Positions 1-61,747 of a stretch of 61,747 nt of DNA are shown piece by piece (the stretch's first letter is position 1; every line of letters starts with the position of its first letter). Both the position numbers and the translations under genes were made by a program. This DNA is from Saprospiraceae bacterium (GTDB taxonomy: Bacteria; Bacteroidota; Bacteroidia; Chitinophagales; Saprospiraceae). The stretch covers positions 1-61,747 of the forward strand of contig JANQLV010000080.1 in assembly GCA_028280415.1 (NCBI GenBank), in the 5' to 3' direction. The notes beneath the pieces were generated by a model. That model had not been told where the DNA came from, made no database searches, and saw only the letters and a program-made list of their open reading frames with translations.

Positions 1-292
1 AGTTCATTTTATGGAGCTTTTAGCTCAATTTAACTCTATTAGCTTATTTTTATTCAAATCGAAAAATCAGAAAACCTTCGTAACCGATTGATAACTAAAA
101 TATTATAACTAAACTTTGCTTAAACAACCGGACACTAGTGCAAAGGCTTATTAAATCACAAGCATCAGCCCAAAACGAATACTCTTTCGCTTCTTGCAAA
201 TCATCAATCAGTGTGGGCTTATACTATAATTTCAGGTACCTCAGCTATAGAAAACTTATCTTGCATTATATTCGAAAAGCAATTAAGTATAC
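1..292. other. Non-coding stretch upstream of pbpC
   Basis: AT-rich sequence with no convincing open reading frame on either strand. In many Bacteroidota a large alpha-2-macroglobulin-like gene lies just upstream of pbpC, but nothing of it is visible here. I could not pick out a clear TAnnTTTG promoter element. Confidence 0.5.
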
Positions 293-2698
293 ATGAAGCG
301 AATCAGGCGCGCATATCAATTTTTATTAAAAAAACATCGACGCAAGACTTTATTTGCCTTAGCCATACTGCTGCTTGCTTACTGGTTTTGTCTGCCTGCT
401 CCCCTCTTCAACGATCCAACGAGTATGGTCCTGGAAGATAACAATCAAAATCTTCTCGGAGCCCGGATTGCTGCCGATGAGCAATGGCGCTTTCCGCAAA
501 ACGATACTGTTCCTACTAAGTTTACTAAGGCGATTATCGAATTTGAAGACCGACGGTTTTACAGTCATCCGGGCTTTGATCTGATTGGAATTGGCCGGGC
601 TATTAAACAGAATATTTCCAATAAAAAAATTGTCAGCGGAGCCAGTACGATCAGTATGCAGGTAATCCGACTGGCAAGAAAGGGCAAATCGAGAAATGTT
701 TTGCAAAAACTCATTGAGCTCATAATGGCTACGCGTTTGGAAATCAAATATTCAAAAGATGAAATTCTGGCTTTCTATACTTCTAATGCTCCATTTGGCG
801 GCAATGTCGTTGGTTTGGATGCTGCTTCCTGGCGATACTATGGAAAAAGTCCGAGAGATTTATCCTGGAGCGAGGCGGCTACACTGGCCGTATTGCCCAA
901 TAGCCCTGCGCTGATTCATCCGGGAAGAAATCGCAATGCCCTAAAAGATAAACGCAACCGACTATTGGACAGGCTATACGAAAGTGGGCAAATTGATGAA
1001 TTGACCAGAGATCTAGCAAAAGAAGAATCATTGCCGCAAAAGCCCCTTCCTTTACCTCAATTGATCCCACATCTCATGGACAGAGCCTATCTGGAACATT
1101 TTCGGGGTCAAAAAGACAAACGGACCCGACTGGCTACTACGATTGACCGATCTTTGCAAGTCAGAGTGAATAATATTTTGGCAAGGCATAGTGAAATTTT
1201 GCAGGAAAATCATATATATAACGCAGCTTGTATCGTAGTGGAGGTGGAAACAGGAAATATCATCGCTTATGCCGGAAATGTCAAATCCGGAGCATTACAT
1301 CACGAGCAGGTGGATGTCATCAAAGCTCCGCGCAGTACCGGAAGTATTCTAAAGCCTTTTCTTTATAGTATGATGCTCAACGAAGGAGCTATCTTGCCCA
1401 ATAGTCTGGTATCTGACGTACCCACTCGTATGCATGGCTATCATCCCAAAAATTTTAATGAGACCTATGATGGTGTCGTTACAGCCAAAAAATCGGTTTC
1501 CCGTTCCTTGAATGTTCCACTGATCAGAATGCTCTCGGATTATGGCCTCGAAAAATTTCATTTTGGCTTGCAGGAACTGGGCTTTACTACAATTAACAAG
1601 CCTCCCGGGCATTATGGCTTGCCCCTGGTCTTAGGGGGAGCGGAGGCGAAGCTGGAAGATATTACCAATGCCTATGCCTGTATGGCCAGAACGCTCAACC
1701 ATTTTTATGAACATAATGGGAAATACGATTTCAAGGATTTCCGCCCGCTTAATTACGCGTTGCATAAAAAGCAATCCGCCAGCCCTATAAACAAGCTACA
1801 GGATGAGCCGATTCTATTGTCTGCAGCAGCCATTTATCAAACTTTTGAAGCGATGCAGGAAGTAGAACGCCCCAACTCACAGGGAGAATGGCAACATTTC
1901 GATTCCGGTAAACCAATTGCCTGGAAAACAGGAACAAGTTTCGGTTTTCGGGACGCCTGGGCAGTAGGTCTGACCCCTAAATATACGGTAGGCGTATGGG
2001 TGGGGAATGCGGACGGAGAAGGCCGCCCCGGATTGATTGGCGTACACGCAGCTGCCCCAATCCTGTTTGACGTTTTTGAACGATTGGATCACTCCGAATG
2101 GTTCGATCAGCCTTATGATGAAATGATTCGCGTGCCGGTCTGTGCCCAAAGTGGTTATCGTGCTTTAGCTTATTGCGAAGTGGATAGTACCTGGATATAC
2201 AAAAACGGTGTTCATGCTGAAGCTTGCAGGTATCATCAGCGCATACACCTGGATCAAAGTATGCAATTTCAGGTAAGCAGTCAATGTGTTTCGCCTTCAG
2301 AGATGGTTCACGAATCCAGATTTGTGCTTCCGCCGCTCGAAGCTTTCTATTTCAAATCAAAAAATCCCAACTATAAACCATTGCCACCATTTCGGAAAGA
2401 TTGCAATCCACAGTTGTCTGCTACTGAGCGACCGATGCAGATGATTTACCCCAAACATAAAGCCAGGATTTACGTCCCCGTTGATCTGGACGGGCATCTG
2501 AGCAGAACGGTTTTTAAAATGGCGCATCGTGACCCGGGGGTAAAAGCATTCTGGCACCTGGATAATGAATATATTGGTACGACAGAGGATTTTCACGACC
2601 TTGAACTACAGCCATCCATAGGAAAGCATTTATTAACCATTGTCGATGAACGAGGGAACAGGCTGGAAAGGTCTTTTGAAATTTATGGTAAAAATTAA
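293..2698 (+). CDS. pbpC: Penicillin-binding protein 1C (bifunctional transglycosylase/transpeptidase)
   Basis: Polymerises lipid II and cross-links peptidoglycan from the periplasmic face of the inner membrane. The 801-residue product has a basic N-terminus and one membrane anchor (about residues 19-37). A GT51 domain follows with the catalytic-glutamate motif EDRRFYSHPGFD (Glu85) and the block STISMQVIRL. The transpeptidase domain has the SxxK motif GSILKPF (about residue 350), SRSLN, and KTGTS (about residue 545). The last ~100 residues match the position of the BiPBP_C domain seen in PBP1C. Length is close to the roughly 770-800 usual for the family. ATG start; a shorter ORF beginning at 211 in another frame is a shadow. 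It stands alone on the plus strand and converges on the kinase gene. Confidence 0.93.
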   Translation: MKRIRRAYQFLLKKHRRKTLFALAILLLAYWFCLPAPLFNDPTSMVLEDNNQNLLGARIAADEQWRFPQNDTVPTKFTKAIIEFEDRRFYSHPGFDLIGIGRAIKQNISNKKIVSGASTISMQVIRLARKGKSRNVLQKLIELIMATRLEIKYSKDEILAFYTSNAPFGGNVVGLDAASWRYYGKSPRDLSWSEAATLAVLPNSPALIHPGRNRNALKDKRNRLLDRLYESGQIDELTRDLAKEESLPQKPLPLPQLIPHLMDRAYLEHFRGQKDKRTRLATTIDRSLQVRVNNILARHSEILQENHIYNAACIVVEVETGNIIAYAGNVKSGALHHEQVDVIKAPRSTGSILKPFLYSMMLNEGAILPNSLVSDVPTRMHGYHPKNFNETYDGVVTAKKSVSRSLNVPLIRMLSDYGLEKFHFGLQELGFTTINKPPGHYGLPLVLGGAEAKLEDITNAYACMARTLNHFYEHNGKYDFKDFRPLNYALHKKQSASPINKLQDEPILLSAAAIYQTFEAMQEVERPNSQGEWQHFDSGKPIAWKTGTSFGFRDAWAVGLTPKYTVGVWVGNADGEGRPGLIGVHAAAPILFDVFERLDHSEWFDQPYDEMIRVPVCAQSGYRALAYCEVDSTWIYKNGVHAEACRYHQRIHLDQSMQFQVSSQCVSPSEMVHESRFVLPPLEAFYFKSKNPNYKPLPPFRKDCNPQLSATERPMQMIYPKHKARIYVPVDLDGHLSRTVFKMAHRDPGVKAFWHLDNEYIGTTEDFHDLELQPSIGKHLLTIVDERGNRLERSFEIYGKN

Positions 2699-2720
2699 TC
2701 TGGGAATCAGGCACAAAAAT

Positions 2721-2813
2721 CTCCTACATTCGGAGGCTGGTGAATGTAGGAGAACTAAACATACTATGAGAAAACTACACAATCACAATGTATTAGTATT
2801 TATTGTAATATGA
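2721..2813 (+). repeat. Hairpin/MRKL mini-ORF unit 1
   Basis: A perfect 11-bp stem (CTCCTACATTC at 2721-2731, GAATGTAGGAG at 2742-2752, 10-base loop) is followed 13 bases later by ATGAGAAAACT. This opens a 15-residue frame (2766-2813) reading MRKLHNHNVLVFIVI. Units 2 and 3 share the layout. There is no U-tract after the stem, so it is not an ordinary terminator. Whether the peptide is translated is unknown. Confidence 0.6.
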
Positions 2814-3081
2814 AATGAATATTTATGCAGAGGGGATATATTGCAATTAAATGGTATCTATTTTTTAGATAATGGTCAGTTCTCTTTTCAATATTGTGTA
2901 TCCTTTTTCCAATTATAATGGTGTTAGAGGTTTTTTTCAAATATTTGTACAAAACTACATTACAGGCTTACCAGGCCTATATCGACCAATAATCCTGTAT
3001 CCGGAAGAACCACAGTTTCCTGGATATAAAATCCGGAATAGATACTATTTCTGAAGAATTAAATAATTGGGAAATAAAAAA

Positions 3082-3152
3082 TTCCTACACCTCAGAAGGG
3101 AAGAAGATGTAGGAAAATTAAACATACTATGAGAAAACTGATTCAAATTTAG
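3082..3152 (+). repeat. Hairpin/MRKL mini-ORF unit 2
   Basis: Stem TTCCTACA (3082-3089) pairs with TGTAGGAA (3108-3115). The linker TTAAACATACT leads into ATGAGAAAACTG, opening a 7-residue frame MRKLIQI (3129-3152). The stem differs from unit 1 at its outer pair, with a matching change on the other arm. Confidence 0.6.
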
Positions 3153-3300
3153 CATCCGTACAGGGGCTTTAAAACCTATAATTATGGAATGGGTTGGAAA
3201 TTAGGGTCAGCGGTAAGGCTATTTTAGAAAACGGTAGCAAAAATATATGTAAAACAGCTAAATCAGGGGGTAAACGACTTCCCTAAGAAAGAGAAAAAAT

Positions 3301-3390
3301 TTCCTGCACCTCAGGAGGGAGCAAGATGCAGGAAGATTAAACAAACATACTATGAGAAAACTATTCCAAATATATGTGTGTTTTCATTAA
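3301..3390 (+). repeat. Hairpin/MRKL mini-ORF unit 3
   Basis: Stem TTCCTGCA (3301-3308) pairs with TGCAGGAA (3327-3334). Relative to unit 2, an A has become G and the opposite T has become C, a compensatory change. The segment TTAAACAAACATACT then leads into ATGAGAAAACTATTC, opening a 12-residue frame MRKLFQIYVCFH (3352-3390). Units 2 and 3 stay similar for about ten bases past the ATGAGAAAACT block and then diverge. Confidence 0.6.
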
Positions 3391-3482
3391 TATTAAAGAT
3401 ATATTTATTTAAAGGAAAACAAATATGTATAAGTGGTAATATTTAACTAGTAAACGGTAGTTTCCAGGTTCGGAAAATGAAT

Positions 3483-5399
3483 CTACTGCTTCTGAATGAT
3501 TTCAACGGGGACCAATATTTCAACACGCGTACCGCTTGCTTCTCCGGTCGTTTTATCTTTTAGATCGATAGTTTTGACAAAAACGCCCTTGTTCCTGGAT
3601 TTATTAAGAATTTCGAGGCGGGCTTCGGTAATCATGGTTCCACGGGATTTGTGATTGACATGATAGTCATCTTGCTCTTGCAAACGTTTGACGGCATCTC
3701 TGCCAATCCCGTTATCTTCCACAATACAAAGAATAGTATTATCATCGTGTAATTTAAAATCTACTTTAATCAGGCCACTTTTCTTCTGGCGCAATCCATG
3801 TTCTATGGAATTTTCGACATAAGGCTGGACAATCATTGTCGGAACGCCCATGATATCCTCCTCTATTTCCTCATCGACGGCAATTCGATAAGACATTTTA
3901 TCACCAAAACGCAATTTTTGACTGATCAGCAGATAATTTTCGAGAAACTCAATCTCTTTTTCCAGGCTAATCACCTCAATATCAGAGTATTCCAGGCTCT
4001 GTCGCATAAGATGAGCAAATTTTGCAAGATATTTAGAGGCATCATTCAGCTCATTGGAAGTTATATATTTCTGAATAGAATTGAGTGCATTATACATGAA
4101 ATGCGGATTCATCTGAGAACGCAGGGCCTTGAGTTGTAAACCAACTGCCTGTAATTTTAAAAGTTCAGCTTCCTGCTTTTTTTTCTCCGCTTCGTACTTA
4201 AACTCCAATTCCATGAGCTGCTGTTTTTTAGTTTGCTCAAGATGTTCTTCTTTAAATCGATTATGGAGCTTTAGGTAACTGTAGGCATCCTGATAATCTC
4301 CTTTAACGGAATAATACTCGGCTACTTCTTCACAAACTTTAGAAAGCTGTTTATAATCCTTTTGCCTTTCGGCAAATTTGATGGCATTTGCGTAGTGTTT
4401 TTCGGCGCGCTTATCCTTGCCCGTTTCGGCATAAAGCTTCGCTTTTTTCATCTCTACAATAGAGAAATTCGAAAAATTGGGATTATCATTATTACTGTAA
4501 ATTTGCTCTGCGCGTTTATAAAGCTTTAATGCTTCCTCGTATTTTCCATCTCTAAAATAACAGGAGCCCAGGTTAGCAAAAGCGCCGGCCCGGGAATCTT
4601 GACTAATATCATCTTTAATTTTGATCGCCTTTCGAAAATATTCTTCGGCTTTGCGATCTCTTCCTTTACGCATATAAGCCTGACCAGCATTAAGATAATG
4701 CCAGGAAAGGCGGGTACGCATCCCAAGGGCTTCACTTAGATCAACTGCCTCTTCAAAAGCTTTGATACTCTTGCTTACTTCATCTGTACGCTCATAAATT
4801 CGTCCTAAAGCGCTCAGTATCAAGGTTCTGAAATAATAGTCCTTTAAACACAAATGGGGCAACATCCGGATTCTTTTATCCGCCTCCAGTAGTAGTTCGA
4901 TAGATTTTGGATAGTTGGAATATTTTTGATGCAGGAACCCTTCACGGCAGGTAAGCCAGGCTTCTAACTGGGGATCGGGAAAGTTTTTGAGTGATTTGGT
5001 CGCCTTATCCAGAAAGCCGGTAGCTTTCTCCAATTGGTTAAGGTTCATACAAGTACCGGCATAATCAATATAGCCTTCAATCTGTTGTTTGGTGTCTCCC
5101 CTTTCATCCAATAGTTCAATTGCATTTTTGTAATGAATCTCCGCAAGGTTATAATTGTAGAGCTGGTTTTCAATAAATCCGTTATTGAGATGATAAGAAA
5201 GCCTGAAATCCGGATAATCATGCTGCTTGAGTAATTCATCCTGCTCATGCAAATATTTTTGAGCTTTCAAAAAGTTGACAAAAGCATAAATTCCGGCCAG
5301 TTCATCAAGTAATTCCAATCGTTGATAGGCATCGACTGTTCTTGCCAGCCGGCTTTCCATGGATTTTAGATTGGGGGGTGTAGAGACTAACTGATTCAT
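3483..5399 (-). CDS. Soluble TPR histidine kinase, LytS-type (His_kinase PF06580)
   Basis: Sensor kinase partnered with the LytTR regulator at 5902-6675. Of 638 residues, about 1-385 form a run of TPR helices (for example AGAFANLGSCYFRDGKYEEALKLY). A charged coiled coil (about 385-420) follows, then the His_kinase block RSQMNPHFMYNALNSIQ with the phospho-accepting His near 433, then the ATPase N-box (VQPYVENSIEHGL) and G-box (EDNGIGRD). I see no signal peptide and no membrane span between TPRs and kinase, whereas many TPR/LytS kinases of Bacteroidota carry one, so this looks cytoplasmic. TPR bundles are the peptide-binding fold of RRNPP receptors, which fits the peptide gene directly upstream. 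A terminator lies between that gene and this one. ATG start; converges on pbpC. Confidence 0.88.
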   Translation of the reverse strand: MNQLVSTPPNLKSMESRLARTVDAYQRLELLDELAGIYAFVNFLKAQKYLHEQDELLKQHDYPDFRLSYHLNNGFIENQLYNYNLAEIHYKNAIELLDERGDTKQQIEGYIDYAGTCMNLNQLEKATGFLDKATKSLKNFPDPQLEAWLTCREGFLHQKYSNYPKSIELLLEADKRIRMLPHLCLKDYYFRTLILSALGRIYERTDEVSKSIKAFEEAVDLSEALGMRTRLSWHYLNAGQAYMRKGRDRKAEEYFRKAIKIKDDISQDSRAGAFANLGSCYFRDGKYEEALKLYKRAEQIYSNNDNPNFSNFSIVEMKKAKLYAETGKDKRAEKHYANAIKFAERQKDYKQLSKVCEEVAEYYSVKGDYQDAYSYLKLHNRFKEEHLEQTKKQQLMELEFKYEAEKKKQEAELLKLQAVGLQLKALRSQMNPHFMYNALNSIQKYITSNELNDASKYLAKFAHLMRQSLEYSDIEVISLEKEIEFLENYLLISQKLRFGDKMSYRIAVDEEIEEDIMGVPTMIVQPYVENSIEHGLRQKKSGLIKVDFKLHDDNTILCIVEDNGIGRDAVKRLQEQDDYHVNHKSRGTMITEARLEILNKSRNKGVFVKTIDLKDKTTGEASGTRVEILVPVEIIQKQ

Positions 5400-5416
5400 T
5401 ACAGGTTTAAATATAT

Positions 5417-5447
5417 AAAAAAAGGCTACATTTAAAAAAATGCAGCC
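5417..5447 (-). terminator. Intrinsic terminator/attenuator between peptide gene and kinase gene
   Basis: Read on the minus strand: GGCTGCATTT, a four-base T loop, AAATGTAGCC, then TTTTTTT. The stem is 10 bp with one G-U pair and is directly followed by seven Us. It begins about 30 bases after the peptide stop codon and ends 17 bases before the kinase ATG. It should make the peptide message more abundant than the kinase message. Confidence 0.8.
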
Positions 5448-5477
5448 CCATATATTTTGGCAGAGGTAGAGTTAAAA

Positions 5478-5630
5478 CTACTGTGGGCAGTCGTCTCCTA
5501 TACCACTGTTATCGTTACTGTGATTAGTGATTCCTCCATACATTTGAGACATATCGTCTTTTTGGAGTACACTATTTTGAAGATCATACATCAGATCTCG
5601 AAGTGGACTTTTATGTTTCTTGTTTCCCAT
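5478..5630 (-). CDS. Double-glycine leader peptide (50 residues), putative signal or RiPP-like precursor
   Basis: A short gene below the usual ORF cut-off, between the response regulator and kinase genes. The first 33 residues resemble a Bacteroidota GG leader: basic start MGNKKHKSPLRDL, then amphipathic VLQKDDMSQMYGG, comparable to the family pattern L-x-x-x-E/D-M/L-x-x-I-x-GG. Cleavage after Gly32-Gly33 would release ITNHSNDNSGIGDDCPQ, 17 residues, polar, with a single Cys near the end. No C39-peptidase ABC exporter or modifying enzyme is in the window, so processing is inferred. ATG start at 5630; strong terminator directly after. A weak promoter-like pair (TTG, 20 bases, TATTTTG) lies at 5707-5736. 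Family assignment is by pattern only; the ORF could be an unrelated small protein. Confidence 0.65.
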   Translation of the reverse strand: MGNKKHKSPLRDLMYDLQNSVLQKDDMSQMYGGITNHSNDNSGIGDDCPQ

Positions 5631-5901
5631 AGCGATCTGCTTTAAGAAAGTTCATTAATTCGGTTTATAGTTATAATAGTTTGTTTTAATCTTTAAGCTC
5701 TTGATACAAAATACAAATATTCTCCCTCTGGAACAACAAATCAGGAGCTAAATCCCCTTTTTTATAGCAAATAAATTAATCCCTCAAAAAACCATATGCA
5801 AACACAGATACCTATAACAGTTTAATAATCAATATACTTTACACAAAAGTGAATTCAAAAGTTAATAGTTTAAAAAACAGTCTACCAATTTTAATGAAAA
5901 A

Positions 5902-6675
5902 TCAAATCCCGTCCTGTAATTCATTAATCCTAAGCATAAAAGCAGGTCTTCTTCGGCGTGAAACCTCTATTTTTTTATTATCATCCATAATAAGATAGCC
6001 CCCATCTCCTTTTACAAACTTCCTCATGTAGTTTAAATTGATCAGGTGACTTTTATGTACTCTGTAAAAATTGACCCCGCTCAATAATTCTTCATAAGAC
6101 TTAATCGTCTTCGAAGCAGTGATCTTCTCGCCTGTTTTCAAATGAATATGCGTATAATTATCTTCGGCTTCACAGCGAATAATATCTTTGATATTGATGA
6201 AATAAATGCCATCCAGGGCCGAAATGCTCATTTTTTCAAAAGCATTGGGATGATTATTCGGGAAATATCGCTGCTCAAAAATTTCCATTCGCTCATTGAT
6301 CTGATTCGAATTACCAGGCTGAATTTTACTAACGGCCTGTTTCAACTGATCGGGATCAATAGGCTTCAGGATATATCCGATTGCACTATATTTGAAAGCT
6401 TCTACGGCGTATTGGTCAAAAGCAGTGATAAAAATGATATCAAATTTGGCATCCCCGTTTAATTCTTTTAGCATCTGAAACACCAGGCCATCGGGCAAGC
6501 TGATATCCAAAAAAGCCACATCGGGCTTAATTTCCTTATTGCGCAGCAAACTGACTGCCTCTTTATTATTGCGAGCCTCTCCGATCAAAGTCACATCGGG
6601 ACAGTGCTGGTTTAGCATATTCTTTAGATTGTCGAGACCATTAACTTCGTCTTCAACAATGATAGCTTTGATCAT
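5902..6675 (-). CDS. LytTR-family response regulator
   Basis: Two-component regulator of 257 residues. The receiver domain (1-120) has acidic pocket residues in IIVEDE, phospho-acceptor Asp57 (AFLDISLPDG), TAFDQYAVEAF, and the conserved Lys104 (YILKPID). The LytTR DNA-binding domain (about 150-255) includes EAEDNYTHIHLKTGEK, FYRVHKSHLINLNYM and the closing VSRRRRPAF. I chose the ATG at 6675 because the longer frame to 6750 would start upstream of the promoter at 6721-6750. It heads the minus-strand group regulator, peptide, kinase and is the obvious partner of the LytS-type kinase at 3483-5399. Confidence 0.92.
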   Translation of the reverse strand: MIKAIIVEDEVNGLDNLKNMLNQHCPDVTLIGEARNNKEAVSLLRNKEIKPDVAFLDISLPDGLVFQMLKELNGDAKFDIIFITAFDQYAVEAFKYSAIGYILKPIDPDQLKQAVSKIQPGNSNQINERMEIFEQRYFPNNHPNAFEKMSISALDGIYFINIKDIIRCEAEDNYTHIHLKTGEKITASKTIKSYEELLSGVNFYRVHKSHLINLNYMRKFVKGDGGYLIMDDNKKIEVSRRRRPAFMLRINELQDGI

Positions 6676-6720
6676 TTTACAATTTTGTTTTGAGAAATAT
6701 GTTTGTCTATGAGAGTACTT

Positions 6721-6750
6721 CAAAACTAGCAAAAAAGTTAAATTAAACAA
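6721..6750 (-). promoter_or_regulatory. Bacteroidota-type promoter of the LytTR regulator
   Basis: On the minus strand: TTG (6748-6750), 19 bases, then TAGTTTTG (6721-6728), an exact TAnnTTTG -7 element at the standard spacing. It predicts a start of transcription about 40 bases before the ATG at 6675 and supports that start codon. Confidence 0.65.
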
Positions 6751-6778
6751 AATAATGATATATATTTTCTACGAAACG

Positions 6779-6808
6779 AAATGCTATTCTTTTTAATGGG
6801 TAGCATTT
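6779..6808. repeat. Inverted repeat between divergent genes
   Basis: AAATGCTA (6779-6786) and TAGCATTT (6801-6808) form an 8-bp dyad between the divergent response regulator and potassium channel genes. The position rules out a simple terminator for either gene; a regulator binding site is possible but unproven. Confidence 0.3.
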
Positions 6809-6855
6809 TATTAGCTTCCCAATTATTTTTACATTGTGAGTAAATTAAGGTTTTT

Positions 6856-7689
6856 ATGCCCTCTACGCTCGACCCAAGAAAAGAAAAAATACACGAAATC
6901 ATCTTTGAAGCCGATACTCCGGCCGGGAAATTTTTTGATGTTACACTAATGATATTGATCATTCTCAGTGTAATCGTCGTCATGCTTGAGAGTGTCGATA
7001 GCCTGGAAGACAAGTACGGAAAGATTTTTTTTGCCCTTGAATGGTTTTTTACGATTTGTTTTACGATCGAATATGGATTAAGGCTATACTGTGTCTACCG
7101 ACCACGGAAATATGCCTTGAGTTTCTTTGGAATTGTTGATTTGCTTTCCATTATTCCGACTTATCTGAGTTTTTTGATCAGCGGGACACAATACCTAATC
7201 GTGATTCGTGCATTGCGATTGCTCCGGATTTTCAGAATTTTCAAATTGGTTCAGTTTCTCCGGGAAGGAAATATCATTGTAAGAGCTCTATTAGCCAGTC
7301 GGGCAAAGATTCTGGTGTTTATGCTTTTTATTTTGCTTATGGTAACGATCTTGGGTTCAATCATGTATCTGGTCGAAGCAGGAGCCAATGAGCAATTTGA
7401 CAGCATTCCCCGTTCCATCTACTGGGCCATTGTAACGCTCACTACAGTAGGTTATGGCGATATCTCTCCTACTACTGATTTTGGACAGTTTCTGGCAGCT
7501 TTTGTCATGCTCCTGGGTTATGCAGTCATAGCCGTTCCAACAGGTATTGTATCAGCCGCAATGATGCAGGAAAGGACCAATAAACCTCCACCCGCCAATA
7601 CAAAATCCTGCCGGTATTGTAGCAAGGAAGGGCATGATGAAGATGCAACTCATTGTAAGTATTGTGGTGAGGTTTTGAAGGAACCATAG
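6856..7689 (+). CDS. Voltage-gated potassium channel (Kv-like ion transporter) with C-terminal zinc ribbon
   Basis: Six-transmembrane K+ channel subunit of 277 residues. S1 (about 27-47) and S2 (about 54-76) lead to an S4 voltage-sensor helix with regularly spaced arginines, RALRLLRIFRIFKL (about 118-131). The pore loop LTTVGYGDISP carries the TVGYGD selectivity filter (about 197), and S6 follows. The last 30 residues carry two CxxC pairs (CRYCSKEG and CKYCGEVL), a small zinc ribbon on the cytoplasmic side. A zinc ribbon is not part of the KvAP/KvLm-type core; its role is unknown. Divergent from the LytTR regulator; converges on the DoxX gene. Confidence 0.88.
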   Translation: MPSTLDPRKEKIHEIIFEADTPAGKFFDVTLMILIILSVIVVMLESVDSLEDKYGKIFFALEWFFTICFTIEYGLRLYCVYRPRKYALSFFGIVDLLSIIPTYLSFLISGTQYLIVIRALRLLRIFRIFKLVQFLREGNIIVRALLASRAKILVFMLFILLMVTILGSIMYLVEAGANEQFDSIPRSIYWAIVTLTTVGYGDISPTTDFGQFLAAFVMLLGYAVIAVPTGIVSAAMMQERTNKPPPANTKSCRYCSKEGHDEDATHCKYCGEVLKEP

Positions 7690-7712
7690 ATGGATAGAAT
7701 AGCCTTCAAAAA

Positions 7713-8123
7713 TCAAACTTTTGTCGTAGCGAATAATCGTTTAACGCTATAGCGCCCACTCCCGTTTACAAAGATCATCAGCAATCCTCCAATAATGGCA
7801 ATATTCTTCATAAAAGCGATGGATTCGGCTCGTTGTATCTCAATCGGATCATTCCACCAGGAATGCACAATAAAGGTCACCGGAATCCAGTACAGCAGTA
7901 AGAGAACCGCTCCAAGTCCGGAGCGATATCCTACCAATACCAGAATTCCGCCCAATAATAACAAGATTATTGCACCCGTAAGTAGCAGATCCTGTTGCCA
8001 GGTAATGCCATAGGAAGTCATCAGCTCCTTGGTCGACTTAAAGAATTTCATAGAATCATAAGCCTCGAATAAAAAAATACAGGCAATTAGTACTCTGGCA
8101 ATCAGATCAGTTACATCCTTCAT
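7713..8123 (-). CDS. DoxX family membrane protein
   Basis: A 136-residue inner-membrane protein with about four hydrophobic helices (near 7-23, 47-66, 70-90 and 105-121). It begins DLIARVLIACIFLFEAYDSM, the usual DoxX/DoxD-like opening. The family covers membrane subunits or partners of oxidoreductases; the substrate cannot be told. It starts 12 bases after the stop of the FAD-dependent oxidoreductase, so the two are probably one transcript, which fits a redox role. Confidence 0.75.
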   Translation of the reverse strand: MKDVTDLIARVLIACIFLFEAYDSMKFFKSTKELMTSYGITWQQDLLLTGAIILLLLGGILVLVGYRSGLGAVLLLLYWIPVTFIVHSWWNDPIEIQRAESIAFMKNIAIIGGLLMIFVNGSGRYSVKRLFATTKV

Positions 8124-8135
8124 CTATCAATAAGT

Positions 8136-9695
8136 TTAAGACTCTAAAAAACGTTTTACGGCTCTGGCAACATTCTGTCCGTCCATTGCTGCCGAAATTA
8201 TCCCCCCGGCATAACCCGCACCTTCTCCACAGGGAAAAAGCCCCGGCATATCTTCGTGCATCAAAGTTTCTTTTTTCCGGGGAATGCGAATCGGAGAACT
8301 CGTTCGACTTTCCGTACCTATTACATTGGCTTCTTCGGTAAAATATCCCCTGAGTTTTTTACCAAAATACAACATCCCCTTTTGCAGCTTCCGGCTTATA
8401 AAAGCCGGCAATAATCTATGCACAGGGGCTTCATGTATCCCGGGAATATAACTGGTAGAAGGTAAATCTTTTGAAATTCTATCTTTTACAAAATCGGTCA
8501 TTCTTTGCGCCGGAGCATTTTGAGAACCATCTCCATTGGCAAACATCTTTTGTTCAACCGATTTTTGAAACTCCAGCCCTGCAAAAACACCGTATTGCCG
8601 ATACTTTTCTAAATCTGAAAGCTCTACCGCTACAACGGTTCCGCTATTGGCATAGGCCGAATCCCTGCGAGACATGGACATCCCGTTGACGACCAACTCT
8701 CCCGGAGCGGTAGCAGCCGGAACAACCAAACCTCCAGGGCACATACAAAAGGAAAAAACACCACGATCTGCTACCTGACAAGCAAGACGATAGCTTGCCG
8801 CTGGTAGTGCCGCTTCCCGCGGATGCTGCTTATATTGAATTTTATCAATCAACCACTGAGGATGTTCTACCCTTACGCCTAATGCAAATGGCTTGGCTTC
8901 TATTCTGATCCCTTTTTTATACAGCAAATAGTAAATATCTCTTGCCGAATGTCCGGTTGCCAAAATCACTGCTCTTCCCAAATGCTCCTCCCGCTCGTTA
9001 ACCACTACCCCCTTTATTTTCCCATTTTCAGCAATCAGGTCTGTAACCAGTGAATCAAAATGAACCTGTCCTCCATATTTTTCAATTGTCGCCCTGATAT
9101 TTGCAACAATCCCCGGCAGCTTGTTTGAACCGATATGCGGATGGGCATCTATCAGGATATCTGACTTTGCGCCATGCTCTACGAAAAGCTTCATTGCCTT
9201 ATAAATATTTCCACGCTTGTGAGAACGGGTATAGAGCTTGCCATCCGAATAAGTACCTGCTCCCCCTTCACCAAAACAATAATTGGAATTCGGATTTACC
9301 TCCCCAAATTGCTGAATGGCTCTGAGGTCTCTTCGCCGGCTACGAACGTCCTTACCCCGGTCAAAAACAACCGGTCGCAATCCTAGCTCAATGAGTTCTA
9401 AAGCGGCGAAGTACCCGGCCGGGCCCGCTCCAATAATAATCACCGGAGGCTGATCAGAAACCTCCCGGAATTGTTCAAGAATAGCAGGTTCTGGTTGAAA
9501 TACTTCAGCAAAAGAGAGTTCTACCCGCAATTGAATCAGCACTTTTTTCTGACGTGCATCAATTGATCTTCTGACCAATCTCCAGTCAACAGGCATTTTT
9601 CCTTTTTGCTTCGACTGACGCAGACATTGCGCTAGAATCTTTGTTTCATCACTCGCATCCGACGGGGAAAGTTTTATTTCAACCGTTTCAATCAT
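8136..9695 (-). CDS. Uncharacterised FAD-dependent dehydrogenase (COG2509-like)
   Basis: Flavoprotein of 519 residues. After an N-terminal ~80-residue region (RRSIDARQKKVLIQLRVEL) there is a Rossmann FAD-binding motif PPVIIIGAGPAGYFAALE (GAGPAG at 89-94). Mid-protein motifs are NSNYCFGEGGAGTYSDGKLYT and AVILATGHSARDIY. A C-terminal FAD-contact block reads GLFPCGEGAGYAGGIISAAMDG. This layout is that of a widespread family annotated only as NAD(P)/FAD-dependent oxidoreductase; the substrate is unknown. It is followed 12 bases later by DoxX. On the minus strand TACTTTTA, one base off the -7 consensus, lies only a few bases before the ATG. Confidence 0.85.
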   Translation of the reverse strand: MIETVEIKLSPSDASDETKILAQCLRQSKQKGKMPVDWRLVRRSIDARQKKVLIQLRVELSFAEVFQPEPAILEQFREVSDQPPVIIIGAGPAGYFAALELIELGLRPVVFDRGKDVRSRRRDLRAIQQFGEVNPNSNYCFGEGGAGTYSDGKLYTRSHKRGNIYKAMKLFVEHGAKSDILIDAHPHIGSNKLPGIVANIRATIEKYGGQVHFDSLVTDLIAENGKIKGVVVNEREEHLGRAVILATGHSARDIYYLLYKKGIRIEAKPFALGVRVEHPQWLIDKIQYKQHPREAALPAASYRLACQVADRGVFSFCMCPGGLVVPAATAPGELVVNGMSMSRRDSAYANSGTVVAVELSDLEKYRQYGVFAGLEFQKSVEQKMFANGDGSQNAPAQRMTDFVKDRISKDLPSTSYIPGIHEAPVHRLLPAFISRKLQKGMLYFGKKLRGYFTEEANVIGTESRTSSPIRIPRKKETLMHEDMPGLFPCGEGAGYAGGIISAAMDGQNVARAVKRFLES

Positions 9696-9797
9696 GCTGT
9701 AAAAGTAAGGAAGAATATATGAGAATTACAGATCAGGCAGCTATTTAATTCCAAACTCCTGATTTAAGGGCCGGGCTTATCGAGGTGAGTTTCTGGT

Positions 9798-10238
9798 TCA
9801 ATTAGAGTTTTCTTCGGTGGTTGGTTCTTTGCGAATCAGATTGTTTTGATCAAGGATGTCGAAATCTTCCGGAACCAGTACCCGTACCCTAATGATTTCG
9901 AAGCATTCTCCCTTTTTGGTTTTGATTGGTTTTCTTTCTTTATCAAAAGAGCTAAGCAGTATTGCATTATCGAGGGTATCTGCTTTTACATCATATCGCC
10001 CTTCTTTCTTAAAAAAGTTGTAAATATCCTTGGAAGCAGAATAGAGTTCAATACTGGTTTCAATTAAGATGGCATTACCGGCCCACTCCACAATTTCATA
10101 ATCTCCAACTAAATCCAGCTGAATATTATTGAGTTCTTCAATCTCAAAACTTTGATGTAATATTTTTTTGACTTGCCCCGAGCTAAGATTCAGGCAACAA
10201 AAAGATAATATTATCAAAGAAACTAATCTAATCATCAT
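9798..10238 (-). CDS. Secreted protein, paralogue of its upstream neighbour (DUF4097-like)
   Basis: About 146 residues from the ATG at 10238, chosen because it starts a good signal peptide (MMIRLVSLIILSFCCLNLSSGQ); the frame stays open to 10298 without purpose. The mature part reads LHQSFEIEELNNIQLDLVGDYEIVEWAGNAILIETSIEL and aligns along its length with the protein at 10427-10879 (SFNLQGEDVVLLDLDGEVEVKEWDNK). The pattern of a strand followed by VxEWxxxxIxVxxxI recalls DUF4097/GIN-type beta repeats. No enzyme motif is seen. The pair looks like a tandem duplication; this copy is more diverged and has lost the Thr/Ser-rich tail. Confidence 0.6.
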   Translation of the reverse strand: MMIRLVSLIILSFCCLNLSSGQVKKILHQSFEIEELNNIQLDLVGDYEIVEWAGNAILIETSIELYSASKDIYNFFKKEGRYDVKADTLDNAILLSSFDKERKPIKTKKGECFEIIRVRVLVPEDFDILDQNNLIRKEPTTEENSN

Positions 10239-10361
10239 AATAAAATAACTACTGTTGAGATTTCTTCCAAAAATACATGCATTCATCAGGATACACAACG
10301 AATGGAAGAGGAATTAAGGATACTTTAACAGCAAATACCCTGCCTCTAGGCTAAAATATGT

Positions 10362-10399
10362 AAAAAAGGGTATGATCCGAAATCGAACCATACCCTTTT
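10362..10399 (-). terminator. Rho-independent terminator of the 10427-10879 gene
   Basis: Minus strand: AAAAGGGTATG, a 14-base loop, CATACCCTTTT, extended by two more Us. The 11-bp stem starts 28 bases after the stop codon. It separates the two tandem paralogues into different transcripts, and its symmetry may also work on the plus strand. Confidence 0.75.
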
Positions 10400-10426
10400 A
10401 ATGGGAAGGAAGTCTTAATCAGCTAC

Positions 10427-10879
10427 CTATAATGATGATTTTGTGAGTGTTGTAGCGGTTGTAGAAGATCCGCCAGTCATCTTTACGGTAACATTTTCAG
10501 GGGCGAATACAGTAAAAACTATATTTTCTTTAAGTACTTTGCCTCGCACTTTTATTTCTTTATTCATTGCCGGGGCATAAACCTTGAATTCCTCATTTTC
10601 AATCATAGATTTCAAATTATAGCGACCAACTTGTACCAAAGACTTTAGCATAGAGTTCGTTCCGCCTTCAAGATTGATTGTCATTTGAACCCGCATAATC
10701 TTGTTGTCCCACTCTTTAACCTCGACCTCTCCATCGAGGTCCAATAGCACGACATCTTCTCCTTGCAGGTTAAAAGACTTCACCAGTGTTTTCTCAATTT
10801 GAGTCTGTGAATAACTTATCGTTGCCACTAACAATAGTAGCCCGATATTCACGATTGCTACTAATTTTTTCATATTCAC
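10427..10879 (-). CDS. Secreted protein, tandem paralogue (DUF4097-like)
   Basis: 150 residues with a signal peptide (MNMKKLVAIVNIGLLLLVATISYSQ, cleavage after SYS-Q likely). The mature chain is beta-rich: VVLLDLDGEVEVKEWDNKIMRVQMTINL, then VGRYNLKS and ENIVFTVFAPENVTVKM. It ends in a Ser/Thr-rich tail. It is homologous to the downstream neighbour but separated from it by a strong terminator. Probably periplasmic or surface; function unknown. No T9SS sorting tail is present. Confidence 0.6.
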   Translation of the reverse strand: MNMKKLVAIVNIGLLLLVATISYSQTQIEKTLVKSFNLQGEDVVLLDLDGEVEVKEWDNKIMRVQMTINLEGGTNSMLKSLVQVGRYNLKSMIENEEFKVYAPAMNKEIKVRGKVLKENIVFTVFAPENVTVKMTGGSSTTATTLTKSSL

Positions 10880-10942
10880 TTTTTTTGAAATTTTTATTTA
10901 AAATAAAATAATAAATTGTAAAAATCAATAAAATGGCAAATT

Positions 10943-11764
10943 TTATTTTGAAAAACTTAAACCATCCCTAATTTTAATTAATCTAAATAAGAGGTCTTCC
11001 ATTTTGTTCAGGGGCAGCATATTAGCTCCATCCGAAAGTGCTTTTTCAGGTTGAGGATGTGTCTCAATAAAAAGTCCATCCACTCCAACGGCAACGCCAG
11101 CTCTTGCAATCGTCTCAATCATTGCTGGTTTTCCACCGGTTATCCCCGTGTGCTGATTAGGCTGTTGCAATGAATGCGTGCAATCCAGTACGACTTTGGC
11201 CCCAAAGGATTGCATAACCGGAATACCTCTGAAATCAACTACTAAATCCTGATACCCAAAAGTTGTCCCTCTTTCGGTCAAAAGCACTTTGTCATTACCG
11301 GAAACAAGTACTTTATTCAAAGCGAATTGCATGGCTTCTGCACTGAGGAATTGCCCTTTTTTAATATTTACAACTTTCCCCGTTTTCGCTGCTGCAACCA
11401 AAAGGCTGGTTTGACGACACAAAAAAGCCGGAATCTGTAGGATGTCTACATATTGAGCTGCAATTGCCGCCTCCGTATCAGAATGGATATCCGTCGTTAC
11501 GGGAATATCAAAAGTCTCTCCGATCTTCCGAAGAATGTTTAATGCCTTTTCATCTCCGATCCCAGTAAAAGAATCCAATCGGGACCTGTTTGCCTTGCGA
11601 TAAGAACCTTTAAAAACATAAGGGATTTGCAGCTTATTACAAATTTGACTGAGCTGTTCAGCGATATTAAATGCCATTTCTTCCCCTTCAATAGCACAAG
11701 GGCCGGCAATCAGAAAGAAATTACCGGAATTAGAATGTTTTATTTTAGGAATGACATCTAACAT
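10943..11764 (-). CDS. kdsA: 3-deoxy-8-phosphooctulonate synthase (KDO-8-P synthase)
   Basis: Condenses phosphoenolpyruvate with arabinose-5-phosphate to KDO-8-phosphate for lipopolysaccharide inner core, in the cytoplasm. 273 residues, the normal length. Diagnostic blocks are FLIAGPCAIEGEE, PYVFKGSYRKANRSRLDSFTGIG, TDIHSD, DILQIPAFLCRQT, VNIKKGQFLSAEAM, VLLTERGTTFGYQDLVVDFRG, CTHSLQQP and FIETHPQPEKALSDGANMLPL. The Cys in the first block and the Asp of SDGAN sit at metal-ligand positions of the metal-dependent subclass. Single gene with a good promoter. Confidence 0.95.
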   Translation of the reverse strand: MLDVIPKIKHSNSGNFFLIAGPCAIEGEEMAFNIAEQLSQICNKLQIPYVFKGSYRKANRSRLDSFTGIGDEKALNILRKIGETFDIPVTTDIHSDTEAAIAAQYVDILQIPAFLCRQTSLLVAAAKTGKVVNIKKGQFLSAEAMQFALNKVLVSGNDKVLLTERGTTFGYQDLVVDFRGIPVMQSFGAKVVLDCTHSLQQPNQHTGITGGKPAMIETIARAGVAVGVDGLFIETHPQPEKALSDGANMLPLNKMEDLLFRLIKIRDGLSFSK

Positions 11765-11816
11765 AAAAACGGTTTTGGCTCAGGTCATTTTGGTTGTAAT
11801 TTCTACAATTAGAACA

Positions 11817-11847
11817 CAAATGTATTAGAATAAGTTCTACTTTTCAA
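11817..11847 (-). promoter_or_regulatory. Promoter of kdsA
   Basis: Minus strand: TTG (11845-11847), 20 bases, TACATTTG (11817-11824), an exact TAnnTTTG -7 element. It lies about 50 bases upstream of the kdsA ATG. Confidence 0.65.
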
Positions 11848-12079
11848 GGTTTTTCACAAAATTTAATTTTAATTTAAAAATACAAAAAACACTTATACAG
11901 TATATAATTCTGAATCAACAAGCAATTCAAAAATATGTTTTATAATCTACTAAATATTGAAATTCTAACTCTCAATTTGACTATTTTGCAAAATCTGTAT
12001 ATTGGGATTCATATATAAGGGTTAATCCAGAGCAATAAAATGCAATACCTGTATCTGCTGATACTCCAAATTCAAAAGT
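11848..12079. other. AT-rich intergenic stretch between kdsA and the methyltransferase
   Basis: Together with the kdsA leader this is a 315-base gap between divergent genes. I see only short unsupported frames (up to 27 codons) and no hairpin with a U-tract. The promoter of the methyltransferase operon must lie here but I cannot place it. Confidence 0.5.
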
Positions 12080-12766
12080 GTGAAACAAAAAACTGAAATC
12101 TTACAATATTACGATGCGCTCGCCGCAGATTACGATAAAAACCGCTTCGGAAACAGCTATGGGCAATATCTGGACAGGCAAGAACGGGCTTTATTCAATC
12201 GCTGGTTGAAATCAATTGCTCCGGCAGATACCCTTGACCTGGGCTGTGGAACAGGCCGTTTACTCGGTTATGCCCTAAACGGTATAGATTTCAGTGCAGC
12301 TATGATCGCTCAGGCCAAAGAAAAATTTCCGAAACACCAATTATACCAGGGAGAAATATCGAAATTGTCCTTTGGTGATCAACAGTTCAAAGCTATCTTT
12401 TCCATGCACGTCTTCATGCATTTGGATCGGGATACTATTCAAAAAACACTTTCAGAATGCAAAAGGGTTTTACAAACCGGAGGATATCTAATCGTAGATT
12501 TCCCGAACATTCGCAGAAGGAATGCAATTGGTTATAAAAAAACCGGATGGCATGCCAACACAGCGCTTAATCCCGAAATGCTTCTGCAACTGGCCGGTAA
12601 AGGCTGGAAGTTACATGCAACTGCTGCTTTTTTACTTTTCCCCATACACCGTATCCCCAGCAGTATCCGAAAATTTCTGCCTAAAATAGACGCTTTGCTT
12701 TGTAGGACCTTTTTAAAACATTTTGCCTCTTATTACTGCATTTCCTTACAAAAAGAGGAAGTATGA
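12080..12766 (+). CDS. Class I SAM-dependent methyltransferase
   Basis: 228 residues with a Rossmann methyltransferase core: motif I LDLGCGTGRLL (52-62), FSAAMIAQAKEKFP after beta-2, FKAIFSMHVFMHL as motif II, and LSECKRVLQTGGYLIVDFP as motif III. The acceptor is unknown; hydrophobic and aromatic residues in the C-terminal third could form a small-molecule pocket. The frame begins with GTG at 12080 (MKQKTEILQYYDALAADYD), which matches the usual N-terminus of the family. The stop overlaps the VanW gene ATG by four bases (ATGA), so the two are translationally coupled. Confidence 0.85.
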   Translation: MKQKTEILQYYDALAADYDKNRFGNSYGQYLDRQERALFNRWLKSIAPADTLDLGCGTGRLLGYALNGIDFSAAMIAQAKEKFPKHQLYQGEISKLSFGDQQFKAIFSMHVFMHLDRDTIQKTLSECKRVLQTGGYLIVDFPNIRRRNAIGYKKTGWHANTALNPEMLLQLAGKGWKLHATAAFLLFPIHRIPSSIRKFLPKIDALLCRTFLKHFASYYCISLQKEEV

Positions 12767-13488
12767 GATGGCTCAAATTAATCATTCCTCCCAGTTTGCG
12801 ACTGCGTTTAAGAGTGTTGCAAAAATACTGGCAGGGTGTCTACAATGGTCAGCGTTTTGATTTTGTTAAAAAAAGCAGGATGCAGGCCAATTATCCCTCA
12901 CAACTAAGCCTTAGCCAGGTTATCCGGCCTAATAATTACTCGACAAACAAGGTTCATAATTTACAATTGGCGATTTCCTGTATTGAAAACAGATTGATTC
13001 TTCCGGGGCAGGTATTTTCCTTTTGGCACTTGATCCCCCGGCCCACTTCCAAAAATGGTTTTCGGGAAGGCCGTAATCTGGTCGGAACTAAATTGGCCAC
13101 AGATATTGGCGGGGGATTGTGTCAGCAAAGCGGTATCCTTTACCATCTCAGTTTAATGGCAGGTCTGGAAATCGTCGAAAGACATCCGCATAGTAAAGAT
13201 ATTTATAATGAAAACAACCGATACACTCCACTCGGTTCGGATGCAACGGTCGTTTATGGTCATAAGGATTTCCGTTTTAGAAATAACCTTGGCTTCGCCT
13301 TTTATTTTTCTTTTGAGCTTTCGGAAGATTCCCTTACCGCTCACCTTTGCGCCGAGGAAAAAGTCAAGGAGTATAAACTTCGATTTGAATCATTGGACAA
13401 AGGTTCTGTATATCGGTCAGTGGTACATCGATTAAAAGAGAATGGGCAGTGGGAAAAAATCTCAGAACATGAGTATGAGAGATTATAG
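12763..13488 (+). CDS. VanW family protein
   Basis: 241 residues with the VanW core (about 75-155): ISCIENRLILPGQVFSFWHLI, then NGFREGRNLVGTKLATDIGGGLCQQSGILYHLSLMAGLEIVERHPHS. VanW-like proteins accompany some vancomycin-resistance clusters but also occur widely without resistance; the biochemical role is not known. No signal peptide is seen; the basic N-terminus (LRLRLRVLQKYW) could lie against the membrane. The ATG overlaps the methyltransferase stop, so the proteins are probably made together and may act on the same substrate. There is nothing here to suggest glycopeptide resistance (no vanHAX). Confidence 0.85.
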   Translation: MRWLKLIIPPSLRLRLRVLQKYWQGVYNGQRFDFVKKSRMQANYPSQLSLSQVIRPNNYSTNKVHNLQLAISCIENRLILPGQVFSFWHLIPRPTSKNGFREGRNLVGTKLATDIGGGLCQQSGILYHLSLMAGLEIVERHPHSKDIYNENNRYTPLGSDATVVYGHKDFRFRNNLGFAFYFSFELSEDSLTAHLCAEEKVKEYKLRFESLDKGSVYRSVVHRLKENGQWEKISEHEYERL

Positions 13489-13516
13489 AAAGATTTAGAG
13501 AATTAAAAGAATGGGA

Positions 13517-14545
13517 TTATTTCTCTTTTAGAATCCATGCCCGGTTATCAAAATTATCCCGCATGGCTTCCAGCTTTTCCCGGATTTCCGAAGCGTCCTG
13601 ATAAGCGAATTGAATACCTACCCGGGTAAGTTTACCTTTTTTGTCCTGATATACAGAATAACCGAGATCAACTATCTGCGCAACGCGTTTTTCCACACCA
13701 GCTTTCTTGCTAAATGCTCCGACGATAATTACACATTCTTTAGTTGCGGGTGATAAAGTTGCTGCTTCTGTGTCCGTTTTTTCCGGTATTTCTTCAATTA
13801 AGGCTTCGGTTTCGATCGATTCAGTTTCAATTTCACCGGTTGAATGGTTAATACTTTCCAGAATGGATAATTGTTCGCCGGGCTTTTTGTTTATTCTATT
13901 TTCATCAACTACGGGGATTGCTTCGGCAATTGGTTGCTTTGTATTAGTCTGGCGATTATAAAAAAGAAGAGCACCCAGGCAGATGATCGCAATCAAGGCA
14001 AAGGGCATAATTGCCATAGCGGAGCGGCGATAAGAATAAGACCGGGCTGCCAGGGGTTGAGCCAAGGGTAAATCCGTAGCTGTTTCAGCACTAATGCGCG
14101 ATCGGAGAATCGGATAATACTGCAGTGTCGGTAAACCGTAAACCGAAGTATTATAATTTGTATTATCCTGCAAAAATTGAAGATTATTTTCATAATCCTT
14201 ATACAAGCGCCCAATCCCCGGAAAAACAATGATCTCCCTGTTATCAAGCTTAATAACCGTACGGTCAACAAAATCTTCAATTGATTTCCGAGCCTCACTC
14301 AGACTAATTCCCAAAGATTCCTGCAAGCAATTAATCAAAACCCCATCGTTAATCATCAGGTTTTTATTAAAAGACAGTTTCTTGGAAGGTGGATGAATGA
14401 GCCCCTGTACATGATCAATTGTAGCGGGTTTATAGGAAGAAACAAATCCTCCAAAATCCGGAATGATCAGTGCATCTCTTTCGTAGAGTATTTGCCCAAT
14501 TTGTTGTTTAATATCCACCAATGTTTGTGCTGTTTTAGAAATCAA
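13517..14545 (-). CDS. HU-CCDC81 and SPOR domain membrane protein
   Basis: 342 residues. The N-terminus holds two HU-like (CCDC81-type) domains: IGQILYERDALIIPDFGGFVSSY (about 15-70) and ISLSEARKSIEDFVDRTVIKLDNREIIVFPGIGRL (about 100-140). One membrane span follows (AIMPFALIAIICLGALLFYN, about 178-197), then an acidic linker. A C-terminal SPOR domain (about 265-340, CVIIVGAFSKKAGVEKRVAQIVDLGYSVY) would bind denuded glycan strands in the periplasm. In Bacteroidota this pairing is common and is thought to link nucleoid or cytoplasmic factors with the division septum; that role is inference. Confidence 0.85.
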   Translation of the reverse strand: MISKTAQTLVDIKQQIGQILYERDALIIPDFGGFVSSYKPATIDHVQGLIHPPSKKLSFNKNLMINDGVLINCLQESLGISLSEARKSIEDFVDRTVIKLDNREIIVFPGIGRLYKDYENNLQFLQDNTNYNTSVYGLPTLQYYPILRSRISAETATDLPLAQPLAARSYSYRRSAMAIMPFALIAIICLGALLFYNRQTNTKQPIAEAIPVVDENRINKKPGEQLSILESINHSTGEIETESIETEALIEEIPEKTDTEAATLSPATKECVIIVGAFSKKAGVEKRVAQIVDLGYSVYQDKKGKLTRVGIQFAYQDASEIREKLEAMRDNFDNRAWILKEK

Positions 14546-14799
14546 TTACAAGGTATAAACTTTTTATCGAATTGCAAAAATCTCCCTCTATGCCATAAAG
14601 TAACTTAAACTATTGGAAACAGCCTTAAAGTAAATGCCTGGTATTCGGGGCGTAGCTCATGATGAATTTTGTACCTGGAATTACGGAATAAAAAACAGCT
14701 GAAGCCACTGAAAATCAATGCTTTCGCTTTAAGACTTTAGAATATGTTTAAATCAATTCTATAAATCACTAATTAAGTACGGGCTTTCTCCAAAATAGT

Positions 14800-15291
14800 T
14801 TATTGAACTAATTGGCTTCTCCGCTCAAAGAGCAAAGTATCCTGCCACTGATTATTTAAACAGGCAATTTTTTCTCGTCGACCGACCAGGCGAAAATCGT
14901 TTCGCTGGTGAATGATAATACTCGACTGATTTTGTGGAAAGATAACGGCTTGCAAAGTCCATATTTTATTTTTTTCGGAACTTTTAACCAAGGCCCGGAG
15001 TAAAGATTCTCCTAAGCCCTGCCCTCTTGATGCTTCTGCAACATAAACACTAACTTCAGCTACCCCTCGGTATACTGCCCTTTTCGAAACGCCACTCAAT
15101 GTTGCCCAGGCAATTATTTTTTCATCCGCCAAAGCCACCAGGCGACTGTGGCCCAGGTACTTTTTGTTAAAAACATCCCAGGATGGAACCTCAGTTTCAA
15201 AAGTAGCCATCCCGGAATCAATCCCTTGCCGGTAAATCTGCGCGACAATAGGATAATCAGTTTCAATCATTGGACGATAATTCAACAGCAT
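14800..15291 (-). CDS. GNAT acetyltransferase, phosphinothricin/ArsN-like
   Basis: 163 residues with the GNAT fold: YRPMIETDYPIVAQIYRQGIDSGMATFETEVPSW at the N-terminus is typical of the phosphinothricin/methionine-sulfoximine acetyltransferase branch. The acetyl-CoA loop is VSVYVAEASRGQGLGESLLRAL (RGQGLG). ArsN, which acetylates arsinothricin, belongs to this branch. Its ATG overlaps the end of the DUF6428-like gene by ten bases, so it is co-expressed with that gene under the ArsR-type operator at 15773-15792. The substrate is inferred from context only. Confidence 0.8.
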   Translation of the reverse strand: MLLNYRPMIETDYPIVAQIYRQGIDSGMATFETEVPSWDVFNKKYLGHSRLVALADEKIIAWATLSGVSKRAVYRGVAEVSVYVAEASRGQGLGESLLRALVKSSEKNKIWTLQAVIFPQNQSSIIIHQRNDFRLVGRREKIACLNNQWQDTLLFERRSQLVQ

Positions 15292-15755
15292 ACAGTCGTG
15301 GAATTACAACAATCGCTTGCCACCGACTTCAATTGTTTTAATTGCAGGGGGCGACAAGCAGTTGGCTCGACGAAGAGTTTAAAAATAAGCTCTTGACCTT
15401 CGATTTCATAATCTTTTACCGCAAAATTTGAAGTGGGAACTTTCTGATTTCCGTATTCAAAGTAGAGGTCGGTATCTCTTAAAATTGGTTTCATGCTATC
15501 CACCCGGTCAATAATTTTCCGCATTTTCCCGGCTTTCATATAAGTGAAATCTTTAGGAATTTCGGGAGACCATAATTGAATGCTGGTATGAAGCGCTTCG
15601 TAGGGGTTTCCACCACAATCAACAGAATCTGTATGAACTTTTTTAACCTCAGTAATATGATACCCTTTGGGGACAAAATCATCTTTCTGATACTCAAAAA
15701 CGACTGATTTTTCCGGATGTTCCCGGAGTAAATTCAAAAAAGCATCTATTTTCAT
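15282..15755 (-). CDS. DUF6428-like protein of the ArsR operon
   Basis: 157 residues: MKIDAFLNLLREHPEKSVVFEY, then PKGYHITEVKKVHTDSVDCGGNPYEALHTSIQLW. This pattern accompanies arsR genes in many Bacteroidota and is assigned to DUF6428. The function is unknown. The C-terminal region is cysteine-rich (SDCCNSTTVCC closes the protein), which suggests metal or metalloid binding, as an inference. It lies directly downstream of a perfect 20-base palindrome and is coupled to the GNAT gene by overlap. Confidence 0.7.
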   Translation of the reverse strand: MKIDAFLNLLREHPEKSVVFEYQKDDFVPKGYHITEVKKVHTDSVDCGGNPYEALHTSIQLWSPEIPKDFTYMKAGKMRKIIDRVDSMKPILRDTDLYFEYGNQKVPTSNFAVKDYEIEGQELIFKLFVEPTACRPLQLKQLKSVASDCCNSTTVCC

Positions 15756-15772
15756 TTTTAAATGGTTTTACT

Positions 15773-15792
15773 TAATCGTAATATTACGATTA
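15773..15792. promoter_or_regulatory. ArsR-type operator 1 (perfect palindrome)
   Basis: TAATCGTAATATTACGATTA is a perfect 20-base palindrome, 17 bases before the ATG of the DUF6428-like gene. It shares the core ATCGNAATATTACGAT with the site in front of arsR, so both are probably bound by the ArsR protein encoded at 15881-16198. Confidence 0.8.
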
Positions 15793-15880
15793 TTTAATTA
15801 AAAAAATATTGTTCAAGTCAAAAATCAAAACCTGCCTTCTCTTGACAGAGATTGATCTAATAAATCTTTTTAGTTTATAG

Positions 15881-16198
15881 CTAGCAGCAATTCATTTTAT
15901 TAAAAAACTTTCCCAGCATCAGTCTTGCTTCTTCCAGCGTTTCCGGATCGACGCAGTAACAGGTACTTGTTTTCTCAATGCTCCCTTTGATCAAGCCCAC
16001 TTCCTTTAACGCTTTGAGATGTTGCGATACCGTAGATTGGGACAGAGGCAGTACTTCTACAATATCTCCGCAGAAGCAAGCGCCACTCTTCGCCAGAAAC
16101 TGTAAAATTGCCACTCTGGCCGGATGTGCTATTGCCTTTGCCAAAGCTGCAAGCCGATTTTGATCTTCTGTAAAAAACTCGGTTTTGCTAATTCCCAT
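15881..16198 (-). CDS. arsR: ArsR/SmtB family metalloregulator
   Basis: 105-residue winged-helix repressor. The recognition region is [23 protein letters not shown] (about 50-72), preceded by the dimer-forming [19 protein letters not shown] CxC pair in [13 protein letters not shown] occupies the place of the As(III)/Sb(III) CVC-type sensor in ArsR, and three more cysteines lie further on (TSTCYC region and the closing NKMNCC). An operator palindrome lies 11 bases before its ATG, indicating autoregulation. No arsenite pump or reductase gene is in the window, so the inducing metal(loid) is inferred from the cysteine pattern. Confidence 0.88.
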
Positions 16199-16208
16199 TT
16201 TAAATACT

Positions 16209-16228
16209 TTATCGCAATATTACGATAA
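16209..16228. promoter_or_regulatory. ArsR-type operator 2
   Basis: TTATCGCAATATTACGATAA is a 20-base palindrome with one mismatched pair, 11 bases upstream of the arsR ATG. It has the same core as operator 1 and implies autoregulation. Confidence 0.75.
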
Positions 16229-16445
16229 TGTTTTCAAAAACGCAAATCAAATGCTATGGACAAGTAAAAAAAGAGTAGAAACAGTGCAGGGTTTTCAAAA
16301 CTTTAGAAGCTTATGCTGAGATAAGTGATGAAACTGTTTTAATTTTAGCATACCAGTAATTGACTCAACCTATTCAAAGAACTCTTCTGGATGTCAATAT
16401 GCAACTTTAAAAGTTGTTTAAAATAATCCTTTACGGTTATTTACT

Positions 16446-16970
16446 ATGAAAAAAGAATATCAAAGTTTTGAAACCGAAAGATTGCTGCTTCGCCCGACGA
16501 ACGAAAAGGATGCCGACTTTTTGGTCGAGCTGCTTAATAGCCCAAAATGGCTACAATTCATTGGTGATCGTAAAGTAAGAAACAGTGAAGATGCCTTAAA
16601 ATACATTGCAGAAAAAATCACTCCCCAACTCGAACGGCTGGGTTTTAGCAATTACACGGTTATCCGAAAGTCGGATCGTCAAAAAATCGGTACTTGCGGA
16701 CTGTACGACAGAGAAGGAATTGAGGGAGTAGATATTGGTTTTGCTTTCCTGCCCCACTACGAAAAGCAAGGTTATGCATACGAAAGTGCCATTAAAGTCA
16801 AAGAAGCCGGTTTCAGGCATTTTGGAGTTCAAAAAATGAGTGCTATCACCGTTCGGGAGAATCATGCCTCACAGGCACTTTTGAAAAAACTGGGCTTTGA
16901 ATACATCAAACTGATCAAAATTCCCAATGACGAGGAATTGCTGATGTTATTTGAGCTGGAAAAACCCTGA
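16446..16970 (+). CDS. GNAT acetyltransferase, RimJ/RimL-like
   Basis: 174 residues of the Acetyltransf_3 type: FETERLLLRPTNEKDADFLVELLNSPKWLQFIGDR opens the protein. The central IGTCGLYDREGIEGVDIGFAFLP and the acetyl-CoA loop YEKQGYAYESAIKVKEAGF follow, then VRENHASQALLKKLGFEYIK. RimJ/L relatives acetylate protein N-termini or small amines; the substrate here is unknown. Its stop lies three bases from that of the convergent ferredoxin gene, leaving no room for separate terminators. Confidence 0.85.
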   Translation: MKKEYQSFETERLLLRPTNEKDADFLVELLNSPKWLQFIGDRKVRNSEDALKYIAEKITPQLERLGFSNYTVIRKSDRQKIGTCGLYDREGIEGVDIGFAFLPHYEKQGYAYESAIKVKEAGFRHFGVQKMSAITVRENHASQALLKKLGFEYIKLIKIPNDEELLMLFELEKP

Positions 16971-16973
16971 AGT

Positions 16974-17315
16974 CTACTTGCCGACGGGAGCTAACTTTAT
17001 GGTTAAGCCGTCTAAAGCTTCGGTCAGTTTGAGCTGGCAGCCCAGGCGGCTGTTTTCTTCGACGAAAAAGGCCTGATCCAGCATATCTTCTTCAGCTTCC
17101 GATGCTTCTGGCAATTCGTGATCACTTTGAATATAACAATGACAGGAAGAGCATAAAGCCATCCCCCCGCAAGTACCTTCTACCGGCAACTCGTAAGCTT
17201 TGCACAATTCCATCAGGTTCATATTCATATCGGTCGGAGCATCTAATTCGTGGGAAACATCCTCCCGATCAATTACCGTGATTTTAATATCCATCGTTTC
17301 AGATTCATTATTCAT
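16974..17315 (-). CDS. 2Fe-2S ferredoxin (adrenodoxin-like)
   Basis: 113-residue electron carrier. Cysteines ligating the cluster follow the C-x5-C-x2-C-x(n)-C pattern: EGTCGGMALCSSCHCY and later RLGCQLKL. Acidic helices (EASEAEEDMLDQAFFVEE) match the partner-binding face of adrenodoxin-type ferredoxins. The start may be ATG 17315 or the in-frame ATG seven codons later (MDIKITVID). It lies 35 bases after the ferredoxin-NADP reductase gene on the same strand, so the two form an electron-transfer pair. Confidence 0.88.
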   Translation of the reverse strand: MNNESETMDIKITVIDREDVSHELDAPTDMNMNLMELCKAYELPVEGTCGGMALCSSCHCYIQSDHELPEASEAEEDMLDQAFFVEENSRLGCQLKLTEALDGLTIKLAPVGK

Positions 17316-17350
17316 TGTTCGAATTTAGCGTTTTGATCTCTATTAATAAA

Positions 17351-18361
17351 CTAATTCGCCAAGCCTTCTACTCCCGTAACGGTCGTATACTTGAATGATA
17401 GTTTCTTGTCCGGATTAATTATTTTAAAGGCAGACTGGCACATCAAAGTTGCTTCGTGGAAACCACAAAGGATTAATTTTAATTTGCCCGGATAAGTATT
17501 AATATCTCCAATTGCAAAAATTCCGGGAATATTGGTACTATAGTCGAAGGTATCCACTTCAATAGCATTTTTCTTGATATTCAATCCCCATTCTCCGATC
17601 GGTCCAAGTTTAGGTGCAAGACCAAAAAGCGGAACAAAATGATCAGTCTCTTTTTCTATATCTCCCTCGGTTTTATGCTTAATAACTACTTTTTCCAATT
17701 TTCCTTCTCCGGAAAGCCCTACCACCTGTGCCTCGGTGATCAATTCGATTTTCCCGGCGGCATTAAGCTCCATCACCTTTTCAACGGAATCGAGTGCCCC
17801 TCTAAACTGGGTACGACGATGCACCAGCGTCACTTCACTAGCTACATCAGCCAGAAAGATAGTCCAATCCAGAGCAGAATCTCCACCTCCGGCAACCACT
17901 ACTCTTTTGTCCCGATAAAATTCGGGATCCTTGATGATATATTCCACCCCTCGATCTTCGTATTCCGAGATATTGGAAATCGGTGGCTTGCGCGGCTCAA
18001 AACATCCCAGTCCTCCGGCAATTGCAATAACCGGTGCCTCGTGCAGGGTCCCTTTATTGGTCTTTACTCTGAAGTGCCCTTCTTCTGTTTTTTCAATTAC
18101 CTCGGCCCGTTCTCCCAGTGTAAAACCAGGGTTAAAGGGTTTAATCTGTTCCATCAAATTATCAACCAGCTCTCCAGCCAGGATGGATGGATAACCGGGA
18201 ATATCGTAAATGGGTTTTTTCGGATAAATTTCAGTCAACTGGCCTCCAGGCTGCGGAAGGGAGTCAATGAGATGACAACGCAGTTTCAACAGGCCTGCTT
18301 CGAATACGGTAAATAGTCCTACAGGGCCAGCTCCTATTATTAATATATCAGTTTTGATCAT
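17351..18361 (-). CDS. Ferredoxin-NADP+ reductase, thioredoxin-reductase-like type
   Basis: 336-residue flavoprotein. FAD motif ILIIGAGPVGLFTVFEAGLL (near 5-24), then GGQLTEIYPKKPIYDIPGYP. NADP motif VVVAGGGDSALDWTIFLADVASEVTLVHRR. C-terminal FAD contact IPGIFAIGDINTYPGKLKLILCGFHEA. The redox CxxC of thioredoxin reductases is absent and the length fits, so I assign it to the TrxB-like ferredoxin reductases (YumC type). The 2Fe-2S ferredoxin gene directly downstream supports this. A -7-like TATTTTTG lies at 18397-18404 on the minus strand without a well-spaced TTG. Confidence 0.87.
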   Translation of the reverse strand: MIKTDILIIGAGPVGLFTVFEAGLLKLRCHLIDSLPQPGGQLTEIYPKKPIYDIPGYPSILAGELVDNLMEQIKPFNPGFTLGERAEVIEKTEEGHFRVKTNKGTLHEAPVIAIAGGLGCFEPRKPPISNISEYEDRGVEYIIKDPEFYRDKRVVVAGGGDSALDWTIFLADVASEVTLVHRRTQFRGALDSVEKVMELNAAGKIELITEAQVVGLSGEGKLEKVVIKHKTEGDIEKETDHFVPLFGLAPKLGPIGEWGLNIKKNAIEVDTFDYSTNIPGIFAIGDINTYPGKLKLILCGFHEATLMCQSAFKIINPDKKLSFKYTTVTGVEGLAN

Positions 18362-18523
18362 GCTTCACTTCGTTTTTGTATCTACCAAAAAGACTGCAAA
18401 AATAATGCTTTTAGAAGAACAAATCCAGGCTTGGGGAAGTTGCAATAGTTATTAAAATGCGCTATCTGTTTTTCCCTCAGAATCCCTTTCTTCTTTCATG
18501 CTATTTCATTTAGGGTTCATCTG

Positions 18524-19306
18524 CTAGTTCCCCGTAAAATTAGCAGCTCTCCTTTCCACAAATGCAGTCGCCCCTTCTTTGAAATCTTCGGTCTCCGCAC
18601 AGGCTTCAAAAAGATCGACTTCTACAGCGAAACCATCCTGAGTTTCGTCAAAATGTGCATTAACACATTCAACAACTTTAGCAATAGCCACCGGAGCTTT
18701 GCTTGCGATTTTTTCAATAATCTCTTTTGCTTTCTTTACGGATGCTCCGTGCTCCACTACATGATTAACCAAACCAAGTTCTTTAGCTTCTGCCGCTCCA
18801 ATCATATCCCCGGTCATCATTAATTCTGTAGCTTTACTTTTACCAATCAGCTGGATCAGTCTTTGTGTTCCGCCATAACCGGGAATAATCCCGAGATTAA
18901 CCTCCGGCTGGCCGAAACGCGCTTTTTCACTAGCTACCCGCATATGACAAGCCATAGCCAATTCGCAACCACCACCAAGGGCAAAACCATTGACTGCTGC
19001 AATCACAGGTTTGGGAAACCTTTCAATCATAAAAAATATATCCTGACCTCTTTGGGAAAGTTTTCTGGCCCCATCATTTTTAAGGGCAAGAAACTCCTTA
19101 ATATCTGCACCGGCAACAAAACTCTTTTCTCCCGCTCCAGTGATAATGATGCCTTTCGCTTTTTTTCTGCGGGGTGCTACTTTGGAAAAGAAATCCTTTA
19201 ACTCTTCCATCGTTTGATTATTAAGCGCATTCAAAGCTTTTTCCCGATTGATGGTAAGGATGATAATCCCTTTGCTGGTTTTGACTTCTAAGTTTTTATA
19301 ATCCAT
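18524..19306 (-). CDS. Enoyl-CoA hydratase/isomerase family protein
   Basis: 260-residue crotonase. The oxyanion-hole segments are KSFVAGADIKEFLAL (about 65) and NGFALGGGCELAMACHMRVA (about 105). RFGQPEVNLGIIPGYGGTQRL carries the catalytic glutamate of 3-hydroxyacyl-CoA dehydratases (EVNLG). The C-terminus FKEGATAFVERRAANFTG is also typical. Likely acts in fatty-acid or butyryl-CoA type beta-oxidation. It stands alone on the minus strand. Confidence 0.92.
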   Translation of the reverse strand: MDYKNLEVKTSKGIIILTINREKALNALNNQTMEELKDFFSKVAPRRKKAKGIIITGAGEKSFVAGADIKEFLALKNDGARKLSQRGQDIFFMIERFPKPVIAAVNGFALGGGCELAMACHMRVASEKARFGQPEVNLGIIPGYGGTQRLIQLIGKSKATELMMTGDMIGAAEAKELGLVNHVVEHGASVKKAKEIIEKIASKAPVAIAKVVECVNAHFDETQDGFAVEVDLFEACAETEDFKEGATAFVERRAANFTGN

Positions 19307-19396
19307 TTAAGGTTATTTTTGTTTTTCAAAAAGTTGATAAGAAGTACACGGAACAGGTACCGCGTATAAAACGCTGCGAAGATAAAGAGAAGGTGC

Positions 19397-19512
19397 TTAT
19401 TTTTTTGACTTAAGGGAAGAAATTGTCAATCCTTCGATAGGTTTATTATACTGTGCTAAGAAAAGACTGAAAAGATAGCCAAAGATATAGCAGCTTATCA
19501 AGCTGGAGGCAG
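19397..19512 (-). pseudogene. C-terminal scrap of a sodium:solute symporter gene
   Basis: In one minus-strand frame this reads SCYIFGYLFSLFLAQYNKPI followed by EGLTISSLKSKK and a stop. This is nearly identical to the last 33 residues of the transporter at 22302-24818 (SLFLPQYNKPIDGLTIFSLK). The nucleotide match runs over about 110 bases at high identity in the same orientation. Upstream the frame meets a stop and the similarity ends. It sits just downstream of the flippase, so the intact or ancestral locus probably once had a second transporter copy here. Confidence 0.8.
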
Positions 19513-19544
19513 GCTAGCCTGCCTGGAAACAGCATTCAGAATTA

Positions 19545-21017
19545 TCATCTGAACCGGTTTAAAAAGTTCAAAATCAAGCGCTCAACTTCTGGCGAAATTT
19601 TCAAGTAATATACAATCGGTACGTATAATGAAATGATTACAATCGATTTCAGAAGAATATCCAATAGGGCCATTCCTGTAGAGGGCACTAACAAACTTAA
19701 GCCGTAGCTAATAGTAGCTATCGCTATCAGATAGATTGATTTAATACTAAAAGGTTGTATTTTAAACTTCCATAGGATAAAAAGCAATTTTACCAGATTA
19801 TATGCTGAAAGCGAAAGCAGGGTTGCCAAAGCAGCCCCGACCAATCCATATTTTTCAATAAAAATGATGTTAGCACTAATGTTAAATACCGCCATCAAAA
19901 CAATTGCATAAAAACCAAATCGAAAATATCTGGAATAATTGATAATCTGGTTATTGATGCTGGTGCCCATATCAATGATTTTCGCAAAACCAATCAAAAA
20001 AACGATCATAAGACCATTCTGCATCTGATCTCCTTTAGGCATTATTTGAAAAAGGTCCTCAACGGAAGCAATGATACATACAAACAGCAGCAAACCAATT
20101 AAAAGCAAATTGATAGAAGAACTTTTATAAAGTCTTTCAATTTCTTTCAGGTCATTATCCTTAAGTGCATCGGTTATGATCGGACCGGAAATCTGGGCAA
20201 TCGCATTTGTTGGGATTGCGATGGTATTGGCGATAAATAAAGCAATGGCATATACTCCATTGTCTTTGAAGGTCAAGAGTGCGGGCACCATAAACAGATC
20301 AATTCTAAAAGCCAGTATACTTCCTATATTATTAAAAAGGCTAAAAAAAGTAAACTGTCGAATTTCTTTACGTCTGGATCTGGTAAGCAAACTAAAATCG
20401 GGCTTCAATTTCAACTGCCCAAGCCAGTAGATGTATAAAATCAATCCTGCAAGCGCCAGAATATAGTTTAGAGTAATTCCATTGATCAATTGATCGGTAT
20501 CTATACTTTTCCAGATATACAACAACACCAATACCGGGAGGCTGATCTTAATCAGGTTCTGGAAAATCGCCGGAACTACAATCCGCTTGAAGTTTGCGCT
20601 ATAATTATAAAAAAGCTGAATAAAAGCCAATAAAATAGCTATCGGTGCCAAATAAGGCAAATAACGACGGTATGTTTCGGGTTTATCGGCAAAATACTCA
20701 TACAGAACAGGTTGAAAAATAATAAACAAACCGATGAATAATAAAGTCCCAAAGGCAAGCATCGTGATCAAAAAAAAGAGAAAGCCCCGGTGTCCTCTTT
20801 CATCATCTCTGAAGTGTGGAAAAAACCGGATCGTCACCGAACCGAAACCAAGCATAATAAAAGGTGCAAGCATTAAGGATGTATCAATCACGAATCTCGC
20901 CAGGCCATAAATCTCTTTATCTTGCGCGTAGATAAAAATCGTACTGAGCGCTGCGATGCCTACAGCTGCATAGTTAACTATACTTTGCTTGATACTTTGT
21001 CTTTGAATTACGCCCAT
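19545..21017 (-). CDS. Polysaccharide flippase (MOP/Wzx-like oligosaccharide transporter)
   Basis: 490-residue inner-membrane protein with about 12-14 hydrophobic helices. It opens MGVIQRQSIKQSIVNYAAVGIAALSTIFIY, as usual for Bacteroidota lipopolysaccharide biosynthesis flippases. The core contains ARFVIDTSLMLAPFIMLGFGSVTIRFFPHF and FTFFSLFNNIGSILAFRIDLFMV. It would move lipid-linked glycans across the membrane. A decayed second copy lies at 27639-28195. The genes around it deal with surface sugars. Confidence 0.88.
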   Translation of the reverse strand: MGVIQRQSIKQSIVNYAAVGIAALSTIFIYAQDKEIYGLARFVIDTSLMLAPFIMLGFGSVTIRFFPHFRDDERGHRGFLFFLITMLAFGTLLFIGLFIIFQPVLYEYFADKPETYRRYLPYLAPIAILLAFIQLFYNYSANFKRIVVPAIFQNLIKISLPVLVLLYIWKSIDTDQLINGITLNYILALAGLILYIYWLGQLKLKPDFSLLTRSRRKEIRQFTFFSLFNNIGSILAFRIDLFMVPALLTFKDNGVYAIALFIANTIAIPTNAIAQISGPIITDALKDNDLKEIERLYKSSSINLLLIGLLLFVCIIASVEDLFQIMPKGDQMQNGLMIVFLIGFAKIIDMGTSINNQIINYSRYFRFGFYAIVLMAVFNISANIIFIEKYGLVGAALATLLSLSAYNLVKLLFILWKFKIQPFSIKSIYLIAIATISYGLSLLVPSTGMALLDILLKSIVIISLYVPIVYYLKISPEVERLILNFLNRFR

Positions 21018-21168
21018 TTATTACAGTAACTTACACCTAAAGGTAGACTTAGGTTACAAGAATTTGAAATAACTGGTCTATAATCTTTCTAATGATGCAA
21101 AATGATTCTTAGTGGAATACAGATGAGATAAAAACCTGAAAAAATTGGCCCAATTAATTACATCTCTT

Positions 21169-22134
21169 TTAAGCACCTTTCACTTTAATGATAGATGCTC
21201 TATGAACTACATTTTCCATTTGATCCCGAAGGATAACAAAGTAAGAGCCGATTGGCAATTGGGAAACATCTAATACCCTCTCCGGATTTTCAATTGTGAG
21301 TACTTTTTTCCCACTGAAATCATATATTTCAACGGACTTCAGAGATGAATTTAAACCTAAGATATTAAGTTCACCATAAACCGGATTGGGAAAAAGTTTT
21401 ATAGCAGGTTCATCACTAAAAAATGGTTCAAGATTAGACGTTACTCCTTTGGAGCAAAGGTTTTCAATATCCGATTCAGTAAGTAACTTGTTGAAAATTC
21501 GTAATTCATCAATTGAACCCTCGAAATACATGTTATCATCTAAATAAAAATTTCCAATCGTTAATGGTTGATTATTAATCAAAGTTGGATTTAAGGCATT
21601 AGACTCTGTGCTGGTGCTCCATTCACAATCCACCCATAAATCCCAGTCGTTCCCATAGATTCTGGCCACAATATGGTGCCATTCTCCATCATTAACCATG
21701 ACTCCGGAATTTCCTGTATTTGAATAAGATCCACTATTATTTCTTCCTCCCAATCTGACATAGCCTTCATTCACTCCCAAATGAAAACCACGATCTATAT
21801 TGTAGTCATATTTTGTTGCGATGAATCCATTAGCTTCCATCTCCGTTTTTATCCACACACTAATCGATAGGGTATCCACAATATTACGCCCCTCACTACC
21901 ACAATTGATATAAGCATCCAGGCCATTAAATTTTATGGCAGTATCCAGAGAGTCATTAATCCCTGTAGTACTTTCGATATTAAATCCCTGACCATCAAGA
22001 TTGAGTTCACTTTGATCATCTGCCGTACCGTTAAGTGGAAAATAAGCCACTTGGCCATTTTGAGCAAGTGCGTTAGTGGAGAAAGATGTATAAAGAAAAA
22101 CAATAAACAAGATGTAGAAATACTTAATTTTCAT
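21169..22134 (-). CDS. LamG-domain secreted protein with T9SS type A sorting tail
   Basis: 321 residues. Signal peptide 1-25 (ending TNALAQ). A LamG/concanavalin-like beta-sandwich (about 28-215) contains VAYFPLNGTADDQSELNLDG, AIKFNGLDAYINCG, DTLSISVWIKTE, GEWHHIVARIYG and FEGSIDELRIFNKLLTESDI. The C-terminal Por_Secre tail (about 240-321) reads KLFPNPVYGELNILGL, VEIYDFSGKKVL and LPIGSYFVILRD. It would be exported by the type IX system and fixed at the cell surface. The carbohydrate target is unknown; it lies in the sialic-acid neighbourhood. Confidence 0.87.
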   Translation of the reverse strand: MKIKYFYILFIVFLYTSFSTNALAQNGQVAYFPLNGTADDQSELNLDGQGFNIESTTGINDSLDTAIKFNGLDAYINCGSEGRNIVDTLSISVWIKTEMEANGFIATKYDYNIDRGFHLGVNEGYVRLGGRNNSGSYSNTGNSGVMVNDGEWHHIVARIYGNDWDLWVDCEWSTSTESNALNPTLINNQPLTIGNFYLDDNMYFEGSIDELRIFNKLLTESDIENLCSKGVTSNLEPFFSDEPAIKLFPNPVYGELNILGLNSSLKSVEIYDFSGKKVLTIENPERVLDVSQLPIGSYFVILRDQMENVVHRASIIKVKGA

Positions 22135-22301
22135 AAAATATTTTTTGTTTTAACAAACGAATTTTACTCATATAAAAATAGTTGTTTTAATTGATATATT
22201 GCAAGTTGTAATGGAGGATTTTTATGTACAAATCAGATTGCGCCCTCTAATAATAAGCGTTTCTTACATTTATCCTGATGGATGAAAAAGTTAGAACGTC
22301 T

Positions 22302-24818
22302 TTACTTTTGTGACTTTAGGGAAAAAATGGTCAGTCCATCGATAGGTTTATTATACTGTGGCAAGAAAAGACTAAAAAGATAGCCAAAAATATAGCAGCT
22401 TATAAAACCTGAGGCAGTAAATAAAAACAGGTTAAAAGGTTGGTATGAGGCCACATAGTATTGTATTACCGAGCTGATTAACAAACCAATTAAAGCACCT
22501 GCTCCATTAGCACGCTGTGTTGTGATTCCTAACAAAAATAAACCTCCAAGTCCCCCTGTCATTAAACCAATTATTTTTAAAAACTGATCCCAAATCGATT
22601 TCACAGCCATTGTTGCAAAAAGAATAGCGAACAGGATACCGCCAAGCCCAATTATCAATGTTACTATACGACCAACCTTTACTGCATCAAATTCCCTTTT
22701 AAAAAGCTTATGAAAATCCATCGTATAGGCGGTTGCCCCCGAATTCATGCTACTACTCAAACTAGACATTGCCGCAGCAAAAATACCTGCAATTAATACC
22801 CCTGAAATACCTTTGGGTAATTGAGATATTATATACCAGGGAAAGATCCCATCATTTGAAACCATAGTATGAAGCATTTGATCCGGGTTTTCTTTATAAA
22901 ACGCATATAAAGCAGTCCCCATAAAGAAAAAGAGCCATCCAAGTAAAAAACTAATGGTAATCGTTACCCACATACTATTTGTCGCTGCATTATCGGTTTT
23001 AGTAGTGAGATATCTCTGCACCATTGTTTGATCCGAGCCATAAGTTGTCAAACTGGTAAAGAAGCTTCCTCCTACTACCACCCAGAAATTGGGGTCATCA
23101 AGATTAAACGAGAAATCGAATATATTAAACTTCTGATTAACCGAACCAATACTTATTATCTCAGAAAAGCCACCGTCAAGTTCAAAAGCTATAAAAGCTA
23201 CACATAATATAATGCCGCCATATAAAATGATAACTTGCAAAACATCTGTCCATATTACTGCTTCTATCCCCCCTCCAATCGTATAGATCAGACTAACAAT
23301 TCCCATTAGCAAAATGCAAGTGAGTACATCAAAGCCGGTAACGACATTTAAAGCAACAGCTGGTAAAAAAAGTACAATCCCAATTCTTCCCAATTGAAAG
23401 AAAATAAATGCAAAACTACCGATGAGCCTGATGGCTAAATTAAACCGCTTTTGCAAATATTCGTAGGCCGTTGTGATATCCAGTTTTCGAAAAATTGGAA
23501 TATATAGCAAGCCAATAATTATTGGAATCAAAATCGTAGGAAAGCGAGCTGCGTAATAAGCCCAATCCGTCGCATAAGCTTTAGCAGGCACTGCCATAAA
23601 TGAGATTGCACTTAAGCCTGTACCTAATAAGCTAAGCCCGGCAGCCCAGTATGGAATACGTTTCCCTGCTTTAAAATAATCATCCGCTGATCTTTGTTTT
23701 TTAGAAAAATAGAAACCGATCCAAAGCATCAAGAGGAAATAAACAGCCAAAACGGCAATATTGAGCCAGGCAAAGCCCGGCGCTGTATTCACGTATTTTG
23801 CTTTGTACAAAAAAGCTTGTTCCTTATTTTTTTTGCCAATTAGGTAAAATACATCGGTTCCTCCCCCCACTATGGAATGTACAGCAAGCTCGGTTTGTAA
23901 ACTCTTAGAAGTGGTTGACTCTGTAATCGTATTGAAAACGGTTATTTGATTCGTAATTTTCTCAGATAGTGTATCGGGCACAGTAGCCGGCTCAAATAAT
24001 AAAACAGATGAATTACCAATAGGGAACGCCTTCATTTCATCTCCTTGGATATCATTCACCTTTTTTTGCGCATATTCGAAAATAGCAGACCAAGTACCCG
24101 TTTTTAGATTATACTTTAAAAGCTTTTCTGTTTGCAAATGCTTTCCAAAAATATAAAGACAATTATCCAGTCCGTTGCCTTGTATGGCCAAACTTGAAAA
24201 ACTCCCTTTCATCGTTACTGGACTATCGATCATTTCTAAACTCGCCCTTGCGTTTTCCGGATCAAAAACCAATAACTCCCAATCTTTTGATTTTTTACTT
24301 CCCCGGTTGCCAAGTAGGTATACTTTCCCTTCAAAAAAAACGCCCCCCAAGCAAGTAAAGTCAGTCGGCATAAGCAAGAGCGTATCCAATACTCCGTTTT
24401 CGTCTACCCGCAGAACAGATTGATTAGGAATACTCAAGCGATTTTGTTGCATCACTCCCCCCGCACAAAGCAGTCCTTCAGGCGTAGCAATCGATACGCC
24501 AAGAGCTATTGGAGGAAAATCTTTTTGATTTTTTTGACCATTTTTTAAATCATAAATAGTTAGTCGAGTATTCCAGTTATTTAGCGTAGTAAACGTATCC
24601 AGAGTGCTGTTTTCTACCTTTTTTACAAAACCTCCTCCGATCAACAAAATAGAATCATTAGCATAGGTAAAAGCTCCTTCGGGTATTGTTGCCTCCAACT
24701 CAACTTCATTAATTTTTTCAAACTTCAAAAAGGAAGCATTGGTCCCTTTCTGAGCATTTAGTAAATTTAAGCTCAAAACAAAAACCAACGTACACCAAAA
24801 AGCATTTAGAACTTTCAT
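22302..24818 (-). CDS. Kelch-type mutarotase-like domain fused to sodium:solute symporter
   Basis: About 838 residues. A signal peptide (MKVLNAFWCTLVFVLSLNLLNAQ) is followed by a six-bladed kelch-like propeller (about 25-340; blade cores such as NDSILLIGGGFV, EGLLCAGGVM, GKVYLLGNRG, NCLYIFGKHL). An SSS transporter with about 13 helices follows, opening GFAWLNIAVLAVYFLLMLWIGFYFSKK and carrying the SSS core GLSLLGTGLSAISFMAVPAKAYATDW. The propeller resembles sialate mutarotases (NanM/YjhT type), and the gene is divergent from a sialidase, so the likely substrate is N-acetylneuraminate, taken up with Na+. The start could also be the ATG at 24824. Substrate is inferred from context. Confidence 0.85.
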   Translation of the reverse strand: MKVLNAFWCTLVFVLSLNLLNAQKGTNASFLKFEKINEVELEATIPEGAFTYANDSILLIGGGFVKKVENSTLDTFTTLNNWNTRLTIYDLKNGQKNQKDFPPIALGVSIATPEGLLCAGGVMQQNRLSIPNQSVLRVDENGVLDTLLLMPTDFTCLGGVFFEGKVYLLGNRGSKKSKDWELLVFDPENARASLEMIDSPVTMKGSFSSLAIQGNGLDNCLYIFGKHLQTEKLLKYNLKTGTWSAIFEYAQKKVNDIQGDEMKAFPIGNSSVLLFEPATVPDTLSEKITNQITVFNTITESTTSKSLQTELAVHSIVGGGTDVFYLIGKKNKEQAFLYKAKYVNTAPGFAWLNIAVLAVYFLLMLWIGFYFSKKQRSADDYFKAGKRIPYWAAGLSLLGTGLSAISFMAVPAKAYATDWAYYAARFPTILIPIIIGLLYIPIFRKLDITTAYEYLQKRFNLAIRLIGSFAFIFFQLGRIGIVLFLPAVALNVVTGFDVLTCILLMGIVSLIYTIGGGIEAVIWTDVLQVIILYGGIILCVAFIAFELDGGFSEIISIGSVNQKFNIFDFSFNLDDPNFWVVVGGSFFTSLTTYGSDQTMVQRYLTTKTDNAATNSMWVTITISFLLGWLFFFMGTALYAFYKENPDQMLHTMVSNDGIFPWYIISQLPKGISGVLIAGIFAAAMSSLSSSMNSGATAYTMDFHKLFKREFDAVKVGRIVTLIIGLGGILFAILFATMAVKSIWDQFLKIIGLMTGGLGGLFLLGITTQRANGAGALIGLLISSVIQYYVASYQPFNLFLFTASGFISCYIFGYLFSLFLPQYNKPIDGLTIFSLKSQK

Positions 24819-24873
24819 CGTCATAAAATACAAAATGATTAATCCCACTTACAATCTAATCCGATGTCAAGAT

Positions 24874-26526
24874 ATGAAATTTATAAACGTACTCCTTTAT
24901 AGTCTTTTGATAATCCTGTTGGTCCATTGCAACCCAGCGGAAAACACTGATTTTAAACCAATCATTACCAAGGGGAAGCAAGAGCATGTGATTTTGCGTG
25001 GCGATAAATGGAAAGATGGTCCGGGTTATGTTTATTGTTCGGGTAAAGGCGATAATTTCAATAATATGATCTACAGTGCTTTTTATGTAAAGAATGAAGA
25101 TTTTCACATAAAAATGAAAATCAGCTTCGATACCATTGGTCAAACAACTTCTATTTTTTGGTTTTTCAATAATCATTTTGGTTTTGATTCGGACGATAAA
25201 GGATCTAATAGCAAGGAGCGTCTTTTTATGTATACTCCAAAGTATGACTCCCTACTCTACTTCCAACCTTCCATTGATGCCTTCAAACCCGGTGTTCCCT
25301 TCGAATTCGAAATAGAACGTCAAGGCACACAGATTAGTTTTTTTATCGATCGTCAACTCATCACGAAACAACCTGTCTCCTTGTTTAGTGAACCGCTCCA
25401 GGGAACCATCGGTATACGTCCCTGGCGCAACCGCATTCGCATTTATGACTGGTCTATCAGTGGAAATGTTCAGCAGCTCCCCGAGCTTGATTTTGTTTTT
25501 AAAAATGGTGAATCGGGCTATGCCTGTTTTAGAATACCTTCCGTAGTTCAGGCCAAGGATGGTAGTATTCTAGCCTTTGCGGAAGGTCGAGAAAATAGCT
25601 GCCGGGATAATGGAGATGTCAATATAGTAATGAAAAAATCTATAGACAATGGCAAAACCTGGGGCCCCTTACAATTGATTTGGGAAGATAGTACGAATAC
25701 CTGCGCCTACCCGGTTCCTGTAGTTAATCAAGAAAGTGGAAGAATAATCCTCCTGGCAGCGTGGAACCTGGGAGAAGATCATTGGAGCCAGATTTTCCAA
25801 AGAAAAGGAAAAGATACCCGTCGCATTTTTCAATTTTTTTCAGAAGATCACGGTAATAGCTGGTCCACCAAACGAGAAATTACTCAACAGGTAAAGTTAG
25901 ATAATTGGGATTATTATGGCATGGGAGCAGGTTCTGCGCTGCAAATGAAAGCGGATAAATATAAAGGCCGCTTAGTGATACCATCCTTCTTTTCAACTTT
26001 CGATGGTGTAAAAACACATTTTCGTTCGCATTTAATTTACTCAGATGATCAAGGAGAAAGTTGGGCAATAGGAGGTATTTCACCAGAAACCGGTACCAGT
26101 GAATGTGAAGTAGCAGAAATCAGTCAAAATGGTTTATTATTGAACATGGTTAAACGATCTAAAAGAATTCACGCAAGATCAGTAGCTTACAGTTATGATG
26201 GTGGCCTTAGCTTACAAGACCAGGTATTGGATGATGAGTTGTACGGCCCTACATGCCAAGGCAGCTTAGACAGTTTTCACGATGGAGAGGGACATGTAAT
26301 TCTATTTTTAAACCCCAACCATAAACATGCCCGGGAAAACCTAACTTTACAAATCAGCAGAGATGATGGAAAGAACTGGAAAAAAGTTCATCTCGTACAC
26401 GAAGGTTATGCCGGATATTCAGATATTTTAGTGATGCAAGATGGTCAGATTGGCGCTTTATACGAATGTGGAAAAATTTGGTCGCGAGATGGAATTGCTT
26501 TTAAATCTTTCGTTTTGGACTATTAG
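24874..26526 (+). CDS. Exo-alpha-sialidase lipoprotein
   Basis: About 550 residues from the ATG at 24874, which starts a lipoprotein signal (MKFINVLLYSLLIILLVHC; Cys19, with an atypical His before it). Residues about 35-200 form a beta-sandwich of the LamG/glycoside-hydrolase accessory type. The sialidase propeller (about 205-550) has the RIP motif CFRIPSVVQA and Asp-boxes SIDNGKTWGP, SEDHGNSWST, SDDQGESWAI and SRDDGKNWKK. It would release terminal sialic acid at the cell surface or in the periplasm. The gene is divergent from the kelch-SSS transporter, with about 50 bases between starts, suggesting co-regulation. Confidence 0.9.
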   Translation: MKFINVLLYSLLIILLVHCNPAENTDFKPIITKGKQEHVILRGDKWKDGPGYVYCSGKGDNFNNMIYSAFYVKNEDFHIKMKISFDTIGQTTSIFWFFNNHFGFDSDDKGSNSKERLFMYTPKYDSLLYFQPSIDAFKPGVPFEFEIERQGTQISFFIDRQLITKQPVSLFSEPLQGTIGIRPWRNRIRIYDWSISGNVQQLPELDFVFKNGESGYACFRIPSVVQAKDGSILAFAEGRENSCRDNGDVNIVMKKSIDNGKTWGPLQLIWEDSTNTCAYPVPVVNQESGRIILLAAWNLGEDHWSQIFQRKGKDTRRIFQFFSEDHGNSWSTKREITQQVKLDNWDYYGMGAGSALQMKADKYKGRLVIPSFFSTFDGVKTHFRSHLIYSDDQGESWAIGGISPETGTSECEVAEISQNGLLLNMVKRSKRIHARSVAYSYDGGLSLQDQVLDDELYGPTCQGSLDSFHDGEGHVILFLNPNHKHARENLTLQISRDDGKNWKKVHLVHEGYAGYSDILVMQDGQIGALYECGKIWSRDGIAFKSFVLDY

Positions 26527-27606
26527 TTCTTAAGGTGATTTAACCAGACACTAAACTCCATCGAAAATTTATTCGCCCCAAAACCATTGAGGTGTTCCGG
26601 GTTTAAAAAATCACGCTGCTCCAATACCTCTACAAATTGATTTCTGTCAGAATTAAATACTTCTAAAGCATATTTTTGCTCAAACGCCTGACACCGCTCC
26701 TTAAAGAGGCGATAAAGTTCGGATTGTCGATATATTTCCATTTTATGTTTCCAAATTGGTAGATGTACGATTAAAACCTTAATATTATTCTTTTGGGCAA
26801 GTGTAATGCATTTTTTAAAATACAGTGACTGATCATAAGATTCATCAACTTCTTTTATTGGACTAAAATTTAAAAAATCCGAACCGGGGATTTGATTGCT
26901 TGTTTCTAAATAACCTTTGTATACGCGCTCAAAAAATCTGGTAGGCTTGTATTCTTTGCCCAACAATCTGTTTTTAAAAGATTTGAAAAGATGACGCTCC
27001 TGTACAGTCTTAAAAAAGTATGTAAAATCTACACCTTCAGCATCTTCATATAGTTCATAAGATTTGCGCATTGAATTGATAATGATCGGGGTATATTTTC
27101 CCGGCAACGAGCTGTGGAAAGAAACTTACGAAGGTAAGAAACGTTACAAGATTACTTACTGGAACGAGTTTTCCTCTATACACGTCTATGGTATAACTGA
27201 GTGTTTGAAAAGTGTAAAAGCTAATCCCTACCGGGAGAATGATATTCAGGCGATCTGCACTCAATGTAAGGCCAAAGAATGAAAAGGCTTCAACAAAATT
27301 TTCAATAAAAAAATTATAGTATTTGAAAAAGCCTAATAGCCCCAGGTTAACTGTTAAACTCAACAGCAATAATAACTTTTTACGATAGGCGTATTTTTGA
27401 AGTGGAATATTAAATCCAATGAAATAATCTACGATTGAACTTAAAGCAATCAATCCCAGAAAGCGTGTGTCCCAATACCCGTAAAACAGATAGCTGACGA
27501 CCAATAAAAAAAGATTCCTAAGTCGTATATCTTTACTAAACAGCATCCAGTAGAGCAAAAATACAAGCGGGAAGAAGACTGCGAAGTCTATAGAGTTAAA
27601 TAGCAT
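26523..27606 (-). pseudogene. Deletion scar joining an MBOAT (AlgI-like) 5' end to an SGNH/DUF1574-like 3' end
   Basis: From the ATG at 27606 the first ~169 codons read as an AlgI-type MBOAT acyltransferase N-terminus (MLFNSIDFAVFFPLVFLLYW, RNLFLLVVSYLFYGYWD, LPVGISFYTFQTLSYTIDVY, FLTFVSFFPQLVAG). At about 27100 the MBOAT similarity stops just before the catalytic half. The next frame continues to 26523 as the C-terminal half of an AlgX/DltD/DUF1574-like protein (INSMRKSYELYEDA, IKVLIVHLPIWKHKME, DFLNPEHLNGFGANKFS). Such genes are normally adjacent pairs. A single deletion of about 2 kb could fuse the two out of frame. Neither part should be functional. Confidence 0.72.
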
Positions 27607-27638
27607 ACTTAAAAACTGCTTAGCAAATAATCAAATCT

Positions 27639-28195
27639 TTAGCATCGTCCCCTCCTTAAAACCCGACCTATCATTTCATTGATATCTCTGGAAATTTTTA
27701 GTCGATAAACACAGCCTATACAAATGAGGCCAACTACCAGAGGACGAATGACAATGCTTATTCCTGGACTAAACCCTTTCTTTTCGGGTATTATTGAAAA
27801 TAAATCTTCGATAGAAATAGCAATGGGTACGTGGTAAAGAAGATACCTCAGAAAAAGTTCCGGTTTGTCTATGTAATACTTATAAATCTGTTCTTTTAAT
27901 AAAAAGGCAAGTCCGGTAAAAAGAATGCTACCCAACAGAACTCCTAGCAATAAGAATAGTAAAAACCCCGCCTTATTGGTGTCTTTGTGAATATGTGGAA
28001 AAAACCGCATCGATACCCCGCTTAAGCCGAGCATCACAAAAGAAGCAATCATCATTGAAGTATCATAATAAAACGGGCTAATCCATAGATAGCTCTTTCC
28101 TGAGGATAAATAAAGATAATACTGTTCGCTCCTATCGCTACCGCAATATAATTTACCAAACTCTGCTTAATACTCTGACGCTTAATAACGCCCAT
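27639..28195 (-). pseudogene. Decayed second copy of the flippase gene
   Basis: From ATG 28195 the minus strand reads MGVIKRQSIKQSLVNYIAVA and then IYGLARFI, matching the N-terminus of the flippase at 19545-21017. A frameshift near 28070 moves the match to the frame DTSMMIASFVMLGLSGVSMRFFPH. Two large internal deletions then join YLLYHVPIAIS to IEDLFSIIPEKK and finally to YRLKISRDINEMIGRVL, the C-terminus. More than 300 of 490 residues are missing. Confidence 0.85.
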
Positions 28196-28303
28196 TCAAA
28201 TATTTTTTGTTTATTAAGAATGCTTTCCTAATTTTGCTTTCTTATAAGATGGAATCCTACGGATATTCCTTCTTAACGTAAAAATAGATAAATTCTTACT
28301 ACT

Positions 28304-29011
28304 CTGAAAAAGATAAAGAATGCAGGCCTGATTCTGGCCAGAACCGATTCAAAGAGACTTCCAAATAAGGCTTTGAGAGAGCTTGGAGAAAAACCGCTTA
28401 TACAATGGTCGATAGACGGGCTGAAGGCATTACCTGGTGTTACTCCGATAGTAGTCACTTCTAAACGCCATGTAGATGATCCTCTTGTAGAAATAGCCAA
28501 AAAGAATGCGATTCCATTTTTTCGTGGAAGCCTAGAAAATATAGCCCTGCGTGTTCGTAATTGTTTGGACTATTATGGTATTGAAAACTTTGCAAGAATT
28601 AACGGTGATTGTCCTTTTTTAAACTGTGCATTGTTGAAAGAAGGATTTGATAGATTATTATCATCAAATGACTATGATATTGTAACTAATCTCATTCCCA
28701 GAGCGTTTCCGTATGGTATGAGTATCGAAATATTCAGATCGCAAATATTTATTGATCACTATCAAAATCTAATACCCGATTTTCAGGAGCATATAACTTC
28801 TTGGTTTTATAATAATATTGAGCTATTTCGGGTTTTTAGAATGCAATATCCTTTTGGGAATGATCACGAAATCAGAGTGGTGGTAGATACTCAAGAAGAT
28901 TTAGAAACACTTAATCAGTTTCTTTCACAACATCCAGATTTGGACATCCCTAAACTCCCTCTAAGCAAAATTATTGAACGATTAAAATATTTTATAAAAA
29001 CAAAAAGATGA
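28304..29011 (+). CDS. SpsF-like cytidylyltransferase (glycan nucleotidyltransferase) with non-ATG start
   Basis: About 235 residues if read from the CTG at 28304 (LKKIKNAGLILARTDSKRLPN). The nucleotide-binding motif ILARTDSKRLPNKALRELGEKPLIQW corresponds to the LARxGSxRLPxK signature of CMP-sugar synthetases and SpsF. Also seen are RINGDCPFLNCALLKEGFD and the C-terminal DHEIRVVVDTQEDL. No ATG or GTG exists between the upstream stop (28289) and this motif; the first TTG (28373) would delete the nucleotide-binding loop. CTGAAAAAG may be a mutated ATGAAAAAG. It probably activates the sugar made by the NeuB/PseG-like genes. Overlaps the next gene by four bases. Confidence 0.7.
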   Translation: MKKIKNAGLILARTDSKRLPNKALRELGEKPLIQWSIDGLKALPGVTPIVVTSKRHVDDPLVEIAKKNAIPFFRGSLENIALRVRNCLDYYGIENFARINGDCPFLNCALLKEGFDRLLSSNDYDIVTNLIPRAFPYGMSIEIFRSQIFIDHYQNLIPDFQEHITSWFYNNIELFRVFRMQYPFGNDHEIRVVVDTQEDLETLNQFLSQHPDLDIPKLPLSKIIERLKYFIKTKR

Positions 29012-30078
29012 TCAATCTCTATTCCATTCGTCCTAAAGGCTTTAATATTGGAAATGATGTTATATATCTTGGTGTAAACCACTTCATTCGCGAAGCTTTC
29101 ACCGAAAATTATAATGTAATCTCTCTACCTGCCACTAGTAAATACGAAAGTCATAAAAAAGCTGGGCTTAGTTCACAGACAATTTATGAAATCAATCGAT
29201 TTGGACATGGAGTAATCATTGGCGGGGGAAATTTATACGAAAACGGAGAGTTGGAGGTCAATGAAACTGCATTAAATGCATTGGAGCGCCCAATGATGGT
29301 TTTTAGTGTATCTCGAGGTAAGATTTACAACGAAAAGCTAGAACTCTCAAATCGTACAGATGTAATGACTGACGGAAAGATCAAACTAATTAACAGTCGG
29401 GCGGATATTTCTCTTTCAAGAGATAAGGCCACAAAAGAGCATATTGATAATTTAGGATGTAATAATATAGTCGGTGGTTGTCCTACCCTTTTTATAAACG
29501 AGATGCCTCAACACCTTGTTCCAATTAGTGAAGAAGCTCAAACGGATGTTTTGATATCAATCAGGACCCCTTCGTTGATGAGTGTTCCTGTTTCTTACCA
29601 ATATGAGTTGAGAGGCCAAATGCTGGAAATGATTGACCTTTTACAGCAAAAAGGATATAATAATATCAAAATACTTTGTCATGATCATCGGGATATCCCT
29701 TTTGCCGCGTCCTTTCAAAATGTAGATTATCTTTACACCGAAGATGTTTATACCTATTTGACGTATTTGAAAAATACCCGACTGAATCTTACTTTTCGAT
29801 TACATAGTTTTATTCCTTGTTTGTCTTACGATATCCCAACTATCAAGATCAGCTACGATCAAAGAGCAATTAGTATGCTCGATACCTTAGGAATGGACGA
29901 ATGGAATATCAATTATGTCAAAGATAATGTTATTAAAGAGGTAGCACATCGTATTGATAATATGGGTGATTTAGATAATCTAAAAAATACGCTGAGAACC
30001 GGTTTGTGGAAAGAAAACAGAGCAATCATTAGTGAGAATTGTGCAAAATTTGCAGCACTAGTAAGAGCGCAATTATAG
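29008..30078 (+). CDS. Polysaccharide pyruvyltransferase family protein
   Basis: 356 residues. The N-terminal Rossmann-like half has GFNIGNDVIYLGVNHFI, HGVIIGGGNLYENGELE and LINSRADISLSRDKATKEHI. The C-terminal half has DVLISIRTPSL, the HD-containing ILCHDHRDIPFA, and RLHSFIPCLSYDIPTIKISYDQR, the conserved block of this GT-B-like family. It may add pyruvate ketal to a glycan or use another activated donor. Its ATG overlaps the preceding gene (ATGA), and the stop lies 37 bases before the NeuB start. Confidence 0.8.
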   Translation: MINLYSIRPKGFNIGNDVIYLGVNHFIREAFTENYNVISLPATSKYESHKKAGLSSQTIYEINRFGHGVIIGGGNLYENGELEVNETALNALERPMMVFSVSRGKIYNEKLELSNRTDVMTDGKIKLINSRADISLSRDKATKEHIDNLGCNNIVGGCPTLFINEMPQHLVPISEEAQTDVLISIRTPSLMSVPVSYQYELRGQMLEMIDLLQQKGYNNIKILCHDHRDIPFAASFQNVDYLYTEDVYTYLTYLKNTRLNLTFRLHSFIPCLSYDIPTIKISYDQRAISMLDTLGMDEWNINYVKDNVIKEVAHRIDNMGDLDNLKNTLRTGLWKENRAIISENCAKFAALVRAQL

Positions 30079-30115
30079 CGCATATACTTTATTGGAGTTA
30101 AAACTGATTAAAAGA

Positions 30116-31153
30116 ATGAGTGAAAGTAAAATCCATATCATTGCCGAAGCAGGAACAAATAATAATGGGAACCTCGAAAAGGCCAAAAAACTAATCGATA
30201 TTGCTAAACGAGCGGATGCAGATTCTGTTAAGTTTCAAATCATCAATCCATGGGGACTTTACTTACCCGGTGATTATGAATATGGTCACTATGATATCAA
30301 GGAAGTCATTAAAATTCGAAAAGAAGGAATGATGAGTGATGAAGAATATACACAAGCAGCTAGGCATGCGTCAGCCAGTGGTATTCCCTTCACCGCTTCT
30401 GTATTTGATGAAAAAGGATTGGATCTTTTACTGAAGTTTAATCCTCCATATATCAAAATGGCTTCTTGTGATCTCAACAACATTCGTTTTTTAAGACAAG
30501 TAGCTGAACGTGGAAAAAGAATGATCATTTCTACCGGAATGTCCACTCTACAGGATATTGAAAAATCGTTAAACGCTTTAGCTAAAGTTAATTTCGACAA
30601 TTACGTATTATTACATTGTGTTTCCGTTTATCCAGCTTTTCTTGAACAAGCAAATATCGGTTTTATAAAAACGTTAAAAGATAACTTTGGCTGCGAAATC
30701 GGTTATTCGGATCATACTGGTACAAGTCATGCTGCTTGTATGGCTATGACGATGGGAGCGACCTGGTTTGAAAAACACTTTACTGAAGATCGAACCCAAA
30801 AAGGATTTGATCATGCTTACGCTATGGAGGAAAAAGGACTCACTGATTATGTAAAAGATTTGCGCGATGCAGAAAAAGCTTTAATCATCAAGCCCAAAAA
30901 GATTAGTGATGCAGAACGTTATACGCGTAAACGGGCGCGAAGATCAATTTACGCTGCTGTAGACCTAAAAGCCGGAACAGTTCTTAAAGATGAGCATCTA
31001 CTGATTGTCAGACCCGAAGGAATCCTTGATGCTGATCAAATCGACGAAATAATCGGTAAAGAACTTAAGCAGGATTTGCAACAATATAGCCCTTTGTCTT
31101 TAGAGCATTTTGACGCTGAGCATTCAATACTCGATAAAAAAGTCGTAGAATAA
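30116..31153 (+). CDS. N-acetylneuraminate synthase family protein (NeuB-like nonulosonate synthase)
   Basis: 345 residues from the ATG at 30116 (MSESKIHIIAEAGTNNNGN); an upstream TTG frame is not needed. The TIM-barrel synthase motifs are AEAGTNNNGNLEKAKKLID, DSVKFQIINPWGLY, YIKMASCDLNN, IISTGMSTLQDI, VLLHCVSVYPAF and IGYSDHTGTSHAACMAM with WFEKHFTEDR. The C-terminal antifreeze-like SAF domain (about 285-335) reads RARRSIYAAVDLKAGTVLKDEHL. It condenses phosphoenolpyruvate with a hexosamine derivative to give a nine-carbon acid. The PseG-like neighbour suggests pseudaminic- or legionaminic-type products; motif reading alone cannot separate these from NeuB. Confidence 0.88.
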   Translation: MSESKIHIIAEAGTNNNGNLEKAKKLIDIAKRADADSVKFQIINPWGLYLPGDYEYGHYDIKEVIKIRKEGMMSDEEYTQAARHASASGIPFTASVFDEKGLDLLLKFNPPYIKMASCDLNNIRFLRQVAERGKRMIISTGMSTLQDIEKSLNALAKVNFDNYVLLHCVSVYPAFLEQANIGFIKTLKDNFGCEIGYSDHTGTSHAACMAMTMGATWFEKHFTEDRTQKGFDHAYAMEEKGLTDYVKDLRDAEKALIIKPKKISDAERYTRKRARRSIYAAVDLKAGTVLKDEHLLIVRPEGILDADQIDEIIGKELKQDLQQYSPLSLEHFDAEHSILDKKVVE

Positions 31154-31157
31154 TAAG

Positions 31158-32180
31158 ATGAAACTACTTTTTATTTGCAAAGCATCTACTACTACCGGTC
31201 TGGGACACTTAATCAGAAGTCGCTCCTTTGTAAGTGAATTATTAAAAGAACGGCCAGGATTAGAAATCGATTTTTATATTATTGGAGAACCTCTGGTTGA
31301 AAGATTGCTTACCGAGATAAAATTTGCTTACACAATAGTAGAAAACGAAGATCAGATACCCCTCCAGGCAAATTACGATATTTGTTTTTTTGATCTAATC
31401 CCAATTGATCCCAACTTTTTTCAAAAAGTGAAATCCAGAACGGCGTTAACCGTTAGCCTCTCTCCTATCTTTGATAAACTGCTTGAGGTTGATCTTATTT
31501 TTAATAGAACAAAATATCATCAACAATTAACGGAATTCTTACCCGGACAATTTTATGGTGGACTTGAACACAGTATAATACAATCCAACTGTAAAAAAAT
31601 CAATACTTCCGTTTATGAAGAGAATCTGGAGTTGGACCAATTCCCGATCGCTCTGATTATGGGAGGAGGAGATGCGGCAAATAAGACGCTTCAATTTTTG
31701 AAATCTCTTAAAAACTGTACCGTACCTGCTACGTTTTGGGTCTTATTGGGAGAAGGCTACTCGCACTCCTATAATGAACTGATCGAAGTAATCAAAAAAG
31801 ATAGTAAACACGAAATCATTTTGGCCAAAACGAATCGAAGCATGTGGCAAATTCTGCGTAATTGCATACTTGCTATTTTGCCGGGAGGGATTACCACATA
31901 TGAAGCGGCTTATGCAGGCTTGCCAACTATCAACATGTTAGAAGAGGATGATAAATACTACCTAATTCAGGAGTTAGAAGAGTATGAAGTGTGTTTTTAT
32001 AACGGTGTGATCAATGAAGAAAATTTGGATCGCTTGAATCGATTAATTGAATCTTTATACCAAAATAAAAAATTGCTGCTACAAATGCACATCAATTCGA
32101 AGGGCTTGATATCTGCTAATAGTCCAATTAAAATACTGGAGATTTGTGAACATAAAATCGAATCCTTTAAGATTAGCTAA
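31158..32180 (+). CDS. PseG-like UDP-sugar hydrolase
   Basis: 340 residues. The N-terminal glycine-rich segment GLGHLIRSRSFVSEL places His17 where PseG has its catalytic His17. The C-terminal GT-B half reads PIALIMGGGDAANKTLQFL and LAILPGGITTYEAAYAGLPTINML, the nucleotide-binding block shared with MurG. PseG removes UDP from the 2,4-diacetamido-trideoxyhexose before NeuB/PseI-type condensation. The order NeuB then PseG, four bases apart, fits that route. PseB, PseC and PseH homologues are not in the window. Confidence 0.75.
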   Translation: MKLLFICKASTTTGLGHLIRSRSFVSELLKERPGLEIDFYIIGEPLVERLLTEIKFAYTIVENEDQIPLQANYDICFFDLIPIDPNFFQKVKSRTALTVSLSPIFDKLLEVDLIFNRTKYHQQLTEFLPGQFYGGLEHSIIQSNCKKINTSVYEENLELDQFPIALIMGGGDAANKTLQFLKSLKNCTVPATFWVLLGEGYSHSYNELIEVIKKDSKHEIILAKTNRSMWQILRNCILAILPGGITTYEAAYAGLPTINMLEEDDKYYLIQELEEYEVCFYNGVINEENLDRLNRLIESLYQNKKLLLQMHINSKGLISANSPIKILEICEHKIESFKIS

Positions 32181-32188
32181 AGCTGCCC

Positions 32189-33091
32189 ATGCAAAGTTAT
32201 GCAGAACAAATCCAGTTTTTTTTCAATCAATTGTTTGCTAGTATAGGAACAATCTTAAAGGTCATTATCCGCTCGAAATTTTTTATAAAATATCCTAAGA
32301 ACGAAGAAGCTGAATGCTATATACTGGGCAATGGGCCATCTATGAAAGCCAATGCAGCTCAATTTCATCAAATTCTTAAATCAAAGAAACTTTGGGTCGT
32401 CAATTATTTTGGTAATTCAGATTTGTTTGAACTACTCCAGCCAAGTTTCTATTTAATTGTCGGCCCAGAATTCTGGAGAGAAGGTGTCCGTCAAAGAAAT
32501 ATTGATTTGAGAAAATTACTCTTTGATAATCTAGTAGAAAAGACGAAATGGCCGATGGCTGTTTTTCTTCCCGCCGAAGCATTCAAATCTAAATTTCTCA
32601 AACCTTATCTAAAGCAAAATGCAAATCTGCAATTCGTTCCTTTTAATGGAACGCCTGTAGAGGGCTTTAACACATTTGAACATACATTCTTTAGATGGCG
32701 ATTGGGGATGCCACGTCCCCATAATGTAGTAATACCTGCAATACATATTGCACTTAATATGCACTTCAAGAAAATTTATTTACTTGGAGTCGAACATTCC
32801 TGGCTACCAACAATAAGTGTTAACGAAAATAACGAAGTATTGCTCCGCAACAAACATTTTTATGATACCAAGGAATTAAAAAATCATAGAATGTACTATC
32901 TCGGTATCCGCCCCAGGATGTTACATGAAGTTTTACATAAATTTATGCTCACCTTTAAGGGGTATTTTATTTTAAAGAACTATGCAGATTCACTCGGTGC
33001 TACCATCGTAAATACTACAGAAGATTCATTCATAGATGCCTTCCCTCGTCAAAAACTGGAATCTATTTTCTTGGAAAAATCTGAAAATTGA
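32189..33091 (+). CDS. DUF115/Maf-like putative nonulosonate transferase
   Basis: 300 residues. Motifs ECYILGNGPSMKANAAQFH (about 35-53) and FKKIYLLGVEHSWLP (about 195-210) resemble the MptE/DUF115 fold of motility-associated (Maf) glycosyltransferases, which move pseudaminic or legionaminic acid onto proteins. A hydrophobic N-terminal helix is present but no clear signal peptide. It starts eight bases after the PseG-like gene and is the last gene of that operon. Assignment is by motif resemblance and context; it could also be a sialyltransferase-like protein. Confidence 0.6.
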   Translation: MQSYAEQIQFFFNQLFASIGTILKVIIRSKFFIKYPKNEEAECYILGNGPSMKANAAQFHQILKSKKLWVVNYFGNSDLFELLQPSFYLIVGPEFWREGVRQRNIDLRKLLFDNLVEKTKWPMAVFLPAEAFKSKFLKPYLKQNANLQFVPFNGTPVEGFNTFEHTFFRWRLGMPRPHNVVIPAIHIALNMHFKKIYLLGVEHSWLPTISVNENNEVLLRNKHFYDTKELKNHRMYYLGIRPRMLHEVLHKFMLTFKGYFILKNYADSLGATIVNTTEDSFIDAFPRQKLESIFLEKSEN

Positions 33092-33159
33092 CGCTAAATA
33101 TTTATGATTATTTCTCTAATTTTGTTTTCATACTCTTCATTACGCTAATCTGAGTCGTT

Positions 33160-33174
33160 ATTGAGGTCCTCAAT
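33160..33174. repeat. Short palindrome upstream of the type B adhesin gene
   Basis: ATTGAGG, one base, CCTCAAT: a 7-bp dyad ending 16 bases before the ATG at 33191. Too tight for an RNA hairpin but suitable as a protein-binding site. Significance uncertain. Confidence 0.35.
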
Positions 33175-33190
33175 TTATAATACAAAGGCT

Positions 33191-36160
33191 ATGAAAAAGT
33201 ATATTTTTACCCTTTTATTGATATCTGGATATTTATGTGGCTCAATTAGTCAAGTCATCAGCAATGCTTCTAATAATTGGTATTTTGGTGATCGAGCCGG
33301 TCTTAACTTTAACACTAATCCTCCTACGGTATTAACAGATGGTCTACTCAATACCCAAGAGGGAGTAGCCACTATTTCAGATAAAAACGGACAATTATTA
33401 TTTTATACGGATGGAATAACTGTTTGGGATCAAACCCATCAACCTATGCCTAATGGTAATGGAAACCTGGCCGGTCATTTTTCTTCTACTCAGTCTTCTA
33501 TTATTATTCCCAATATTGCAGATTCAACTATCTATTATATTTTCACCGTTGATGAGCTTGCCCAAAGTAATGGTCTTTCTTATACGACGGTCGACATATC
33601 ACTCGCCGGAAACGGGAACAATTCAGCCCCGTTGGGGGATGTCATTAATTCAGAGCTCAATATTCAATTAACGACTCCGGTTACAGAAAAGATTACTGGC
33701 GTTTTAAAGCCCGACTGTACCGGTTATTGGGTCATTGCACATGGTTGGAACAATAACCGGTTCTATTGCTATGAAGTCTCTGCAAGTGGCGTTAATACCA
33801 ATCCAATTATTTCTGATGTGGGTAATATCCACTCCGGCGGATCAGGGAACATCAATGCTGTAGGCTATATGAAAATTTCTCCAAACGGAGAAAAACTTGC
33901 CCTGATTAACAGAAATAATGTGACTGTAGATTTATATGATTTTGATATCATTACAGGTACTGTTTCCAACGAGATTGAGATCAATCCAACTGATCCTCTG
34001 CTTTATGGCATCGAGTTTTCCCCTAATAGCGCTTTTCTATACATCGGTGGAAAAGATATCATCTCTCAATATAATTTGAGTACAGGAAACTTGTTCAATA
34101 TTGAGGTTGATATGCCCGGGCAGATTGGAAACAACGATGCCATTCGTGCTTTACAATTGGGGCCGGATAACAACATTTATGTCTCGATTCGAAATCATGA
34201 ATTCATTAGCGCTATTTACAATCCGAATAGTATTGACCCAGAACTTATTGTTAATGCTATTTTTCTTGACCCCGATGGCGCAGGGAGAAATTGTATTTTC
34301 GGTTTACCCAACATTTTTTACATAGATTTTAATTCCGTAGTTATTGATAGCTTAACAATGATGACTTGCCCGGGGGAACAAATTGAGTTTAATGGCACGT
34401 TGTACAACGAAGGCTCCGTAAATGAGCTTACTTTTACCAATCTCGATGGTTGCGATTCTATCCTGATTCTAACTGTAGAAGCTTTCGAGACAAATAGCGA
34501 TTTATTACTTGTAGAAGCTTGTGAGGGCTCTTTTTATAATTATAATGGCATTGACATTCTCGCTGGTACGCAACAGAGTTTTATTTTTCCGGATATCAAT
34601 GGCTGCGACTCCGTATTCACGGTAGTGGTTGAAATCAGTACACTAGCCACGGATAGTCTTACACTAATGACTTGCCCCGGTGAACAGGCAGAATTCAATG
34701 GCATGTTTTACGATATTGGCTCAATAAATGAAATCAGTTTCACTGGAAATAATGGTTGCGACTCTATGGTCATCCTCAGCGTTGATGCCTTTCTTGTTGA
34801 GCATGATAGCCTGAATGTAATGGCTTGTGAAGGGAGTTTTTACAATTATAATGGTACAAATATTCCTGCCGGCACACAGCAGATTTTTAGTTTCACTGAT
34901 TCGAATGGCTGTGATTCTATGGTCAATGTAATTGTTGAAGCCACTGCAATTGTAGAAATTGATTCTTTAGTACAAGCCTGCGAAGGAGGACATTATATTT
35001 TTGAAGGCGTTGAAGTTCCAGCTGGATCAACGGAGCAATTTTCTATAACAGTCAATGACAGTTGTATAGTTTTGATTAATTTATTTGTCGAGCCCCTGGC
35101 ATTGGATTCGACTTCACTTATTATTTCCAATTGCAGTGACACTACTTTCAGTTTCATGGGGCAAGAGATTGTAATCGGAGCAGAAGCAAGTTTCACTTTG
35201 CAAAATCAATTCGGATGCGATTCCATACTTACGATTTCAGTAACAGAGAATATTCAGGAATCTTTTCTGGAAGTAATGGTATGCCCCGGAGAAACCTACG
35301 ATTTCAATGGTAGTTTTTACCCCGCCGGGACAGATACTACTTTTGTTTTCATGGATCAGGCTGGTTGTGATTCCATTATATATTTATCCGTATTACCAAA
35401 TCCTCCTGTAAGTTTCAATACACTAACGGAATCCTCTTGCTGGAACGGGGCCGATGGAATGATCACTTTTCAAGATGTTACAGGAGGCTTGAATCCTCTG
35501 GAATATTCTATTGACGGAGAAAATTATTTCCTCCGGGATACATTCGAAAACCTGTCTCCAGGGACTTATTCCGTTTTTATCAGAGATTCGGTACAATGTG
35601 TTTACTCTCAGGAAGTGGAAGTGGAAGAAATCACAGAAATCCAAATCGCATCCACTCCGGTAATTTTCCCCTGTGATGCAGATAGTGTCTTGCTACAAGT
35701 GGATTTAATCAATGGTAATGCTTCCAGTTTAGTCTGGGAGTGGTCGAATGGAGATTCTTCAATTTCCACTTACGTGCAAACAGCTGGTACTTATAGTTTA
35801 TCACTTAGTAACGAGTGTCAAACCATTGAAGAAAACATACTCGTGGAACTCGAAGCCGGAGTTAAAGAGAATTTTATTTATATCCCCAATGTTTTTACTC
35901 CTAATGATGATGGCTATAATGATCAATTTCAACTGTTCCCCGCACAGGATATTGAGGTGATTGACTTCGAGATCCGGATATTTGACAGATGGGGCGCTTT
36001 ACTATTCCGGTCAACAGATATAAATCGCTCCTGGGATGGTTTTTTTAAAAACAAAAAACTGGATAATGGAGTATATGTATATTGGATGAAAGCCCGTATT
36101 ATTTCTTGTCAACGAAATATGGACTTGTTTGAAGAGGGAGGTATCACGATTGTTCGTTAA
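33191..36160 (+). CDS. T9SS type B (CHU_C) surface protein with seven cysteine-pair repeats
   Basis: About 989 residues from the ATG at 33191, which starts the signal peptide MKKYIFTLLLISGYLCGS. Residues about 20-375 look like a seven-bladed propeller region (NWYFGDRAGLNFNT, ISDKNGQLLFYTDGITVWD, KISPNGEKLALI). Seven repeats of about 48 residues follow (about 380-740), each with one Cys early (MTCPGEQ, EACEGSF, MACEGSF, MVCPGET) and one in GCDSI. One SprB-like repeat comes next (SSCWNGADGMITFQDVTGG). The gliding-motility-associated C-terminal domain reads IPNVFTPNDDGYNDQF, IRIFDRWGALLFRS and NGVYVYWMKA. The protein would be exported by the type IX system. It lies inside the sugar cassette, so it could be a glycosylation target. 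Confidence 0.88.
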   Translation: MKKYIFTLLLISGYLCGSISQVISNASNNWYFGDRAGLNFNTNPPTVLTDGLLNTQEGVATISDKNGQLLFYTDGITVWDQTHQPMPNGNGNLAGHFSSTQSSIIIPNIADSTIYYIFTVDELAQSNGLSYTTVDISLAGNGNNSAPLGDVINSELNIQLTTPVTEKITGVLKPDCTGYWVIAHGWNNNRFYCYEVSASGVNTNPIISDVGNIHSGGSGNINAVGYMKISPNGEKLALINRNNVTVDLYDFDIITGTVSNEIEINPTDPLLYGIEFSPNSAFLYIGGKDIISQYNLSTGNLFNIEVDMPGQIGNNDAIRALQLGPDNNIYVSIRNHEFISAIYNPNSIDPELIVNAIFLDPDGAGRNCIFGLPNIFYIDFNSVVIDSLTMMTCPGEQIEFNGTLYNEGSVNELTFTNLDGCDSILILTVEAFETNSDLLLVEACEGSFYNYNGIDILAGTQQSFIFPDINGCDSVFTVVVEISTLATDSLTLMTCPGEQAEFNGMFYDIGSINEISFTGNNGCDSMVILSVDAFLVEHDSLNVMACEGSFYNYNGTNIPAGTQQIFSFTDSNGCDSMVNVIVEATAIVEIDSLVQACEGGHYIFEGVEVPAGSTEQFSITVNDSCIVLINLFVEPLALDSTSLIISNCSDTTFSFMGQEIVIGAEASFTLQNQFGCDSILTISVTENIQESFLEVMVCPGETYDFNGSFYPAGTDTTFVFMDQAGCDSIIYLSVLPNPPVSFNTLTESSCWNGADGMITFQDVTGGLNPLEYSIDGENYFLRDTFENLSPGTYSVFIRDSVQCVYSQEVEVEEITEIQIASTPVIFPCDADSVLLQVDLINGNASSLVWEWSNGDSSISTYVQTAGTYSLSLSNECQTIEENILVELEAGVKENFIYIPNVFTPNDDGYNDQFQLFPAQDIEVIDFEIRIFDRWGALLFRSTDINRSWDGFFKNKKLDNGVYVYWMKARIISCQRNMDLFEEGGITIVR

Positions 36161-36188
36161 GTTTGTACTTTCCTATACAAAACGTAAT

Positions 36189-37106
36189 ATGTCTCTTTTT
36201 AACCGTAATCTTCGTATCTCCCTCGTCATTTGTACCTATAATCGCGATCAGTTTATTGGTGAAGCCTTGGATAGTTTGGTTCTACAAACTCTGGGCAAGG
36301 AAAAGTTTGAAATTGTCATTGTCAATAATAACTGCACAGATAATACCGACCAGATTTGCCAAAAATTCATTCAGCAACATCCTGAGCTGGATATAAATTA
36401 CGTGATCGAAACCAATCAGGGGCTCTCCTTCGCCCGTAATCGGGGCATTGCGGAAGCCAAGTATGAGATCATTACCTATATCGACGATGATGCTTATGCA
36501 AAGGCTAATTTTTTAGAATTGATTTACGATTATTTCAATGCTAACCCGGATACTGCTGGTTTGGGCGGAAAAGTCACACCGAGATACGAGATCAAAGAAC
36601 CCAAATGGATGAATAAATATCTCTATGGTTTTGTGACCAAAGTCGATTTAGGAGAACAAATTCGCAAGTTTCGTCCTGGTGAATATCCAGCAGGTTGCAA
36701 TATGACCTATCGGAAAGATTTATTACAAGAAGTTGGTGGTTTTAATAATAAACTCAAATGGAGAGCAGATGATAAATACATTAATTTCAAAATTCGGGAG
36801 GTTTCCGATCAAATTATCTACATTCCTCTACTCGAAGTAGAGCATACCATTGATGATTATCGTACCTCTGATGAAAATTTTAAAAAGCTTAGTTTCAAAT
36901 TCGGAAGCGAAGAAAGCATCCGTGTCCGCGATGAAGGGACATGGTCCTTTTTAAAGAAGATCGCTGAATTTATGTTCAAGCTTGCCGGTAGCTTTGTCCT
37001 GATGCTGCGTTTTATACTCAAAGGACAAAGCGCTAAAGGCAGATACACTTTTCATTACCGCTGGCTAGCTACAAAGGGTTTACTTTTCCCTGATAAACAA
37101 GTTTAA
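36189..37106 (+). CDS. Family 2 glycosyltransferase
   Basis: 305 residues from the ATG at 36189 (MSLFNRNLRISLVICTYNRDQFIGEALDSL); the frame extends upstream into the preceding gene's end but adds nothing recognisable. GT-A motifs: VICTYNRD, FEIVIVNNNCTDNT, NQGLSFARNRGIAEAKYEIITYIDDDA (DDD/DxD), and the acceptor-loop segment KWRADDKYINFKIRE. A hydrophobic helix (about 257-277, IAEFMFKLAGSFVLMLRFIL) probably holds it to the membrane. It starts 28 bases after the type B adhesin stop and may modify it or belong to the glycan pathway upstream. Confidence 0.87.
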   Translation: MSLFNRNLRISLVICTYNRDQFIGEALDSLVLQTLGKEKFEIVIVNNNCTDNTDQICQKFIQQHPELDINYVIETNQGLSFARNRGIAEAKYEIITYIDDDAYAKANFLELIYDYFNANPDTAGLGGKVTPRYEIKEPKWMNKYLYGFVTKVDLGEQIRKFRPGEYPAGCNMTYRKDLLQEVGGFNNKLKWRADDKYINFKIREVSDQIIYIPLLEVEHTIDDYRTSDENFKKLSFKFGSEESIRVRDEGTWSFLKKIAEFMFKLAGSFVLMLRFILKGQSAKGRYTFHYRWLATKGLLFPDKQV

Positions 37107-37148
37107 TCGCCATCATCCAGTAAACGTCCACTATTCAATGGCGAAAAG

Positions 37149-39656
37149 TTACTTCCGCTTCTTCCTGGATTTTGTTGGCTTCAACTTCTCCGTTTTTTCC
37201 GCAACCACTTCTACCGGCTCAGTCTTTTGATTTTTAAAATAAAAACCAATATAAGCGAATAAGCCCAAAAGGATTAATAAAGAACTGATCAGCGATATGG
37301 CTGAGCCAAGCTTATAGGTTCCTGGATCAAATTTGAATTCTATTTTGTGTTGTCCGGCGGGAATTTTCAAGCCTCGCAAGATATAATTCACCCGGATATG
37401 ATCTACCGGATTATCATCGATATATGCCTGCCAGCCTTTATCCGGACCGTACCAGACTTCCGAGAATACCGCCAACTGATCTGAAGTACTATTGGAATTA
37501 TAGGTTAGATGATTAGGCGTATAACTCGTCAATTGAATCGTTCCGTTTTTCTGGATATTAAGTCCTAATAAATAATCCGCAAATTCCTGGTGCACAATGG
37601 CTTGTTGATTGGCGTTTATACCTTTTACTCCGTCAATCTCCGCATTGGGCGTGTCTACGATTTTATAGCTATCTACAAACCAGGCATTACCCAAAGCATT
37701 TGGATTGGGAACCGCGCCTTCCGCACTGTAGATAAAATACTTGGTATTCATCATATTGAATACCGTTAAATCAGCAAGGCTATTTTGAATAGCTTCGATG
37801 CTTCCTCCGGATTGAAAACTCGTAAGCAAACGGTCACTCTCCGGTTTTATGTGCCGGTCCAGCATATCCTGATAACGCTGCAATTTTGCAGGATGATAAC
37901 CTCCAGTGTTTTTATGATAATAAGAAGTCTTATTCGTAATCGAAGAAGAATTAACAGCTGCTCGGTACCCTCCACTGATATCGAAGACCCGATAATTCGG
38001 ATCTTTATCTGTTAATATCTGGGTATCTACTTTTCTGGGAGCAGTTTCACTTTTATATACCCGGGGATTTACAAAATAGTCTTTACTATTATTGAGATAA
38101 TCTCTATTGACCGTCCATAGATCACCGACGATAAGAACCCCCAGCCCCGCAATCAAAATCGTCGCATTTAGTTTTTCTTTGATAAACCCCCAAATCAATC
38201 CGGCAGCTAGTAAAATTAATAAAAACGAGCGCCAGGAATCCCCGGACATAGTAGCCGCTCTTTCTTTTTTAATGGCCACCAGATTATATCGCTGTCCATA
38301 TTCCTGAAGTAATCTCTGGTCATTTGGAGATTCCAATCCGGTGATCGCTTCACCAAATAAAGCAAACATAGCACAAAGACCAAGCATGGTGCCTCCAGCA
38401 ATATACAGAGCTTGTAAAAGCTTTTTCTTATCTGTCTTGCCCTTAAGCAATTCATTTACGCCAAGTATTCCCAGTACCGGAACCAGAAATGCCACTACAC
38501 TCAAAGCAGAGTTGGGCGTCCGGAATTTATTAAACAAGGGAACAGTATCGAACATTAATTTGTGTAAGAAAAAATTCTTTCCCAGCGAGATCAGACTGAT
38601 TAGTATTACTCCCCCTAAGAGCCACCACTTGGTAGGTCCTCTTACCAAAAAAGCACCCAACAAAAACAGGAAGCATACAATCGCACCATAATAAGCCGGA
38701 CCGGCTGTACCGTCAGCATTTGGACCCCAATATGTACCTTTTCCACCACCTACTACACCCGGAATAAAATTCGCCATCAAATCCATCCAGCCATTACTCC
38801 AGGATGTTGCATAATTGTATTCCAGACCACTGGTATTACTACTGGTCTTTATAGTATTTTGATCAATCTCCAAAATTGGATCACCCCGCATAGTATCTTT
38901 ACTATATTCATAGGTAGTCAACAATTTTCCGGAACCGGAACCGAGGGCCAGTAAACCCGCTACGACTATATATCCGGTTGCTTTTCCAAAATCAGCCAGC
39001 TCCTTTTGACGAATATGGTAGACGAGTTCTATGATTCCGTACAAAACCAGGGTTAAAAAGAAATAATAGGTCATCTGTATGTGATTTGCCAGGAGGTTGA
39101 GTGATAGTCCCAGGGCAAATACAATGGCTCCGAGCAGCAGTTTCTTTTTTCTAAATGCGAGTAAAAGCCCTGCAGTAACCAGGCCCAGATGAATGATCGA
39201 GTATACTTTTGTGATATGCCCGGCTCCATAGAGGACATAATTATTCGTCGTCAGTCCGAAAGCCATAGCACCTACGATACTCAACCAGGGATTTACCCCC
39301 AATAAAACCAGCATAATATAAAAAAGCAACATCGCCGAAAAGAACATCCCTATGGGGCGGGGTATGAAAAAACGAGATGCTCTGTAAGCGTGTTTGGTAA
39401 GATTGCTAGGTTGGGCAGAATCAATCTGATAGGTAGGCATGCCTCCAAACAGTGAATTGGTCCAGAGGGTTTTTTCTCCGGTTTTCTCCTTGTGTTTCAA
39501 AATCTCCTGAAGATTTGCTCTGGCGGAAACGATGTCGTGAGATTTTTCAACTTTGCCTTCGAGTTGGGCGGAAAAATAGAAGGCATTAGCAGCCAAAAAG
39601 ATTAAAATTGCAATGGCATGCGGAATGCTCTTCTGAAAGATATTGGTAGTTGACAT
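37149..39656 (-). CDS. YfhO family membrane protein
   Basis: 835-residue polytopic protein. Some 12-13 hydrophobic helices cover residues about 12-520, with a periplasmic segment (about 540-780) and one last helix near 790-812 before a lysine-rich tail (KPTKSRKKRK). YfhO proteins are GT-C-like and have been linked to glycosylation of surface polymers in Gram-positives. In Bacteroidota they are long and of unknown substrate. The WYGPDKGWQAYIDDNPVDHIRVNYILRGL block near the C-terminus is characteristic. A -7-like TAAATTTG lies at 39701-39708 on the minus strand. Confidence 0.85.
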   Translation of the reverse strand: MSTTNIFQKSIPHAIAILIFLAANAFYFSAQLEGKVEKSHDIVSARANLQEILKHKEKTGEKTLWTNSLFGGMPTYQIDSAQPSNLTKHAYRASRFFIPRPIGMFFSAMLLFYIMLVLLGVNPWLSIVGAMAFGLTTNNYVLYGAGHITKVYSIIHLGLVTAGLLLAFRKKKLLLGAIVFALGLSLNLLANHIQMTYYFFLTLVLYGIIELVYHIRQKELADFGKATGYIVVAGLLALGSGSGKLLTTYEYSKDTMRGDPILEIDQNTIKTSSNTSGLEYNYATSWSNGWMDLMANFIPGVVGGGKGTYWGPNADGTAGPAYYGAIVCFLFLLGAFLVRGPTKWWLLGGVILISLISLGKNFFLHKLMFDTVPLFNKFRTPNSALSVVAFLVPVLGILGVNELLKGKTDKKKLLQALYIAGGTMLGLCAMFALFGEAITGLESPNDQRLLQEYGQRYNLVAIKKERAATMSGDSWRSFLLILLAAGLIWGFIKEKLNATILIAGLGVLIVGDLWTVNRDYLNNSKDYFVNPRVYKSETAPRKVDTQILTDKDPNYRVFDISGGYRAAVNSSSITNKTSYYHKNTGGYHPAKLQRYQDMLDRHIKPESDRLLTSFQSGGSIEAIQNSLADLTVFNMMNTKYFIYSAEGAVPNPNALGNAWFVDSYKIVDTPNAEIDGVKGINANQQAIVHQEFADYLLGLNIQKNGTIQLTSYTPNHLTYNSNSTSDQLAVFSEVWYGPDKGWQAYIDDNPVDHIRVNYILRGLKIPAGQHKIEFKFDPGTYKLGSAISLISSLLILLGLFAYIGFYFKNQKTEPVEVVAEKTEKLKPTKSRKKRK

Positions 39657-39876
39657 ATTTAACTTTGATATATTGGTCTGTTGTGTGTAAACTTACTGCA
39701 CAAATTTAACTTTTTTATCAATCTTTAAAACTTAGCTGCTATTTTCTCAGGTATTTATTCCAAAAATAGATATTATTTTTATGCAAATAGCTTATCTTTC
39801 TTCCAGTTTGGACAAGATGATAAAACGGGTACCATATTAATCCATCAAAATTGCAAACTAATCTGTTAGCTTTACC

Positions 39877-40788
39877 ATGATTAAACGTTTTTTGCTTTTT
39901 TTGTTGTTTGTTTCTTCTCTAACTTTAATTCAATGTGATATGGCTGATTCCAAGAGTTTCGATTGGCAGGGACATCGCGGCTGCCGGGGTATCCTTCCCG
40001 AAAACTCCATTCCCGGATTTCTTCGCGCCCTGGAATTTCCGATCAAAACGCTGGAGTTGGATGTCGTCATTTCCAGGGATAAGAAAGTGATTGTTTCCCA
40101 TGAACCTTTTTTTTCACATCACATTTGTAAAAAACCGGATGGAAGTGCTGTTAGCAAAACCGAAGAAGACAGTCTGAAGATTTATGAGCTAAGCTATGAG
40201 GAAATAAAAGCTTATGATTGCGGAAGCCGGGGAAATAAACGCTTCCCGGAGCAGAAACCTATGGTGGTTAATAAACCATCACTCGAAGAAATGGTACAGG
40301 CTGTCAATGCTTATTGTCAACATAATAACCGGGAAAAACCATTTTATAATATCGAAATCAAAAGCAGGCCAGAATGGTATAATACTGCTACGCCGGCCCC
40401 GGCCGAATTTGTTTCTTTATTACTTAAAGAGCTAAAAGAATGGGGGATTTTGGAAAAAACCTCGATCCAGTCTTTTGATACCGCTGTACTAAACGAAATC
40501 CACCAACAAAATGATGATGTAGCGACTGTTTTTTTAGTGGAAAATATGGAAGGTTTTGAAGCTAATCTTAATAAACTGGATTTCGTACCAAGGGTTTACA
40601 GTCCTTATTTCAAATTTGTTGATAAAGCTTTAGTGGAGCAGGTCCATGCCAAAAAGATGCTCCTGATTCCCTGGACAATTAACGAAGTGGAAGATATGAA
40701 TAAGCTGATCAAACTTGGAGTCGACGGTATCATTACGGATTATCCCAATCGAATTAGCGAGGTAAAAGCCGAGACTTCTTCAAAATAA
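39877..40788 (+). CDS. Glycerophosphodiester phosphodiesterase lipoprotein
   Basis: 303 residues. Lipoprotein-like signal MIKRFLLFLLFVSSLTLIQC. The GDPD barrel starts DWQGHRGCRGILPENSIPGFLRAL, with catalytic His-Arg and Glu, followed by KTLELDVVISRDKKVIVSHEP (Glu/Asp metal ligands and the second His). The C-terminal LLIPWTINEVEDMNKLIKLGVDGIITDYPNRI is the usual closing block. It hydrolyses glycerophosphodiesters to glycerol-3-phosphate and an alcohol in the periplasm. It converges on the GH3-like hydrolase gene. Confidence 0.92.
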   Translation: MIKRFLLFLLFVSSLTLIQCDMADSKSFDWQGHRGCRGILPENSIPGFLRALEFPIKTLELDVVISRDKKVIVSHEPFFSHHICKKPDGSAVSKTEEDSLKIYELSYEEIKAYDCGSRGNKRFPEQKPMVVNKPSLEEMVQAVNAYCQHNNREKPFYNIEIKSRPEWYNTATPAPAEFVSLLLKELKEWGILEKTSIQSFDTAVLNEIHQQNDDVATVFLVENMEGFEANLNKLDFVPRVYSPYFKFVDKALVEQVHAKKMLLIPWTINEVEDMNKLIKLGVDGIITDYPNRISEVKAETSSK

Positions 40789-40798
40789 CAATAAGCGG

Positions 40799-40822
40799 GA
40801 TTTAAGTAGCCCTTCTTAAATC
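40799..40822. terminator. Possible shared terminator between convergent genes
   Basis: GATTTAAG and CTTAAATC form an 8-bp stem with an 8-base loop just after the phosphodiesterase stop. The U-tract is poor on both strands, so it is a weak candidate. Confidence 0.35.
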
Positions 40823-40850
40823 TTCGTCCCTTGTACATTTCATTTAAGGA

Positions 40851-43745
40851 TTACTCTTCATCAACAGGTACACTGGCTTCCATAAACTCCGGAGCTTTCG
40901 GAGCTTCCTTTATTTCAGGGTAGGTATTTAGTGCCTCATACACCAGATTATGCATTCTTTTGCGCACCTGCTTTTTAAATAATTTCCGGTTGTTAACATC
41001 GGGATGGATACGATTGGAAAGGAAAATAAAAATAAGGTCCTCTTTAGGATCTACCCAGACACAGGTCCCGGTAAAACCAGTATGCCCAAAAGTTTCGGGA
41101 GAAGCCTTGGGAGAACAGGCATTGGTTCCGGCTTTCGCATTTACATCAAAACCTAATCCCCGATTAGTTCCTCTTTGTTTTTTAGTAAATAATTCAATGG
41201 TTTCCTTGCTAATATATTTTTTACCACCATATTCACCCTCATTGAGTAACATCTGAAATAAAACAGCGAGGGATTCTGCATTACCAAAAAGACCGGCATT
41301 GCCTCCTACCCCACCCAATAAGGCAGCAGACTCATCGTGTACATAACCGTGAATCATTTGTTTTCTAAATCGCTCCTCTTTTGTAGTGGGTACAATTGAC
41401 TTTTTGTCATAATGCTCCAGCGGATTATACCTCAATCGATCAAGATGCATTGGATCGTAAAAACTTTTTTCCACAAATTCATCCAGAGCCATCCCGCTTT
41501 GCTTTTCGATTACCTGCATTAGCAAATTGAAATTGACATCTGAATAACGATAGCGTTTTCTCCGGCTAGGTTTAAGATCATATACTGCCTGCCATATGGA
41601 ATCCTGCCATTTGAAATCCATATAGAAAGAATCTGCTACAGGTGTAATATAACTCAGCACTTTTTCTTTGCAAAAATACCCACTGCAACCTGTACCTGTT
41701 ATATCCTCATACAGGATAAAAGGTGCGATTGGCATATTGGGTTGTAAACCGGATTGATGCGTCAGCAATTGACGCATATTGATATTTTTAAGTCTGGATT
41801 TTTTCTCCAGATCAAGATACTGTTTAAGGGGATGCTTAAGTTTTACTTTTTGCTCATCATAAAGCTTCATAAAGCCCAGTGTGGTCGAGGCAATTTTCGT
41901 AATCGAAGCCAGATCGTACAAATCCCGGTCTTGTACTAATTTGGATTTTTCAAAACTATGCTTACCAAAAGATTTTGAATAAATCACTTTACCATCCTTG
42001 GCCACGAGTACCTGACAACCGGGAGTTGCTTTTTCCTGAATCATCGTACGGGCGATGGCATCCAGACCGACTAGTTGATATGCCGCAATACCCACTTCCT
42101 CCGGCACGGTGTACTTCAAGCGAACAATTGCCGTGGAATCAATTCCTTGTAAAAATGGCATCGATTTATTTAAAGCAATTGGTAAACGCCCTTTTGCTTG
42201 TATGGCTCCAAACAATAGTTGCGCACTTAAATTTGCTGTCAATGCATTTTTCTCAAAAACCTGAACCATAGCAATTGTCGTATCGAAATGAGTCAGGTTA
42301 ATTGGACTTCCAAAATTTAATAAGGTCAGCTCTGCTTTTTTTGCCACTTCGTGTACAGAGGCCAGAAAAGCAGAATCCCTCCCGGCTTCAAATAAGTGAT
42401 TATCTACCGTAAGAATAACCTTTGCTCTTTTCAACCTGGATACGGATAAAGGTTTCACGACACCATTGGTATCCGGTCGGAGAAGTCGGCTGGAGAAGTC
42501 TGTATATTTGGAAAAACTGTTTTGAAAGTCCAATAACTCGCGCTCCCCAATTTGAATTATTCTGAAATGTTCTTTTTGGGTATCCAGGAATGGAAGAAGA
42601 TTGCCAGGGTTTTGGGTCAGGCAAATGGAAGCTTCATACATCTGTTGAATCTCAAAATCATTGAAACTCAAAGTCATTAAATCACTGGCCCGGATAAAAT
42701 CCGGTTGATTATATATTGTATCCAGCCCCATCCAGGCTTTAGCTAAAAGAATTTTTTGTACTTTTTCATTGAGGTCAGCCCTGGTAAAAGTACCCTCATC
42801 CACTAAACGCCTAATCGTCTCAAAGCGTTTTTCAAAATTATCCTTTACAATAAAAACATCTACTCCTGCATAAGCCAACTCGCGAAAAGAATTATCCTCC
42901 CAATCGGCAAAAACCAGCCCCTCAAAATCAAGATGCCTTCGCAAATACCTTTTCAGGAAATGTGGCGGCATCAAATGAATAGAATCTATATCAAACACTT
43001 CATGATCTGCCAGAATACCGGAAAGACCTTGTTGACTCAAGGTGCGATATCGACAAAGTGTACTATCCAGTATACCCGTCGTATCATTTTCCAACTCGTA
43101 ATGAAATTCATCGAATTGCCCCGCTACGGAAAGAATTTTTTCACTTTGAATGTGATCCAGCAATTCAACGGACCTGCGCAGTAACAAAGATTCCTCGGCT
43201 TCGGCTCCCCTAAATTTATATGGTTTAGCCGGATCGTTCAAATCCATCCCAGGTGCAAAACTCAAATTGATTCCCAAAGTACTTAGTTGATCCTTATAAT
43301 AAGAACGAATACGTTGTTTCAGATCATCATCATTAATTGCACTGATGGTAGCAGCATTAGGAAGATCCGTAATATCGGCAAATTGATTGTGAAGCGAAAC
43401 TAACTCTCTGGTTCCATTGAATAAGGGAATAGCAGAACGACTTTGTAAAGTATCATATAATCGTAAATAATCAGACAGATTCAAATGTTGCAAAATCACT
43501 CCACCCAGACTATTGTTCTGTACCAGGCGAATCAAATTATTTTGTTGCAAGGTATCTTCAAGTTCGGGCTGATAAACCAATAATTGAGCAATCTTGTCAT
43601 CGACGGACATGCTGAGTAAAACAGAATCTACCCAAGGCGAGTTGCTTTGCAGAAAAGGTGCTTTCGGCAAATTCGCAGCTGGCTCTTGTCTTCTACAAGC
43701 AAACAGCGTCAGGATCAATATGAAGAGCAACAAAAACCTGTTCAT
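40851..43745 (-). CDS. GH3-like domain fused to beta-lactamase-type serine hydrolase (lipoprotein)
   Basis: 964 residues. Lipoprotein signal MNRFLLLFILILTLFACRRQ (Cys17). The N-terminal part (about 30-550) follows GH3/NagZ: SPWVDSVLLSMSVDDKIAQLLVY, LGINLSFAPGMDLN and FEGLVFADWEDNSF. The KHFPGHGD segment of active NagZ-type enzymes is replaced by AGQFDEFHYE. The C-terminal part (about 565-960) is a serine hydrolase of the beta-lactamase/DD-peptidase fold: SITK (SxxK), RYSDVNFN (Tyr position) and GHTGFTGT (HTG). It probably works on peptidoglycan or its fragments in the periplasm. This fusion is frequent in Bacteroidota; the degenerate GH3 motif is the unusual part. Confidence 0.85.
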   Translation of the reverse strand: MNRFLLLFILILTLFACRRQEPAANLPKAPFLQSNSPWVDSVLLSMSVDDKIAQLLVYQPELEDTLQQNNLIRLVQNNSLGGVILQHLNLSDYLRLYDTLQSRSAIPLFNGTRELVSLHNQFADITDLPNAATISAINDDDLKQRIRSYYKDQLSTLGINLSFAPGMDLNDPAKPYKFRGAEAEESLLLRRSVELLDHIQSEKILSVAGQFDEFHYELENDTTGILDSTLCRYRTLSQQGLSGILADHEVFDIDSIHLMPPHFLKRYLRRHLDFEGLVFADWEDNSFRELAYAGVDVFIVKDNFEKRFETIRRLVDEGTFTRADLNEKVQKILLAKAWMGLDTIYNQPDFIRASDLMTLSFNDFEIQQMYEASICLTQNPGNLLPFLDTQKEHFRIIQIGERELLDFQNSFSKYTDFSSRLLRPDTNGVVKPLSVSRLKRAKVILTVDNHLFEAGRDSAFLASVHEVAKKAELTLLNFGSPINLTHFDTTIAMVQVFEKNALTANLSAQLLFGAIQAKGRLPIALNKSMPFLQGIDSTAIVRLKYTVPEEVGIAAYQLVGLDAIARTMIQEKATPGCQVLVAKDGKVIYSKSFGKHSFEKSKLVQDRDLYDLASITKIASTTLGFMKLYDEQKVKLKHPLKQYLDLEKKSRLKNINMRQLLTHQSGLQPNMPIAPFILYEDITGTGCSGYFCKEKVLSYITPVADSFYMDFKWQDSIWQAVYDLKPSRRKRYRYSDVNFNLLMQVIEKQSGMALDEFVEKSFYDPMHLDRLRYNPLEHYDKKSIVPTTKEERFRKQMIHGYVHDESAALLGGVGGNAGLFGNAESLAVLFQMLLNEGEYGGKKYISKETIELFTKKQRGTNRGLGFDVNAKAGTNACSPKASPETFGHTGFTGTCVWVDPKEDLIFIFLSNRIHPDVNNRKLFKKQVRKRMHNLVYEALNTYPEIKEAPKAPEFMEASVPVDEE

Positions 43746-44020
43746 AGTGTCTCAGTTATGTTACTATTATACGCTTGCGTAGTTCTAAGAACTACTTAGC
43801 TATAATCGTTTACAATTAATTTTTAAAATTTGTAAAATCGACAAGCCATCAATCTCTTGAGGCTCAAATTAACCGAGTTTTCTCCTGGTTTGTTTAAGGT
43901 TGGGAGGGCAGTTATGAAATTACGCCAGTATAAGTTAAGAAAAAGAATAATTCGAAGCAAATAATGCCTTTGTTTTTCATTAGTCAATTTTTGTAATTCG
44001 ACTGTTTGAGGACATTTTAT

Positions 44021-44722
44021 TTAGTTCTTAATTTGCTTTAATAATCGTCGGTAAGTCTTTACCATCCTCTCTTGTGAATAACCGAATCGAAACATGTTAA
44101 ACACAATGAGATTGGCGATTTGAACACGCATATAGCTGTTTTCATCGTATTTGCGAGCAGATACGAGCATATCTTTTTGGATTATTTTAAAAGGATATTT
44201 TTTGCGGGCCCGGATGATAAACTCAAAGTCTTCCATAATCTGATATTCGTTTCGAAAGCCTTGCAATGTTCCAAAAACTTCTTTTTTGACAAAAAGACTT
44301 TGATCGCCGCCCCGGCACCAAAGCATAGGGAACCTAGTAAAGAAGGCATTGATTTTAAGCATTTTTTTGGGCGAATTAAATTGATAACGAAAGCATCCAA
44401 CCGGGAAGCCGTTTGTTACGGATTCGATAATTGATTGCATATAGCACTTCGGAGGCAGGGTATCTGCATGAACAAAATACAGCAAGTCTCCTTTGGCCCT
44501 TTCCGCTCCGTAGTTCATCTGAAAAGCACGCCCTTTTTGGGGACTGTTCAGCAGCTTCACTCCCTGTAGTTTCTTAACGGTTTCAATTGTACCATCCTGA
44601 CTCCCTGCGTCTACAATAATAATTTCCAACAGCTGGTTTCCTCCGTATTCTTTTAATCTTTCTATCAGGAGATTGATATTATCAGCTTCGTTTAAAGTTG
44701 GTATAATTACACTTATGTTCAT
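44021..44722 (-). CDS. Family 2 glycosyltransferase, TIGR04283-like
   Basis: 233 residues: ISVIIPTLNEADNINLLIERL, LEIIIVDAGSQDGTIE, SPQKGRAFQMNYGAERAKGDLLYFVHADTLPP (HADT in place of DxD), and LWCRGGDQSLFVKKEVFGTLQGF. This is the pattern of the family named for arsenosugar biosynthesis, though most members have no proven link to arsenic. No radical-SAM ArsS or methyltransferase partner is adjacent. It starts 14 bases after the end of the BamA-like gene and is probably co-transcribed. Confidence 0.85.
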   Translation of the reverse strand: MNISVIIPTLNEADNINLLIERLKEYGGNQLLEIIIVDAGSQDGTIETVKKLQGVKLLNSPQKGRAFQMNYGAERAKGDLLYFVHADTLPPKCYMQSIIESVTNGFPVGCFRYQFNSPKKMLKINAFFTRFPMLWCRGGDQSLFVKKEVFGTLQGFRNEYQIMEDFEFIIRARKKYPFKIIQKDMLVSARKYDENSYMRVQIANLIVFNMFRFGYSQERMVKTYRRLLKQIKN

Positions 44723-44736
44723 CCGTTTTTATTATT

Positions 44737-45813
44737 TTAAAAAGCCTCTGAAACAGTTACGTAAAGTCCGGAGGTATTCTTTCCAAAACCGGCATCGAAT
44801 CGAAGGTTTACTTTTTGTTTTTTATCCAAAAGGAATCTCAGACCCGCTCCGATTGAATACTTCAAATTTCCAATTTCAATACTGCCCAGATCTTCCGATA
44901 CTACACCATAAGCCCCAAAAAGAACCAATCCAAAACGCCAGAAGAGCGGCATTCGATATTCCGTCTGTACGGTCAAATATTGCTTATCCCTAAATGCACC
45001 TTCGAAATAACCACGCATTCTTTTCGTCCCTCCGAGTAAGGACAATTGATTAAAAGGAGGGTTGCCGGCAGTTAATTCAGCATATACATTAAAAGCAAGA
45101 ATATGTTTCCAGCTGGTTTTTCGATAAATGCTGTGATCAAAAATGAATTTACTATAGTTAAAATCGCTCCCGAAAGCCCGGTGATTGAGAAACACTACGG
45201 CCTCTGTATACACTCCTTTAGATGGGTAAAAGATCTGATCTCTGGTATCCTTGTTGTAAACCAGACCAAGTCCGGACAAAAAACCACCTTCGGCTCCGAC
45301 TATCGGAGCATTCGCCAACAGGCCCTCTGCTTCTACTTCCACGATATCATAATCATCCATCCAATACCTTAAGCCCACGAAAATATCAGGCTTTATCTGG
45401 TAAAGACCATTTAAGCGCAGACGCGGAAAATTGACACTAAATAATTCACTTTCCTCCTTAAAGCCTTCGTTTCCAATACCAGAGAATTCGTAGATATAAC
45501 GATAATATCCCAACTCTCCATAAACCTTATATTTTCCATTTTTTAAAAACAGCTGAAAAGGCAGGTAGAATAAAAGTTGATTCCTCAAAGTATAGGCAAA
45601 GCCAAACTGAAACTGGGAAGGACGACTTCCCAGACTATCCCCTTCAAAACGAAAAGAATAAACTCCAGCAGCACCCAAGCCCCAATTGGTTTCAGGTGTA
45701 AAGAAGGCAATGGGCAATGGAATAAAACTGGATCGTTTATCGTCCTTTTGAGCATTCAACTTTCCCAAAGAAAAAAGTATACATATGGATAGTATACCGA
45801 TTATTCTATTCAT
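44737..45813 (-). CDS. BamA/TamA-family outer-membrane beta-barrel protein (surface antigen D15-like)
   Basis: 358 residues: signal peptide (MNRIIGILSICILFSLGKLNAQ), then a 16-strand-type barrel domain without POTRA repeats. Barrel marks include FFTPETNWGLGAAGVYSFRF, GGFLSGLGLVYNKDTRDQIFYPSKGVYTEA, LSLLGGTKRMRGYFEGAFRDKQYLTVQTEYRM (the conserved lid-loop RGY/FRD type motif) and a terminal Phe. Without POTRA domains it is unlikely to be the general BamA. Short members are common in Bacteroidota and of unknown substrate. Confidence 0.8.
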   Translation of the reverse strand: MNRIIGILSICILFSLGKLNAQKDDKRSSFIPLPIAFFTPETNWGLGAAGVYSFRFEGDSLGSRPSQFQFGFAYTLRNQLLFYLPFQLFLKNGKYKVYGELGYYRYIYEFSGIGNEGFKEESELFSVNFPRLRLNGLYQIKPDIFVGLRYWMDDYDIVEVEAEGLLANAPIVGAEGGFLSGLGLVYNKDTRDQIFYPSKGVYTEAVVFLNHRAFGSDFNYSKFIFDHSIYRKTSWKHILAFNVYAELTAGNPPFNQLSLLGGTKRMRGYFEGAFRDKQYLTVQTEYRMPLFWRFGLVLFGAYGVVSEDLGSIEIGNLKYSIGAGLRFLLDKKQKVNLRFDAGFGKNTSGLYVTVSEAF

Positions 45814-46224
45814 TTGTCTTTATTATCTTCTTATCCTGAAATCTGAAAATTCAATCCTATGATTTTGCTATGAAGAACCAGAATTTGAGTTTTAGGTAAT
45901 TGACAATCTCCCCAGAACTTCTATTGCTTAAATTTAGATTTTTTTAATCGCTCCTACTGTCAACAGCAACACAGTTTGGTCTATAAATCGACCTAAAAAC
46001 AGATAGGATGAATGTCCTTTTCCAAATTTTCAGAACAGCTTAAGTAAAAAACGGAATTGTGCTGAAATTATTCAAAAATCTTCCTTTGCCCTTTTTTCAA
46101 ACATCAAAAACAAACAACTGATAATCAACTCTATATGTACATAAAAAAAGCTTAATAATTTTTATATTAAAAAATCTGGCAAAAAAGTGCTTATGAAATG
46201 TATCTTTTCAGGAGGTTTAACATT
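45814..46224. other. Long AT-rich upstream region of the sigma factor gene
   Basis: About 410 bases between the divergent barrel and sigma-factor genes. I see many short stops in all frames and no hairpin with a U-tract. Promoters for both directions are expected, but I could not identify a full TTG/TAnnTTTG pair with confidence. Confidence 0.45.
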
Positions 46225-46353
46225 ATGCTTATGAAACGGTCTTTATGGCGATTAGCTGATAGCAATACTTCCACAGTCGGGACAACTCGCTTCTGGCTGT
46301 GGATGGTATGCTTTCTATATCAGAGCGTCAGGTCTAGTTCAGCTAAAAAATAG
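46225..46353 (+). CDS. Possible 42-residue leader ORF before the ECF sigma gene
   Basis: ATGCTTATGAAACGG opens a 42-codon frame that stops six bases before the sigma-factor ATG, in a different frame. An AGGAGG sequence lies nine bases upstream (46210-46215), a strong Shine-Dalgarno match that is unusual in Bacteroidota. The product (MLMKRSLWRLADSN, then a Trp-rich hydrophobic stretch) resembles nothing I know. It may be chance. Confidence 0.25.
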   Translation: MLMKRSLWRLADSNTSTVGTTRFWLWMVCFLYQSVRSSSAKK

Positions 46354-46358
46354 AAAAA

Positions 46359-47009
46359 ATGTTTTCGAATTTACAAATAAATCGTACCCTTGTAAAAAAT
46401 GCTACCAGGATGGATGATAATCCAAAAAAGATTGTTTCCAGTGAATCTATAGAGGAAGAATGGGTGCTTATAAAAACGGCTCAATCTAATCCTGCTGCAT
46501 TTAGACCACTATACGATAAATACTTCGAACAGATATTCCGTTTCATATTTCGTCGTACTGCCGATCAAAATATTAGTGCTGATCTTTGCTCTCAGGTTTT
46601 TCTAAAAGCACTACAAAAACTAGGAAGCTACCAATTCAAAGGTGTTCCTTTTTCTGCCTGGTTATACCGAATTGCCTCAAATGAAATCGCTCAATTTTAC
46701 CGTGAAGACAAAAAGAACAGAGTAATCAGTCTTGAAACAACCCAGTTGAGTGATTTAATTGATGAAATGGAAGAGACCAATAATGAATCACTGAGAAGAG
46801 CTATGATCACAGCTATCGATACTTTGAAAATTAATGACTTACAACTTATTGAAATGCGATTTTTCGAACAACGTCCGTTTAAAGAAATCGCAGAAATTCT
46901 GGACATCACGGAAAGTAATGCAAAAGTAAAAACGTATCGAATTCTTGAAAAACTAAAGAAAACAATCATCCAAATCACCAAACAGGGAGGTCGGGCTCCT
47001 GAGTTGTAA
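46359..47009 (+). CDS. ECF-type RNA polymerase sigma factor
   Basis: 216 residues. Sigma region 2 (about 45-115): FRPLYDKYFEQIFRFIFRRT, DLCSQVFLKALQKLGSYQFKGVPFSAWLYRIASNEIAQFYR. Region 4 (about 150-205): LQLIEMRFFEQRPFKEIAEILDITESNAKVKTYRILEKLKK, a helix-turn-helix. No region 3, hence the ECF group. The real start may be the ATG 17 codons in (MDDNPKK). It is followed 50 bases later by a membrane-anchored protein whose short cytoplasmic N-terminus may act as its anti-sigma factor. Confidence 0.9.
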   Translation: MFSNLQINRTLVKNATRMDDNPKKIVSSESIEEEWVLIKTAQSNPAAFRPLYDKYFEQIFRFIFRRTADQNISADLCSQVFLKALQKLGSYQFKGVPFSAWLYRIASNEIAQFYREDKKNRVISLETTQLSDLIDEMEETNNESLRRAMITAIDTLKINDLQLIEMRFFEQRPFKEIAEILDITESNAKVKTYRILEKLKKTIIQITKQGGRAPEL

Positions 47010-47059
47010 CTTTTGATTAACTCGCGAAGTGAAAGCTTCAAGCTCACTTTCTAAATTCT

Positions 47060-48850
47060 ATGGATATGGAAAATAACAATTACAATATAAATTTTGATCC
47101 AGATAAATTGACTTCAGCAGAAATCGATCAGCACAAAGATTTCGATGCTTTGTTGAAGCAGTTCGAAACCCCTCAAAGTCCCCATCAGCCCAAGATAAAA
47201 TCAGCCTATTATATTGTCGGTGCGGTAGCGGCAGTTCTGACGGGCACTTTACTCTATTTCAACTGGATGGATCTGTCCAATAATGGTATTCAGATCAGTA
47301 CCAGCGAATACCTGGCTTCCCAACCTTATATTAATCCACCGATTGAGGGCGTCGAGAAAAAATTTGACCAGGGTCAGATCAATGCCAATCAGGGAGGGAT
47401 TTACAGATATGAAAACGGTACAAAAGTAATCGTACCAGCTGCCGCTTTTATCGATGACAAGGGAAAAGTTGTTTCCGGGCCAGTTGATATCAAATACCGG
47501 GAGTATCACGATTACATTGATTTCTTTGTTTCGGGAATACCTATGGAGTATGATTCCGCCGGGGTTCAGTATAACCTGGAATCTGCCGGAATGATGGAAA
47601 TTTATGCCGAACAGGATGGTAAAAGATTGAATATCGCTCCGGGAAAAAACATTAATGTTGAAATGGTTTCTGAAATCATGGTTCCGGCAAAAGACCGGGC
47701 CAGTATTCCAAAATTCAATATTTATAAACTGGATGAAGAACAAAGAAACTGGGTTTATGATAGCAGGGATCAGATCGAGATTTTAGAAGAAGATATAACT
47801 GGATTGCTTGCCGGAGAAAGCAGTGCCGAACAAGAATATAATACAAAAGTAAACCAGATAGAGGCGAATAAGGCTCGTGAAATGGCAAAAATCGAAGCAA
47901 CTATTCCGCAGCCTTTCAAGCCGGTTCGTCCGATAAAAGAAAACGGTTCTGATTACGTTTTCAATATTGAGTTTGCAGATGAGGATATCAGCTTTGGTCG
48001 ATCTGCCAATCCGGGCGAGGCCGAAAGGGAAATGGATCAAACTCAGGATGAAATTAATCAGCTTCAACGTCAGTATGCGAATACGCTTTGGCAGATAGCT
48101 CCTCAAAGTACTAATTTCAATCAACAGATAGCGGATCAGATTAACTGGGAGGATGCAACAATTGAAAGATTGAATAATAGAGATTATCGATTGACCTTAA
48201 TTCATCCTGATCAAACGCTGGAAGTCATTGTCAACCCTGTACTTAGCGCCCAGGACTATAGTGATGCACTAGAGGAATTCAATCAGCAAATGGATGCTTA
48301 TCAGGAAGAACTGGCTCAGCGTGAAGCACAATTGGAAGATCAGAAAAAAGCATTGGCAGAGCGTATCCGGGCAGAGCGCGAGTTAGCACAAAAAAGTTAT
48401 GAAGAAAAGCTGGCTTATTACCAGTCAAAAGATAACAGCACTGCTGCGACTGATTTGATGATCACTAATAGAATATTGAATAAATTCACAGTAAACAGTT
48501 TTGGTATCTGGAATTGTGATCGCCCGCTTCCGCCTTTCATTTACAATATTAAAGGGGAGTTTGTGGAAAATAAATCAAACAAGCATTACAAACATAATAC
48601 GGCTTATCTCGTAGATAAAAACAAAAATACCGTTTGTCGATTCTACGCCAGCGAAAAAGCAGAAGTATTATTTGATAGCAAGTCTGAAAATATGCTTTGG
48701 ATGATTACGAATGAAAACAAGATTGCGATGTATAGACCGGAGCAATTCAAGCAGATTAATAAGCAAACCGGAGAACATACTTTTGTGATGGATTTGGTGG
48801 ACGAGCCGATTACCAGTGAGGAAGATTTGAGGAGGATACTTACTTTCTAG
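47060..48850 (+). CDS. Membrane-anchored extracytoplasmic protein of the sigma-factor operon (putative anti-sigma partner)
   Basis: 596 residues. About 45 N-terminal residues lie in the cytoplasm (SAEIDQHKDFDALLKQFE), followed by one membrane helix (YYIVGAVAAVLTGTLLYFNWM, about 49-69). The periplasmic part starts with a beta-sandwich (about 95-240): GGIYRYENGTKVIVPAAAFIDDKGKVVSG recalls the GGxVxxxxGxxLxVPxGAL theme of ZU5-like domains. A long Gln/Glu-rich coiled coil (about 400-470, EELAQREAQLEDQKKALAERI) and a C-terminal globular region follow. I do not recognise a named family. The position directly after an ECF sigma gene makes an anti-sigma role plausible, not shown. Confidence 0.65.
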   Translation: MDMENNNYNINFDPDKLTSAEIDQHKDFDALLKQFETPQSPHQPKIKSAYYIVGAVAAVLTGTLLYFNWMDLSNNGIQISTSEYLASQPYINPPIEGVEKKFDQGQINANQGGIYRYENGTKVIVPAAAFIDDKGKVVSGPVDIKYREYHDYIDFFVSGIPMEYDSAGVQYNLESAGMMEIYAEQDGKRLNIAPGKNINVEMVSEIMVPAKDRASIPKFNIYKLDEEQRNWVYDSRDQIEILEEDITGLLAGESSAEQEYNTKVNQIEANKAREMAKIEATIPQPFKPVRPIKENGSDYVFNIEFADEDISFGRSANPGEAEREMDQTQDEINQLQRQYANTLWQIAPQSTNFNQQIADQINWEDATIERLNNRDYRLTLIHPDQTLEVIVNPVLSAQDYSDALEEFNQQMDAYQEELAQREAQLEDQKKALAERIRAERELAQKSYEEKLAYYQSKDNSTAATDLMITNRILNKFTVNSFGIWNCDRPLPPFIYNIKGEFVENKSNKHYKHNTAYLVDKNKNTVCRFYASEKAEVLFDSKSENMLWMITNENKIAMYRPEQFKQINKQTGEHTFVMDLVDEPITSEEDLRRILTF

Positions 48851-48890
48851 CGAAGAATAACTAACCCTATTATAGTTTTTTTACTAACCT

Positions 48891-48926
48891 AAAAGCCCTC
48901 GATTTACTCGCATCGAAGGGCTTTTT
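48891..48926. terminator. Bidirectional terminator between convergent genes
   Basis: AAAAGCCCTCGAT, an 8-base loop, ATCGAAGGGCTTTTT: a 12-bp stem with one bulged A, As on one side and Us on the other. It serves the 47060-48850 gene on the plus strand and the CvfB gene on the minus strand. Confidence 0.8.
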
Positions 48927-48947
48927 ATATTGGCCCCCTTAAAACAT

Positions 48948-49781
48948 TTACAACATTCGAATGCCTTCCTTTTCTAAACGGATTATTCTTTTTTTATACA
49001 AATTGCCGACTGCCTTTTTAAAACTTTTCTTACTCATCCTGAGCTGTTCATAAATGAATTCAGGAGGACTTTTATCCGTAAGCGGTAAAAAGCCTTCATT
49101 GGCTTCCAAAGCTTCCAAAAGCTGCTGAGTAGCACGATCTATCTCCTTTACCCCCTGTTTTTGCAAACTCACATCTATCCGGTGATCCGGACGAATTCTT
49201 TTAATAAATGCTTTTCGGTATGCCCCTATTTCCAGTTTGCCAAACACTTCGTTTTTATAAAGCAGTCCCCAGTATTCCTGATTGACAATTACGCGATATC
49301 CCAGGTCAGAAGGTGCCACTATGATAATTTCCACCTCCTGATTGGCTTCCAAAGTATCGCTCCTTTCTTTTAAAAATTTATTGAGCTTGGTAGAGGCAAC
49401 AATACGATCCGTTACTTCATCCAGATAAACATAAACAACGTATTTCTTACCGACTTCCATCGGCTTTCGTTGCTCACGAAAAGGAACCAACAAGTCTTTC
49501 CCATCTATTCCCCATTCCAGAAAAACTCCATATTCTCCTACCTCCTTTACTTCCATTACGCCAAATTCATTCGCATAAGCCAAAGGTTTTTGGGTAGTAG
49601 TTATCAGGCGATCTTCTGAATCGGAGTACACAAACACTTCAATATCATCTCCGCTTACTTTTCCTTCCGGAACATATTTCTTGGGTAACAAAAGCTCACC
49701 ATAAGGGCCTCCATCCAGGTATAAACCGAAATCAACTTTTTTAACTATTTCCAGTGTATTTAATTTGCCTATTTGTATCAA
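48948..49781 (-). CDS. CvfB-like S1 RNA-binding protein
   Basis: 277 residues when read from the TTG at 49781 (IQIGKLNTLEIVKKVDFGLYLDGG), which is where CvfB proteins begin. Upstream codons to 49832 cover the promoter (TACCTTTG) and are unlikely to be translated. Three S1-type units follow: the first in the opening segment, the second at GVMEVKEVGEYGVFLEWGIDGKDLLVPFREQ, the third at LGYRVIVNQEYWGLLYKNEVF. A C-terminal winged helix reads PPEFIYEQLRMSKKSFKKAVGNLYKKRII. CvfB binds RNA and affects virulence genes in Staphylococcus; in Bacteroidota its targets are unknown. Confidence 0.85.
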   Translation of the reverse strand: MIQIGKLNTLEIVKKVDFGLYLDGGPYGELLLPKKYVPEGKVSGDDIEVFVYSDSEDRLITTTQKPLAYANEFGVMEVKEVGEYGVFLEWGIDGKDLLVPFREQRKPMEVGKKYVVYVYLDEVTDRIVASTKLNKFLKERSDTLEANQEVEIIIVAPSDLGYRVIVNQEYWGLLYKNEVFGKLEIGAYRKAFIKRIRPDHRIDVSLQKQGVKEIDRATQQLLEALEANEGFLPLTDKSPPEFIYEQLRMSKKSFKKAVGNLYKKRIIRLEKEGIRML

Positions 49782-49803
49782 GTCTAATTTTTTTATCTGA
49801 GCG

Positions 49804-49811
49804 CAAAGGTA
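49804..49811 (-). promoter_or_regulatory. -7 element of the CvfB gene
   Basis: Minus strand TACCTTTG matches TAnnTTTG exactly and lies about 22 bases upstream of the TTG start codon at 49781. No TTG is found at the -33 position. It argues against translation from the ATG at 49832. Confidence 0.5.
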
Positions 49812-49819
49812 GGAAGAAA

Positions 49820-49951
49820 ATGAAAAACTCATTTCATTTATTATGGACGGGATTTACATTATTTATAATGACCTGTTTTAGTAAGGAGCATTTTGATAGA
49901 AATCCTCAATTTCGTAACAAAAGTAGATGCATTTTCTCTCTTCAAGAATGA
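49820..49951 (+). pseudogene. Possible remnant of a lipoprotein gene
   Basis: A 43-codon frame begins MKNSFHLLWTGFTLFIMTC, a plausible lipoprotein signal with a Cys at residue 19, then runs 24 more residues to a stop. The following 280 bases hold no continuation in any frame that I can follow. It may be the 5' end of a decayed gene or a very short lipoprotein. Confidence 0.35.
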
Positions 49952-50176
49952 ATCGCAACCTGAATTACCTAAATGAAGCATAATTCTGAAGTGCCAATAT
50001 GATATCCACTCCAAACTTGAAAGTACTCCTAAGTTTTATACCAAACCTTCAATGGCAAGTAGCAATTTACCAAGGTCGAATAGAACAGCTATTGCCCCCA
50101 TTATATCAATTTGGAAACACATCCGTAAATCGAGGATGTATTTATAAAACGAATTGAAGGAGAAATTTTTCGATGG
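49952..50176. other. Intergenic stretch with no recognised gene
   Basis: Short stop-interrupted frames only. It lies between the putative lipoprotein remnant and the terminator of the large protease gene. Confidence 0.5.
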
Positions 50177-50221
50177 AAAAACCGGTAGTCTGATGCGCTA
50201 TTCACGCTATAAGACTACCGG
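50177..50221 (-). terminator. Terminator of the M43/SprB-repeat gene
   Basis: Minus strand: CCGGTAGTC, a 22-base apical part, GACTACCGG, then TTTTT. It starts 11 bases past the stop codon of the large gene. A T-rich run on the plus-strand side could make it work in both directions. Confidence 0.75.
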
Positions 50222-50232
50222 CCTTTTATTTT

Positions 50233-53200
50233 TTATTTTTGTAAAATAAGCTTTCTGGTAAGCTTCCCTTCATTTGTCCTGATCACCAAGAAATATGATC
50301 CGGCAGCCTGCTGCCTCAGGTCAATAGCTGTTCTGAGCTCATTCGTACTAAAAGCATATCCGTAAACCTGCTGACCGAGCAAATTATACACCTCAACAGT
50401 TCCATCTTTGCTTTGAATAAATTCAGCATTGAGCATAAAGTGTCCGTTTGACGGGTTCGGTGCAATCGAGAGATTTTCTAAACCAGGCAGATCGTCAACA
50501 GAAGTTACTCCGATAAATACTTCCGCCTCAGCCGTACAGGCATTCGCATCAGTAACGGTTACCAAATAGCTTCCGGATGGCAGATTATCGATAAAAGAAC
50601 TTACCTCGCCATTGTTCCATTGATACGTATAAGGAGTCGTTCCGCCTGAAACATTCGCAAAAGCCGTTCCTTCGCTATTATTCCCTGCCGGAGTCCAATC
50701 GATATTGATATTCAGCTCCGCGGGGGAGGCTACAAAATAAGTAGTGAAATAGGTACAATTCTGAGCATCCGTAATAATGAGGGTATAAGCTCCGGCTTCA
50801 AGGCTATCCAAATCTTCACTTATAGCACCATTACTCCAATCAAAATCATACGGAGGAAAGCCAAATGGTGTCACATCAATTGCCCCATCATTCTCACCGA
50901 AACAGCTAACATCGATTACCTCTGCTTCCGCCTCAACGCCTCCATCAGTATTCTGGATTTGTGTTTCACCAGTCGTAGTACAACCATTGGCATCGGTAAC
51001 AGTTACCGTATAAATACCGTTTTCAAGGTTTGTGATTGCACTCTGATCTCCGCCATTGCTCCAATCATACGTAACGGGTTGTGTACCTCCCGAAACCGTA
51101 GCCTGCGCGGTACCTCCCGAGCCACAATTACCACCAAAACCTTGTACATTAACTTCAAGTAATGTAGGGCCGAAAACTGTGGTTGATAAAACAACTTCAC
51201 AGCCATTAAAATCACTTACGGTAACGGTATAATTACCTGCGATCAGATTGCTTATACCAGCTGTTCCAGCACTGTTGCTCCATTCGTATTCGTAAGGCGC
51301 TTGACCGCCTATACCCATTGCTGTGGCTGTTCCATTATTTGCTCCGGCACAATCTATATCTGTAGATTCAATAGTAGCGTCAAAATCATCACATTGGGTC
51401 ATAAATGGCGCCACTTCAATTTCAGCTTCGGCAGTACATCCGGAATCATCCGTAACCGTCACACTATAAGTCCCGGGTTCAAGATTATTAATAGAGGAAG
51501 TCGTCTCATCATTACTCCACTCATAAGTAAAATTCCCCGTACCACCGGAAGCAATAGCCACTGCCGCCCCATCATTAGCTCCCATTGCAGTTTCGTCAGA
51601 AGCAAGTAGATTTAGCGAAACCGGAGCTGGTTCAGTAATTTCAAACATTTCCGTTACCTGACAGCCATTTCCGTCCGTCGCTGTAATGGTGTAAATACCT
51701 GCTTCCAGATTGATAATGGATTGAGTCGTGGCACTAGTATTCCATTCATAAGTAATTGGCAAAACTCCGCCCGATGCAGTAGTAACTATCACACCATCCA
51801 TTTCACCAAAACAGCTAATATTATTAAAGTCAGATTCCAATACGAAATCATTACAATCAATACCTTCACCGGGAACGATGATCGTGACCATATCTACACA
51901 ACCGTTGGCATCCGTGATTTCTAAAATATAGTCTCCTGCTTCCAGGCCATCAATATCTTCTGTCATCTCACCATTGCTCCAGTCATAAGTATAATCCGGA
52001 GTTCCCCCCATTACTGTAATATCAATTGAACCATCCGCAGCTCCCGCGCTGGTCTCGGCCATCGTAGTAAATATTACAATAATATCTGAATCTGGTTGAG
52101 TGATTTCAACTTCATTAATAACTATACATCCATCAGCATCAGTAATGGTAACTACATAAAGCGTAGCTGGCAAATCTGTAATGGTCTGAGTCATTCCCCC
52201 ATTACTCCACTCATAGCTTAAAGGCTCTGTTCCGCCCATTGGCAAAGCAGTTGCTACTCCATCAGATTCTCCGAAGCAGCTTACATTAGTTGTTTCAAAA
52301 TCATTGAGCATAAATGTAGAACAGTCTACGCCTTGTATACCGACCACTACCATAGTGGTAACCAAACAATTATTAGCATCGGTAACGGTCACTGTATATG
52401 TTCCACTAGCCAAATTGTTGATCATAGCCGTCATAGCTCCGGTTGACCATTCATAAGAGTATGGTGGCGTACCGCCATTTGCATCTACGGAAGCTGCACC
52501 ATCCATAGCTCCGATGCCAGACACATCTGTAACACTAGTCATTAGCGTAATGGCAGAAGGTTCTGTCAAGGTGACGGTTGTTTCTGCAATACAACCTTCG
52601 GAATCGGTTGCCGTCACCGTATATATCCCCGCTCCCAAGCCATTATTGACCGCCTCCATAGCACCATCACTCCAATTATAACTTATAGGTAATGTCCCCC
52701 CTACTCCACTGGCTACCAAGGCTCCATTTTCAAAACCATTACAAGTAATTTCAGCGGTATCCATTTCAATTGTAAAGTCATTGCAATCCAGGGAAGGATC
52801 AAGCAAAGTAGCGGTTTCTGTTATCTGACATCCATTATTATCTGTAATCTGCACCGAGTAAGAACCCGCGGGAAGATTAGTAACCATCTGAGTGGCCTGA
52901 GCTGGAACAGTGTTCCACAAATAACTGTATCCCGGAGTACCTCCATCAACATTAGCCATTACTGAGCCATCGGAAGCACCAGGATTGGAAGGATTCGTGG
53001 TTGTAAAACCAAGATTCAATATAACCGGCTCTTCGATTGTAACACTCTGCGTAAGTATACAGTCATTCGCATCTGTAATAGTTACTGTGTAAGTTCCGGC
53101 AATAAGATTAATTGCAGTAGCACTCGTTTGTCCATTGCTCCAGATAAAAGTATAAGGCTCAAGTCCACCATTGACAAAAACTTCACAACTACCATCTGTT

Positions 53201-56200
53201 CCGCCATTGCAACTTACCTGTTCTTCAATAATTTGTATTCCAATTCCACTACAATCTATCGAAGGATCGGTTAAAAGAACTCCCGCTGTTGTCGAACAAT
53301 TATTGACATCCGTAACTGTTACATCATAATTTCCAGCTTCAAGCCCTGTAATGTTTTGAGTAGTCTGACCATTACTCCACAGATAAGTGTAGGGGCCAAG
53401 ACCTCCGGAAACAGTTGTACCCGCTGCCCCATCATTTGCACCATTTGCCGATGGATTCGTTGCCGTCATATCAATGGTCAATTCAGCCGGTTGATCTATT
53501 TGAGTACTTGCTGTAGCACTACAGCCCAATTCATCGATTACCGAGAGCGTATAAGTTCCCTGGCCAAGATTGTCAATACTTGTACCCGACGCTCCATTAC
53601 TCCAATCATAAGTAATCGTCCCTGTTCCGTTTTCAACGATCGCATTAATGCTTCCGTCCTCATAACCAAAGCAGGAAATGTCTATTTCGGTCAACGAAAG
53701 AGAAAAACTGCTACAGTCAACATCATCTACTATATTACAACTTGTGGCAGTACAAGCATTCACATCCGTTACCGTAACGCAATATTGCCCGGGAGATAAA
53801 TTTTCAATGGTTTGTGTATCTCCAAAACCAGGACTCCATAGATACGTATAGGCTCCGATTCCACCGGAGACTGCTGCCGTAGCTGTTCCATCATTGGCAC
53901 CGGCCGAGGTTTCATTTGTAATGTTTATAGTCACTGACAAAACATCTGGTTCAGAGATGGTTACACTGGCCGTTGCTGAACAATTATTCGCATCTGTAAC
54001 GGTAACAGTGTACGTATCCGGTAATAAACCAGATATTGTAGCCTCCATAGCTCCGGTACTCCAAAGATAGGTATAAGGTTCTGTTCCATTTTCCCCATTA
54101 GCCGTAGCCGAACCATCTCCCTGTCCGTTACAACTTACATCAGTACCCGTTGCATTTGCTGAAAAGCCTCCACATTGAAAGGGATCGACACTGATACAGC
54201 TTTCAATTGTACAATTATTCGCATCCGTTACAGTGACACAATAATTACCCGGAACCAAATTGATAGCCGTCGCAGTCATTTGAAAAGACGGATCATTCCA
54301 GTTGTACAGATAGGGCATAATCCCTCCGGATGCTATTGCCGTAGCGGTCCCATCGTTGGCATTAACCGCTGTTTCATTAGTAGATGTTGTATTTAGTATA
54401 AGTGCATCCGGGCCTCCAATTGTTACGGTTGCTTCAGCGGTACAGCCCACATTATCCGTTACCGTTACCGAGTAATTTCCGACACATAGATTATTTACAG
54501 TAGCACTCGTTGCATTATTGGCAGCAGCATCCCATTGATAAGAAAAAGGCGCCGTACCATCCATAATGCTAACCGTAGCTTCCCCATCACAAAGATTCGC
54601 GCATATTTCGTCCGTTCCGTCTACGCTAATGGTCATACTGCAACTGAGTGAAATACCTATGTTGTCTAAAAAAAGTCTGTTTCCATATCCGGATTGATTA
54701 ATAAATGCTATCGTAAGATTGGGCACATTATCATACGCACTTAAATCAATGGTATGAGTGGTCCATTGATTCGCCGAAGGAGTAAATTGCACAGTAGTTG
54801 CATTGGCAGTTGCCAAGCCGGTATTTCCATCGGAGAATAATAGTTCGTTAAAAGTAGAACCACAATTTGTAGATGCATAAACTTTTAAAGAATCAAAAAA
54901 AGAATCGTTATAAGGTGCATAAGCAACATCAAAGCTTAAGCTCGCCCCGGTCACAGCAGAAAAGTCGTATACCGAAGTGATCAAAGCATCAGAAGTTCCT
55001 CCCGGATTCGCACCTCCATTGCTATCATAATTATTAAATAATGCAGCAGCAGAGCCATTCCCATAAGCCGAAAGGCCCTGTATACGCTCCCAGGCAAAAA
55101 TATCATTATCTATATTAAACTGAAAAATACCATTTGCAGTAGGGTCCCATTGGGCATCTTCAAAGTCTTCGCTCAAAGGCAGATTAGTTGGGATAACTAC
55201 GGATACATCCACTAGCTGCTGGTCATTACTGGTTTGTTCATCCGCTACACCATTGGGTAATGAAGTATAAACGGTAAAGGTATAATCTCCCACAGGAGGC
55301 ATATAGGGAGCCAGGCTTACTTCTTGTGTTTCGCCAGTACCCAGATTATCAATCCAGATAAAATCTACCGGTGTACCACCATTTATGGTATAGCTGATAG
55401 TAACGGTAGTCAGATTGGAACTACCATAATTTTGTAATGTTACAAGAGGTGTTACAATACCGTCACCACAAATATTCGTCCCCGGATTGGCCACACTGGC
55501 AATCCCGGCATCATTATCAAAAAAGCTACATACTGTCGTAGCATTATTGGCCAGGTTTAGCCGACTGCCGTATACAAAGGGATCAGGTGCCGGTGTACCA
55601 TTGAGTACTGCTCTCATCACTACGATTTGATCCAGTGAAAAGGAAGTAGAGCAATCATCATCATTTACGTAATCCATGAAATTGACATACATATGCTCTT
55701 CTGTACAAGTCACCGGACCAGCAGGAAAATTCGTTGGGCTGCAGTTAAGCCCCGGATTAAAATCAGAGGTTGGCCCGGCCATATTTGGCGTGTCCACAAT
55801 TCCATCGTCTAGCCCACAATCATCACCATCAAAAGGATGGGGTAAACCGAGATAATGGCCGGTTTCGTGAGTCAAAGTACCATATCCTGATTGCCCGAAT
55901 CCCGGACCTCCAAACCATCGATAATCAACAACGGATCCATCCAGATTGGAACCAATCATTCCATTGGTTGGCAGATAGGCATAACCGGTTGTTCCGCCGC
56001 CAGCAGTAGTTCCGGGAATTCCAACCACATAAATATTATAATAGTTGTTAGAATCCCACCAGGTTGCGGGTTTAATTTCAGATTCAATATTGCTATTATT
56101 TATATTAGTACCTGTCACCGCAATATTGTGCCGAGTAATCCCATTGGTTGGATCACCATTGGGATCAGTAATCGCCATACAGAATTGAATATCGGCACTA

Positions 56201-56616
56201 CCGATAGCGCCCTGCCATTGGGCGGGCGTATTATTATAATTGGCATTCATTGCCAAAAAATCCTGATTCAGTATATCAATCTGGGCCAGAATTCGCTCCT
56301 CCAATAGATTAGCTCCCACTCCAATGTTCTCACCATTATGTATAATGTGGACAACAATCGGTACATAAATGATTGGCGCTACCGCCAGGCTCTGCTGTTG
56401 ACTGGCAAAGGCAGGAATAATATTTTCCTTGAACTCTTTTAATTCTTTTGCATAAGATGGATTCTCATCAATTAATCGATCTGTCATCGATTCAACGCCA
56501 CATTTCTCGTGATCATGATGTGTAGTATGAATATGGGCCTGTCCGAAACTGTTAACGGGATTAGAATTGAATAATGTAAACAGTACAATACTCAACAACA
56601 ATGGGTTGAACTTCAT
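50233..56616 (-). CDS. Giant T9SS-secreted M43 (pappalysin-like) metalloprotease with 18 SprB-like repeats
   Basis: 2127 residues. Signal peptide MKFNPLLLSIVLFTLFNSNPVNS. The protease domain (about 65-350) has the zinc motif LTHETGHYLGLPHPF (HExxHxxGxxH, near 247-260) and the Met-turn YVNFMDYVND. A CARDB-like segment (about 365-480, CGDGIVTPLVTLQNYGSSNLTTV) and a jelly-roll/MAM-like segment (about 480-655) follow. Eighteen SprB-like repeats of about 75 residues (about 656-2040) are built on PYTYxWSNGxxTxxIxxLxxGxYxVTVTDxNxC. They alternate between a type opening VSCNGxxDG and a type opening TNxSAxGANDG, nine dyads in all. The type A sorting tail reads LSIAPNPSNGHFML, VEVYNLLGQQVYGY and AAGSYFLVIRT. 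Likely a long surface fibre carrying a protease at its tip. Confidence 0.92.
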   Translation of the reverse strand: MKFNPLLLSIVLFTLFNSNPVNSFGQAHIHTTHHDHEKCGVESMTDRLIDENPSYAKELKEFKENIIPAFASQQQSLAVAPIIYVPIVVHIIHNGENIGVGANLLEERILAQIDILNQDFLAMNANYNNTPAQWQGAIGSADIQFCMAITDPNGDPTNGITRHNIAVTGTNINNSNIESEIKPATWWDSNNYYNIYVVGIPGTTAGGGTTGYAYLPTNGMIGSNLDGSVVDYRWFGGPGFGQSGYGTLTHETGHYLGLPHPFDGDDCGLDDGIVDTPNMAGPTSDFNPGLNCSPTNFPAGPVTCTEEHMYVNFMDYVNDDDCSTSFSLDQIVVMRAVLNGTPAPDPFVYGSRLNLANNATTVCSFFDNDAGIASVANPGTNICGDGIVTPLVTLQNYGSSNLTTVTISYTINGGTPVDFIWIDNLGTGETQEVSLAPYMPPVGDYTFTVYTSLPNGVADEQTSNDQQLVDVSVVIPTNLPLSEDFEDAQWDPTANGIFQFNIDNDIFAWERIQGLSAYGNGSAAALFNNYDSNGGANPGGTSDALITSVYDFSAVTGASLSFDVAYAPYNDSFFDSLKVYASTNCGSTFNELLFSDGNTGLATANATTVQFTPSANQWTTHTIDLSAYDNVPNLTIAFINQSGYGNRLFLDNIGISLSCSMTISVDGTDEICANLCDGEATVSIMDGTAPFSYQWDAAANNATSATVNNLCVGNYSVTVTDNVGCTAEATVTIGGPDALILNTTSTNETAVNANDGTATAIASGGIMPYLYNWNDPSFQMTATAINLVPGNYCVTVTDANNCTIESCISVDPFQCGGFSANATGTDVSCNGQGDGSATANGENGTEPYTYLWSTGAMEATISGLLPDTYTVTVTDANNCSATASVTISEPDVLSVTINITNETSAGANDGTATAAVSGGIGAYTYLWSPGFGDTQTIENLSPGQYCVTVTDVNACTATSCNIVDDVDCSSFSLSLTEIDISCFGYEDGSINAIVENGTGTITYDWSNGASGTSIDNLGQGTYTLSVIDELGCSATASTQIDQPAELTIDMTATNPSANGANDGAAGTTVSGGLGPYTYLWSNGQTTQNITGLEAGNYDVTVTDVNNCSTTAGVLLTDPSIDCSGIGIQIIEEQVSCNGGTDGSCEVFVNGGLEPYTFIWSNGQTSATAINLIAGTYTVTITDANDCILTQSVTIEEPVILNLGFTTTNPSNPGASDGSVMANVDGGTPGYSYLWNTVPAQATQMVTNLPAGSYSVQITDNNGCQITETATLLDPSLDCNDFTIEMDTAEITCNGFENGALVASGVGGTLPISYNWSDGAMEAVNNGLGAGIYTVTATDSEGCIAETTVTLTEPSAITLMTSVTDVSGIGAMDGAASVDANGGTPPYSYEWSTGAMTAMINNLASGTYTVTVTDANNCLVTTMVVVGIQGVDCSTFMLNDFETTNVSCFGESDGVATALPMGGTEPLSYEWSNGGMTQTITDLPATLYVVTITDADGCIVINEVEITQPDSDIIVIFTTMAETSAGAADGSIDITVMGGTPDYTYDWSNGEMTEDIDGLEAGDYILEITDANGCVDMVTIIVPGEGIDCNDFVLESDFNNISCFGEMDGVIVTTASGGVLPITYEWNTSATTQSIINLEAGIYTITATDGNGCQVTEMFEITEPAPVSLNLLASDETAMGANDGAAVAIASGGTGNFTYEWSNDETTSSINNLEPGTYSVTVTDDSGCTAEAEIEVAPFMTQCDDFDATIESTDIDCAGANNGTATAMGIGGQAPYEYEWSNSAGTAGISNLIAGNYTVTVSDFNGCEVVLSTTVFGPTLLEVNVQGFGGNCGSGGTAQATVSGGTQPVTYDWSNGGDQSAITNLENGIYTVTVTDANGCTTTGETQIQNTDGGVEAEAEVIDVSCFGENDGAIDVTPFGFPPYDFDWSNGAISEDLDSLEAGAYTLIITDAQNCTYFTTYFVASPAELNINIDWTPAGNNSEGTAFANVSGGTTPYTYQWNNGEVSSFIDNLPSGSYLVTVTDANACTAEAEVFIGVTSVDDLPGLENLSIAPNPSNGHFMLNAEFIQSKDGTVEVYNLLGQQVYGYAFSTNELRTAIDLRQQAAGSYFLVIRTNEGKLTRKLILQK

Positions 56617-57141
56617 GATGTAGTAATAATTCTAAATTCAAAAATTTGAAAACGGGAATTAAATACACCGATACGAAAGCAGCTAAAAAGCTAACCTCTT
56701 TCATAATCGATATATTCTCAAATCATTATACTAATAGCTATAATTTAGCCAAAAACGGTTCAGAGAAAACGGAAATTCCGAATCTGTTGATTTTGAGAAT
56801 ATCAGGCAACCAGGGAAGTAGGAATTTCGAAAAACGAACATTCCTGTTTTAAAAAATCTAAACGCACTGCAAGATTCAGGCAGTGATTACAAAAATAGAA
56901 ATTAAAACGTTAATTTTTATATAATTATTTCAGCTAATTTTTCTGTAAAATCAAATCGTCCAAACTCCAATCAAGCTGTTTGAAACGGATTCCAGATCAA
57001 GAATCCCGAATACTCCAGATTTTTCGATCTTTAAACCTGTCCTCAGACCTGGTATCCCCTCTAATGAATAGTTAGGGTGAAACTACTAATTTGTGAAATT
57101 ATGCTGGTAAATTATGCGATTCCGGCTGCTGCTTCGATATT
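56617..57141. other. Intergenic stretch between two minus-strand genes
   Basis: 525 AT-rich bases. A 68-codon frame from a TTG at 56646 has no recognisable product. CACTGC and GCAGTG (near 56865-56886) make a 6-bp hairpin without U-tract. The promoter of the protease gene is expected near 56640-56700 but I cannot place it. Confidence 0.45.
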
Positions 57142-57768
57142 TCATTTTTTGTTTTCTTCCATAAATCGTGCCCAATCACTTAATGTTCGCTCCCCTTTCT
57201 GAGCAAAAGCTCTGGCCTCAGCTTCAGAAATATTAAATGTTTCTTCGATTTTGGTATAGAATGTTTTGGCGGCAACCTCATTGATAAGCCCGGATACGAC
57301 TTTGTCTTCTGTTTCTTCAATTTCTATTCCCGCTTTTTCAAAAACAGATTTCACTTTGACATAGGTCTTTCTGGAAGCATTGAATACAGCCAACCAATCA
57401 ATAGATTCCTCTTCCCTCATAGTTGTTTTTCTCTCCTTCAGACCTTTTAAATAATTAACTTCACCCTTGCTCATACCTGCTTTTTCAAGCTTCTTCTCAG
57501 CTTCAGGATTCATATCTTTAGTTGTATACTCATTGGCTATTTGCCGTAAAACCGCTTCAATATTTTCCTCGGATTGAGAATTTTCATATTTTCTTACTTT
57601 TTTCTTTTCACTGGAGTATCCCGGATTGTCAACGATTTCTATCTGTTCTGTTCTTTCCATAATATCAATCCCATCCTGCTGAAAAACGATATAAGCTATA
57701 ATCGAAATGGCCAAAAGAAAGGTGATGATCTCGAATGGGCCCAATATTTTTTTCTTTTCTCCAGACAT
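57142..57768 (-). CDS. Small membrane-anchored protein downstream of a TonB receptor
   Basis: 208 residues of unknown function. One hydrophobic helix near the N-terminus (IITFLLAISIIAYIVFQQ, about 14-31) follows a basic cytoplasmic start (MSGEKKKILGPFE). The rest is highly charged and helical (NPEAEKKLEKAGMSKGEVNYLKG, KVKSVFEKAGIEIEETEDKV, FNISEAEARAFAQKGERTLSDW) and probably faces the periplasm. It starts 11 bases after the TonB receptor stop, so it is co-transcribed and may help that receptor. I do not recognise the family. Confidence 0.6.
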   Translation of the reverse strand: MSGEKKKILGPFEIITFLLAISIIAYIVFQQDGIDIMERTEQIEIVDNPGYSSEKKKVRKYENSQSEENIEAVLRQIANEYTTKDMNPEAEKKLEKAGMSKGEVNYLKGLKERKTTMREEESIDWLAVFNASRKTYVKVKSVFEKAGIEIEETEDKVVSGLINEVAAKTFYTKIEETFNISEAEARAFAQKGERTLSDWARFMEENKK

Positions 57769-57779
57769 GATGGCAGCTG

Positions 57780-60320
57780 TTAGAAATCCATTCTCATTCT
57801 TAAATTGATTCTTCGGGAAGTCAAAAAATTAGGAATCGCATACTGGGTATTAAAAATCGTTTTTATCCAGGTATTGGAAGCGACATTAGAAACTTTCATC
57901 AAATTAAAGATTTCGAGGCTCAGCCAGGTATTCCTTGAAAACTTCAGTGGATGATTTGGACGTTTTGCCCGACGTTCTTCATCCCAAAGCTGGATGGAAA
58001 AGCCAATATCTACCCGATGATAAGCCGGAAAACGATAAGTATTTCGATAAATCCGGTTGTTTCCCAATAATCCATAAGGCAAGCCGGTACCCACTGTAAA
58101 ATTCAGGTGCATTTTAATATTTTCATTTCGGGGTAAATGATCCTGAAAGAAAGTCGAAAAAGTCATAAACTGATCGGTAGGCCGGGGTACGCTATTCACT
58201 TCTTGCGCTTCCGTGTCTCCGATATCTCTTTTCAAATGTTGTATCCCATTTAAGCTTTCGCGAGCCCGCAAAAACGAAAGATTGATCCACGATTCTTCTC
58301 CAGGCACAAACTCTCCATTTAATCTCAAATCCAGTCCCATCACATAACCCGTCGCATCATTCTCTCCTGAATATCTGATCCGAACATTGTCAACATCATA
58401 GGATACCACATCCCAGAGATGTTTATAATAAGCTTCCGCAATGAAGCGAAATTTTTTCGGATTTCTTTTTCCTCCGTAAAAATCCCAGGTCAAACCACCT
58501 ACCAGATGAACTGATTTTTGTGATAAAACATCTGTATTTACTTCCCCTTGAAGGTTTCTCAGTTCTCTGTAAAACGGCGATTGAAAATATAAACCACTCG
58601 CCAAACGAAGCGAGATATCATCTTCCCATTTCAAAGATTTAAAAAGCAATTGAACCCGGGGTGACACGATAAACTCCTTATTCAAATCCCAGTATTGAGC
58701 CCTGACGCCTGCCGTCAGTTTCATCTCCTTACTCGTATCCTGTATCGTATAAGTATCCTGAAAGTAGGCACTGATCCGATTTGAACTTAGTTCATTCCGA
58801 GTTTTTAGTATATTGCGTACCAGCAATTGCGTCGTATCAAAATTGAGTGAGTAACCTGCACTATCCAGCCTTTCCCACTCATTAATCCGATCTACAATCT
58901 CTTCCCGCTGGTATTTCACACCCCATTGCAGAAAGTGGCTACTGGTTTTATCCAAATCATCATGATCTACCTGTAATTCCAAACCACCTTTATACTGTAC
59001 ATTTGTCACATTGGAAGTAAGAAAATTTCTTACGAACTGCTGCTGAGTTCCCGTTCCCAAAACCGATACTATATCTCCAAAGTCATCACTTCCCAGACCG
59101 GATTCAATTTGTCCCAGCAAATAGTCTCCGATAATATCAAAACGCTCATTTTCATTACTTTGATAAGTAGAGGCCAGAAACTTCATAAATAAGGGATTAC
59201 GATCACGATCCGGCAAATAAGTTAGCGATGCCCCGGTCATATAGGTGGTAAAGTCACTTACTTCCTGACCTTCAAAAACTGCAAAAAGTTCAAGGGCAAA
59301 ATCAATCAGACCTAATGCAGTACTACGCGTAGCAGGCCTAAACTGATACTCGGCACGATTAAAATTTCCAATCACTCCAAGCTGCCAGTCGCGATTGATA
59401 TCATAAGTAATGTAACCTTGAATGTCCGCAAAGTTCGGAATATACTCTCCTTGTATATCCAGGGTCCCAAGAAGATATCGGGTCGTCTTATACCTCGCCC
59501 CGAATAAATACCTTATTTTTTTGTATTCATCTTTTTTGGAAGGACTAAAACTTCCTTCGATATGTGCCGAACCTCCGAGAAAACTCATACCAACCGAAGC
59601 GCGTAAAGAATCCGGACGTTTGTACTTAACATCCAAAACAGAAGATAATTTGTCTCCGTATTTTGCTTCGAAACCTCCGGAAGAAAAGGATAAATCCCGA
59701 ATCAAATCGATATTCGGAAAAGTGAGTCCTTCCTGCTGACCACTGCGAATCAATTGTGGCCGATAAATTTCAAAATCATTAACATACACCAGATTTTCAT
59801 CATAGTTCCCTCCACGTACATTATATTGGGAACTCAATTCGCCCCCTGTACCACTACTCGTTCCCAGGGCAATATGAGGCAGGACGCTCTCAAAGTTGCC
59901 GGAAGTTGTCGGTAATAATTTTAGTGCTACAACATCTTCTCTAATCATCCCGCCTTCCTGGATTTTACTTTCCGTTACCACGACCTCAATATTCGACTCT
60001 TCACTGGCCAGTTTTACATCGACCTTTCGACGGGCCCCATTACTCAAAGGGCTTATACGAGACGTACCTTCTTTATATCCAATTCGGGTAAAAACAAGCG
60101 TTACCCTTTCATAAGCCGGAATCTTTAAAACATATTCGCCCTTGATATTCGATTCAGTGGCCGTATTTGTTCCTTTAATATAGACTGTAGCAAAATCAAT
60201 CGGCGCTCCGGTAACGGCATCTGTAATTTTTCCGAAAATAATTGCTTGGTCGCCTTCTTGTGCGTGAACTAGCGTACCAAAGCATCCGATCAGAAAAAGG
60301 AAAGTAAATATATGCTTCAT
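57780..60320 (-). CDS. TonB-dependent receptor with carboxypeptidase-like N-terminal domain
   Basis: 846 residues from the ATG at 60320 (MKHIFTFLFLIGCFGTLVHAQ signal peptide); nine upstream codons are probably not translated. CarboxypepD_reg-like domain (about 25-110): IIFGKITDAVTGAPIDFATVYIKGTNTATESNIKGEYVL. Plug domain (about 120-240): KLLPTTSGNFESVLPHIALG, SQYNVRGGNYDENLVYVNDFEIYRP. A 22-strand-type barrel ends in MRMDF with a terminal aromatic residue. No SusD-like gene follows, so it is not a SusCD glycan pair; the ligand is unknown. Confidence 0.88.
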   Translation of the reverse strand: MKHIFTFLFLIGCFGTLVHAQEGDQAIIFGKITDAVTGAPIDFATVYIKGTNTATESNIKGEYVLKIPAYERVTLVFTRIGYKEGTSRISPLSNGARRKVDVKLASEESNIEVVVTESKIQEGGMIREDVVALKLLPTTSGNFESVLPHIALGTSSGTGGELSSQYNVRGGNYDENLVYVNDFEIYRPQLIRSGQQEGLTFPNIDLIRDLSFSSGGFEAKYGDKLSSVLDVKYKRPDSLRASVGMSFLGGSAHIEGSFSPSKKDEYKKIRYLFGARYKTTRYLLGTLDIQGEYIPNFADIQGYITYDINRDWQLGVIGNFNRAEYQFRPATRSTALGLIDFALELFAVFEGQEVSDFTTYMTGASLTYLPDRDRNPLFMKFLASTYQSNENERFDIIGDYLLGQIESGLGSDDFGDIVSVLGTGTQQQFVRNFLTSNVTNVQYKGGLELQVDHDDLDKTSSHFLQWGVKYQREEIVDRINEWERLDSAGYSLNFDTTQLLVRNILKTRNELSSNRISAYFQDTYTIQDTSKEMKLTAGVRAQYWDLNKEFIVSPRVQLLFKSLKWEDDISLRLASGLYFQSPFYRELRNLQGEVNTDVLSQKSVHLVGGLTWDFYGGKRNPKKFRFIAEAYYKHLWDVVSYDVDNVRIRYSGENDATGYVMGLDLRLNGEFVPGEESWINLSFLRARESLNGIQHLKRDIGDTEAQEVNSVPRPTDQFMTFSTFFQDHLPRNENIKMHLNFTVGTGLPYGLLGNNRIYRNTYRFPAYHRVDIGFSIQLWDEERRAKRPNHPLKFSRNTWLSLEIFNLMKVSNVASNTWIKTIFNTQYAIPNFLTSRRINLRMRMDF

Positions 60321-60424
60321 GAAAAGGATTTCTTTGTTTGGAATCATCCGTTCGTTCTGCCAAAATCTATTTTTTTATTAAAAAACAGTAGAATCCAGCC
60401 GACAATACTTTTGGAAAACGAACA

Positions 60425-61099
60425 TCATACCATTAAAGTGTTTTCTCCCAGGCTTTTCATACGGGAAATTACCTCAGAAGGATGCTCTGCTTTAAAAACA
60501 GCACTTCCGGCAACCAAAACATCTGCTCCTGCTTTCAGCAAGACTTCGGCGTTTTGCAGTCCTACGCCCCCATCAATCTCAATCAAAGTATTCAAATTTC
60601 GAACAATTATCATTTCGCGTAATCGTTCTACCTTTTTCAGGGTCTGATAGATAAATTTTTGCCCTCCAAACCCCGGATTCACCGACATCAGTAGTGCCAG
60701 GTCACAATCTTCCAATATATCCTCCAGCACATTTACAGAGGTATGCGGATTAATCGCCACACCAGCTTTAGCTCCGGTAGCTTTAATCTGCTGTATCGTC
60801 CGGTGCAGATGCGGACAGGTTTCGTAATGAACCGTGATCACATCTGCGCCAGCAGCGCGGAACTGCTCAATATATTTTTCCGGCTCTACAATCATTAAAT
60901 GTACATCAAAAGGTTTGTCACAAACCGATTTCATGGCCTTTACGATATTCATACCAAAGGAAATATTCGGTACAAACCGACCATCCATAATATCTACGTG
61001 AAGCCAGTCCGCCTGACTTTCATTAATCATTTTGAGATCCTTAGCCAGATTCGTAAAATCTGCAGCTAATACGGAAGGAGCAATGAGATGTTTTTTCAT
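60425..61099 (-). CDS. rpe: Ribulose-phosphate 3-epimerase
   Basis: Interconverts ribulose-5-phosphate and xylulose-5-phosphate in the pentose-phosphate pathway. 224 residues with all family blocks: IAPSVLAADFTNL, WLHVDIMDGRFVPNISFG (metal-binding His and catalytic Asp), FDVHLMIVEPEKYI, ADVITVHYE, GVAINPHTS, LALLMSVNPGFGGQKFI, IEIDGGVGLQNAEVLLKAGADVLVAGSAVFK. A -7 element lies almost directly before the ATG. Confidence 0.96.
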   Translation of the reverse strand: MKKHLIAPSVLAADFTNLAKDLKMINESQADWLHVDIMDGRFVPNISFGMNIVKAMKSVCDKPFDVHLMIVEPEKYIEQFRAAGADVITVHYETCPHLHRTIQQIKATGAKAGVAINPHTSVNVLEDILEDCDLALLMSVNPGFGGQKFIYQTLKKVERLREMIIVRNLNTLIEIDGGVGLQNAEVLLKAGADVLVAGSAVFKAEHPSEVISRMKSLGENTLMV

Positions 61100-61103
61100 C
61101 CCG

Positions 61104-61111
61104 CAAAAGTA
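61104..61111 (-). promoter_or_regulatory. -7 element of rpe
   Basis: Minus strand TACTTTTG matches TAnnTTTG exactly and ends only four bases before the rpe ATG (61099). It predicts a leaderless or nearly leaderless transcript. A TTG at the usual -33 distance is missing. Confidence 0.4.
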
Positions 61112-61262
61112 GTGAAGAATCAGGAAAGGACTTGGAAATTCGAAAGGAATTTTACCAATACTAAATGCATTGGGGTCCGACCCAAAAAATTAGCGATTTG
61201 GAGATGGAAATATACAAAGAGCCGATTATATTGATAATTTTATAAAAACGAATCAAAACAAA

Positions 61263-61661
61263 ATGAAAAAAGAAAGACTTATTGACTACTTATTACAATT
61301 AGTAATGGTAATCCTGGGGGTCTTCCTCGGGATGATGGCTTCCAACTGGAATTCCAGCAGAAGTCTGGAAAAGGACAAGCACAATATATTACTGGGAATT
61401 AAAAGTGAGATTCAAACCAACCTGGATTATCTGGAAACCCGAAAAAAACTGGATATCAGTCCTTTTTTCAAATCTTTAGATAGCTTAAGCAAAGCACTTG
61501 AAAGTCAACCCGATATTCTGGAAGAACCATTCAAAAATAAAACGTTTTTGGAAAGGATTCCCAATTTTCCAGGACTCGGTCAACCCGGATTAGACGAAGC
61601 CATGTTTGAAGCAGCGATCTATAGTAATATGCTTTCCAATTTTGATATTGTCAGTACCTAA
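61263..61661 (+). pseudogene. DUF6090-like membrane protein, apparently frameshifted
   Basis: 132 residues: MKKERLIDYLLQLVMVILGVFLGMMASNWNSSR is a membrane helix followed by a helical region (SLEKDKHNILLGIKSEIQTNLDYLETRKKL), then GLGQPGLDEAMFEAAIYSNMLSNFDIVS. This pattern resembles DUF6090 proteins, which are usually longer. The frame ends at TAA 61659-61661. In the frame shifted by one, from about 61652, translation continues as QYLKYVDQKSQLKMSTKKLS and stays open to the window end. So a one-base indel (real or sequencing) is likely near 61652-61660 and the gene probably runs past the window. Function unknown. Confidence 0.5.
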
Positions 61662-61747
61662 AATATGTTGACCAAAAAAGTCAACTGAAAATGTCAACAA
61701 AAAAGTTATCAAAGACGAAGTTCCCACGCCCAATTAAAAAAGTACGA

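Follow-up and report, generated by a model that had tools for sequence, protein, structure and literature searches.

A small peptide gene is kept under strong selection across Saprospiraceae, and its product may well be a peptide signal that has not been described before. In the window (the whole stretch of DNA analysed, 61,747 nucleotides from a Saprospiraceae bacterium) it lies between the genes for a LytTR response regulator and a TPR histidine kinase. We consider it probable that these genes form a peptide-signal module in which the peptide would be exported through C39, regain the cytoplasm and be read there as the ligand of the kinase. Most of what is known about peptide pheromones comes from Gram-positive bacteria; in the literature searched, mostly outside subscription journals and preprints, we found no description of a Bacteroidota system that combines a GG peptide, a TPR kinase and a LytTR regulator. 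If this reading is true, a testable cell–cell signal, with a short synthetic ligand and a named receptor and regulator, exists in a widespread bacterial family that includes several filamentous members; cultured hosts are at hand in Lewinella cohaerens and Neolewinella marina.

Locus layout

The regulator, peptide ORF and kinase follow one another in this order on the minus strand, as are all features given below; the sequence-only reading had described this arrangement, and the ORF list of the window and domain matches confirm it. The regulator (5902..6675, ATG at 6675; 257 aa) comprises a receiver (Response_reg, E 4e-17) and a LytTR DNA-binding domain (E 1.7e-20), with clear orthologues in genomes G010 (63%) and G015 (62%). 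Between it and the kinase (3483..5399; 638 aa), no minus-strand ORF of at least 40 aa occurs besides the peptide precursor gene (5478..5630; 50 codons, ATG start). Inspection by eye of the ORFs of window positions 1–12000 revealed no gene for modification, immunity or export near the precursor. Domain scans covered part of the window's neighbours, and orthologous loci were compared with flanks of about 1.5–5 kb.

A conserved double-glycine peptide

Residues 1–33 of the window precursor (5532..5630) form a leader that ends in GG at residues 32–33 and has L, D, M and M at positions -12, -8, -7 and -4 from the cut, following the C39 leader recognition pattern as given in PMC6363468. By inspection, its N terminus has no hydrophobic stretch. 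Cleavage would leave a predicted core of 17 residues (5481..5531), ITNHSNDNSGIGDDCPQ.

ORFs with a similar leader and C terminus occupy the same position in most of the orthologous loci examined, and most loci have one copy. Across the family the core ends canonically in CGGIxPQ after a C39-type double-glycine leader, and this C terminus is near-invariant over divergent genomes. The window core is atypical, with the least typical tail of the family: it ends in GDDCPQ, retaining the terminal PQ and lacking the canonical CGGI. Leaders and tails were compiled from 66 distinct peptides at E<1e-4, plus six chosen for their position, leader or C-terminal end; L200, L203 and L204, whose GG peptides are of another type, stand outside this compilation. 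Position -12 is L/I/V/M in 66/66, position -8 is D/E in 49 and position -7 is M/L in 58, counts for which the best-scoring GG was used where several were possible, a choice that favours the fit to the C39 pattern. Selection on the peptide is purifying (pS 0.61, pN 0.04) over 18 pairs that were chosen for closeness and equal length, some of them sharing a member and several having saturated synonymous sites.

Co-occurrence of peptide and kinase

Among 61 genomes assigned to Saprospiraceae by record titles, 30 have a kinase orthologue. In raw genome counts that ignore kinship, a peptide profile (A1) matches 26/30 kinase-positive and 0/31 kinase-negative genomes at E<1e-5, a cut chosen after the match list was inspected, with the 24 peptides of the profile (23 genomes) drawn from kinase-adjacent loci of the family search itself; at a looser cut of E<=1, 39/61 genomes match, 12 of them kinase-negative, with a best E of 0.05. 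Conservation beside the kinase and regulator pair was the test on which the sequence-only reading had staked its GG-leader ORF, and the ORF withstands it in these counts as in its pN and pS.

An order sample of 248 genomes contains the kinase in 34, of which 29 have a profile match; the remainder comprise three with a divergent GG peptide upstream, one with a GG-less peptide and one in which none was found. Kinase-positive genomes of this sample that contributed no row to the profile match in 22 of 27 cases. A kinase without any peptide found occurs in G028, the kinase of which has the same groove residues (see below), in G010, in G583 (best match at E 0.145) and in G592, where the one GG peptide seen is of another type. 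Ten sampled genomes of genus g7 have peptide and C39, and in G201 of this genus none of peptide, kinase and C39 was matched. Where the kinase has been relocated (G051, G033 and G015), the peptide still follows a LytTR regulator; in G040, G585, G586, G590 and G591 it adjoins neither.

A TPR kinase with a conserved groove

The kinase matches His_kinase (PF06580, E 7.9e-23; residues 422–501, 3897..4136, with H433) and several TPR models, and residues 523–633 (3501..3833) form a HATPase region at E 0.00035, under the Pfam cut-off score. H433, N530 and G564 are invariant in orthologues; the LytS-type phospho-acceptor histidine and ATPase motifs are thus present. The N-terminal part was modelled as a TPR solenoid (about residues 11–368, 4296..5369), a candidate peptide-binding domain. 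Structural matches of the model include peptide-binding TPR proteins, Rap–Phr among them; similarity to Rap is common to TPR folds generally. No clear membrane helix was seen: over 19 residues, hydropathy reaches at most 1.71 in kinase rows (53 rows, two alignments) and 1.01 in the window kinase, a measure that separates only in part, with six other kinases of the genome giving 1.29–2.90. Together with the domain matches and the TPR model, this agrees with the earlier reading of a soluble TPR kinase.

Kinase alignments took in 26/30 loci (A2) and 26/27 named-collection loci plus the window (A3). R152, R230, W233 and N276 of the groove are invariant in 26 orthologues, and in the second alignment R152 is 89% and D187 93% conserved. 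The same residues occur in 1 (R152), 1 (R230), 0 (W233) and 6 (N276) of 28 paralogues. Paralogues with a gap or no alignment at a position were scored as lacking the residue, which applies to 12 of 28 at N119, 13 at R152, 13 at D187, 2 at R230, 4 at W233 and 1 at N276. The conserved groove is thus a mark of this group of kinases, its residues being mostly absent from related TPR kinases.

C39 exporters and the proposed circuit

C39 exporters are found in 28/30 kinase-positive versus 7/31 kinase-negative family genomes and in 33/34 kinase-positive genomes of the order sample; G581 has a GG peptide and no C39 match in a 3.3-Mb, possibly incomplete assembly. The window's own genome contains the C39-peptidase exporter that was to be sought beyond the locus, with four C39 matches, three of them in full PCAT frames that each adjoin an MFP/HlyD-like gene recognised by eye. 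The C24 PCAT+MFP unit shares 76% identity with the one PCAT detected in G577, from which locus L080 comes, which makes it a lead only towards a cognate exporter of the window peptide, in an identity table covering 10 of the 12 exporter loci examined (L206 and L213 missing).

In the circuit that we favour, a C39 peptidase-ABC exporter, the gene for which lies at another place in the genome, would remove the double-glycine leader from the precursor and so free a core of about 13–28 residues (window core, 17). Recognition would rest on the conserved core end, canonically CGGIxPQ, sitting in the concave groove of the TPR kinase in the cytoplasm, where the peptide would arrive either by returning from outside or without yet having been exported. 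Binding would then change how phosphate flows to the LytTR regulator, the gene of which lies directly upstream of the peptide gene and which probably controls that gene. Of these steps, we infer export and cleavage, re-entry and binding, and phosphotransfer and feedback. The idea of a circuit joining ComCDE-type and RRNPP principles, put forward in the sequence-only reading, gains from conservation, from co-distribution with C39 and from a TPR kinase without a clear membrane helix; secretion and re-entry of the peptide and its binding to the TPR domain stay presumptive.

A more specific version seems to us quite possible, if short of probable: a genetically encoded pheromone of the Gram-negative Bacteroidota that pairs GG/C39 export of the streptococcal kind with RRNPP-like reception by a cytoplasmic TPR histidine kinase, its free C-terminal Pro-Gln clamped in the groove, with one sub-lineage having dropped leader and exporter together to leave a private intracellular signal. 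The L034 and L098 peptides have no GG and end in CGxxTPQ, and no C39 was detected in their two related genomes, which suggests that sensing need not involve export. With no leader and no exporter detected, this lineage lends itself naturally to testing whether export belongs to the signal. In G026 and G584, of this lineage, no clear regulator orthologue was seen (the matches with the best E are 43% and 38% identical), and its circuit may therefore be changed.

These peptides also bear on an unlikely alternative, that the kinase captures its ligand, as peptide or as precursor, in the cytoplasm before export and reports synthesis or an export backlog rather than the outside, with C39 export removing the ligand. 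The CGxxTPQ end retained where no C39 was detected, the kinase without a clear membrane helix and the hindrance that an outer membrane would pose to peptide return are all consistent with such internal sensing. However, GG and C39 are retained in nearly all other lineages, and neither would be required for a signal that stays inside the cell; the GG-less lineage, with no clear regulator orthologue seen, may itself have an altered circuit.

We regard as somewhat less likely still a bacteriocin-like or other extracellular peptide, the production of which the kinase and regulator merely control on another cue. The near-invariant C terminus is unlike bacteriocins, the sequences of which diversify, and the single copy in most loci and the lack of recognised modification or immunity genes near the peptide in window 1–12000 also argue against it, although many bacteriocins and RiPPs use GG leaders and C39 exporters. 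An exported effector under the regulator would also explain why the peptide stays beside the regulator where the kinase has moved, and G028 keeps a kinase where the peptide was not found. A chance ORF whose GG is accidental, as the lack of Pfam and NCBIfam matches and the untypical window tail might suggest, is ruled out for the family and has a negligible probability, because ORFs with matching leader and C terminus recur in place in many genomes and pN is far below pS.

Comparison with known systems

The exported, cytoplasmically read ligand that we prefer can be set beside several known systems. ComC/ComD/ComE and Blp-type circuits of streptococci likewise combine a GG-leader peptide, a C39 exporter, a histidine kinase and a LytTR regulator, and their peptide and regulator genes lie near each other as well. 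In Saprospiraceae the leader follows the C39 pattern, a C39 exporter is encoded in the window's genome and the GG-peptide gene adjoins kinase and regulator, with exceptions at some loci. ComD-type kinases are polytopic membrane receptors that read the peptide outside, whereas the Saprospiraceae kinase does not look like a polytopic membrane sensor, having a TPR sensor and no clear membrane helix. The FimS-like TPR LytS-type kinases of Bacteroidota share the combination of TPR and PF06580 kinase, but R152, R230, W233 and N276 are mostly not conserved in them (28 paralogues), and we know of no peptide gene beside them; NCBIfam FimS scores the window kinase at 49 bits, far below its cut-off of 600.

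HetC with PatS/HetN is alike in the suggested pairing of a C39-ABC exporter with regulatory peptides in a filamentous organism, and unlike in that HetR, the target of PatS, is not a kinase. HetC has been suggested to export regulatory peptides in filamentous cyanobacteria, its substrate not being identified there (PMC10986499). The RRNPP systems of Firmicutes (Rap, NprR, PlcR, PrgX and Rgg) also place a cytoplasmic TPR receptor, as predicted here, next to a small peptide gene, and Rap–Phr structures recur among the matches noted above. As set out in PMC10075063, RRNPP receptors have 250–500 aa and their propeptides are exported by Sec or PptAB, whereas here a 638-aa receptor carries a His_kinase domain, the LytTR regulator is separate, the leader is of C39 type and the host belongs to Bacteroidota. 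Bacteroidales RiPP clusters have C39 transporters in most cases, a histidine kinase and regulator in one and TPR genes in two, and their mature peptides have been suggested as possible signals (PMC10352776). These are modified-peptide clusters; near the window locus no modification gene was recognised by eye among the ORFs of positions 1–12000, and LytTR has 0 occurrences in the text of that source.

Regulator sites and an intergenic hairpin

An EM motif search for a LytTR site covered 37 of 43 upstream regions, six near-duplicates having been dropped. Untrimmed regions gave the regulator's coding tail as top motif; trimmed regions gave a promoter-like motif, AATAATTTTGTACTTTTA, with a log-likelihood of 90, against 63–84 in four base-shuffled controls run with fewer restarts, and this motif scores just 0.9 in the window. 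A hand-seeded motif, TAATAAAAAAATGTAA, reached 57.9 without a control of its own. We claim no LytTR binding site.

A hairpin followed by a T run (5423..5448) separates the peptide gene from the kinase gene and is read as terminator-like; it is absent from the sequence-only reading. A comparable hairpin (-10 kcal/mol or lower) occurs in 33 of 43 peptide rows, a count made without a shuffled control. In 22 of these hairpins, 92.2% of cells are paired and 12 of 14 pairs have two-sided changes, a covariation which, the 22 having been chosen because they fold and trimmed by hand, shows only that the hairpin recurs.

A conserved peptide gene between regulator and kinase

A LytTR response regulator gene (6675–5902), a 50-codon ORF (5630–5478) and the gene for a 638-residue TPR histidine kinase (5399–3483) follow one another on the minus strand, an order described in the sequence-only reading and found again in the window ORFs and by domain search. 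The ORF has no Pfam or NCBIfam match, and the window's genome, searched with this sequence alone, yielded no other copy at E up to 10; a later profile search of that genome gave four further weak matches (E 0.009–0.86).

The ORF is a genuine gene, one member of a peptide family. Of 61 genomes in the family of the window, which we infer to be Saprospiraceae, 30 carry a kinase orthologue (E up to 1e-80); by record titles, the best kinase loci of the named collection are Saprospiraceae or less precisely named Bacteroidota. Upstream of most orthologues lies an ORF of the same plan, with a basic N-terminus, a leader ending in GG and a core ending around GGIxPQ. Recurrence of the ORF with the kinase, a check proposed earlier, was borne out: a profile of 24 peptides, built from 23 of the same 61 genomes used for counting, matches 26 of 30 kinase-positive and 0 of 31 kinase-negative genomes at E<1e-5, a cut chosen after the match list was known (Fisher p 2e-13). 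At E up to 1 it matches 39 of 61 genomes, 12 of them kinase-negative (best E 0.05). A less circular count comes from an order-wide sample of 248 genomes, in which profile matches (30 genomes, E up to 1e-4) and the kinase (34 genomes) are all confined to the same family; 7 of the 34 supplied profile rows, and 22 of the remaining 27 match. Among 295 genomes sampled across the class, only the window's own matches. Carriers include Lewinella cohaerens, Neolewinella marina, Lewinella sp. JB7 and IMCC34183. Across 18 close pairs of peptide genes, the per-site change is 0.61 for synonymous and 0.04 for non-synonymous differences, and one pair differs at 14 synonymous and 0 non-synonymous positions.

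Anatomy was counted over 66 distinct members, six of them added partly by their ending. The leaders have L, I, V or M at −12 (66/66), D or E at −8 (49/66) and M or L at −7 (58/66), in line with the C39 leader pattern Leu(−12), Glu(−8), Leu(−7) in an extract of PMC6363468. Cores of 13–28 residues end with P next to last (66/66, the six chosen partly by ending included), Q last (54/66) and C at −7 (45/66). The window's peptide keeps the leader and has an atypical tail, GDDCPQ; those at L010 (same genus) and L080 (the closest locus in the named collection) both end CGGIVPQ. A single kinase in G046 (L021/L073) has two tandem peptide genes upstream, with the different ends TGGIVPQ and AGSVFAPQ. Related genomes carry a second GG-leader type with a TIDTRT stretch (L200, L203, L204), and no LytTR regulator was seen beside it at these three loci.

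Linkage and its exceptions

In G051, G033 and G015 the kinase is located elsewhere, yet the peptide (a weak match in G015, E 0.003) still lies downstream of a LytTR regulator; G033 has a second copy, beside which no regulator was seen. The peptide adjoins neither gene in G040, G585, G586, G590 and G591. In the order sample, five genomes have the kinase and no profile match. Upstream of the kinase, G238, G259 and G266 encode a GG peptide of divergent sequence; G026 has a peptide without GG, and in G028 no peptide was found. In G010 of the 61-genome sample (87% complete), neither peptide nor C39 was found and the regulator abuts the kinase. Sixteen genomes reached through named loci were checked for peptide, kinase and C39; G583 and G592 have kinase and C39 with no convincing family member (a match at E 0.145 in G583, a GG peptide of another type in G592). 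In G581 the GG peptide is present and C39 gave no match.

A candidate exporter

The C39 domain (PF03412) occurs in 28/30 kinase-positive versus 7/31 kinase-negative family genomes, and in 33/34 kinase-positive genomes versus 96/248 overall in the order sample. The C39 exporter that had been expected elsewhere in the window's genome was found there: of four C39 matches, three lie in full peptidase–ABC exporter (PCAT) frames, each adjoining an MFP-like gene, and one of these units sits inside a RiPP-like cluster. Another PCAT and MFP pair, beside GldN/GldM-like genes (by eye), occurs at L165 (G000:C24, 2068–10371) and at L209 (G577), with PCATs 76% identical, and is a candidate exporter for the peptide. 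In genus g7, peptide and C39 occur together in ten sampled genomes, and nine of these match the kinase as well; in the tenth (G254) a kinase-like frame downstream of the peptide is incomplete in the stretch examined, and G201 of this genus matched none of the three. The RiPP-like cluster (L166; G000:C27, 2806–9521, minus strand) encodes, by eye, the PCAT and MFP, a cysteine-rich radical-SAM-like protein and an ATP-grasp-like protein, and its four short ORFs each carry GGEL or GGAL.

The kinase as candidate receptor

The highest 19-residue hydropathy is 1.71 over 53 kinase rows in two alignments (1.01 in the window's kinase), a measure that separates only in part, since values run from 1.29 to 2.90 in six other LytS-type kinases encoded by the window's genome. 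An AlphaFold2 model from 27 sequences (mean pLDDT 86, pTM 0.62; mostly >90 over residues 11–380) agrees with the TPR type claimed earlier, its predicted helix pairs counting as nine TPR-like repeats before a long helix and the catalytic domain. In TPR proteins, first helices face the ligand. Here they are more conserved than second helices (entropy 1.54 versus 1.92; 1.78 versus 2.19), and N119, R152, D187, R230, W233 and N276, on or beside the first helix of their repeats, are invariant in 26 orthologues (R152 89% and D187 93% in a second set of 27). Among 28 paralogous TPR kinases, with many positions unaligned, these residues recur in 6, 1, 7, 1, 0 and 6, and catalytic H433, N530 and G564 in 28/28. 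Structural matches place designed TPRs and O-GlcNAc transferase ahead of LGN–peptide complexes, with Rap–Phr pairs lower. Such matches fit peptide binding, though TPR folds at large share them. The kinase of G028 (L036), a genome in which no peptide was found, retains the conserved residues, which counts against peptide binding.

Signalling model and alternatives

The proposed peptide-signalling circuit holds as a genetic module of conserved peptide, C39 and TPR kinase, the genetic steps being those established; we infer export, return, binding and phosphotransfer. The peptide is most likely the ligand of the kinase: a C39 transporter would cleave the precursor and export the product, whose conserved C-terminus the kinase would read in the cytoplasm. 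The LytTR regulator would be the output and would probably feed back on the peptide gene.

The main rival is that the peptide is sensed internally before export. The most telling exceptions are L034 (G026) and L098 (G584), where basic peptides of about 50 residues lie just upstream of the kinase without GG, ending NTYCGVSTPQ and NTFCGMPTPQ. C39 was not found in G026 (listed 100% complete) or G584 (completeness unrated), nor was a clear regulator orthologue (the top match by E has 43% and 38% identity, respectively). In this lineage the tail persists where both leader and exporter are absent, which suggests that the tail does the work and that GG serves as an export tag; sensing may be internal to the cell. 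The second rival is that the peptide is an exported effector.

The module is ComCDE-like in its peptide, exporter and regulator, whereas its kinase lacks the membrane-receptor feature. With RRNPP systems it shares a predicted cytoplasmic TPR receptor encoded beside a peptide gene; it differs in that the receptor is a kinase of 638 aa and the leader C39-type, judged by RRNPP criteria in an extract of PMC10075063; we file it under neither. Part of PMC10352776 proposes a possible signalling role for some Bacteroidales RiPP clusters that contain regulatory or TPR genes. Searches covering few subscription journals and no bioRxiv preprints gave no description of the module reported here, and this absence is weak evidence.

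A terminator-like hairpin with a T run (5448–5423) separates peptide ORF and kinase, which suggests that peptide message is made in excess of kinase message. Its stem keeps a recognisable sequence, about GGRYTRCA plus complement, across diverged species (hairpin alignment A4). A potassium-channel-like gene (6856–7689, plus strand) is the divergent neighbour of the LytTR gene, and one also lies by the LytTR gene in G051 (L160, 5806–6636, minus strand), where the kinase has moved away.
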